From IMG/VR virus record IMGVR_UViG_3300032246_000245, positions 1 through 34,141 of that record: DNA of 34,141 nucleotides. One strand, 5' to 3'. Source of the DNA: a virus. The number at the start of each line of letters is the position of its first letter. Position 1 is the first letter of the stretch. A program made the position numbers and the translations under genes. The notes under the pieces were generated by a model. The model saw only the letters and a list, made by a program, of their open reading frames with translations, was not told where the DNA came from and ran no database searches. Shown here piece after piece: positions 1 through 34,141 of the stretch.

Positions 1-6
1 CTCCCA
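1..6. repeat. Terminal 6-bp identity (contig closure), left copy
   Basis: The first six bases, CTCCCA, equal the last six bases (34136-34141). Merging the two copies joins the two halves of the lysozyme gene in frame, giving a circle of 34,135 bp. Six bases alone could match by chance; the continuity of the protein across the join is the stronger argument. Confidence 0.7.
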
Positions 7-262
7 TTGAAAAGACAACAAAGTCGAGTCCCCTAGGTAAAACTTCTCCATAGCAAGGCCTCCAATATTTAAGTTCATACAAAGGGGCTACATCTTCTTT
101 AGTTAGCTTTTTAAGGCTTTCTACAGGGTGACCTACATATTCTTCCCAAACACGCTTGGTAACCCCTAAATTTGTTTCACCGCCAGGGTCGCTAGGATGG
201 TTTACCCAACCACCTTCAGACTTTAATACTAAGTCTAGACATTCTTTAAAATTGCCAATCAT
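2..262 (-). CDS. Endolysin, GH108-type muramidase, N-terminal part (gene continues at 34141)
   Basis: This is the catalytic half of a peptidoglycan-degrading lysozyme of the glycoside hydrolase 108 family. Residues 15-18 read SEGG, with Glu16 the expected catalytic acid, followed by NHPSDPGGETNLGVT (21-35), the family signature. The ORF runs off the left edge after residue 87 (FVVFSMG) and resumes in frame at the right edge as VNAGPGRSVK. Joined over the shared 6 bp, the protein is about 170 residues, a usual length for this family. The ATG at 262 overlaps the stop of the spanin gene as ATGA. No signal peptide is seen, so release would depend on the holin-like proteins upstream. Confidence 0.9.
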   Translation of the reverse strand, partial: MIGNFKECLDLVLKSEGGWVNHPSDPGGETNLGVTKRVWEEYVGHPVESLKKLTKEDVAPLYELKYWRPCYGEVLPRGLDFVVFSMG

Positions 263-672
263 TTAATGCCTATTTGAGATTTAATCCAATCTTGTAATGC
301 TACGGTTTGGGCTGTGGTTTCAGCGCATTGTCCAGCAAGAATATTGTAGGCGGTAATAACATCAGTTGCGCTGGGGGCTGCGGAAATTCCTGGCACTTTA
401 CTGCTACTGCCGTTGTTCCACACGCTTGTAGACTTATAATAATTCCGCAAAGCAGCAAGTTTCGCATTGTATTCATTCTCGATTCCTTTGGTTACTAGGG
501 CTTGTTGTTTAGTGATTGATTCAACATGGGCTTCTTGGGCTTTAGCAACAGACTCAACTTCTGCTTTAAAAGTAACATATTTGTTATGTTGGTATTTTCC
601 ATAACCAAATCCAGCCAAAGCAATGACTGATAAACCAACCATAATGTAAGTATTTATAGATAACGGAAACAT
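259..672 (-). CDS. Rz-like inner-membrane spanin
   Basis: A 137-residue protein with one N-terminal membrane segment (about residues 7-24), then an Ala/Glu/Gln/Lys-rich helical stretch (28-80) suited to a periplasmic coiled coil. Its C-terminal segment CAETTAQTVALQDWIKSQ is typical of Rz-like lysis proteins. Spanins fuse the inner and outer membranes at the last step of lysis of Gram-negative hosts. It lies between the 181-aa membrane protein (TAATG overlap at 672) and the lysozyme (ATGA overlap at 259-262), which fits a lysis cassette. I could not identify an embedded or adjacent Rz1-type lipoprotein partner. Confidence 0.8.
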   Translation of the reverse strand: MFPLSINTYIMVGLSVIALAGFGYGKYQHNKYVTFKAEVESVAKAQEAHVESITKQQALVTKGIENEYNAKLAALRNYYKSTSVWNNGSSSKVPGISAAPSATDVITAYNILAGQCAETTAQTVALQDWIKSQIGIK

Positions 673-1217
673 TAGACTAGCCTTGGTGAAAACGCAAAAG
701 TAGCTGGGTAATCAGCAATAAAAGCAGCATTGTTTGGGTCGTTTACATACTGTGGGTCAACCAAAGCACGAATGTTCCAACCTAAGTTTAAGTATAGGGT
801 TTTCCCGAATAAAGGTTTGAACAGAACATACTGCCAAAGTCCTTGACCTTTAACTAGCAAATGTCCAGGGTGGCTTTCATCACAATGTAAATCGCCAGAA
901 TAACTCATGCCGTCTGTGCCATGCAAAAACTTAACTGCAAAGCCATAGAAAGGGTTACGCCATAGCCATTGAACTCTTGACCACCAAGAATGGCTGTGTT
1001 TAGTTTGCCAACCAGCATCTCCGTCTAAACTATTGTCAGGCGTTTGCCACCAAGATAACCAAGTTTTTAAGCGTGGGCCAACACCCCAAGATTTGCCGTT
1101 ATCAAGCCAGCCTTCTTTATCTTCTTTTAGGATTGCCAATATAAAAGCCAAAGGAAAGGTTAAAACAGTCCCTATGAGGTTAATAACAACTAGGAAAGGG
1201 TAAAGTATGTAACTCAT
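672..1217 (-). CDS. Membrane-anchored protein of the lysis cassette, unknown function
   Basis: A 181-residue protein with a strongly hydrophobic N-terminus (about residues 3-30, one or two membrane passes), followed by a soluble part unusually rich in Trp (LKTWLSWWQ, HSWWSRVQWLWRN). There is a His/Asp/Cys cluster, GDLHCDESHPGHLL, at about 108-121 that could bind a metal. It overlaps both neighbours by a few bases, so it is translated with the holin-like and spanin genes. I recognise it only as a kind of protein often seen beside phage lysis genes; no function can be assigned. Confidence 0.75.
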   Translation of the reverse strand: MSYILYPFLVVINLIGTVLTFPLAFILAILKEDKEGWLDNGKSWGVGPRLKTWLSWWQTPDNSLDGDAGWQTKHSHSWWSRVQWLWRNPFYGFAVKFLHGTDGMSYSGDLHCDESHPGHLLVKGQGLWQYVLFKPLFGKTLYLNLGWNIRALVDPQYVNDPNNAAFIADYPATFAFSPRLV

Positions 1218-1399
1218 CGTATAGGCCCTGTAGAAACAAATCTAAGAATAGCCACAATAACGCCTATGGCTACAAGAATAATGCCGTAATACTTTTCGCT
1301 TATAACTGATTGTAAATACGAAAAATTGTCAAATAATGCGCCAAAAATGACTAGGGCTAATGAAAACCACATAGTCTTGCTATGTGTCATTCGTTTCAT
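1214..1399 (-). CDS. Small two-TM protein, holin candidate
   Basis: A 61-residue protein with two predicted membrane helices (about residues 9-28 and 36-55), short charged ends and a basic C-terminus. Size, topology and position just upstream of spanin and lysozyme genes fit a small holin, which would open the inner membrane for the endolysin. It shares ATGA overlaps with the flanking genes. No holin family was matched, so the role is inferred from context. Confidence 0.7.
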   Translation of the reverse strand: MKRMTHSKTMWFSLALVIFGALFDNFSYLQSVISEKYYGIILVAIGVIVAILRFVSTGPIR

Positions 1400-1620
1400 T
1401 TATGGAATAAAAAATTTGTAATGTAAGTAATAACACCACCAACAATGGAAGCAATAGTCATTCCCATCCAAAAACCACCTTTAGACTTGTTTGCAAGTTC
1501 TAAAAGTTCTTTGATGTCCCTATCCATAGAGTCAACTTTGGCTTGTAAATTCTCGACTTGATTGACCAAGCCGCCAAACTTAAACATATCAAAATTATCA
1601 AGGTCAGCCATATCGCACAT
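1396..1620 (-). CDS. XhlA-like coiled-coil/TM protein of the lysis cassette
   Basis: A 74-residue protein with an amphipathic helix at about residues 15-45 (VNQVENLQAKVDSMDRDIKE) followed by one C-terminal membrane helix (about 50-70). This is the layout of haemolysin XhlA-type phage proteins, which assist holins at the membrane. The ATG at 1620 overlaps the stop of the upstream small gene as TAATG; a second ATG four codons downstream (1608) is possible. Together with the next gene it may form a two-component holin; this is inference from topology and order. Confidence 0.7.
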   Translation of the reverse strand: MCDMADLDNFDMFKFGGLVNQVENLQAKVDSMDRDIKELLELANKSKGGFWMGMTIASIVGGVITYITNFLFHK

Positions 1621-1793
1621 TATTTTTTAGGTTTAGGAGTGCGAGTAGTCGCCTTGGGGATTTTAACAGTTTTGTCTGTTGTCTTTTTAGCTACTTTTGT
1701 AGTCTTTTTAGCAACAGGAAAAGACCATGCAGCATCTACACTAATTTTTGGCATGTAGCCAAGTTTGTCAAATAACCAAGTAACTATAAACAT
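1620..1793 (-). CDS. Small basic protein with GYMPK motif, unknown
   Basis: A 57-residue ORF read directly from the sequence. It begins MFIVTWLFDKLGYMPKISVD and ends in a Lys/Thr/Pro-rich tail (about residues 28-57, repeated KKTT). The start lies 2 bases after the glycine-rich gene's stop and its TAA overlaps the next ATG (TAATG), so it fills what would otherwise be a gap in a fully packed operon. Similar short proteins with a GYMPK motif occur near phage tail/lysis genes as I recall. The function is unknown. Confidence 0.75.
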   Translation of the reverse strand: MFIVTWLFDKLGYMPKISVDAAWSFPVAKKTTKVAKKTTDKTVKIPKATTRTPKPKK

Positions 1794-1795
1794 AA

Positions 1796-2638
1796 TTAGG
1801 TCTTAAAAGTTCCGCTTGAATTGAAAGTATGAACTGTGTAACCACTAGCAGTAGCTATAGTTCCGCCTGTTGCCCTTTGTGGGCCAAAATACCAAATTTT
1901 TACTATTCCTGAACCACCAGCAGCACCAGGGCCAGAATTACTTGTAGCACCAGCGCCCCCTCCACCGCCAGTATTGGCAGTACCGTCTACACCTTTTTGA
2001 TAAGTAAAACCACCAGCACCACCACCGCCTAAACCACCAGCGCCACCAGAAAATTCATCTCCACCACCGTTGCCAACATTACCTCCACCACCACCTGCAT
2101 AGTATGCAGAACCAGTTGGAGTGGTAATATAAAGACCAATACCGCCAGCACCAGCAGTATTACCAACACCGTTTCCGCCTACTGCGCCAGCACCACCACC
2201 ACCAGCGCCACCTTGGTCTGAAATTCCTGTTCCGCCAGCACCATAACCACCTCGGTTACCTTGCCCAGCAGTTCCGTTACCAGGGCTACCAGCATAAGCA
2301 GCGCCACCGCCAGAACCACCGCTTCCACCTGTAGCAGTTTGGTTATTAGCACCATGACCACCACCAATAGAAATTAAGCTAAAAGCCGAAGAATTATTAC
2401 CGTTTGAATTGCCATCGCCAGCACCACCAGCGCCTACAACAACAGAAAAACTTTGTCCAGGTTGCAATATAGTGGTTGAATTTAACAAACCACCAGCACC
2501 ACCACCGCCTGAACCACCATTGACATAACCACCGCAACCACCACCAGCAACAATTAAATAAGTTACAGGCAAAGTTCCACCATTGGTAAACCCAGTAGAT
2601 TTAGCTAATAAAGAACCTCTAGTTTGAAGCACAGGCAT
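1796..2638 (-). CDS. Glycine-rich tail tip/adhesin-like protein
   Basis: A 280-residue protein. After an N-terminal segment (1-27) it has a hydrophobic strand TYLIVAGGG, then about 200 residues of GG/GGAGG repeats with Ala, Asn and Ser, then a C-terminal motif YTVHTFNSSGTFKT. The same plan is found at the C-terminus of the 906-aa fibre (15691-18411), so the two share a domain. In phage S16 the gp38 adhesin uses glycine-rich polyglycine-II helices for receptor binding; a similar role is plausible here but inferred. It is coupled to the preceding fibre gene (TAATG overlap). Confidence 0.8.
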   Translation of the reverse strand: MPVLQTRGSLLAKSTGFTNGGTLPVTYLIVAGGGCGGYVNGGSGGGGAGGLLNSTTILQPGQSFSVVVGAGGAGDGNSNGNNSSAFSLISIGGGHGANNQTATGGSGGSGGGAAYAGSPGNGTAGQGNRGGYGAGGTGISDQGGAGGGGAGAVGGNGVGNTAGAGGIGLYITTPTGSAYYAGGGGGNVGNGGGDEFSGGAGGLGGGGAGGFTYQKGVDGTANTGGGGGAGATSNSGPGAAGGSGIVKIWYFGPQRATGGTIATASGYTVHTFNSSGTFKT

Positions 2639-3357
2639 TATGCAAATCCTGTCAATGAAGCCAAAACTGAGAATGTACCAGTACCAGTTTTAATAATATT
2701 GGCTGTGTATACATTGGTTGAACTTACATAACCGCTTGTAGGAGTAAAACCTTGCCATTTAGGGGTTACAGAAGTGCCATCAATACTAAAACCAGTAGCG
2801 TAATAAGCGGTTGTACCGCAAACAACAAATAAAGAAATGGTTACGCTATCACCTGTAGACATTAAGCTATCAAGGGTAGTTGTAGAATTACCACGCACAT
2901 TAATAGTAAAGTTATTGGTAGCGTTAGTTGTGTAAGTTTGAATAGCTTGCGTTGCAACATCAAAGTTTGTAGTTGATGCTGGGGCAGAAGCAGTAATAGT
3001 TACTTTTTCTTTGGCAAAATTGTCAATCTTTAAGCGAGTAAATTCGCCTGTAGAGGCAGTTGTAGCACCAATAGTTGTGCCATCAATAGTGCCACCAGTA
3101 ATTGCCACATTGGTAGTTACTTGGCTTACAGAAGCAGCATCAGTAGAAGCTGTGCCATCTGCTAAGTTGGTAATCTTATTAGTGCCCATATTAAGATTGC
3201 CAGAAGCGGTTGTTTGACCGTCAGAGGCTAAAGAACCTGTTAAGGCATTAGCCATGTCTGTAAGTGTTGTATTAGCCCATGTAGAACTAATAGTTGTGCC
3301 TGTTACTACTGGATTACCAGCAGGTAAGGAATATGTACCGCTACCGTTTCTACTCAT
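2638..3357 (-). CDS. Tail fibre-like protein
   Basis: A 239-residue Thr/Ser/Asn-rich protein beginning MSRNGSGTYSLPAGNPVVTG, a common opening of phage tail fibre proteins. Residues about 53-66 (NLNMGTNKITNLAD) form the fibre motif seen in many tail proteins. The segment VAITGGTIDGTTIGATTAST (about 84-103) is nearly the same as one in the 906-aa fibre, indicating a shared module. No enzymatic motif is visible. It lies between a large internal protein and the glycine-rich adhesin-like protein. Confidence 0.8.
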   Translation of the reverse strand: MSRNGSGTYSLPAGNPVVTGTTISSTWANTTLTDMANALTGSLASDGQTTASGNLNMGTNKITNLADGTASTDAASVSQVTTNVAITGGTIDGTTIGATTASTGEFTRLKIDNFAKEKVTITASAPASTTNFDVATQAIQTYTTNATNNFTINVRGNSTTTLDSLMSTGDSVTISLFVVCGTTAYYATGFSIDGTSVTPKWQGFTPTSGYVSSTNVYTANIIKTGTGTFSVLASLTGFA

Positions 3358-3358
3358 T

Positions 3359-5050
3359 CTATTCTCCGCTTAATGTGCGTTGTGTTCCAATTAATGTTCC
3401 TGTGCCGACTTGCGGTATTTTAAGCAATTTTGCTAATTCTTTAGCTGTTTCTGGGCGTTGTGTAAGCATTGCTTGCGTTATTTGACGACCACCTGGCATA
3501 TAAGGGGCAGCAGTTGCAGCGCCTAATAAATAATCTTTCCAATTTCCAGCCATCATTCTTGTAGCTGTGCCAGAATCTTTAATTTGACTTGGTAAAACTT
3601 TTTCGGCTGCATCTGTTAAATCTTGCATTAATGCTTGACCAGTAGCTGTTTGACCTTTTCCAGCAGATTTATCAGCTTGTCGTACTGCTGCACTTAGTTG
3701 TGCAGGAGTAAACATTTCACTTGTTCCAGCACGAGAACCAGCGCCACGAATTCTTGCGTAGTTTGCATATCCAGTATTAATTTTTGCTAAGTCTTCAGCA
3801 AACTGTGGATTGTTGCGACCTAAAGATTCACGAATATCAGCTAATGCTTGTTGATAAGCCCTTCCAATTGTGGCTTGTGAACCTGTAGCACCTTTGTAAT
3901 CCCCAATAATTTTATTTAAATCTTCTTCTATTATTTTAAATGTATTGCCATCCATTACACCTTTTTCTGAAAGACGACCTTGAATCATATCTTTAACATC
4001 ATTACTAACAGATGTTGCATCTTCCGCTTTTAATCCAGCAACATTTTTTCTAAGGCTAGATAAACTATCATATAAAGGTGCATCAGGTTTAAATGTTAAT
4101 TTAGGCAACAATTCGTTATATGCATCTTGTAATTGATTTTTAACATAATTTACGCCTTCACGACCTGTAGCTATAGGTATTTCGCCATTAATAGGTTCTA
4201 ATGCCCTTTTGTAAGCTGCACGATTAAAATCTTCAATACCTTTTTTTCTTGATGCAGTAATTGCTTCACCAACAACAGGTATGCTAGTAGCTTTATCTTC
4301 TAAAGATTTTAAAAATCCACCCATTATTTGACCTGGAGTCATAGAAATCTTTTCAGAAATCATTTTTTTAACTTCAGGAGTTAATACAGGGCTTAAAACA
4401 CGAGAAGCGCCAGCCATTACAGGAACGCCAAGCGCACCTACTCCAGCGCCTATTGCAGCGTTTGTGCCTCGACCTTCATCAGTAGGTGTTGTAAGCGCAT
4501 TAAGTGTTCCACCAATAGCAGCCTGTTCACCCATTGCAGTTGCAAAACTAGGAATTTTTCCAATAACATTTGCGGCTTGTGGAATTGATTTTGCTACATT
4601 TATACCTTTTTGCAACATTGTGGCAGGTGCTAAATAAGAAGCAATTTGACCTGTTCCAGTAGCAATAGGATATTCTTTAGAAGCCCCTTCAGTCATAGCA
4701 CGACCAACATCAACAATGTTTTGACTTGTTTGTGGTGAAATAATTGATTCTGGCAATAATTGAGAAGCAGCACCAGCACCTTTAATTGTTTCTCCTAATG
4801 CACCCATTAACATAGGGCCAACAACACGAGGTTTTCCTTCCATTCCTACAGGATTACGCAATGATTCTAAAGCTGCTTCCATGCGTGTTTGTGGTTTTGG
4901 CGCAGACTGTGGCGCAACTTGAGAAGGCTGTGGAGATGAATATAATTTTTGTGCTTGTGCAATAACCTCTTCTTGGCTTGCACCTACAGGGCCAATAAGG
5001 GTTATTTCTTTTCCGTCAGGCGCAACAACGGTATATTCTTTTTCTGCCAT
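3359..5050 (-). CDS. Large internal virion / ejection-type protein
   Basis: A 563-residue protein. The N-terminus (residues 1-40: EYTVVAPDGKEITLIGPVGA then SQEEVIAQAQ) is a short domain often found at the start of phage internal proteins. The middle has a Gly/Ala-rich hydrophobic stretch (about 190-215) that could insert in membranes, and the C-terminal half is predominantly helical. Size, helicity and position between adaptor/tail genes and fibres match the slot of DNA-ejection proteins in P22- and T7-like phages. No catalytic lysozyme or protease motif was seen. The role is inferred. Confidence 0.65.
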   Translation of the reverse strand: MAEKEYTVVAPDGKEITLIGPVGASQEEVIAQAQKLYSSPQPSQVAPQSAPKPQTRMEAALESLRNPVGMEGKPRVVGPMLMGALGETIKGAGAASQLLPESIISPQTSQNIVDVGRAMTEGASKEYPIATGTGQIASYLAPATMLQKGINVAKSIPQAANVIGKIPSFATAMGEQAAIGGTLNALTTPTDEGRGTNAAIGAGVGALGVPVMAGASRVLSPVLTPEVKKMISEKISMTPGQIMGGFLKSLEDKATSIPVVGEAITASRKKGIEDFNRAAYKRALEPINGEIPIATGREGVNYVKNQLQDAYNELLPKLTFKPDAPLYDSLSSLRKNVAGLKAEDATSVSNDVKDMIQGRLSEKGVMDGNTFKIIEEDLNKIIGDYKGATGSQATIGRAYQQALADIRESLGRNNPQFAEDLAKINTGYANYARIRGAGSRAGTSEMFTPAQLSAAVRQADKSAGKGQTATGQALMQDLTDAAEKVLPSQIKDSGTATRMMAGNWKDYLLGAATAAPYMPGGRQITQAMLTQRPETAKELAKLLKIPQVGTGTLIGTQRTLSGE

Positions 5051-6171
5051 TATTTAACTCTCCAACCACCAGCCGCAGGAGTTTCTTGACCAATCGGAAC
5101 ATAAATGCTATATGGAAATTCCATTTTTGCAGGGCCAGTTTCAGCTTGTTTAACTTGCGTATTGTGAGAAATGGCTTTTTGTTCCAAAATTTCTTTTTGC
5201 ACAGCAATAATTTTAGGTAATGAAGTTGGGTCTGTAGTGATTGTTCCAAACGCATCTTGCATAACTTTTTGTTGATATTGTGAAGGAGAAGCATCCATCT
5301 TTTTAAGATTTTCCATTGTGCTTTGAAATAGTCTGCTTCCCAATTCTTCTGTGTTATTAATTTTGTCAACAGCAATTTTTGTTCCAAGATTGTTGTTAAA
5401 TAATTTAGCAATATCTGTTTTTTGTTGTGCAAAAGTTCCAGCAAAAGATTTTGGTGCAAGTTCTGCTGCTTTATCCAAATTTTTAATTTCTGTTGGAATA
5501 TTTTTGAGTGATTCCCATTGTTTAACAAGCCCTTGACCCATTTCTCCTTGGGCTTTATTTTTAAATGGTTCAAAATTTGCCACATTGGTAATTGCGGTCA
5601 TATTTGGTGCGCCAGCTTTGTTGAGTTCAGTTCTATAACCCATATATCCTGGGTTCTTTTCTGCAAACTTGTATTCAAGAACTGAAGAAGGCGCTTCAGG
5701 TGCAAAGTTTTTAAGAACTTGTGGCAATAACTCTTTACCAGCACCATAATCATTTGTGCGAATTAATCTAGCGGCTTCAGCCCAATTAGGTTCTGCAGCA
5801 GGTTGATAAGCAATAGGTGCTTGACCTTTATATGCAGGGCCAGCTAATTCTGTTACTTTTTCAGCAGTTGGGGACATTGCTTCAATAATTTTTGCTTCGG
5901 CAGAAGAACGACCTTCACGAATAGCTTTAGCTAATGCAAGTTGTTGTTGTTCTACATTTTCTAAACCTTTAGAACCAGCATATATATTAAATAAATTAGC
6001 AATATTTTCTAATGGGTTTGTTGGCACATAAACACCTCCAGCTACAGTTTGACCTGGAGTTGCTTGCATACCTCTTTGCATTAACAATTCTGCCATTTTT
6101 TGTTGGCGACTTATTGCTTGCGCTTCTGGTTGCATTTCCAAAGGAACTTGAGAATTAAACATTTCAGCCAT
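5050..6171 (-). CDS. Putative internal virion protein, unknown
   Basis: A 373-residue protein rich in Gln, Ala, Lys and Glu with long predicted helices (about residues 8-100 and 205-345) and no membrane segment or enzyme motif. Its start overlaps nothing but its stop shares a base with the next ATG (TAATG at 5050). Placed between the Gln/Asn-rich 375-aa protein and the 563-aa ejection-type protein, it is probably one of a set of three proteins packaged in the head or at the tail vertex. This is a context-based inference. Confidence 0.6.
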   Translation of the reverse strand: MAEMFNSQVPLEMQPEAQAISRQQKMAELLMQRGMQATPGQTVAGGVYVPTNPLENIANLFNIYAGSKGLENVEQQQLALAKAIREGRSSAEAKIIEAMSPTAEKVTELAGPAYKGQAPIAYQPAAEPNWAEAARLIRTNDYGAGKELLPQVLKNFAPEAPSSVLEYKFAEKNPGYMGYRTELNKAGAPNMTAITNVANFEPFKNKAQGEMGQGLVKQWESLKNIPTEIKNLDKAAELAPKSFAGTFAQQKTDIAKLFNNNLGTKIAVDKINNTEELGSRLFQSTMENLKKMDASPSQYQQKVMQDAFGTITTDPTSLPKIIAVQKEILEQKAISHNTQVKQAETGPAKMEFPYSIYVPIGQETPAAGGWRVK

Positions 6172-6180
6172 AATAATTCC

Positions 6181-7308
6181 TTATATCAATCCGATTGCTG
6201 CCAAATCTGCCGCACTCATTCCTGTTGCGCCGTAAGAATTTGCGCCACCCCCAAACAAATTGCCTAAACCGCTAAATGTGCCTTTTGGGGCCATTATTGA
6301 ACCAGCGCCTAAATTTGATAACCCACTCATCATAGAATTATTGTAAGCATTTTGGGCATTAGCATTGGCTAGGTTACCTTGATAAGTTTGTTGTTGTGCG
6401 CCAAGATAATTAGTTGGGCTTGTAGTTGCATAAGAAGCAAATGAAGGTGAAGCTAATCCTTTTAACATTCCTGCTTGCTGATATGGCAACATAGATTGCG
6501 CCAAAGCCTGTTGAAACGCTTGATTTTGCGCTTGCATACCAAGACCTTGGTTAGCTAATTGCTGTTGATAAGCAAGGCTATTAGAATTCATAGCTTGTTG
6601 ATTGTTGTATTGATTAGCACCCAACTGTGTATTAGCTACATTATAGTTTTGACCAAATTGTTGTTGATTTGCTGCCAAACCAGTTTGCATACCGCCAACA
6701 ATAGCGCTAGTTAAAGCATCATTTTGATTTTGTGCTTCTAATGTTTTGGCAGTTTTATAAGCCTCAGAACCAGGCATAATGCCTTGGTTTGCTAATCTTG
6801 CATCATTAGCTTGTGTTTGTCGTTGTAAACTTGGTTGTAAGCGCTGCATAATGGCATCGCTATAAGTTTGACCTGGATTAATACCATAAGAAGGCAAAGC
6901 ATTAGCGCCTAACTGACTTGTGTCTAATTGATAATTAGCTAATGATTTAGGGTCAAATTGTTGTTGATTTAGCTTAGAACCAAAATAGTTCATTGAAGCC
7001 ATATCTTGACCTTGGAATTGAGGCGCTTGAAATGGCTGACCTAATTGTCCAAGATTACTATTAATAGCAGACTGAAGTTGTGGATTTACGGTTTGAGTTT
7101 GACTCCAAGTAGGATTGCCGTATTGGTCAGTACCAGTTTGAGAGTATCCCAATGAACTGTAAGGATTAGATTGATTTAAACGGTTTGCCGCCAAATCAGA
7201 AGCAGAAGTCTGCTGCGCTGCACCTGTATAGTTAGGTACATCTACAGTCTTAGGACTTCCAAATAGTGTATTAGTTACACCACCAAGTAAACCGCCACCA
7301 CCACCCAT
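6181..7308 (-). CDS. Gln/Asn-rich virion protein, putative internal/tail protein
   Basis: A 375-residue protein beginning with MGGGGGLLGGVTNTLFGSPK, then extremely rich in Gln, Asn, Ala, Tyr and Ser (for example QANDARLANQGIMPGSEAY at about 165-183). Such composition is typical of small internal or tail-associated proteins of podovirus-like phages. A strong ribosome binding site, AAAGGAG, stands before the ATG at 7308. The C-terminus is Gly-rich with small residues. No known domain was recognised; the assignment rests on composition and location. Confidence 0.65.
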   Translation of the reverse strand: MGGGGGLLGGVTNTLFGSPKTVDVPNYTGAAQQTSASDLAANRLNQSNPYSSLGYSQTGTDQYGNPTWSQTQTVNPQLQSAINSNLGQLGQPFQAPQFQGQDMASMNYFGSKLNQQQFDPKSLANYQLDTSQLGANALPSYGINPGQTYSDAIMQRLQPSLQRQTQANDARLANQGIMPGSEAYKTAKTLEAQNQNDALTSAIVGGMQTGLAANQQQFGQNYNVANTQLGANQYNNQQAMNSNSLAYQQQLANQGLGMQAQNQAFQQALAQSMLPYQQAGMLKGLASPSFASYATTSPTNYLGAQQQTYQGNLANANAQNAYNNSMMSGLSNLGAGSIMAPKGTFSGLGNLFGGGANSYGATGMSAADLAAIGLI

Positions 7309-7309
7309 G

Positions 7310-7741
7310 TCAATCTCCTTTGAGAGGCGTTTTAATGTCTAACCAACGACAATTTTCACGCCTCATTGCTAATATTACTAAATCCCCATCAAGGTGGGCA
7401 TCTTCAATATACGCTTTATCTAAGAAACCAAGGTGTCGGTCTAACTTCAGGGCTTCCTTATTTGTGGAAGCAACTGCGGCTATTATAACCTTTACTTTCA
7501 ATATGTTAAACGGATAATCAAAACAAGCCCACAACAAATCTTTACTAATCCAATTTGGTACTATGGCGGCTGTGTGCATCTGGCAAGATTTATCTAAAAT
7601 ATTGTCAAAAGCCACAACTGCCTTTACTTCACCATCAATTTCCTGCCCAATAAAGGTGGCATAAGGGCTAAATTGCATCCCCAATACTCTTGTAATCCAT
7701 CCTCTAAGATGTTCTTGGTTATCAGTAACCACACGCCTCAA
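7310..7741 (-). CDS. GNAT-family acetyltransferase-like protein
   Basis: A 143-residue protein with features of the GNAT acyltransferase fold: a central strand IDGEVKAVVAFDNI (about 34-47), the strand KVKVIIAAVASTN (82-94) and a C-terminal NKEALKLDRHLGFLDKAYI (94-112), the usual acceptor-side helix plus LGF turn. The substrate is unknown; similar genes occur inside the tail regions of T7-like phages. The start is TTG at 7741, inside a TTGA overlap with the stop of the tail gene; no ATG suits. Expression is probably coupled to that gene. Confidence 0.7.
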   Translation of the reverse strand: MRRVVTDNQEHLRGWITRVLGMQFSPYATFIGQEIDGEVKAVVAFDNILDKSCQMHTAAIVPNWISKDLLWACFDYPFNILKVKVIIAAVASTNKEALKLDRHLGFLDKAYIEDAHLDGDLVILAMRRENCRWLDIKTPLKGD

Positions 7742-9501
7742 AGGACACCACCTCGTTCCATAACATAGTCAGAAGATACCCAATGGACATCAATTCCTTG
7801 GGTTGCTACTTTCATAATAATGCCACCTGAATAGCCTATTCCTGTAACGCCTTGCCATAGTTTTGTAAGAGATAAAGTTCCTCCCCAAACTTCTTTATCC
7901 CATTTGGCGTTGTCCCAAGTACCTGTAGTTGAACTTACAGCATTAAAACTAACTGCCCCAAGGCTATTTTGGGCATCAAAATCAGTATTAACCCCTACTA
8001 AAATGCCTGGCAAACCGTTGTCAGTTTGAAAAATAGGGCGAACCATAGTAAAACGCTTTAACTGTCCTGGACTATCAAAATAACTATAAGCCTGTTGTAC
8101 TGAAGCGTTAATATTGTTTCCGTCATCGGAATAGCTACTCCAAAATTGACCTACAAATCCATTTCCACCAAAGTAAATCTTGTCAAAATTTAATTCCCAA
8201 CAAGTAGCTTTAATGTCAGAAAAGCTACACCAAGCCTTAGAAATGGTATGCATACAATATTGTTGTATTCCTTCTGTGGAAGGCACATTAATAATCAACA
8301 TATTTTCAGGGGCAAAATACATAATCTGCCAACCAAAATTGGTTGAATATAGGCTTATTTGCTGAGAAATTGCATAGTAAATCTTATCAGTAAGGTTTAC
8401 CCTAGGGTCTAATCGACTAGACTGTAAAGAAGCTGTCAACGGTGCAAGGCCATCTTGCGTTAATAGCAAAAGGTCGCCACCAAACTTTAAAAAACATCTA
8501 CGGCAAAAGGTTTGACCTAATTGCCAAATGCCTTCTAATGCCCATGTGTCTGCACTAGATGGGTTTGTGCCTGTATATACAATAACTTCGCCATTATTAG
8601 TTACCCATGCTGCATAGTCATCAGCGCCTTGACCAGCGTCAAGAGTCCAAGTACCCATAGCTTGTAAAAAGCCACCATTTCTAGCATATCCACCAAAATC
8701 TAAAGGTAAAGCAACACCAGCTACTTGACCTACAGGCAGATACCATGCTTTTAATGTATTAACTTCTACAAAGAAAAGAAAGTTTTTAAATAGGTTTACA
8801 TGAACTAATTTGTTTGAATTAATGCCAGTAATTGCATATCCAACGGTATAAGTACCAACTACAGTAGCATTAGTTGCTGGCGTTGTAGCCATTGTGTAAG
8901 TAAATGTACTTGCACCTGTAACTGTAATAATAAAAGTACCGTTGTAGGCAGCAGGTGAAGCCCCAGCTATAGTGACTTGATTTCCGCTAATTAAACCATG
9001 CGGAGAAGCTGTAGTGAGGGTTGCTGTAGTGCCAACAAAGGTAATAGTGCTAATGGTTTGGGCTGTACTGGTAGTAGCATATTTAATCCAGTTTGTGCCG
9101 TCATACAGCATTGCAGGGTCTTGACCATTACAAGCTACAAGAAAGTGATTTCCACCTGTAGTGGACATATTGACATGCTGCCATTTGTCATTAGATAGTC
9201 CAGTTACCTTAGAAACTGCGGTAGCGCCAGAAGCATCATATAAAGTTGTACCAGCTACTGCAAATAACTTTTGACTAGTAGGCCCAGCCCAGTTCATAAG
9301 GCTATTTACTTGACCTGTTATGCCTGTACAAGCCTTTTTATAGCCCAATCTTACTTGTACATCAGTTGGAGTAGGAAAGAAATTGTTTAATACCACCGCA
9401 TCTAATGGTGGCATATTAGCAATAGAATCCCTAGCGTTCCAACCGCCAACAGGTGAGGCTACACTAGCTGTAGTAGCAGTTCTTTTTTGTGGGACTGTCA
9501 T
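7738..9501 (-). CDS. Large tail protein (tail stabilisation/tubular B-like)
   Basis: A 587-residue, mainly beta protein, Trp/Gly/Asn-rich. It opens with SPVGGWNARDSIANMPPLDA, a segment typical of podovirus tail hub or DNA-stabilisation proteins, and has a repeated Thr/Ala-rich insert (about 150-215, TTATLTTASPHGLISGNQVT) that resembles an immunoglobulin- or fibre-like domain. It follows the 303-aa adaptor with a TAATG overlap. Order (capsid, adaptor, this protein, internal proteins) matches head-to-tail connectors and tail tube proteins of short-tailed phages. The exact counterpart (P22 gp10-type or T7 gp12-type) cannot be decided by eye. Confidence 0.7.
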   Translation of the reverse strand: MTVPQKRTATTASVASPVGGWNARDSIANMPPLDAVVLNNFFPTPTDVQVRLGYKKACTGITGQVNSLMNWAGPTSQKLFAVAGTTLYDASGATAVSKVTGLSNDKWQHVNMSTTGGNHFLVACNGQDPAMLYDGTNWIKYATTSTAQTISTITFVGTTATLTTASPHGLISGNQVTIAGASPAAYNGTFIITVTGASTFTYTMATTPATNATVVGTYTVGYAITGINSNKLVHVNLFKNFLFFVEVNTLKAWYLPVGQVAGVALPLDFGGYARNGGFLQAMGTWTLDAGQGADDYAAWVTNNGEVIVYTGTNPSSADTWALEGIWQLGQTFCRRCFLKFGGDLLLLTQDGLAPLTASLQSSRLDPRVNLTDKIYYAISQQISLYSTNFGWQIMYFAPENMLIINVPSTEGIQQYCMHTISKAWCSFSDIKATCWELNFDKIYFGGNGFVGQFWSSYSDDGNNINASVQQAYSYFDSPGQLKRFTMVRPIFQTDNGLPGILVGVNTDFDAQNSLGAVSFNAVSSTTGTWDNAKWDKEVWGGTLSLTKLWQGVTGIGYSGGIIMKVATQGIDVHWVSSDYVMERGGVL

Positions 9502-10412
9502 TATGAACCATATCCAGTATCAGGAATATTAGCGTAGCCAATAAGAACCTTAGATGGGTAAGGGGCAAATGATAGATTTGGCGCACCTTTATCATTAGCT
9601 TTAGCCACAGATAAGAAACGCTGATAATCTTGTGACAAAGCAGTTGTGTCAAAGTTTTTAATTTGAAAATACTTCATTTTGGTGTAAATAACCATAATAC
9701 GGTCATCTAAAACAGTTGTATCTGTATCTTGTGTAAAGCTATTTTTAATAGCGCCAGATGAACTTCTTGCCCATCCTTTGCTACGGTATTCCCAGCCCAA
9801 ATATTCTTGGGTATTCATAATAGGCCAGATTTGGAATTGGTTATCTAATATTCTCCAACGAACTCTTGGGCCTGTTGAGATATAACCAGACTTTAACCAT
9901 TGCCATTGTTGTGCATCTTCAGGGCCTAACATTTCCCAATGCTTAGATTTGTCCCAATGGGTACGGTCTGTAATAGTTTCAAAGTCATCAGGAAGGTTAT
10001 AAGCGGTTTGGGCGCAGACTACTGACTGAGTTCCGCTACCTGAAGCCATTTGACTCATAACAACTTCTTTTGTGCTGTTATTTGCAGATACTACATAAGT
10101 GTCTTGAGGAATGTTATAGCCAGATAACTGCCATTGACTTGTAACATTGCTTAAATCTGTGCCAGCCGCAAAAGTTAATGTAGTAGAACCATTAACAGTT
10201 GTGGCATTGGCGGTTAAAGATTGAGTATAAAAACGATATTGCACCTGTAATGCTTGCCAATCGTATTCTTTAAGAAGTTCATAACCAGCGCCATTCATTA
10301 ATGCTAGTATTTGTTGAACATCTTGAGATGGATTGCCAGCAACATAAGAGGGAATAGCGAGGTTTAATTCGGCTGTTACCTGCTGGACAAGTTGCAACAT
10401 CGTTTGGGACAT
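9501..10412 (-). CDS. Head-to-tail adaptor (tail tubular A / P22 gp4-like)
   Basis: A 303-residue protein. The N-terminal helical region MLQLVQQVTAELNL, then QDVQQILALMNGAGYELLKE (about 29-48), is the classic start of short-tailed phage adaptors that bind under the portal. A Thr/Ser-rich beta insertion follows (65-135) and then a Trp-rich part (about 150-225) ending with a helical DRIMVIYTKMKYFQIKN. Position directly before the large tail protein supports the role. Sequence alone does not separate the T7 gp11 and P22 gp4 types. Confidence 0.75.
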   Translation of the reverse strand: MSQTMLQLVQQVTAELNLAIPSYVAGNPSQDVQQILALMNGAGYELLKEYDWQALQVQYRFYTQSLTANATTVNGSTTLTFAAGTDLSNVTSQWQLSGYNIPQDTYVVSANNSTKEVVMSQMASGSGTQSVVCAQTAYNLPDDFETITDRTHWDKSKHWEMLGPEDAQQWQWLKSGYISTGPRVRWRILDNQFQIWPIMNTQEYLGWEYRSKGWARSSSGAIKNSFTQDTDTTVLDDRIMVIYTKMKYFQIKNFDTTALSQDYQRFLSVAKANDKGAPNLSFAPYPSKVLIGYANIPDTGYGS

Positions 10413-10413
10413 A

Positions 10414-11037
10414 TTAAGCCTCGGCTACTTTAGTTTTGCGTGTTTTTGGGGTCTTTTCCGCAACAGCAGCAAGTAGCGCTTCCATTTGTTCTTGCATTTT
10501 GGATAGCTTCGCATCTGTTTCAGCCTTTATTTTAGCATTTTCTTCTTTTAATGCTTGTAATTCTGCTTCTCTTTGTGATACTTCGGCAGATTCATTGGCT
10601 AAATTCAGAAAAGCCTTGGCTTTTAAGCGAAAATTATGGGGTGACATACCTGCTACCATCCCAATACGCTGTAATTGTTGGTCAGAACAGTCTGCAATAG
10701 ACTCAACTGTGTAGAATTTTAAACCACGCAATTCTTCAGCTTGGCTGCGAGTAACTTGAGGCCATTGGTCTAAAGGTGTACCAATAATATCCTCATGTCC
10801 TGATACTTGATTCTGATAATGCGCCCATTGGCGTGGAAAACGCTGTTTATGAGATTCTTGTGCGTAAGTGTCTATTTCTGTCAAATTATCTCCAGGAATC
10901 ATAATTCTTACAAAATCAAATTCTTTAAAAATTGGTCTACCTGCCTCGTTTGAAGCGTCTTCTTGCTTCATACTTTTTTTATAGAATTGGACTGCTAATC
11001 GTGAATCTGCGTTTTGAATATCGCTTTCTATTGCCAT
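10414..11037 (-). CDS. Structural-module protein with helical hairpin domain and C-terminal coiled coil
   Basis: A 207-residue protein. The N-terminal half includes VRIMIPGDNLTEIDTYAQES (43-62) and the middle (about 100-145) has a helix-hairpin-like segment, FYTVESIADCSDQQLQRIG. Residues 150-195 form a clear charged coiled coil (EVSQREAELQALKEENAKIK) followed by a basic tail. Such proteins lie between capsid and adaptor genes of several podoviruses and are thought to act in head assembly, but I do not know a proven function. A good ribosome site (GGAGAAG) precedes the ATG. Confidence 0.65.
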   Translation of the reverse strand: MAIESDIQNADSRLAVQFYKKSMKQEDASNEAGRPIFKEFDFVRIMIPGDNLTEIDTYAQESHKQRFPRQWAHYQNQVSGHEDIIGTPLDQWPQVTRSQAEELRGLKFYTVESIADCSDQQLQRIGMVAGMSPHNFRLKAKAFLNLANESAEVSQREAELQALKEENAKIKAETDAKLSKMQEQMEALLAAVAEKTPKTRKTKVAEA

Positions 11038-11065
11038 TTTTACTTCTCCTAAGTGGTTAGGGTTA

Positions 11066-11106
11066 TTAAAAAAAAGAAAAAGGGCTACCCTTTTGAGATA
11101 GCCCTT
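11066..11106 (-). terminator. Intrinsic terminator between capsid and tail genes
   Basis: On the minus strand an 8-bp perfect stem AAGGGCTA/TAGCCCTT (arms 11099-11106 and 11080-11087, loop 11 bases) is followed by TTTCTTTTTTTT. This is a textbook Rho-independent terminator. It lies after the 98-aa decoration-like gene and before the 207-aa gene, so it should lower tail-gene transcription relative to capsid. Confidence 0.85.
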
Positions 11107-11142
11107 GTTTTACTACATTTTCAATTTAAGAGGGTTAACCTA

Positions 11143-11439
11143 TTAAACTGAAGTTGCTGCAAACCAACCATAATCACCAGAAGCCATAGTAGCTGTAGGT
11201 GACAAATAAGTACCAGCAGAACCAGTAGCTACAAAGGTTGATGCGTTAATAGAACAAGTAGTGGTAGAAGCTGTAATAGCGCCACCAGCAACTGCCCATA
11301 CATAACGCTTACCATCGGAAGCAAATGTTTCTGCACCGAGTGGGCCAAAAGTTACCAAACCAGAATTTAAAGCCTGTTCTGCAACGGTTTGTGTATCTAC
11401 TAAATCTACACCTGCAATAGGGAGAGTGCTATATGCCAT
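11143..11439 (-). CDS. Small virion protein, decoration-protein candidate
   Basis: A 98-residue protein of Ala/Thr/Ser/Gly beta-type composition with no charge clusters, no membrane segment and one Cys. It has its own strong ribosome site (AAAGGAAA before the ATG) and lies immediately downstream of the capsid gene, in front of a strong terminator. Small beta proteins in this position often decorate the capsid surface in one copy per coat subunit. The high-expression setting fits, but the role is inferred. Confidence 0.65.
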   Translation of the reverse strand: MAYSTLPIAGVDLVDTQTVAEQALNSGLVTFGPLGAETFASDGKRYVWAVAGGAITASTTTCSINASTFVATGSAGTYLSPTATMASGDYGWFAATSV

Positions 11440-11470
11440 GATATTTCCTTTATTAATTAAATAAACAAAA

Positions 11471-11487
11471 TAGAAGGGGTTTCCCCC
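11471..11487 (-). terminator. Weak hairpin after capsid gene
   Basis: A short GGGG-AAA-CCCC hairpin on the minus strand followed by TTCTATTTTG lies just after the capsid stop. The stem is only four to five pairs and the T-tract is broken, so it is at most a weak pause or an mRNA 3' end stabiliser. Confidence 0.3.
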
Positions 11488-11492
11488 AACTA

Positions 11493-12467
11493 TTAGGTTG
11501 TCAACAAGCCTTGTAGGAAGCTGTTAGATGTTGTGAGATTGCCCGCCCAGCCATACAATTTTACAATCGCATCCTGGTTAATTGCTTGGCGTTCACCACC
11601 GATAGGTACAAAGTTGCGTTCCTTATGTGGGCGCAAGAAGATGTAGTTAGTGTTCAACATATACATATATGTAGCTGTTTCTTGTGAACCATAACCACCA
11701 CCAAGTACCACATCAGCAGATGTACCACCACCGTAGAACTTCAATGAAGCAAAACCAGCAGCGCCAGATTCTTCAGCAGCAATACGCTGAATAGACTGCA
11801 ATGCGCCTACATAGTATGAATACATTGTGTTACCAGCAACAATTAAGTCAGCTTTGTCTGTGCCACGAATCTGTTTGATAGCAGCGTCAGTCATTTTAGA
11901 CAAAATGTTTGCAGATGTAGCACCTGTAGTGATTTGGTTCTGCCAGAATGTCCATACAGCACGGTTAATGCCACCGTACGTGCCAGACGAAGGAGAAACT
12001 GCAACAGCAGCGCCCAAACCATCCAGGTTTTTTCCACCGTTACCAGTACCGTTACCGTACAAGTCACCAGAAATGCGGTTTAACAAGCGTGCTTCGGAAA
12101 CTTGCATACGACCATCTAACAAGTCGATGATTGCTTCTTTGCTGCTGTTTTGTAACATTTCAAGACCAGACATTGTTACAGCGTCTGCGTATTGTGCAAT
12201 TTTGTACTGTGCAGCAGAGATAGGGCTATCTGGTGCAATGTTCAATACTTCATATCCGCTATAAGAGTTAGCGTTGTTTGTTGTGCTGTCGTCATACATG
12301 ATTTCTTCCAAAATCACATTACCGCCTGAGAATGGGCGTACATTGCCCTTCTGTTGGAGGCGCTGAAGAATAGCGTTGTTTTGTGTTAAGTTGTCTGCCA
12401 ATTCACCGCTACGACTTTGAATAGTGGTAGCGATAATATCGGTGATTGCTGAGTTAGCAAATGCCAT
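11493..12467 (-). CDS. Major capsid protein
   Basis: A 324-residue protein with the features of a tailed-phage coat protein: N-terminal helix AITDIIATTIQSRSGELADN, then NAILQRLQQKGNVRPFSGGN leading into an E-loop-like segment, then DAVTMSGLEMLQNSSKEAII (92-112) and a domain ending in AIVKLYGWAGNLTTSNSFLQ. It sits directly after the scaffold gene and before a decoration-like protein, the standard order. A HK97-type fold is assumed from the family. The ribosome site AAGGATAATAATC precedes the ATG at 12467. Confidence 0.88.
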   Translation of the reverse strand: MAFANSAITDIIATTIQSRSGELADNLTQNNAILQRLQQKGNVRPFSGGNVILEEIMYDDSTTNNANSYSGYEVLNIAPDSPISAAQYKIAQYADAVTMSGLEMLQNSSKEAIIDLLDGRMQVSEARLLNRISGDLYGNGTGNGGKNLDGLGAAVAVSPSSGTYGGINRAVWTFWQNQITTGATSANILSKMTDAAIKQIRGTDKADLIVAGNTMYSYYVGALQSIQRIAAEESGAAGFASLKFYGGGTSADVVLGGGYGSQETATYMYMLNTNYIFLRPHKERNFVPIGGERQAINQDAIVKLYGWAGNLTTSNSFLQGLLTT

Positions 12468-12506
12468 GATTATTATCCTTAAAAAAAATGCGTCAAAATT
12501 GACTAG

Positions 12507-13550
12507 TTAAACCCTACGGCTTAATGCCTCACCCATCTGTTCGGCAATTAATGACCGTCTATCCTTTTTATCTTCTGGGTTCGTCACCTTGCCACTAGGA
12601 GTAGTGGACTTTGGACTTACCGCAGCAGCCTTCGCCTTCGCTACTTGCTGTGATTTGACTGCCGCCTGTTTAGCATCTCGCAGGAGTCTTTCCTGTTCCA
12701 TTGACCAAACTTCGTCATTCATTCTCACAGCTTTCTTGTAGGCTGTTTCGAGGTCTTGGGCCTTCCCTAACTCAAGTAATTGAGCCATTTCTTCCCTTAC
12801 CACATCAAAGTGAGGGTATTTCTCCACATCGCTTCGATACTTCTCAATTTCATTCATTAAACGCTGATTTTCCTCTTGGGCGAATCGGCCTTTAATAGAT
12901 GAAACCTCTTGATTTACCTGGTTTAATTGGTTCATCAGTTGTTGCGTGTAAGGGTCAAATTGTTGAATCTGACTCTCACCATTTAATTGTATTCCATAAT
13001 CTGCTGCAAGTCTTTGAAACAGTTGCACTTTCTGTTCATACGGTGCGTTTGTCAAAATTTGGTCAGCCCTTGCTAAATTTTGAATATATTGGGAAGGGTC
13101 AATACCTCGTCTTTGCAAATCAGGTGCAAAGGGGGCAACTGCGTCTTCATAAGCCCTAGCACGGTCAGCTTCAGCCTTATAAGTGCTAACGCCTTTCTTA
13201 TATTCAGATTCACGCTGGTTGGCATACTCCGCAAACTTAGTAAAGTCTTCCTTACTAATCTGTTCTCCAGCTTCCATTTTGTCCCAAATCTGGACATACT
13301 CTTTTTTCCATGTACTTGGGCGTGTTACAGGCTTTTCCTGCGGTTCTTCATCCGACTCCGTATGTTCATCAGCATGAACATCCTCGGCAACCGCTTTGTT
13401 ATCCTCATTGCCAGCTTCCTCTTTAATGGACTCCTTGGGAATATCTGTTTCCAAAACCGCTTCTGCTTCCAAGGGTTCGTTGTCAATTTCTTTCTCCTCT
13501 GGGGCTTCTAAAGTGCCTTCTTCAGCAGCTTCCATTGCTGCTTCTAGCAT
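12507..13550 (-). CDS. Capsid scaffolding protein
   Basis: A 347-residue, highly charged protein. The first 75 residues are strongly acidic (Glu-rich), the rest is helical with Gln-rich coiled coils (about 165-280), and the C-terminus is basic (DKKDRRSLIAEQMGEALSRR), as in scaffolds that bind coat protein through a basic tail. It lies just upstream of the capsid gene. The ATG at 13550 has no evident ribosome site. A better start with GGAG lies at 13580 in the same frame, but its third codon is TAA, so translation presumably restarts at 13550 (see the finding). Confidence 0.85.
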   Translation of the reverse strand: MLEAAMEAAEEGTLEAPEEKEIDNEPLEAEAVLETDIPKESIKEEAGNEDNKAVAEDVHADEHTESDEEPQEKPVTRPSTWKKEYVQIWDKMEAGEQISKEDFTKFAEYANQRESEYKKGVSTYKAEADRARAYEDAVAPFAPDLQRRGIDPSQYIQNLARADQILTNAPYEQKVQLFQRLAADYGIQLNGESQIQQFDPYTQQLMNQLNQVNQEVSSIKGRFAQEENQRLMNEIEKYRSDVEKYPHFDVVREEMAQLLELGKAQDLETAYKKAVRMNDEVWSMEQERLLRDAKQAAVKSQQVAKAKAAAVSPKSTTPSGKVTNPEDKKDRRSLIAEQMGEALSRRV

Positions 13551-13571
13551 TGTTCTGCGGTCTAATTGTTC

Positions 13572-13589
13572 TTATGACATGATTTCTCC
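13572..13589 (-). other. Start-stop micro-ORF (ATG TCA TAA) with ribosome site ahead of the scaffold gene
   Basis: GGAG, five bases, then ATG TCA TAA. The frame is that of the scaffold and after the TAA it continues without stop through EQLDRRT into the ATG at 13550. It is either a mutated native start of the scaffold gene or a two-codon leader that sets up reinitiation. Confidence 0.75.
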
Positions 13590-13592
13590 AAG

Positions 13593-13970
13593 TTATCGGT
13601 AGTTAAGTTTTGCATAAGCCAGTTCCGCAATTTGACGCTTCCTTGCTTCTTGGGACTTTGTGCTGATTTGTGCTTCTTTGCGCTGCATTGGTACATCGTT
13701 TCCTAATTCCACGCATCCGTTGCGCTTTAGGTTTTCTCTATGTTTTGACCGACTGTCTATCCAGCTACCGTCAGCCATAGAAATATGACCAGGTATATCA
13801 GAAATAACAGTAGGGGCATCCCTAGTTTTCATAGCTACTTTGTCTAACCATGATGCCTTGGCAGCTTCTTCGCCAATAGTAGGAGTCCACCATTCAAGGA
13901 AAAACTCCTCATCAGACTTTTTGGCTTCCACATGGTTGCCTTCAGAATATCCACACTTAGGGCAAATCAT
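13593..13970 (-). CDS. Small CPxC protein of the head module, unknown
   Basis: A 125-residue protein beginning MICPKCGYSEGNH, half of a zinc ribbon (only two Cys plus a nearby His are seen). The segment VISDIPGHISMADGSWIDSR (about 55-74) followed by KRNGCVELGND (82-92) matches a small protein widely found beside scaffold and portal genes, whose function is not known. The C-terminal 30 residues are helical and charged. Its ATG at 13970 is preceded by GGAGAATGTA and overlaps the stop of the glycosyltransferase-like gene. Confidence 0.7.
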   Translation of the reverse strand: MICPKCGYSEGNHVEAKKSDEEFFLEWWTPTIGEEAAKASWLDKVAMKTRDAPTVISDIPGHISMADGSWIDSRSKHRENLKRNGCVELGNDVPMQRKEAQISTKSQEARKRQIAELAYAKLNYR

Positions 13971-14791
13971 TACATTCTCCTTATCAAATCAGGTATTTTG
14001 TGCAATTCTTCTTCTTCAACTGTGACTACAGAGTCATACCAAGTGCCATGCTTCCATCGCCAGCATTTAAACTCTTTCTTAGGCATGATTACAACGGTTT
14101 TAACGCCCAAAGCACCTGCTAGGTGGGCTATCCCTGTATCTACCGTTACAAGCCCTTTACAGGCTTTTAAATGGCTTGCAGTCTTATTCCAATCTTTCTT
14201 CCATCCGTCATTAGGAAGTGGACTCCAGAACCTATCTTCTTCAGGATTAAACGAATAAGCGTCAGGGCCTACTAATTCAAGCATTGTTTCTGGGCGCATA
14301 GTGCGTACATAGTGCAATAAACCCTTAGAAGTAGACCAATTCACAGCTAGTTTTTTAGGAATATTGCTAGGAATAGCGTCTAAATACCCTTCTGACCCTA
14401 CAATCTTTTTTAAATTGCATGGAAATAATGCTTTTGCATAAGATGGGGCGAGGCTAATGTAGTAAGGAAGGGAAATAATGCCAATCCAGTAGTCTGATTC
14501 GGTGGCAATGCCTTCTTCTGGCATATTAGTAAATGTATCAATACATTCCATTTGCCCAAATAAAGTATGTAATGAACCATGTTGCAATAAAACAACAAAT
14601 TTAGCGCCCATTACCTTTAAAAATGGCAAAAACCTAGCGTATTGAATAATGTCACCAAAACCTTGTTCAGCTTGAACAGTAATGGTTTTCCCTAATAGGC
14701 TTTCACCTCTCCATACAGGCATTTTTAAACGCTGATGGTATGGCTGTGCTTGATTAGCAATAATTTCAGGATGCCAACGATATTCAAACAA
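13970..14791 (-). CDS. Glycosyltransferase-like protein (GT9/TPR-associated type), start uncertain
   Basis: A protein of 273 residues from TTG 14791. It contains ITVQAEQGFGDIIQYARFLP (about 37-56), the hallmark of the glycosyltransferase domain that follows TPR repeats in heptosyltransferase-like proteins, and VTVDTGIAHLAGALGVKTVV (about 215-234), the C-terminal sugar-nucleotide binding region of that fold. Upstream, in frame and without a stop, lies EYKKAYEHLHAGRLDAGFRL, a TPR-type helix that belongs to the same family but precedes the only normal start codon. The coding region therefore probably begins near two ATT codons at 14876-14881, giving about 302 residues. The sugar and target (virion, or host surface) are unknown. 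Confidence 0.75.
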   Translation of the reverse strand: MFEYRWHPEIIANQAQPYHQRLKMPVWRGESLLGKTITVQAEQGFGDIIQYARFLPFLKVMGAKFVVLLQHGSLHTLFGQMECIDTFTNMPEEGIATESDYWIGIISLPYYISLAPSYAKALFPCNLKKIVGSEGYLDAIPSNIPKKLAVNWSTSKGLLHYVRTMRPETMLELVGPDAYSFNPEEDRFWSPLPNDGWKKDWNKTASHLKACKGLVTVDTGIAHLAGALGVKTVVIMPKKEFKCWRWKHGTWYDSVVTVEEEELHKIPDLIRRM

Positions 14792-14859
14792 TCTAAATCC
14801 AGCGTCTAAACGACCAGCATGGAGATGTTCGTAGGCTTTTTTATATTCCGTGTGCGGAT

Positions 14860-15336
14860 TTAAAGTAAGAGTGCTAATAATGCTTCCTCATCGTCTAACT
14901 CTGCTTGCCGCTTGGCTTCTAAGACTGCTAACTCTTGTTCTAATCTGAGTTTTGCTGCCCTCATTGCTACTGCGGTTTGCAAGTCTTGTTGCTGTTTAAC
15001 AAGATTAGCGATGTATCGGTCAATATTTGCTAGGTTTGACGGTATATCAACGCTAACTACTTGATTGGATTGTAATTCTTTTTGTTTGTGTTTGCTTACT
15101 TTTGGTGGGTCTACCAAATCAGCAATAGTTTTCTTGCGTAATTCTTGGTCAGCTTTTAATGCTGCAATACGCTTTTCTTCTGCTTTACGCAGTTTCTTTT
15201 TAAGTTCTTTGTAATGCTTTAATTCTTCTCTAGTCCAAGACGCATCATCACCACCTTGTTTTGGATTAACAGGAGTAATAACAATTTGAAACGCATTGTT
15301 TTGAAATGCGGTTGGTTGAAAAGCGGTTTGAAACAT
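14860..15336 (-). CDS. AFQ-repeat coiled-coil protein
   Basis: A 158-residue protein. It starts with FQTAFQPTAFQNNAFQIV, a short AFQ repeat known from small phage tail-associated proteins, then becomes a highly charged helix (about 35-75, KHYKELKKKLRKAEEKRIAA) and a second coiled coil (110-155). No enzyme motif. It overlaps the 114-aa gene by one base (TAATG) and its last 20 bases overlap the in-frame extension of the glycosyltransferase-like gene. Confidence 0.7.
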   Translation of the reverse strand: MFQTAFQPTAFQNNAFQIVITPVNPKQGGDDASWTREELKHYKELKKKLRKAEEKRIAALKADQELRKKTIADLVDPPKVSKHKQKELQSNQVVSVDIPSNLANIDRYIANLVKQQQDLQTAVAMRAAKLRLEQELAVLEAKRQAELDDEEALLALLL

Positions 15337-15680
15337 TAGGCCATTTCAACCCAAGATGTTGTAGCTTCATCCCAGTTATATACTTTTCCGTCTGTTGGCA
15401 TAGGTAAAGGTGCTTCCCATATCCAATCGCTGTTTAGTACCCAACTTGCGTATGGTTGCGGTGCATAAAACACATCGTTTGTAGCATCGTATGTGTAGCC
15501 AATACCAGCATAGTTACCACGCAAAGGTGTGCCACCTTGACTGTGTTTGTTAGCAAAGGTGTTATAACTAGTTTGAATCCAAGCGCCAGGGCTAGAATCT
15601 ACGAATGTTGTAAAAAATTCAGGTTCAGCAACAATAACTTGCGTAACCTTTCCGTCTACTACTTTTGCAAAATGACTCAT
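15336..15680 (-). CDS. Conserved small phage protein (SHFAKVVDGKV type)
   Basis: A 114-residue protein starting MSHFAKVVDGKVTQVIVAEP and containing FVDSSPGAWIQTSYNT, a sequence I know from many marine and freshwater phages, including T4-like cyanophages, where it appears near tail fibre genes. A Trp/Tyr-rich C-terminal part (APQPYASWVLNSDWIWEAPL) follows. A virion role is likely but unproven. The ribosome site GGAG precedes the ATG, and the gene follows the long fibre by 10 bases. Confidence 0.75.
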   Translation of the reverse strand: MSHFAKVVDGKVTQVIVAEPEFFTTFVDSSPGAWIQTSYNTFANKHSQGGTPLRGNYAGIGYTYDATNDVFYAPQPYASWVLNSDWIWEAPLPMPTDGKVYNWDEATTSWVEMA

Positions 15681-15690
15681 TTAATACTCC

Positions 15691-18411
15691 TTATGCTGTG
15701 TATGTTCCGCTAGATGTAAAGGTTAAGATTTTATTGCTGCCAGATGTAGTTACAGTTGGTGAACCAGTTGTTGTTCCTGTATAACTTGCAGTTGGCATAG
15801 AAAGAATAACAACACCAGAACCTCCATTTCCAGCAATAGCATTAGAACCGCCGCCACCACCACCGCCTCCTGTGTTAGCTGTGCCATTTACACCAGCTAT
15901 ATTTGCCGCACCTCCAGCCCCACCACCACCAGAACCACCACTAGCTTGTGATGAACTGCCATAAACGCCTCCACCACCGCCTCCACCATAAGTTACAGAA
16001 CTTCCTGTAATTGAAGATGCAGTACCAGCGCCACCAGCGCCACCTATTGTAGAAGCCGTACCTGTACCTCCAATACTAGTAGCACCACCACCACCTCCAC
16101 CAGCATGAGTTGTTCCGCTACCGCCAGATGTTCCGCCAGCAGAACCTTGGCCTGAAGTTCCAGAACCACCAGTTCCACCTCCAGTTGCGCCACCGCCTGA
16201 ACCACCAGCAACACCGTTTACTGCTGAACCAGCATATCCAGCGCCACCACCACCGCCAGTTGAAGTAACTGTTGTAATATTTGAACCACTAATAACAGAA
16301 TTATTGCCGTTTGAACCATTTGCAATAGTTGCGCCATAAGAACCACCACTACCTACAGTAATTGTATAAATTGTTGATGGAACGAATGTAAGTGATGCTG
16401 TAAGAAACCCACCAGCACCACCACCGCCAGCAGTATTGCCACCACCACCACCACCGCCAGCTACAGATAAATAAGTAACTGTATAAGATGCCGTTGTTAA
16501 ACCTACCCAAGCTGTTCCGCTATAAACTTCAAATTGATTAGTAGTTGTATTAAATCTCATTGCACCATTACTAGGGCTTGCAGGGCGTTGTGCAGTAGTT
16601 CCGCTTGGAGGGTAAATTGCACCTGTACTAGCGCTAACATCCAAAACAGAAGTTGTAGAGTTATATGCTAAACCAGCAGAAGCATCTAAAGCACCAGCAT
16701 TGTTATATTGCACTTGCGTAGTAGAACCAGCAGGGGTAGCTGCAATAGTTAAATCACCAGACCCAAGAATACTGTTTGTATTAATGGTTTTAATGTTTGT
16801 GCCACTTACTAATGCTGCTTGTTTACCGTTAAATGTAGTCCAATCGGTGCTTGTAAGGTAACCATTTACAGATGTAGTTGCGGCAGCCATGCTAATAGCT
16901 GGAGTTGCACCGCCACTACTTACTACTGGGGCAGTTCCTGTTACAGAAGTAACCGTTCCCTGTGGATTTGATGCAGTTGTAATGCCAGTTACACGCCCAT
17001 AAGTGTCTATTGTGACTACAGGAATAAGGGTTGAAGAACCAGTTGTTCCTGCGGTTGCCACGCCACTTGCAAGGTCAATTACAGGGGTTGCACCACCTGT
17101 AGATGTAATTCTGCCAGTTGTACCACTTACTGAAGTAACCGTACCAGAACCCTTGTTATTAAAAGTATTCCAATCAGTCGATGTCAAGTAACCACTTACG
17201 CTTGTGGTAGCTGCTGGCATCGAAATAGCAGGAGTTGTGCCACCGCTAGAAACCACAGGGCTTGTGCCTGTAACGCTAGTAACCGTACCTACGCTAATTG
17301 ACCCACCAAGACTTGTGCTTGTGCCATTAATGGTAATAGCTGAATTATTTAAAGCTGAATTAGGTATAGAAGTAAGACTTGCGCCTGAACCGCTAAATGT
17401 AGTAGCTGTTACAATTGTACCTGTAATTGCTTTTGGGGTTGTTGCCCCAATAGTCATATTGTCCATTGTACCTACATTAGTAGGCGCTATTTCAATAGAA
17501 CCAGTACCAGTAGGCTTCATGTGTACATGACCTGTACCAGTAGGGCTAATATCTATTTGGGCGTTTGTACCGTTTAAATTGGTAGAAACATTAATAGACA
17601 TATTGTCACCACCGCCAGCGCCCACACTCATTTGAGTTGTACCGCCAGAGTTTTTAAGGGATAAACCTCCAGAATTGGTAGCTTGAACAATAGGAGTTGT
17701 AAGACTTGTTGAAGCTGTAATTGTTGTAAATGCGCCTGTGCTTGTAGTTGTAGCACCAATGGTTGTTCCATTGATTGTGCCACCTGTAATAGCTACAGAA
17801 TTGGCATTTTGCGTAGACATTGTGCCAAAACCACTAATGTCTGTGTTAGTCAATACAACTGTGCCTGTGTAGCCGTTTACGCTGGTTACAGCATCAGTAT
17901 TGTCTATCTTTTGCCATGCCGACCCGTTATATACCGCCCAATCGCCCACTTTCCAATCAGTAATACCGTTGAGATTAGTGCTACCTGCAACACTAACAAC
18001 ATAGTAATAACCCTTAGTACCCACACTAGAGGTGAGAGTAGGAGTATTAGTGCTTGCATTCCATGTTCCTTGATAACTTAATGCGCCTAAAACGGCTGAA
18101 GGCAACTGACTAATAGGGACTGTTCCGCTACCGTCAAGGGTTGCTACGCCATTGGCTACACCAGCGTCTTTGGTTGATGCAGTTCCAAGACCTGTAATGT
18201 CAGTATTAGGAATAGTGCTACTAGCAGTCATTGTGCTAGTGCCATTACCTTTTACATAGCCTGTGAGAGTAGCAGCCCCAGTACCACCGTTGGCTACTGG
18301 GACAGTACCAGTTAATACATGGTCATCATTCCAATCACTAGGGCGTACTAACGATGTATCTGCATCGTCAGGTATTGTTGAAACCTTGTTATGCTTGACT
18401 GTTATAGCCAT
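15691..18411 (-). CDS. Long tail fibre with C-terminal glycine-rich receptor-binding-like domain
   Basis: A 906-residue protein. The N-terminus MAITVKHNKVSTIPDDADTS and PSDWNDDHVLTGTVPVANGG (about 26-45) are a common fibre attachment module. The middle holds two copies of a unit SVTGT.PVVSSGG.TPAIS..ATTSV.GYLTSTDW (about 375-415 and 490-525) plus a related SGTTGRITSTGG unit. Residues 650-880 are glycine-rich (blocks of GGGG with Ala/Ser) and end with the strand-like ILTFTSSGTYTA. It is coupled to the portal gene (TAATG at 18411). The glycine-rich domain is shared with the 280-aa protein at 1796-2638. Confidence 0.85.
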   Translation of the reverse strand: MAITVKHNKVSTIPDDADTSLVRPSDWNDDHVLTGTVPVANGGTGAATLTGYVKGNGTSTMTASSTIPNTDITGLGTASTKDAGVANGVATLDGSGTVPISQLPSAVLGALSYQGTWNASTNTPTLTSSVGTKGYYYVVSVAGSTNLNGITDWKVGDWAVYNGSAWQKIDNTDAVTSVNGYTGTVVLTNTDISGFGTMSTQNANSVAITGGTINGTTIGATTTSTGAFTTITASTSLTTPIVQATNSGGLSLKNSGGTTQMSVGAGGGDNMSINVSTNLNGTNAQIDISPTGTGHVHMKPTGTGSIEIAPTNVGTMDNMTIGATTPKAITGTIVTATTFSGSGASLTSIPNSALNNSAITINGTSTSLGGSISVGTVTSVTGTSPVVSSGGTTPAISMPAATTSVSGYLTSTDWNTFNNKGSGTVTSVSGTTGRITSTGGATPVIDLASGVATAGTTGSSTLIPVVTIDTYGRVTGITTASNPQGTVTSVTGTAPVVSSGGATPAISMAAATTSVNGYLTSTDWTTFNGKQAALVSGTNIKTINTNSILGSGDLTIAATPAGSTTQVQYNNAGALDASAGLAYNSTTSVLDVSASTGAIYPPSGTTAQRPASPSNGAMRFNTTTNQFEVYSGTAWVGLTTASYTVTYLSVAGGGGGGGNTAGGGGAGGFLTASLTFVPSTIYTITVGSGGSYGATIANGSNGNNSVISGSNITTVTSTGGGGGAGYAGSAVNGVAGGSGGGATGGGTGGSGTSGQGSAGGTSGGSGTTHAGGGGGGATSIGGTGTASTIGGAGGAGTASSITGSSVTYGGGGGGGVYGSSSQASGGSGGGGAGGAANIAGVNGTANTGGGGGGGGSNAIAGNGGSGVVILSMPTASYTGTTTGSPTVTTSGSNKILTFTSSGTYTA

Positions 18412-20675
18412 TATTGAACCCCGATAATTTTGCCGTCTTGACCTCTAATTACTGTCTTAGGCCTATTGTGTTGTGCGTTGATTGTATCAACTAAAGCAGT
18501 AATAGCATCAGCCATTTGTGCGTTTCCTTGACCAATAGCGTTAGCAATAGGTTGCATTGGATGTTCCATAGCGTGTGCTAGGCTTTCTTCAGTCATATAG
18601 GCTTGTGCGCCATCAGATTCATCAGCACCAATTCTAGCTACTTCAATCTTAGCGCCATTATTGATGTGGGCAAGCAAGACTTGAGTATTGCGTTCAGTCA
18701 TAGACTTCATCTGCGCTACTTTCATCTGCATATCCATGTCCATCTGGTTACGCTGTTCTTCCAACTGGAATTTAAGCTGGTTTTCTTGGGCTTGGTACTC
18801 TTGTTTAGCCTTTTCCAACTCCATTTGCGCCATCATCTTCTGTTGTTCTAGCTGTGACTGCATCTGCATCTGTTGCATCTTAGCCTGGCTATCCATTTGG
18901 GCTTTTTGTAACTCAATAGGCAATGGTTTAGGTTGACCTTCTGCTTGCTGTGCTGCAATACGCAGTTTATCGGCTGTTTCGTCAATAATGCCTTCAAGTT
19001 GCTTACCAGCTTTAAACGCAGTAACGCCAAATTTAAGCATTTCTAAGGCCATAGGCGCTAACTCAGGGGCTTGCTGAACCATTGGCACAGCTTGTTGAAT
19101 AAATCCACCCACAGCTTGTAAGAAAGCCATACGGTCTTGCTTTTCTTGCTGTTCATCTTGGTAAATCATTGAGTCAGATGTGACTTCAATGCGGAAATTC
19201 TTACTAGATTCGTTGCGTAACAGTTCTAAAGCCTGTGGAATATGCACTTTATCTTGGTCAGATAGTTGCATTGCACCAGAAATCTTAATAATCGTGTCAT
19301 CGGTGTAATGATTGCAAATAATCTGCGCTTTAATACATAACAATGAGGTAGCAAAGTCTACAACTGCGTGTTGCTGAGTCTTTAGGCGACCAGCAGCATT
19401 GTTAGATTTGATAATTTGTGCGCCCAATGTTTCATTAGGGTCTGTTTGACCACGCTGAATGTCGGCAATACCCATCAATTCATAAATTTGACCCTTAACT
19501 TGTTCCATTGCTTGATAGCAAGACATCAAAGCAGAAGCAAATGGGGTTAAATCTACAAGGTCAATAGCACCTTTCATGCCTTGCTTTTCAGCAAAAGCCA
19601 TCCAGTTATGTACTGGAATCATAGTGTTATTCTCACCCTCAGAGAACAAGCGCTGTAGTTCAGAGGCCGATGCGTCATACACACCACGCACTTTAAGGGC
19701 GTTAATTAAGCCATCAATTCTGTCACACAGAACATCTAATTCTCTTGCCTGGTCTTGGTAAATAACGAAATCAGGGATTGGTTCAAGGCTATCAGTTGTA
19801 AGGGTAGCGTAAAGGGGTTTAGGACAAGGCCAAAAATTTTCCAACTGAAGTGGGTCATCTCGTTCATCCAGAATCTTTCCGAGGGACTTAGAAATCCACA
19901 GTACTTTTCCTGTTGTTTTGTCCCAGATTTCATAGATTAGCGCCTCATATACACTATCGTCAGACTTGTACGATTGTTTTAAATCATCAGGCTTTGTGTC
20001 CAATGGAATCTTATAGCCTAATTCTTCGCCAAAGCGTTCACATAAGGCAGCACGACTCATATAAACTCTGCGCCATACGGCTGTTACTTCTTCCCAAGTT
20101 CTAGCGATTGTGTGTCCAAAGTCTTTCCAATGGACATAATCTACTGGGCAGCACTCATATTCAATGCGTTCAACAGACTCATTTTCCATACCGCCTTCAG
20201 TTTCGGCTTCATCGGTATCTTCTGTAACTTCAAAACCATCTTCAGGTTCGCCAGGTTCATCAGCAGCAAAGTGTGGTTCATAACGAACCCAAGCTACACC
20301 ACGCCCACCAAGTAAACGGTCTAAAACGCTGTTATTCATAGCGGACTTGTAATCGCCATAATGTTCTAATTCAAACTCTAGCGCCCTCTCTAACATCATT
20401 GATGCTACACGCCCGATAGGGTCGTTATCTCTAAAGCGTCTGCTTACATCAGGTCTTGGAAGTCTAGCAAAGATAGCTGGTTGTATTGTTTGAACATTAG
20501 ACCAAAGGATATTGAACCGTGCATTAGGATTGCGGTCATAGCGACTGTCGTCTTTATATTTCTTAACAATACGGTCAACTCTAGCTTCCCAACGCTTATA
20601 AGTGCGTTCATAGCCCATAATACATTTGTACCAGTCTTCGTATGTGTGGTCGACTGTCGCTTTATCGTTTGCCAT
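18411..20675 (-). CDS. Portal protein (P22-like)
   Basis: A 754-residue portal, the dodecameric ring through which DNA enters and leaves. Features: NARFNILWSNVQTIQPAIFA (about 45-64), RVASMMLERALEFELEHYGD (about 83-102), then the clip/wing region and, at about 590-660, a Gln/Met/Lys-rich coiled coil like the barrel of P22 gp1. I place the start at ATG 20675, overlapping the terminase stop as TGATG, because AGAGGAAG lies six bases upstream; the longer ORF start at 20717 would overlap TerL by 43 bases. It follows TerL and precedes the fibre. Confidence 0.9.
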   Translation of the reverse strand: MANDKATVDHTYEDWYKCIMGYERTYKRWEARVDRIVKKYKDDSRYDRNPNARFNILWSNVQTIQPAIFARLPRPDVSRRFRDNDPIGRVASMMLERALEFELEHYGDYKSAMNNSVLDRLLGGRGVAWVRYEPHFAADEPGEPEDGFEVTEDTDEAETEGGMENESVERIEYECCPVDYVHWKDFGHTIARTWEEVTAVWRRVYMSRAALCERFGEELGYKIPLDTKPDDLKQSYKSDDSVYEALIYEIWDKTTGKVLWISKSLGKILDERDDPLQLENFWPCPKPLYATLTTDSLEPIPDFVIYQDQARELDVLCDRIDGLINALKVRGVYDASASELQRLFSEGENNTMIPVHNWMAFAEKQGMKGAIDLVDLTPFASALMSCYQAMEQVKGQIYELMGIADIQRGQTDPNETLGAQIIKSNNAAGRLKTQQHAVVDFATSLLCIKAQIICNHYTDDTIIKISGAMQLSDQDKVHIPQALELLRNESSKNFRIEVTSDSMIYQDEQQEKQDRMAFLQAVGGFIQQAVPMVQQAPELAPMALEMLKFGVTAFKAGKQLEGIIDETADKLRIAAQQAEGQPKPLPIELQKAQMDSQAKMQQMQMQSQLEQQKMMAQMELEKAKQEYQAQENQLKFQLEEQRNQMDMDMQMKVAQMKSMTERNTQVLLAHINNGAKIEVARIGADESDGAQAYMTEESLAHAMEHPMQPIANAIGQGNAQMADAITALVDTINAQHNRPKTVIRGQDGKIIGVQ

Positions 20676-22027
20676 CAAATTCTTCCTCTTGAAGTGGATT
20701 GTGGGTTTTGTTTCCACATATCATTCAAACTTACATCCGTTTTACCTACAAACAGCCCTTTAATCGAGTCATCTTTATCAGGCAACTTTGCTTCTTCTTT
20801 CCAGGCTATGGCTGCCATACGACACGCATCTGCACCGTGTGACGCCCAATTATGAAGGGGCTTATCGCTGAAGACCTTTTTATCTTCGTTGTAAGACCTT
20901 TCGTACTGCCTTAAACATTCAATACCTTCTTCACACTTTGGGTCAAACCAGCTTCTCAATAACATCATGCGAGTTGCTTGAATTCCGTCTTGAAGTGACA
21001 AATTTGGCACAATTTTCATTGATTCTATCTTAATTTTAGCAGAAAGTTGTTCAATTATTGACTTTCCTCCACTTGCTAATGTTTTTGCTTTGGCGTCGTG
21101 TGGCAAATAATGGTACTTATATTTAGCACCGTACTTCTGTTCTTGCTGTGCAATATAGCCTGTATAGAATGGAATAGACTGCCCATTGCTTGTATGGTAA
21201 TCAAGGAATCTAACCTCTCCATGCACAACTTGCCATGTCCAAATCGTCGTATCATCGCTGTAACCCAAGTCCCAGCTACTAAATAGGCTGAACATAGGGT
21301 CATACTCAATAGGTGTTATGCGCCCTTGGTCAGTAATTTGACGCATTTCCTTACCGTAGTAAGCACCTAGAATGGCTGACTCAAAGTCACATTCAAATTC
21401 TTGTAGGTATTGGTCTTGAGTCATAGACTTAGCAGCATCTTCTAACTCAGATTGTGGAATGAGGTTTGTTTGGCTTGCCCTTAGTGTCTTAGCGTACCAA
21501 CCATCATCTTTAATAGCATTGCTATATATGTCCCAGAAAGCGTTATGGCCCTTTGGCGTACCAATAAATACAGCCCAACCTAATCTATCTGCAAGTAATG
21601 GTCGGATGATTTCGCCCCATATTCTAGGTCGCATATCAGCATACTCATCCAAAACAATGCCATCAAGGTAAAGGCCACGCAAAGAATCAGCATTATCAGC
21701 GCCAAAAAGACGAATCCTAGCGCCATTGATTAGTTCCACCCATAGTTCAGATTGGTTGGCTTTAGCCATAACAGGCTTAGAAAAGCGTAATAGATAGTCC
21801 CAAGCAATGTTCTTAGCTTGGCTGTAATAAGGGGCAACATAAGCATACCGACCATCTTCTTTGTTTTCAATAAGTGCCTTATAGATTAACTCATTTATAC
21901 ATGAAACAGTCTTTCCACATCTACGATGGGCTACTATGACCGCCCAACGCTGTTGTCTGTCGTGGAAATCTAGGAATACATCTCTTGGTTGGTAGTCTAG
22001 TTCTACCTCTTGGACTATTTCATCCAT
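20675..22027 (-). CDS. Terminase large subunit (packaging ATPase/nuclease)
   Basis: A 450-residue terminase that pumps DNA into the prohead and cuts it. Walker A is AHRRCGKT (33-40), Walker B LDGIVLDE (121-128), followed by the coupling motif region FIGTPKG (154-160). The RNase H-like nuclease domain shows SWDLGYSDDT with Asp253 as metal ligand, HD at 309-310 and a conserved C-terminal HNWASHGADACRMAA. The ATG at 22027 overlaps the methyltransferase stop by 8 bp with no ribosome site, implying coupled translation. Packaging type (headful or site-specific) cannot be told directly; circular permutation suggests headful. Confidence 0.93.
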   Translation of the reverse strand: MDEIVQEVELDYQPRDVFLDFHDRQQRWAVIVAHRRCGKTVSCINELIYKALIENKEDGRYAYVAPYYSQAKNIAWDYLLRFSKPVMAKANQSELWVELINGARIRLFGADNADSLRGLYLDGIVLDEYADMRPRIWGEIIRPLLADRLGWAVFIGTPKGHNAFWDIYSNAIKDDGWYAKTLRASQTNLIPQSELEDAAKSMTQDQYLQEFECDFESAILGAYYGKEMRQITDQGRITPIEYDPMFSLFSSWDLGYSDDTTIWTWQVVHGEVRFLDYHTSNGQSIPFYTGYIAQQEQKYGAKYKYHYLPHDAKAKTLASGGKSIIEQLSAKIKIESMKIVPNLSLQDGIQATRMMLLRSWFDPKCEEGIECLRQYERSYNEDKKVFSDKPLHNWASHGADACRMAAIAWKEEAKLPDKDDSIKGLFVGKTDVSLNDMWKQNPQSTSRGRI

Positions 22028-22778
22028 ATATACGTTTTAAGGCTATTTCTAGGTATTCAGGACTTATTTCTATGCCTACAAACCTACGGTTTAATTGTTT
22101 GGCTACTTTTCCTGTAGTGCCGCTACCAAGAAAACAATCTAATACTGTGTCACCTTCATTTGACCAAGAAACAATGTGGTCATGCGCCAATGACTCTGGA
22201 AACATGGCTGGGTGTTTTTCTTTAATATTGCCTTTATTTGTGGCAAATTTCCATATATTCCACCTAATGCCAAACTCTTTAATATCTTGACCGAAACAAG
22301 CCATTTTTTGCGTAGAACCATCAGGGTTTCTAACTGTGCCAGTTACTTTTCTGCCAAAACTTACATTTTTTCTATCGGCAATCAAATTTAATGTTTTTGG
22401 TTTGCTTTTACTTAATACAAACATATATTCAAATGATTGTTGGTATCTATTTTTATCAGGAAAAGCTATGCCATCTTTTTCATAAATCATGGTGTCATAA
22501 AGATTAAAGCCTATCTCTTTGAAATATAAGGCTTGTTTAAATGATGTCCCTGTTTCTGAACCATTAATTGTGGCATCTCCTACCACCCAGACAACCACGC
22601 CACCATCTTTGGTGACTCGATATAACTCTTTAGCTATGCCTTCAAAGTCAAATGAATAGCCATTGTATGTGCGTAGATTGTCGTAAGGTGGGCTTGTAAC
22701 AGTTAAATTAATGCTTTGGTCTGGCAAAGACTTCATAACCTCAAGGCAATCCCCTAGTCTAAGGTCTATTTCTTCCAA
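22020..22778 (-). CDS. Site-specific DNA methyltransferase (beta-class, N6A/N4C)
   Basis: A 252-residue amino-methyltransferase. Catalytic motif IV is TSPPYDN (28-34) and the AdoMet motif DCFLGSGTTG (214-223) lies near the C-terminus, the beta-class order; KHPAMFPESL (188-197) is also typical. It would methylate adenine N6 or cytosine N4 in a sequence we cannot tell. No restriction partner is adjacent. It starts with TTG at 22778 inside the 3' end of TerS and overlaps TerL by 8 bases, so the three are one translation unit. Expected role: protecting phage DNA from host restriction, or marking the packaging site. Confidence 0.88.
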   Translation of the reverse strand: MEEIDLRLGDCLEVMKSLPDQSINLTVTSPPYDNLRTYNGYSFDFEGIAKELYRVTKDGGVVVWVVGDATINGSETGTSFKQALYFKEIGFNLYDTMIYEKDGIAFPDKNRYQQSFEYMFVLSKSKPKTLNLIADRKNVSFGRKVTGTVRNPDGSTQKMACFGQDIKEFGIRWNIWKFATNKGNIKEKHPAMFPESLAHDHIVSWSNEGDTVLDCFLGSGTTGKVAKQLNRRFVGIEISPEYLEIALKRIYG

Positions 22779-23086
22779 GACACCACCATGCGTTGTGGGG
22801 CTTTTTCATCGCCTACTACTTCAGTTCTAGCTAGTTTAGGCACAGCGTATTCAACCATGTTCTGTACTATGTCGCACGCTTTACCAGGGTTAGGCAAAAC
22901 AATGTACTTTCCAGTTTCATCGTCTTTAAGGCCTTCAGCCGTGTTATACAGCCATGTTTGAAGATAAGGTAGGTTGGCATCAAGTAATGCTTTAACAGCC
23001 TCTCGTGCCTCGGCAGTAGCCTTGTTAGGCGTTCCTGAAGTGCGACCACCTGTCTTTTTTCTAGTTTTATCTACTTTAGATTCCAT
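22766..23086 (-). CDS. Terminase small subunit
   Basis: A 106-residue protein starting MESKVDKTRKKTGGRTSGTP then NKATAEAREAV, the GGRxxGxPNKxT opening seen in many phage small terminase subunits, which bind the packaging start site and hand DNA to TerL. The rest is helical. It precedes TerL, separated only by the coupled methyltransferase gene. Identification is from the opening motif, length and position; an alternative is a related DNA-binding protein. Confidence 0.75.
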   Translation of the reverse strand: MESKVDKTRKKTGGRTSGTPNKATAEAREAVKALLDANLPYLQTWLYNTAEGLKDDETGKYIVLPNPGKACDIVQNMVEYAVPKLARTEVVGDEKAPQRMVVSWKK

Positions 23087-23131
23087 ACATTCTCAAGTGA
23101 TTGATTTGTAAGGGTTTAATTCTACTACAGA

Positions 23132-23353
23132 TTATCCAACAATATCTGGGTCGTGGTATTTGTTCATAGCCTTAGACAATGCTTCTTTACGCTTCATTCT
23201 CTCATTAGCTTTCTTATTGAGAATACCGCTATCGTCTAACTCTAATGGAGGATTGTGGTCTTGACGCTTTTTCTGTTGCTTTTCAAGCGTTGATTCCTTA
23301 TGGGGGCGCAACATAGCATCTTCTTTTTTGTATTTGCGTGTCATGTGTTCCAT
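23132..23353 (-). CDS. Small highly charged protein, unknown
   Basis: A 73-residue, Lys/Arg/Glu-rich protein (from ATG 23353, or MTRKYKK at 23344) with no hydrophobic core, probably helical and disordered. Its ATG overlaps the stop of the preceding small basic gene as TAATG. It belongs to a cluster of four such genes just ahead of TerS. Confidence 0.6.
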   Translation of the reverse strand: MEHMTRKYKKEDAMLRPHKESTLEKQQKKRQDHNPPLELDDSGILNKKANERMKRKEALSKAMNKYHDPDIVG

Positions 23354-23538
23354 TACATATCCTTCATTTTTGAGGCTATCATTTCTTTACGAGTAGGCTT
23401 GGCAGTCTTAGCTGATTCTTTAAATGCTTTTGCGGTGGGCGCGCCCTTACTACCAGGCTTTCTCATCTTTTCGCCTGAACCAGCAGCTATCCTAGCCTGT
23501 TTTTTATGAATATTTGCATACAATCCGTTTTTAGCCAC
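23353..23538 (-). CDS. Small basic protein (AKNGLYANIHKKQARIAAGS type), GTG start
   Basis: A 61-residue protein, GEKMRKPGSKGAPTAKAFKE at about 21-40, of a small Lys/Ala-rich phage family with no known function. A longer ORF to 23652 is open in this frame, but the upstream part is only the shadow of the overlapping gene; GTG at 23538 is preceded by GAGGTGG and gives a start typical of the family. It overlaps the preceding gene by 8 bases. Confidence 0.7.
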   Translation of the reverse strand: MAKNGLYANIHKKQARIAAGSGEKMRKPGSKGAPTAKAFKESAKTAKPTRKEMIASKMKDM

Positions 23539-23800
23539 AATGCCACCTCGCCCTAGCTGCTTTGCCTCTTTCGCCTGTCCATCCTTTAGACCTAGCGCAG
23601 AAACTGTCATGTCGTGACCCACTTGATTGTGGGGCTTGTAAATTACTACCATTCTTAGCGTTATACGCTGCCCTGCCTTTTGCTGTCATTCCTGCGCCCT
23701 GTTCCGTAGGTAAGTAGTTCTTACCCTTACCAGTTGTGGTCTTTGGAATAGGTTTATCGTGCTTTTCTACTGCGGCACGAATTTGGTCTTGACGACTCAT
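23531..23800 (-). CDS. Small basic DUF6321-like protein
   Basis: An 89-residue protein containing GKGKNYLPTEQGAGMTAKGR (24-43) followed by AAYNAKNGSNLQAP and a C-terminal RHDSFCARSKG...ARWHCG, which matches a family (DUF6321) found in phages and related elements with no proven function. Two conserved Cys near the C-terminus could bind metal or cross-link. It is coupled by ATGA overlap to the gene before it and by an 8-base overlap to the one after. Confidence 0.7.
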   Translation of the reverse strand: MSRQDQIRAAVEKHDKPIPKTTTGKGKNYLPTEQGAGMTAKGRAAYNAKNGSNLQAPQSSGSRHDSFCARSKGWTGERGKAARARWHCG

Positions 23801-23973
23801 TTCATGTATTTCTCGTAAGCTGACTCTAACTTAGCTTTACGCTTACCTTTAGCGTGACTGCGTTCTTCTGAAAGGGCAATAGCCAATGCTTGTTTCTTGG
23901 GGCGACCTGCTGCCACCTCGGTTTTATAGTTCTTACCTACAGATTGGGCTGACCCTGATTTATCTAACGGCAT
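23797..23973 (-). CDS. Small basic protein (MPLDKSGSAQSVGKN type)
   Basis: A 58-residue ORF read directly from the sequence: MPLDKSGSAQSVGKN, then EVAAGRPKKQALAIALSEER, then a Lys-rich tail. This is a small phage protein family of unknown function, widespread near packaging genes. GGAAG precedes the ATG, and the stop overlaps the next ATG (ATGA). Confidence 0.72.
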   Translation of the reverse strand: MPLDKSGSAQSVGKNYKTEVAAGRPKKQALAIALSEERSHAKGKRKAKLESAYEKYMK

Positions 23974-23982
23974 ATCACTTCC

Positions 23983-24357
23983 TTAATCAAAAGACTTCAT
24001 ATATTCCAAACTAAACCCTCTAGGGCCAATAACATTTCCTTGAAACTGTCCTTGTGTAGGGTAATACCCTAATGCAATTCTTTGGTCAGGGGTTGTATAT
24101 CCAGCAGAAACACCAGTTAATTTTGGTGCAATATACGGATTATGAATAGCACCCATTCCAGTTGCACCAACATTCCATGAATGACCTAATTCATTTGGAG
24201 TGGACTGATATCCTAAATTTCCCATTATCATTTTGCCTTGATTTTTTGGCAAATCCATAACATTTCCGCTAATATTTAATCCACGCAATAAATTAGCTAA
24301 TTTAGAAGTTTCATCATTTAACTCTAAATTTGGAAGGAAATAATCATTTTTTTCCAT
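23983..24357 (-). CDS. Hypothetical protein, beta-rich
   Basis: A 124-residue protein, not recognised. It is rich in Gly, Asn, Pro and aromatic residues in its C-terminal two thirds (SAGYTTPDQRIALGYYPTQG) in a pattern suggesting beta strands; the N-terminus has a short helix (NDETSKLANLLRGLNISG). It lies 9 bases after the ferritin-like gene. Confidence 0.6.
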   Translation of the reverse strand: MEKNDYFLPNLELNDETSKLANLLRGLNISGNVMDLPKNQGKMIMGNLGYQSTPNELGHSWNVGATGMGAIHNPYIAPKLTGVSAGYTTPDQRIALGYYPTQGQFQGNVIGPRGFSLEYMKSFD

Positions 24358-24365
24358 ATATCACT

Positions 24366-24731
24366 CTATTTCAAATAGCGTAATTTATAAATTGTAGAAT
24401 CAATAAGTTGTTGGATTTCGGCAACAATATTGATTAATTCTTGTTTTTGTGGCAAATCTGTATTGGCTTCGTTTACAAAATTCTTTAACGATTCCAAGTA
24501 CTTGAGTGGTTCTTTAGGCTGGTGATAAACGCTTGGGAAGGCCTTAATCTGTTCATAACATCCCATATACGCTTCAACATAGTCATCAACCAGTTCAACG
24601 ATTTCATCATAGTATTTGCCTAATGCTTTGTGCTGAGAGTAAGAATTTGTTGACCAATGAAAAAAGTGAGTATTTGTCGCTGAGTGCAACAAAGTGGCAG
24701 CAAACATTGCTACATTAGCGGTTTCGGTCAT
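24366..24731 (-). CDS. DUF5856-like ferritin/Dps-like helical protein
   Basis: A 121-residue all-helical protein. Residues 10-25 (AATLLHSATNTHFFHW) and 33-55 (HKALGKYYDEIVELVDDYVE) hold the His and Glu/Asp pattern of ferritin-like four-helix bundles, as in a small family (DUF5856) known from T4-like cyanophages and freshwater phages. A Dps-like role in iron or oxidative protection is possible but not shown. AGGAGT precedes the ATG. Confidence 0.65.
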   Translation of the reverse strand: MTETANVAMFAATLLHSATNTHFFHWSTNSYSQHKALGKYYDEIVELVDDYVEAYMGCYEQIKAFPSVYHQPKEPLKYLESLKNFVNEANTDLPQKQELINIVAEIQQLIDSTIYKLRYLK

Positions 24732-24734
24732 AAA

Positions 24735-25019
24735 TTACTCCTGTTCTATCCATTTTAGCAGTTCTTCAGCTTCTTGCACGGAATTTACCCTTGCCAAATG
24801 CCCACCTTTCCAGTTAGCAAATAATGCTAATTGTTGTGGGGTCAATCGTTTGTTATCACCATCTTTAACTTCGATTAAAATAGTGTGTCCTGCATAAGCA
24901 ACCATAAGGTCTGGGATTCCTCCACCGACCATGTGCAAAAGAAATACATCAGCACCCATTTTTCGTAGTGCTTTAACAACATCACCTTGATTTTTATCAA
25001 CTTTTTTTGCGTATGCCAT
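24735..25019 (-). CDS. VRR-NUC-type nuclease
   Basis: A 94-residue nuclease of the PD-(D/E)XK superfamily. GGGIPDLMV (32-40, Asp37) and ILIEVKDG (47-54, Glu50 and Lys52) form the active site; RLTPQQLALFANWKGG (58-73) is the usual following helix of VRR-NUC proteins. Such small phage nucleases may resolve DNA junctions or act in recombination. It is the first minus-strand gene left of the plus-strand island, 46 bases from the phosphoesterase start. Confidence 0.82.
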   Translation of the reverse strand: MAYAKKVDKNQGDVVKALRKMGADVFLLHMVGGGIPDLMVAYAGHTILIEVKDGDNKRLTPQQLALFANWKGGHLARVNSVQEAEELLKWIEQE

Positions 25020-25065
25020 ATTTTAGGTTAGTATTTGGTAACTTAACAAGTATAAGGGGTAATTA

Positions 25066-26025
25066 ATGGCTGGTTATCATTTATCGGATGAAGAATGGAT
25101 TGCCGAATGGAAAAAGATAGGCAGCCCCCAAAAGTTTGCAGAAATTCATAAAAATGATGTTAGGTCAGTCTATAACCGTAGGCGGTCAATAGAAAGCAGA
25201 CTTGGCGTTGAATTACCTTCATTTAATGACAACAGAGTTTCTCAAGCCAAAAAAATACAACAAACAGAAGGACATACTCGTAGAGGTTTTGACATTGAAA
25301 AAGGCCGAGTTATTGTGTTTTCTGACGCACATTTTTGGCCTGACATTACCACTACCGCATTTAAAGCCCTTATAGAAACTATTAAAGAATACAAACCAAC
25401 TGCCATTATTTGTAATGGTGACGCATTTGACGGTGCTGGAATTAGTCGCCATCCACGCATGGACTTTGACAAATTACCTAGTGTTAAAGAAGAATTAGAA
25501 GCCTGTCAACATTATTTAGGATTAATTGAAGAAGTTGCAAAAGGCGCTTCTATGTATTGGCCTTTGGGCAACCACGATATGCGCTTTACTTCAAATGTAG
25601 TTAACTTTTTACCTGCTTTTGAAGGAGTACCTGGCACTAGCTTAAAAGAATATTTCCCACGCTGGCAACCTTGTTGGTCGGTATGGCTAAATGAAGATGT
25701 TTGCATTAAACACCGTTGGAAAGGTGGCTGGACAGGCGGTAGAAACAATGCAGTTAACGCTGGTGTGTCTATGGTTACTGGACATACTCATGTATTGTCT
25801 AGCATCCCTTTTAATGATTACAACGGCACACGCTATGGCGTACAAACAGGTACTTTAGCTGACCCAAATGGCCCGCAATTTGCGTACACAGAAGACACTC
25901 CTAAAGATTGGAATAGTGGCTTTGTAATGCTTACATTTGAAAGAAGTAAACTATTGCAACCTGAGATGATTAAAGTTTGGGGCGAGGATGAAGTAGAGTT
26001 TAGAGGCAAAATTATTAGCGTATGA
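25066..26025 (+). CDS. Calcineurin-like metallophosphoesterase with N-terminal HTH-like region
   Basis: A 319-residue enzyme with the full metallophosphoesterase set: FSDAHFWPD (Asp87, His89), NGDAFDG (118-119), GNHD (168-171) and GHTH (239-242). The first 45 residues (SDEEWIAEWKKIGSPQKFAE...VYNRRRSIESRL) look like a helix-turn-helix, so it may act on DNA or RNA, for example as a nuclease or phosphatase. The ribosome site AAGGGG precedes the ATG. It runs opposite to all neighbours except the SprT-like gene, with which it shares an ATGA overlap. Confidence 0.85.
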   Translation: MAGYHLSDEEWIAEWKKIGSPQKFAEIHKNDVRSVYNRRRSIESRLGVELPSFNDNRVSQAKKIQQTEGHTRRGFDIEKGRVIVFSDAHFWPDITTTAFKALIETIKEYKPTAIICNGDAFDGAGISRHPRMDFDKLPSVKEELEACQHYLGLIEEVAKGASMYWPLGNHDMRFTSNVVNFLPAFEGVPGTSLKEYFPRWQPCWSVWLNEDVCIKHRWKGGWTGGRNNAVNAGVSMVTGHTHVLSSIPFNDYNGTRYGVQTGTLADPNGPQFAYTEDTPKDWNSGFVMLTFERSKLLQPEMIKVWGEDEVEFRGKIISV

Positions 26026-26369
26026 AGCTAACCCCAGCTATTCTTCGTAATCTGTATTCAGCAATTTATTGCATGAAACCATTTGACCGTTGGAATATGC
26101 CTTTGCCAGAGGAAGTTAACTTTGTTGTCAATAAAGACCAAGAAGTAATGGGTACTTATTTATACGACACAGGTGAAGAATACGAACATATTATTACTAT
26201 TTCTTCTGCACGGTGTGGACATCTTGACACGGTAATTCGAGTTCTTTGCCATGAGTGCATCCACATGAGTCGGCACAAGACATCTCGGTGGACACATCAC
26301 GATAAAAGTTTTCGTAAAAGAGCCGCCCAAATTTCGTCTGAACTTGGTTTTGATGCGCTGGAATTGTAG
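26022..26369 (+). CDS. SprT-like zinc metallopeptidase
   Basis: A 115-residue protein with HECIH (77-81), an HExxH zinc-binding active site, and a downstream His pair THHDKSF (91-97), as in SprT-like proteases. SprT/Spartan relatives cut DNA-protein crosslinks in eukaryotes; the bacterial role is unclear. Here it is coupled by ATGA overlap to the phosphoesterase, suggesting a shared job, perhaps DNA repair or removal of host proteins from DNA. This link is inference. Confidence 0.8.
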   Translation: MKLTPAILRNLYSAIYCMKPFDRWNMPLPEEVNFVVNKDQEVMGTYLYDTGEEYEHIITISSARCGHLDTVIRVLCHECIHMSRHKTSRWTHHDKSFRKRAAQISSELGFDALEL

Positions 26370-26405
26370 CTTCAGCCTTTAAGCGGTCTTCCGTAGTGAA
26401 TGTCG

Positions 26406-26699
26406 TCATTCGCTAGTTCCTTTTCCAAGTCTTTTATCTTGTCGTTCCAATAACGCCTCGCAGGTAATCCCGTGTTTATCTTCCCAAGCGTTGACACCCA
26501 TTCGGTGAAGACTATCATTTCCATTCCTATGGTGTTCTGGGCATAATGCAAGCACAGGGGATGCAGACCGAACATTTCCATATCTCCTAACATGATGGAG
26601 TTCTGACGGAGTGCCTTCAAACCCATAGACTTCGGCGCATAAAATACATCCGAGTTCGGCAATCTTGTTAAGACGCTTCTTTTCATCTTTTGTAGCCAT
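26406..26699 (-). CDS. Ref-like HNH nuclease
   Basis: A 97-residue protein with CILC (18-21), ELHHVRRYG (33-41), ALCPEHHRNG (51-60) and NDSLHRMGVNAWEDKHG (61-77), the pattern of phage P1 Ref, a RecA-dependent HNH endonuclease, and of its short phage relatives. Four Cys/His residues bind zinc. Only the catalytic module is present here; P1 Ref has an additional N-terminal part. It overlaps the next nuclease gene by 17 bases. Confidence 0.82.
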   Translation of the reverse strand: MATKDEKKRLNKIAELGCILCAEVYGFEGTPSELHHVRRYGNVRSASPVLALCPEHHRNGNDSLHRMGVNAWEDKHGITCEALLERQDKRLGKGTSE

Positions 26700-27075
26700 C
26701 AGCTAGTTCGTACCATTGTTGATAAAACTTTTTAAACATTTGTGTGCCAACACCTAGTTGAATACATGGGCCTTCAGGTTGCACTCTAAAAAACTTGTCA
26801 ACTTTCATGCCATCATCAGAATGACCATAAACAATAATAACAATAAAACCTTCTTTTGCTGCTAATGCTTGCAATAATCTTTGCTGACCATAACTAACTT
26901 TTTCACCTTCGTAGTTATCATCTTTTGGGCGCTTCCATTCCATTATTAAGAATTGCCCATTTCTTTCGCATATACCATCTATGTCGCTAGGAGAAAACTT
27001 TTCATTACTAGGTATTAACCCTATAAGTTCTCCATAATCCACAACCTTTGGAAACATAGTACGCATTGATTTCAT
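26683..27075 (-). CDS. PD-(D/E)XK nuclease-like protein
   Basis: A 130-residue protein with the core SDIDGICERNGQFLIMEWKR (Asp31/33, Glu46, Lys48) and a downstream YGQQRLLQALA helix, i.e. the restriction-endonuclease-type fold. It is of the short kind found in phage replication/recombination regions; the substrate is not known. It forms one unit with the Ref-like gene (17-bp overlap) and the 59-aa gene (ATGA overlap). Confidence 0.75.
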   Translation of the reverse strand: MKSMRTMFPKVVDYGELIGLIPSNEKFSPSDIDGICERNGQFLIMEWKRPKDDNYEGEKVSYGQQRLLQALAAKEGFIVIIVYGHSDDGMKVDKFFRVQPEGPCIQLGVGTQMFKKFYQQWYELADGYKR

Positions 27076-27251
27076 TGCTTAATCCATTGTTCTTTCAATG
27101 CCCTTACGCTTGCTATTTCAAGTCTAATAGTTTCGTCAGCTAATTCATGGGCTATTTTTGTAGCTTTTTCATAATCCCATTTAAGTGTGGCGTTATGGTA
27201 TTTTTTAAGAAGTTTTTGAATTTTAAGGTAATTTTCTGAGTAATCACTCAT
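27072..27251 (-). CDS. Small helical protein, unknown
   Basis: A 59-residue ORF found by direct reading: MSDYSENYLKIQKLLKKYHN and on to VRALKEQWIKQ, all helix-forming. It is joined by ATGA overlaps both upstream (27248-27251) and downstream (27072-27075), so the chain of genes is unbroken. The function is unknown. Confidence 0.75.
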   Translation of the reverse strand: MSDYSENYLKIQKLLKKYHNATLKWDYEKATKIAHELADETIRLEIASVRALKEQWIKQ

Positions 27252-27577
27252 TTGGTTAGTCTTTCAATATTACGGTTGTTAGCTTGTTCTGTGCGCCAGG
27301 CTTCAAATCTCATCTTGGCTGCTTCTAGTTGCCATTTTAACGCTTCTGTTTGTTCAGTTGCCGTTCCAATAGCTTTGCATAAATCTTGGTACTCTTGGCT
27401 GCGATAAGCCTCTCTTTCTTGCGCCCCCAAAGACTGTTCGTCTGTTTGCGCCATTTTAATCGCCTTAAGAGAACTTTTAAACGCTTCAAGTTGGGCCAAT
27501 TCACCCTTTGCTTTAGCATACGCTGGCGCAGTTTTGAATATGAAGTCGATTGCGTCATTTGGGTCATAGTCTTTCAT
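27248..27577 (-). CDS. Conserved phage protein with EAWRTEQANNR motif
   Basis: A 109-residue helical protein. The block GAQEREAYRSQEYQDLCKA (about 51-69) and WQLEAAKMRFEAWRTEQANN (82-101) match a family common in phages of proteobacteria (forms of 'AQEREAY...WRTxEANNR'), which has no proven function. A ribosome site GGA precedes the ATG, which starts immediately after the Mom-like stop (27578). Confidence 0.7.
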   Translation of the reverse strand: MKDYDPNDAIDFIFKTAPAYAKAKGELAQLEAFKSSLKAIKMAQTDEQSLGAQEREAYRSQEYQDLCKAIGTATEQTEALKWQLEAAKMRFEAWRTEQANNRNIERLTK

Positions 27578-28237
27578 TTAAATTCCAAATAGTAAAGTTT
27601 GCGTTTGAACAGAACCACCAGAATCATATTTTTTGCTATCACCTTTTGGGTATGGTTCTATTTTGTATTTCAACAATTTGTTCATTTCTTTTTTTTGTTT
27701 TTTATCACCATGAAAATATATATACCTATGTTTTCTACTTCTTTCGGTGTAATAAAAATCATCACCATACTTTTCTTTAATGCTTTCTAAAGTCATTCCA
27801 TCGCTAATTGTTTTACTGTGTTTATGTTCTAATCCTTTTATAGTCCAATCAACTCTATTTGCAGAAAGTCCTGTATATAAAAAATTAGTAGCTTGATAAA
27901 CATAACCTACATGGCCTTGGCCCATATCGGCATAAGAAACAACAATGGTTGGTTTTGGTAATTGTTTAATAGAATTTGCAACTAAAAAACTTGCTTGATT
28001 TTTGGCGTTATCCATTAAACAAACTCTATTTAATTCCAAAACTTTATCTGAATATTCTTTTCCACAAATTCCCATACACAAAGATGGAGAAGCTGGAATT
28101 CCATAAGTGACTACACCAATTAATTGATTGTTTTCATAAAGACCATAAGCAAACATAATTTGTGGAATTCTTTTTGCGTAATGTTTTTCAAGTAACCAAG
28201 GGGCTACTTCTTCGTTTTTGATTGGCAACACAATCAT
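27578..28237 (-). CDS. Mom-like DNA modification protein
   Basis: A 219-residue protein of the Mom/GNAT-like type. Marks: LELNRVCL (67-74), NQASFLVANSI (80-90), SYADMGQGHVGYVYQATNF (101-119), and KHRYIYF (169-175). In phage Mu, Mom converts adenine to a modified base that blocks many restriction enzymes. I take ATG 28237, the second Met of the longest ORF, because it overlaps the stop of the upstream membrane gene as ATGA; the 16 residues before it are out of place. Mu needs the Com regulator, which I do not see. Whether the modification is identical is not known. Confidence 0.85.
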   Translation of the reverse strand: MIVLPIKNEEVAPWLLEKHYAKRIPQIMFAYGLYENNQLIGVVTYGIPASPSLCMGICGKEYSDKVLELNRVCLMDNAKNQASFLVANSIKQLPKPTIVVSYADMGQGHVGYVYQATNFLYTGLSANRVDWTIKGLEHKHSKTISDGMTLESIKEKYGDDFYYTERSRKHRYIYFHGDKKQKKEMNKLLKYKIEPYPKGDSKKYDSGGSVQTQTLLFGI

Positions 28238-28380
28238 TTGAGGGCCAACCACAATCCAATCTGGGCAAAGGCATAGCCACCCCAAATCATAGCGTTAGAT
28301 GTAGCGCCTTTTTTTAATTGTGCAATACAAACAATTAAATATCCAAGTCCTGTTGCCCCAACAATGATTTTTTCCAACAC
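28234..28380 (-). CDS. Small two-TM membrane protein coupled to the Mom-like gene (GTG start)
   Basis: A 48-residue ORF found by direct reading: two hydrophobic helices (about residues 5-20 and 31-47) around LKKGATSNA. It starts with GTG at 28380 after AAAGGGG, and its TGA overlaps the Mom-like ATG (28234-28237), so translation of the two is coupled. No family was recognised. A 46-base overlap with the 70-aa gene suggests heavy compaction. Possible roles are a small membrane inhibitor, or an uptake/anchor partner of the modification step; neither is shown. Confidence 0.6.
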   Translation of the reverse strand: MLEKIIVGATGLGYLIVCIAQLKKGATSNAMIWGGYAFAQIGLWLALK

Positions 28381-28547
28381 CCTTTTTCCCCTTTGTTGCC
28401 TAATTTAAATTGTTCGTAAAAATCATCCCACATTTTTTGAGAAAATTTTGTTTTAAGAATATATTTTCTAAATTCTTTTAAACCCATTTCATATCTATAT
28501 TTAATGAGTTGCCTTACTCCACACTCATGTTTAGCTTGTTCATACAT
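28335..28547 (-). CDS. Small conserved phage protein (ECGVRQLIKYR type)
   Basis: A 70-residue protein, ECGVRQLIKYRYEMGLKEFR (8-27), then FYEQFKLGNKGEKGCW (about 43-58), a pattern I recall from many small phage proteins of unknown role. It overlaps the upstream gene by 34 bases. No ribosome site is evident, so it is likely coupled. Confidence 0.65.
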   Translation of the reverse strand: MYEQAKHECGVRQLIKYRYEMGLKEFRKYILKTKFSQKMWDDFYEQFKLGNKGEKGCWKKSLLGQQDLDI

Positions 28548-28885
28548 TTAGCTTTTAATGTTGCATAGGTGTCGTAGCCGTTGCCCATGATGCCCAACTC
28601 CCTAGCTTTAGCTTCAATACCTTCATTACTAAACATCCATTTCTTGTCAATTTTTTCTTTTTTGGGTTCAATAACCAATTCATCTTCCCAGCGTTCAGCG
28701 TTAAGCCAAGTGCTTGCATGGGGTATAAATTCTAACTCAGTTTCTTTTGTTTTCCAGTATAGACAATGTTCATCTATTGCTTTGCAAGCGTCTAATTGCT
28801 GTTGTTCTGTAAGTCGTGCAAATGCTTTTCTGGCTACTGCTTTGGCTACTTTTCTAGGATATAAAGCCCAAAATTCGTCAAACAT
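28514..28885 (-). CDS. Replication-associated domain protein (FWALYPRK/HASTWLN)
   Basis: A 123-residue protein. DEFWALYPRKVAKAVARKAF (3-22) and FIPHASTWLNAERWEDELVI (53-72) form a domain usually found at the C-terminus of phage replisome-organiser or DnaT-like proteins. Here the domain stands alone with a short charged tail; no primase, helicase or polymerase is recognised elsewhere, so the phage probably depends on the host replisome, and this could be the loader. That is an inference. Confidence 0.7.
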   Translation of the reverse strand: MFDEFWALYPRKVAKAVARKAFARLTEQQQLDACKAIDEHCLYWKTKETELEFIPHASTWLNAERWEDELVIEPKKEKIDKKWMFSNEGIEAKARELGIMGNGYDTYATLKAKCMNKLNMSVE

Positions 28886-28997
28886 TTCTGTGATACCTGT
28901 CGTTAGGGTTGGTAATCATACTTTTAAGAAGGTCATCAATAGTACTAAACCATTGAATGACTTTCATGCCATCATGCGTGTATATCGTAAAACTCAT
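28878..28997 (-). CDS. Micro-protein, 39 aa
   Basis: Found by direct reading: MSFTIYTHDGMKVIQWFSTI followed by DDLLKSMITNPNDRYHRNV. It begins in an ATGA overlap with the preceding 23-aa gene and ends 8 bases inside the replication-domain gene. The size and unbroken coupling support it; function unknown. Confidence 0.6.
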   Translation of the reverse strand: MSFTIYTHDGMKVIQWFSTIDDLLKSMITNPNDRYHRNV

Positions 28998-29065
28998 ATA
29001 CCGTATGCAAACATAATCCCCAAAAATGCACCTAACAAACAAGCGTATATAAAATCTTTATTCAT
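28994..29065 (-). CDS. Micro membrane peptide, 23 aa
   Basis: A 23-residue ORF: MNKDFIYACLLGAFLGIMFA plus YGI, one membrane helix. It has a full ribosome site (AAGGGG, six bases, ATG) and an ATGA overlap with the following micro-gene. It is the first gene of the leftward operon after the noncoding stretch. Confidence 0.55.
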   Translation of the reverse strand: MNKDFIYACLLGAFLGIMFAYGI

Positions 29066-29367
29066 TTAATTCCCCTTAAATGTGTACTCGTTATTGAGTA
29101 AATGTAGTTTGCCCTATAGGTTTTAAAGAATCCACTAGTATTTGTACCTAGTTGCTTTAATACCACTTCCAAGAGGTTTAAGCACACCTAGCCTACCTAA
29201 GTGTGCCTTCAAATGCTTCCATTGAGGAATCGCATCACCCGACAGTCTTGCATGGTATAGGCACTATCTTCGCCACCTATGTTGCGCTGTTTCAACCATT
29301 ACCCCCAGTAGCGCTGTAAATCCTATCCCCTGGTATGTCGTTAGAGCCTCGAGATAGGAAAGTGAGT
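29066..29367. other. Noncoding stretch with hairpins between repressor and leftward operon
   Basis: About 300 bases without a convincing ORF on either strand. It contains a stem-loop of ten positions with nine pairs (29182-29206), two copies of GCGCTGT (29284-29290 and 29311-29317), and a 7-base inverted repeat TCCTATC/GATAGGA (29321-29327, 29351-29357). It should hold the leftward promoter and perhaps a regulatory RNA or the origin; none can be named. Confidence 0.6.
29182..29206. repeat. Stem-loop in the noncoding stretch
   Basis: Arms GCACACCTAG and CTAAGTGTGC (nine of ten positions pair) with a 5-base loop. No T-tract follows on either strand, so it is not an intrinsic terminator; an operator, RNA structure or processing site is possible. 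Confidence 0.65.
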
Positions 29368-29652
29368 TTACTCTATATCTTGTTCTTTTTGTAAACCAAA
29401 AGGATTGGGGTTTTCCAGTAGTTCAGGCCATATTAACCAAAAACTGTTTGGAAACAAGTCTTTACGATTGACAAGACCATGTGATTCTTTTTCTATTCTT
29501 GCGCCCAAAAACATATATTTGTCGGCTGGAATACCCCTAACACGCCAGTTAGATACGGCAGCAGGGTCTATTTTGCACATCTTAGCTACCTTTGCAGTAC
29601 CACCTAAAAGGTCAATAATTGCGCTATCAGTTAGTTTTAATTTAGTGTCCAT
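29368..29652 (-). CDS. YdaS/Cro-like HTH transcriptional regulator
   Basis: A 94-residue protein with a helix-turn-helix at residues 10-40: IIDLLGGTAKVAKMCKIDPA then AVSNWRVRGIPADK. This is the YdaS/Cro-like family of phage and toxin-antitoxin repressors. It faces the early rightward operon across a 111-bp control region, in the place of a repressor. A YdaT-like toxin partner is not seen. It probably regulates its own promoter and the early genes. Confidence 0.82.
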   Translation of the reverse strand: MDTKLKLTDSAIIDLLGGTAKVAKMCKIDPAAVSNWRVRGIPADKYMFLGARIEKESHGLVNRKDLFPNSFWLIWPELLENPNPFGLQKEQDIE

Positions 29653-29689
29653 TCACGCAGTTTAACTTATTTGTTGTTTATTTGCATAG

Positions 29690-29718
29690 ACTTTACTTTT
29701 TTTATTTTCTTGTGTTAA
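29690..29718 (-). promoter_or_regulatory. Predicted leftward promoter of the repressor gene
   Basis: On the minus strand, TTAACA (29713-29718) and TAAAGT (29690-29695) are separated by exactly 17 bases: 5 of 6 and 4 of 6 matches to the sigma-70 consensus. The start would be about 30 bases before the repressor ATG at 29652. Not tested. Confidence 0.55.
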
Positions 29719-29726
29719 TATTCTTA

Positions 29727-29744
29727 CATAGCAATTTCGCTATG
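29727..29744. promoter_or_regulatory. Inverted repeat, candidate operator in the control region
   Basis: CATAGC, six bases, GCTATG: a perfect 6-base inverted repeat between the predicted leftward promoter and the ribosome site of the first rightward gene. Placement suits binding by the YdaS/Cro-like regulator; it could alternatively fold as a leader hairpin. Confidence 0.5.
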
Positions 29745-29763
29745 ACTTTTAAGGGGAACTTAA

Positions 29764-29964
29764 ATGGATGAATTACACCAACTAATGCTTGAACATGAGG
29801 AGTTTTTAGAAAAAGCCCTCGACAACATGGAGTACGGTGCTTTGCTGACTGACGATGAAGTAGCTTGTATTCGTCAAGCCTGTGGCAAACCAAACAAACG
29901 CAAAAACCCAGTATTGACAGAAATGTTTAATGACTTTGGCAATATTTTTAGAGGTGCAGCATGA
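29764..29964 (+). CDS. First rightward early gene, unknown
   Basis: A 66-residue protein: MDELHQLMLEHEEFLEKALD, then TDDEVACIRQACGKPNK (29-45). Helical and acidic in its first half, basic after. It follows a strong ribosome site AAGGGGAA and the operator-like repeat. Small acidic early proteins of this kind are common but I cannot name a function. It overlaps the next ATG as ATGA. Confidence 0.7.
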   Translation: MDELHQLMLEHEEFLEKALDNMEYGALLTDDEVACIRQACGKPNKRKNPVLTEMFNDFGNIFRGAA

Positions 29965-30221
29965 AAGCATTTCCAGGTATGGATATTAGGGCGCAATATG
30001 AAGGTTCTTGGGATGATAAATTTTTAGTTCCATTTACAGGAATGGATTTGCGTGATTACTTTGCAGCCAAAGCTATGCAAGCAATTATGACAAATGACAC
30101 TTTATTAATAGAGGCTTCTGAATATAGAGATACTGGTTCTGAATTTTCAGTTGCAACATTAGCTTATGAACAAGCTGATGCAATGATAAAAATTAGGGAG
30201 ATAAAAATTGAATCAATCTGA
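29961..30221 (+). CDS. Conserved early phage protein (GMDLRDYFAAKAMQ type)
   Basis: An 86-residue protein with the segment GMDLRDYFAAKAMQAIMTND (27-46) and AYEQADAMIKIREIKIE at the C-terminus, a pattern often seen in small phage proteins near recombination genes, with no known function. It overlaps both neighbours. Confidence 0.7.
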   Translation: MKAFPGMDIRAQYEGSWDDKFLVPFTGMDLRDYFAAKAMQAIMTNDTLLIEASEYRDTGSEFSVATLAYEQADAMIKIREIKIESI

Positions 30222-30672
30222 GAGTATTGCTAACTTAGCCAAAGCGCTATCAATCGTACAGGGAAAACTTACTTATGCGACCAAAGATTCTTCAAATCCG
30301 TTCTTCAAGTCTAAATATGCTGATTTGGAGTCTGTTTGGGACAGTTGTCGCAGTCTTCTTTCTGAAAACGGCCTCTCTGTTATACAAATGCCTGGCAATT
30401 ACTTTGAAGGGCGTATGTGGCTGGTAACTAAACTGTGCCATGCGTCTGGCGAATGGATTGAACAAGAGATGTCGTTTCCAGTTGGTAAACCAGATAGCCA
30501 AGGAGTTGTAAAAACCGATGCACATAGTTGCATGGCAGCAATAACTTATATGCGTAGAGGCGCATTAGCAGCTTTTGTGGGCATTGTTCAAGCTGACGAT
30601 GACGGCAACACAGCATCAAACAAAGTTGTAGAAAATTTTAAACCAGCAGTAGTTAAAGCAAAGGAAATTTAA
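30208..30672 (+). CDS. ERF-family single-strand annealing protein
   Basis: A 154-residue recombinase of the ERF family. NPFFKSKYADLESVWDSCRS (30-49) and AITYMRRGALAAFVGIVQAD (111-130) are its conserved blocks. ERF proteins anneal complementary single strands, giving RecA-independent recombination and genome circularisation. It starts at TTG 30208, preceded by AGGGAG; no ATG suits. The SSB-like gene and the RecB-like exonuclease downstream complete a recombination set. Confidence 0.88.
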   Translation: MNQSESIANLAKALSIVQGKLTYATKDSSNPFFKSKYADLESVWDSCRSLLSENGLSVIQMPGNYFEGRMWLVTKLCHASGEWIEQEMSFPVGKPDSQGVVKTDAHSCMAAITYMRRGALAAFVGIVQADDDGNTASNKVVENFKPAVVKAKEI

Positions 30673-30674
30673 TC

Positions 30675-30929
30675 ATGGCTTACATTCCAAAGGAGGGTAG
30701 CGGTTCGCTATTCAAAAATGATAGGAAAGAAACTCAAACGCACCCTGACTATACAGGCACAATTATGGTTAACAATAAAATACATTACCTTTCGGCTTGG
30801 GTTAAAGAAGGCGCTAAAGGGAAGTTTTTTAGCGTTTCTATTGGAAAAGAAAAAGCGCCCATAGGATTTAAACCTGCTGGGTCAGATGAGTTACCACGCA
30901 ACACCATTGAAGATGATGTTCCATTCTAA
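30675..30929 (+). CDS. Small SSB-like protein with acidic DDVPF tip
   Basis: An 84-residue protein. The segment MVNNKIHYLSAWVKEGAKGK then FFSVSIGKEK (31-60) is a beta-type core like the small ssDNA-binding proteins of phages. The C-terminal residues are DDVPF, an SSB-type tip of the form DDIPF that recruits partner proteins. It follows the ERF gene directly. Whether it binds single-stranded DNA is inferred. Confidence 0.7.
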   Translation: MAYIPKEGSGSLFKNDRKETQTHPDYTGTIMVNNKIHYLSAWVKEGAKGKFFSVSIGKEKAPIGFKPAGSDELPRNTIEDDVPF

Positions 30930-30939
30930 GGAGAATGTT

Positions 30940-31068
30940 ATGAAAAAAGCATTATTAGCCGTTGTATTGGTAGGTATTGCAGTTGTGGCCCACGCACAGT
31001 ATGCAAATTGCTGGCAACAGTATGTTTGCGGTGGTGGCGGTTGTCAATGGGTAACTATTTGTCGATAG
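30940..31068 (+). CDS. Small secreted cysteine-rich peptide
   Basis: A 42-residue protein. Residues 1-19 form a signal peptide (MKKALLAVVLVGIAVVAHA, AHA at the cleavage point). The mature part, 23 residues, holds four Cys (24, 31, 36, 41) plus two Trp and a GGGG run, suggesting two disulfides in the periplasm. AAGGAG precedes the ATG at 30940. A longer ORF from 30886 is open but its upstream part overlaps the SSB-like gene. Function unknown; candidates are superinfection exclusion or a cell-wall-active peptide. Confidence 0.78.
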   Translation: MKKALLAVVLVGIAVVAHAQYANCWQQYVCGGGGCQWVTICR

Positions 31069-31077
31069 GAGATAGCC

Positions 31078-31275
31078 ATGCTAGGTCAAATACGAGATGT
31101 TATTGGTGATAAAGCTATAATTTCTAATGAACCTTTTGGGGTTGATGAAGAAAGACAATTAATAGCGTTTGAAGTAAATGACTTAGCTGCTGTTATTCGT
31201 GAGGTCATTCAAACTTGTGCAGATTGTTGTGTAACTACAACCGACAGAGAAGCTATATTAGAATTATTGAATTAA
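31078..31275 (+). CDS. Small early protein, unknown
   Basis: A 65-residue protein with no recognised domain. It has Cys at positions 47, 50 and 51 (TCADCC) that could bind metal, in a helical acidic context. AGGAGA precedes the ATG. Confidence 0.65.
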   Translation: MLGQIRDVIGDKAIISNEPFGVDEERQLIAFEVNDLAAVIREVIQTCADCCVTTTDREAILELLN

Positions 31276-31301
31276 AAAATGTAGTATATATTACACATTT
31301 T
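31276..31301. promoter_or_regulatory. Inverted repeat before the exonuclease gene
   Basis: AAAATGT (31276-31282), 12 AT-rich bases, ACATTTT (31295-31301), just before the AAGGGG ribosome site. It could be an operator or hold a -10 box in the AT-rich centre; no clear -35 was found. Confidence 0.4.
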
Positions 31302-31314
31302 CAAGGGGAAAATT

Positions 31315-32064
31315 ATGAGTGAACATTGGTATTGCGCCAAAACAGGCGAACCACGCTATACGACTATTGGTAAAAATGGCAAAGAAAGAAACACCACTTT
31401 GCGTGATGCTAAGTCCCAACCTGGGACATTAGTACCATCAGTTAGCACAATTAATAGTCAATTATCCAAATCAGGATTAGACACTTGGAAACAGACAGAA
31501 GCTATTAAAGCTGCTGCTGAAAACCCAAAACTTGATGGTGAAGATGAAAAAGAATGGATAGCTAGAGTACTTGACATTTCTAAGTCAAAGTCTAGGGAAG
31601 CGGCTGACCGAGGCACAGTTATTCACGATTGGATAGAAGCCTATTACAACAACGAATTTATACCTGAGTCACCACCCTATGTCATTACTGTAGATAAAGC
31701 CATACAAGCCCATTTTGGCACTCAGCTATGGATTCCAGAACAGAGTCTAGTTAACGCCCAAGAAGGTTATGGTGGTAAGTGCGATTTGTACTGTAAACCA
31801 CGCCATGACTTTTCAGGAGTGATTATTGATTTCAAAACGACTGAGAAAAGCCCTGGTGAACAAACACCCTGGTTAGAGTATAAACTACAGCTTGCAGCGT
31901 ATAGAGAGGTTTTAGCACCTACAGCACGATGCGCCAATGTATACATTAATGGCACAACTGGGGAAGTTGCCATATATGAACATACAGAACAAGACCTTAG
32001 AGATGGGTATGAGATGTTTTTGGCCCTTCTTAAAATATATAAATTAAAAACTGGTTTAAACTAA
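31315..32064 (+). CDS. RecB/Cas4-like PD-(D/E)XK exonuclease
   Basis: A 249-residue nuclease. His104 in GTVIHDWIE, GGKCDLYC (153-160, Asp157), IIDFKTT (170-176, Asp172, Lys174) and QLAAY (192-196) are the RecB-type motifs in order. It would resect double-strand ends for the ERF annealing protein, as lambda Exo does for Beta. The ribosome site AAGGGGAAAATT precedes the ATG. Confidence 0.87.
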   Translation: MSEHWYCAKTGEPRYTTIGKNGKERNTTLRDAKSQPGTLVPSVSTINSQLSKSGLDTWKQTEAIKAAAENPKLDGEDEKEWIARVLDISKSKSREAADRGTVIHDWIEAYYNNEFIPESPPYVITVDKAIQAHFGTQLWIPEQSLVNAQEGYGGKCDLYCKPRHDFSGVIIDFKTTEKSPGEQTPWLEYKLQLAAYREVLAPTARCANVYINGTTGEVAIYEHTEQDLRDGYEMFLALLKIYKLKTGLN

Positions 32065-32240
32065 TCAAGAGGTGGTAGGTGCGATTTCCCCTTTCGCAAC
32101 CATACATCACGGAGTCCTGCCACCTCACCTTATTTATGGGCGTTAAGCCGCCAATGTAGGATGCAGTAAGTTAGGGTTTTTGCGGCTTTCCACCTAACAG
32201 ATAGCAACTGCCAAATACAGCCCTGTTTTTTTATTGAAAT
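32065..32240. other. Structured noncoding region, candidate regulatory RNA or terminator
   Basis: An outer stem GAGGTGG/CCACCTC (32071-32077, 32122-32128), extended by AGG/CCT past a T-G wobble, encloses a second hairpin TGCGA/TCGCA (32084-32098 region). Further right are GGCG/CGCC and GTTAGG/CCTAAC hairpins, then a run of T (32226-32232). The 58-base outer element resembles a tRNA acceptor but lacks the rest. It lies just after the exonuclease gene. Confidence 0.55.
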
Positions 32241-32250
32241 TTCATGCACT

Positions 32251-32311
32251 TTTGTAAAGTTTTTACAAATTATTGTAAAGCTGTAGACAAAGCATTGTAA
32301 AGTTTGGGCAA
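32251..32311 (+). repeat. Three iteron-like direct repeats (TTGTAAAG)
   Basis: TTGTAAAG occurs at 32252, 32273 and 32295, spaced 21 and 22 bases (two helical turns). Each is followed by an imperfect mirrored half ending CAA (ACAA, GACAA, GGCAA); the first is a perfect palindrome, TTTGTAAA-GTT-TTTACAAA. Such arrays are bound by initiators or repressors on one face of DNA. Candidate origin or operator cluster. Confidence 0.65.
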
Positions 32312-32386
32312 ATACAACAATTAGGGAAAATACCTACATAAATCTATTGCAATTCAAATAAACTACAGTTTTACAAAGGGGAAAAT

Positions 32387-32557
32387 ATGAACAAACACGA
32401 AATAATTGCCGATATGGTAATTGCTTTTGACATTATTCAAAAAATTGTCAAAGAAACCGAAGGTCAAAACGAAAAGTTAACAAATTTGTTAACACAAGCT
32501 GAATTAGGCATTTGGGATGCAGTTTATGTAATTGAAGATGAATTGTTTGTAAAATGA
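32387..32557 (+). CDS. Small helical acidic protein, unknown
   Basis: A 56-residue ORF found by direct reading: MNKHEIIADMVIAFDIIQKI, then LTQAELGIWDAVYVIEDELF. AAAGGGG precedes the ATG and its TGA overlaps the next ATG (ATGA). No family recognised. Confidence 0.72.
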   Translation: MNKHEIIADMVIAFDIIQKIVKETEGQNEKLTNLLTQAELGIWDAVYVIEDELFVK

Positions 32558-32784
32558 ATTTTACCGAAAAATGCCCATGTGATGATTGTGATTGGAAATA
32601 CAAGTGCGATGAACATGAATTGGCTTGTAGGGCGTTTTCTTACTTTGTTTTGCATGGAACATTCCACGAACATACCGCTAGGATTCCAACAGGTCAGTTA
32701 TTTCATAAGATTTTTAAAGAAGATGACAAAGCCCTTAAAAACTATATGAAATCATTAAGAATGAAAGAGGAAATGGGTAAATGA
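32554..32784 (+). CDS. Cys-rich putative zinc-binding protein
   Basis: A 76-residue protein whose N-terminus is CPCDDCDWKYKCDEHELACR (7-26), with five Cys and a His: a small metal site, probably zinc, in a family often met in phages. The rest is helical (AFSYFVLHG). Function unknown. Joined by ATGA overlaps to both neighbours. Confidence 0.72.
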   Translation: MNFTEKCPCDDCDWKYKCDEHELACRAFSYFVLHGTFHEHTARIPTGQLFHKIFKEDDKALKNYMKSLRMKEEMGK

Positions 32785-32939
32785 ATATTCAAGTAGAAAT
32801 AATTAAAGAACATAAAGATGGCAGCGCAGACGCATTGGTGCATTTTGACGCTGAAGGCTTGTCTGTTTTGGTAGAAGCTGGAATTATTGATATATTGCGT
32901 AGGTATATTGAACAAAACAAAAAGAAAGGCAAGAAATGA
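32781..32939 (+). CDS. Small protein, unknown
   Basis: A 52-residue ORF found by direct reading: MNIQVEIIKEHKDGSADALV then HFDAEGLSVLVEAGIID, ending in a Lys-rich tail. A beta-alpha pattern is likely. It is coupled by ATGA on both sides. Confidence 0.72.
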   Translation: MNIQVEIIKEHKDGSADALVHFDAEGLSVLVEAGIIDILRRYIEQNKKKGKK

Positions 32940-33112
32940 CAAGAGATGGTGGCAAGGGCGACACACCTCGCCCCATAAAAGACCGTGATTCCTATTCTGA
33001 AAATTGGGATAGGATTTTTGAAGAAAAAGATGGGTCATTGACTATCAATGTAAACCCTAATGAAAAAATTGAAATACGAATTGATTTTGAAAATATTGAG
33101 GGGAGAAACTAA
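32936..33112 (+). CDS. Small phage protein (MTRDGGKGDTPRP type)
   Basis: A 58-residue ORF: MTRDGGKGDTPRPIKDRDSY followed by SENWDRIFEE, an opening motif I recall from many short phage proteins (GGKGDxPRP...NWDRIF) of unknown role. Its stop and the next ATG overlap as TAATG. Confidence 0.75.
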   Translation: MTRDGGKGDTPRPIKDRDSYSENWDRIFEEKDGSLTINVNPNEKIEIRIDFENIEGRN

Positions 33113-33339
33113 TGACTAAGAATGACAAAAAGCTACTTTCACAGATGATTGGCGCTGGGCGATTTAGCTATGAAATGTACGAATTATTGGTAGAACAAAA
33201 TAAAGCCAATTCTAAGGCTATGATTAGGCGTATGGGCAATAAATGGGTATGTCACCCAGATAACTATGTAAAGCGCTTAGAAGTGCCTATAGACCTTTTA
33301 AATGCCCACAGAGGGTCAAGAGTTCTTGGTAGGTTATAA
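33112..33339 (+). CDS. Last gene of the early operon, unknown
   Basis: A 75-residue basic protein (QNKANSKAMIRRMGNKWVCH) with no recognised domain, ending just before the hairpin at 33341-33375. Probably nucleic-acid binding given its charge; this is a guess. Confidence 0.65.
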   Translation: MTKNDKKLLSQMIGAGRFSYEMYELLVEQNKANSKAMIRRMGNKWVCHPDNYVKRLEVPIDLLNAHRGSRVLGRL

Positions 33340-33340
33340 T

Positions 33341-33375
33341 AACGAAAACCCCTAGTAGTTTTCGCTACATAGGGG
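33341..33375 (-). terminator. Minus-strand terminator of the late operon
   Basis: On the minus strand, CCCCTATGTAG/CTACTAGGGG (10 pairs, one bulge, loop of six) is followed by TTTTCGTTATT. It would end leftward late transcription coming from the lysozyme gene across the HNH gene. On the plus strand no T-tract follows, so it may only slow early transcription. Confidence 0.7.
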
Positions 33376-33406
33376 CTTCTAACCACCACAACTTACAGGA
33401 GTTGCT

Positions 33407-33898
33407 ATGGCTGACCAAATTATAACTCAAGAATTTTTACAAAAAATGTATGAATACCGTGATGGTGTTTTATACAGAATACCTCAAACAAAAAGATGTA
33501 AGCCTAATTTAATTGCTGGACATCAAAGAAAAGATGGTTATTCTAGGGTTTCTATAAACAATAAATACTACTATGTTCATCGTTTAATTTATATGATGTT
33601 TCATGGAGAAATGCCTGTACAAATAGACCATATTGATGGCAATCTATCTAACAACAAAATAGAAAATTTAAGAAAAGCTGACAATACAAAAAACAGTTTT
33701 AATAAAAACTTATATAAATCAAATACATCTGGCGTAAAAAATGTTTATTGGGATAAAAATTGTAAAAAATGGGCAGTTTTAATTCAAGCGTTTGGCAAAA
33801 AAAAGTATTTAGGACTTTTTAAAGATTTAGAATTGGCGGAATTAGTGGCAATAGAAGTTAGAAACAAATATCATAAAGAATATGCTAACCATTTCTAG
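33407..33898 (+). CDS. HNH-AP2 homing-type endonuclease
   Basis: A 163-residue free-standing endonuclease: VHRLIYMMFHG (57-67), IDHIDGNLSNNKIENLRKAD (73-92), then an AP2-like DNA-binding domain (about 107-145, SGVKNVYWDKNCKKWAVLIQ and KYLGLF). Such HNH-AP2 proteins cut phage genomes lacking the element and spread it. Here the gene lies alone, opposite to the late genes, between the lysozyme and its terminator; its 3' end overlaps the lysozyme 3' end by 14 bases. AGGAG precedes the ATG. Confidence 0.88.
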   Translation: MADQIITQEFLQKMYEYRDGVLYRIPQTKRCKPNLIAGHQRKDGYSRVSINNKYYYVHRLIYMMFHGEMPVQIDHIDGNLSNNKIENLRKADNTKNSFNKNLYKSNTSGVKNVYWDKNCKKWAVLIQAFGKKKYLGLFKDLELAELVAIEVRNKYHKEYANHF

Positions 33899-34141
33899 CC
33901 ATATTTAAAGCCTCTTGTTCTTCTTTATCAACTCTTGACAACCATCCACGCCCAAATATGGGGAAGGTCTTTAATGCACGATAGTATTCCCTGCGAGATT
34001 CTGAGAATTTTGCGATAAGAGTTGCAGGATTACTGGAGGAAATAAGTCCTCTTGTTGTTGGGCCAATAACTCCGTCAGGTACACATCCAATAGATTGTTG
34101 AAGCAACTTAACGCTTCTACCTGGCCCTGCGTTAACTCCCA
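33885..34141 (-). CDS. Endolysin, GH108-type, C-terminal part (continues at 262..2)
   Basis: The C-terminal half of the lysozyme: VNAGPGRSVKLLQQSIGCVP then DGVIGPTTRGL, the GPxxGK-like groove of the peptidoglycan-binding part of GH108 proteins, ending in a helical, basic stretch EEQEALNMARNG. The window edge interrupts it; the first 87 residues lie at 2-262. It ends 14 bases inside the HNH gene on the opposite strand. An apparent separate start (TTG, 34106) is only an in-frame codon. Confidence 0.9.
   Translation of the reverse strand, partial: GVNAGPGRSVKLLQQSIGCVPDGVIGPTTRGLISSSNPATLIAKFSESRREYYRALKTFPIFGRGWLSRVDKEEQEALNMARNG
34136..34141. repeat. Terminal 6-bp identity (contig closure), right copy
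   Basis: CTCCCA, identical to positions 1-6. See the left copy. Confidence 0.7.

Follow-up and report, generated by a model that had tools for sequence, protein, structure and literature searches.

The Mom homologue of this phage genome probably fills a one-gene exchange slot for modification (anti-restriction) genes, the content of which would be swapped by recombination and translated by coupling to an upstream membrane micro-gene, designated mic. The window, i.e., the whole stretch of DNA analyzed here, is a 34,141-bp virus record (IMG/VR IMGVR_UViG_3300032246_000245), whose TerL is nearest to those of HTVC010P/P26218-like and uncultured phages (about 40 to 43% identity). The minus strand carries the gene order U > U2 > mic > mom > D (Table 1). 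The two open reading frames from which an earlier note on this DNA had started, encoding 219 and 48 amino acids, are both present at its coordinates and share the ATGA.

Table 1. Coordinates of the slot region and of other features of the window
Feature	Position	Strand	Description
TerL	20675-22027		
Second modification gene	22020-22778	-	N6/N4 DNA methyltransferase directly upstream of TerL, outside the slot; PF01555, E = 8e-47
TerS call	22766-23086		Position and weak match only
RecA-dependent-nuclease-like gene	26406-26699		
D	27248-27577	-	109 aa, function not assigned; bounds the slot on the right; ATG directly follows the mom stop
mom	27578-28237	-	219 aa, ATG start; Mom-family GNAT-fold DNA modification protein; fills the proposed exchange slot
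ATGA seam	28234-28237	-	mic stop overlaps the start of the slot gene
mic	28234-28380	-	Micro-gene for a 48-aa membrane protein of two helices; starts with GTG; bounds the slot on the left
mic Shine-Dalgarno (SD) site AAAGGGG	28388-28394	-	7 nt before the GTG; read from the sequence
U2	28335-28547	-	70-aa conserved gene upstream of mic, 46-nt overlap with mic; synteny U > U2 > mic > slot > D
U	28514-28885	-	123 aa; resembles the C-terminal part of phage replication-initiation/primosomal proteins; PHROG 270, E = 2e-17; PHROG 9327, E = 2e-14
Rfam RF02932 match	29237-29360	-	Betaproteobacteria-1 RNA; 92.5 bits (gathering threshold, 49.4)
HNH-like ORF	33407-33898		Spotted by eye

The RF02932 match lies just downstream of a Cro/YdaS-like gene and upstream of the slot-bearing operon, which suggests that the host is a betaproteobacterium and that the phage carries a copy of the Betaproteobacteria-1 sRNA.

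The 219-aa protein is a member of the Mom family

The 219-aa protein is a genuine member of the Mom family. Profile searches, the check proposed in the earlier note, bore out its Mom assignment with matches to PF25680 in Pfam (136.7 bits against a curated cutoff of 27.1; E = 1.1e-39) and to PHROG 1384, "Mom-like DNA modification protein" (E = 7e-59), and a phmmer search against the PDB returned Mu Mom (8bv8) as the sole match (E = 7e-11). The blocks that the note had singled out as Mom-type are true family motifs, as ELNR and SYAD..GYVYQATNF are invariant or almost so across 26 homologues and pair in the alignment with ELNRMWL and SFADERCGRAGVVYQASNF of Mu Mom. A Foldseek search with the AlphaFold2 model of the protein (pLDDT, 84) ranked 8bv8 first (E = 1e-10), and the fold Z score of this predicted model to 8bv8 is 19.0 over 174 residues, with the next acetyltransferase at 12.7. 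Mu residues H58/Y59, S124, D149, and Y159 correspond to H19/Y20, S83, D104, and Y114, and residues E68 to R71 are also identical to the aligned residues of Mu Mom; H19/Y20, E68 to R71, D104, and Y114 are invariant across the 26 homologues. Ser124 of Mu is the residue altered in the inactive mutant S124A, according to the title of 8bv8. A search of NCBIfam gave no model for Mom or for the unknown slot proteins. Membership in the Mom family points to adenine as the base that the protein would modify.

A shorter Mom-like protein (175 aa; PF25680, E = 2e-13) fills the slot of one locus (L100) alone and stands upstream of a full mom in two others (L017 and L019).

The micro-gene mic is not tied to mom

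mic is a real gene and more than a chance ORF, with a median dN/dS of 0.068 (1,149 pairs). Highly similar relatives come from about 80 contigs, and more distant ones from hundreds more. The earlier note's reading of a GTG start behind a strong ribosome site and of a two-helix protein holds, the AlphaFold2 model being a helix hairpin (helices at residues 2 to 23 and 27 to 46; pLDDT, 96). The protein is hydrophobic and contains one Cys. For the micro-protein P0002, Pfam gave no match and PHROGs only a chance-level one (E = 0.12), while five divergent members of its family matched no PHROGs family at an E value of ≤10.

The earlier note also saw the micro-gene as occupying the upstream position of mom. 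A membrane micro-gene does stand where a Com-like gene would, but the loci do not support it as the leader of Mom itself, since most mic-bearing relatives have another modification gene, or nothing, behind mic. Conservation of the micro-gene beside mom homologues, a further check that the note had suggested, was not found: most of the close Mom relatives lack mic. Among the 80 closest (80 to 97% identical), most mom genes follow a replication-initiation, a primosomal, or an unrelated gene, here too often via ATGA, and several occupy a different slot, between U and U2. Because most close relatives sit behind other genes, mic is neither required by nor specific to mom. Loci found with mic as the query were mostly without mom and carried other modification genes or none at the same stop codon. 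The mic family is also present in hundreds of other phage contigs, and those sampled have another gene behind mic.

A second branch of the micro-protein (MSAWLII...) returned more than 580 matches. In the loci read (L042, L050, L054, L160, and similar ones), it is mostly followed by a conserved gene (MHWNHRVVDF...) through a TAATG junction; the micro-protein family is therefore widespread and independent of the slot.

One position holds a range of modification genes

After three further scans, the set comprised 113 nonredundant IMG/VR loci with the order U2 > mic > .. > D, all on metagenomic contigs and retrieved by similarity to proteins of the window. The slot was empty in 49 and occupied in 64. 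It held a C5 methyltransferase (PF00145) in 27 of the 113 loci, a phrog_757 DNA methyltransferase in 12, Mom in 8 (a count raised by the loci that the Mom query contributed), a phrog_12600 protein in 7, an N6/N4 methyltransferase (PF01555) in 5, an L099-type protein of unknown kind in 2, the shorter Mom-like protein in 1, and small other genes in 2. Nearly all occupied slots contain one gene at a time, the insert being the modification gene alone from seam to seam, and no content class seen includes a nuclease gene inside the slot. Modification-family genes numbered 65 in the slot versus 6 elsewhere in the same 0.94 Mb, as counted with profiles made from the slot genes, which would miss other modification families elsewhere.

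ATGA forms the left seam of 103 of the 113 loci, comprising all 49 empty and 54 of the 64 occupied ones. When the slot is empty, the start of D overlaps the mic stop as ATGA; when it is filled, 49 of 62 slot genes have a stop that overlaps the D ATG, the overlap being 14 or 4 nt. The mic-D locus thus has the marks of an accessory hotspot, namely, conserved flanks, exchanging content, and an empty state.

Two of the content classes are candidate modification enzymes. The phrog_12600 proteins resemble phrog_757 methyltransferases (profile alignment, 86% probability) and show no resemblance to the PF00145 sets built here, and for this reason they are referred to as methyltransferase-like. The other class, the L099-type protein (about 340 aa; loci L099 and L352), belongs to no family and is weakly similar (23% identity) to hypothetical proteins from large phages of Cronobacter and Citrobacter. 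It may be another modification enzyme; that it is a glycosyltransferase is a guess.

Turnover of the slot content

A tree of the left flank requires at least 45 changes of slot content, and a tree of the right flank 48. Left flanks are at least 97% identical in 41 pairs, of which 16 carry differing content. An empty locus (L246) and a locus with a methyltransferase (L257) have left flanks identical at 598 of 600 positions, and together with a third locus the series of empty (L246), C5 (L247), and phrog_757 (L257) slots shares 99.3 to 99.7% identity over 600 nt. Single contigs could be chimeric; the seam recurs across many samples. Mom is among the less mobile occupants, as it accounts for only 3 changes on the left-flank tree.

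The same mic/slot region accompanies very different TerL types (E values of about 1e-250 versus 1e-40; L104, L115, L120, L136, L146, L154, and others), so that the early module seems to move between structural backbones of different kinds.

Signals of probable translational coupling at the seam

SD sites with an energy of ≤-4 precede mic in all 113 loci. They precede only 6 of the 55 slot genes joined by ATGA versus 6 of the 7 nonoverlapping slot genes (P = 1e-4), and the start of D has one in 1 of 49 loci behind an empty slot versus 47 of 62 behind an occupied slot (P = 7e-17), with both P values treating related loci as independent. In the window, mom has no SD site of its own, and neither a promoter-like match nor a terminator-like site was found on the minus strand between mic and mom. 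The mic-slot seam therefore bears the signature of a translationally coupled pair, i.e., an overlapping stop and start with an SD site on the first gene and none on the second. Phages often have ATGA overlaps, and conservation of the last codons of the micro-protein in part dictates that the seam has no SD site, although mom is still left to do without one. Because mic always has a strong SD site, ATGA-joined slot genes mostly lack one, and nonoverlapping slot genes have one, coupled translation by termination-reinitiation at the ATGA is the best reading, and we infer it from this pattern.

The start of Mu mom has been described as hidden in an RNA stem. A conserved stem hiding the start of the slot gene was not found here with synonymous-codon shuffles of 59 loci (mean accessibility z, -0.39). 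The accessibility z of the window is -0.09, and its own junction folds slightly better than the shuffles (z, -1.95).

A second modification gene next to TerL

The earlier note had placed a second modification gene, a methyltransferase, between TerS and TerL. The PF01555 gene directly upstream of TerL is there, although the TerS call itself is weak. A 77%-identical homologue occurs in 1 of 31 relatives (records of 31 to 40 kb, all with a TerL match and giving no completeness), and the slot of that relative is empty. This methyltransferase is a rare accessory gene, and double modification of the genome, as predicted from the sequence, is possible.

Proposed model and alternative explanations

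We propose that the slot is part of an early leftward operon in which the Mom homologue is the current occupant. A ribosome ending mic would reinitiate on the slot gene at the ATGA, so that an incoming gene would need neither a ribosome site nor a promoter of its own, and in an empty slot mic would be coupled straight to D. The content would be exchanged by recombination in the conserved flanks, with U, U2, and mic on the left and D on the right. Differences in restriction systems between individual host cells may keep the pool of modification genes diverse, and Mom would put a bulky group on adenines before packaging.

Another account takes the locus as an ordinary accessory-gene hotspot, in which the ATGA reflects a compact genome and contributes neither to exchange nor to expression. 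Aquatic viruses are known to have variable genomic islands that include DNA-methylation genes (PMC6487183), and lambda-like phages of Mannheimia carry a methyltransferase of varying type directly downstream of the helicase gene (PMC4553209). However, the content of the present slot is almost all of the modification type and not a mixture of accessory genes, nearly every occupied slot has a single gene, and SD sites appear mainly where the overlap is missing; we consider this account unlikely. A stronger version of our own proposal, in which the mic/ATGA seam evolved as a plug-in socket expressing at once any modification ORF without promoter or SD site and the micro-protein also acts in modification or its timing as a membrane analogue of Com, appears quite improbable.

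The micro-protein could instead be a dedicated partner or regulator of modification, acting like Com or tethering the enzyme to the membrane. Such a role would fit its strong conservation, the presence of a known modification family right behind mic in 53 of the 64 occupied slots (60 counting phrog_12600), and the annotation of the translational regulator Com ahead of Mu mom. This is very doubtful given that mic is equally present in the 49 empty-slot loci, that its family occurs in other contexts in the contigs sampled, that most close Mom relatives do without it, and that no conserved occluding stem was found at the seam in the 59 loci. Slot genes, including Mom, might also have arrived with their own mobility, for instance through a homing nuclease, leaving mic as a bystander. 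The window does contain the RecA-dependent-nuclease-like gene and the HNH-like ORF, but with no nuclease in any class of slot content seen and inserts limited to the modification gene, such an origin is scarcely credible. An exchange slot with mic-coupled translation remains our preferred reading.

Significance and comparison with known systems

The loci form a natural series, as phages almost identical in their flanks differ in the modification chemistry encoded between them. With this series, two questions can be put to a direct test, namely, which phage modification is selected by which restriction systems of the host, and by what means a gene new to a phage is expressed without signals of its own. 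The assignment of the membrane micro-gene to Mom is also corrected.

Mom-like proteins of Listeria, Proteus, Roseobacter, Bacillus, and Staphylococcus phages are of the same family, with about 38 to 46% identity among the best matches. The com-mom pair of phage Mu resembles the present arrangement in its Mom homologue, in the very small upstream gene overlapping mom, and in the proposed translational dependence. Mu Com is a Cys-rich, hydrophilic regulator of 62 aa with an ORF annotated as overlapping mom by about 80 nt, whereas here a two-helix membrane hairpin is joined through ATGA, no conserved RNA stem was found, and many different genes stand behind the gene for the hairpin. Identity of mic with com was rejected, as a hydrophobic hairpin with a single Cys contrasts with the Cys-rich, zinc-finger-like Com.

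In the Mu-like prophages FluMu and Pnme1 and the hia5 prophage, an N6-adenine methyltransferase reportedly takes the position of mom, as Drozdz et al. are said to have described in 2012. Unrelated modification genes thus substitute for each other at one locus there as well; in those prophages, methyltransferases of one chemistry replace mom, while the slot accommodates Mom, C5, N6/N4, and other types as well as an empty state, with many switches at one seam. The single-overlap socket, the range of chemistries, the empty state, and the SD contrast were not found in the openly licensed literature searched. The viral islands and lambda-like phages cited above share the accessory hotspot for DNA methylation, which in the lambda-like phages lies just downstream of replication genes, and they differ from the single-gene socket with its fixed stop/start seam and SD-less coupling. 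Exchange of modification genes as such has precedents; what is new here is the single seam, the speed of the exchange, and coupling to a gene that lacks an SD site.
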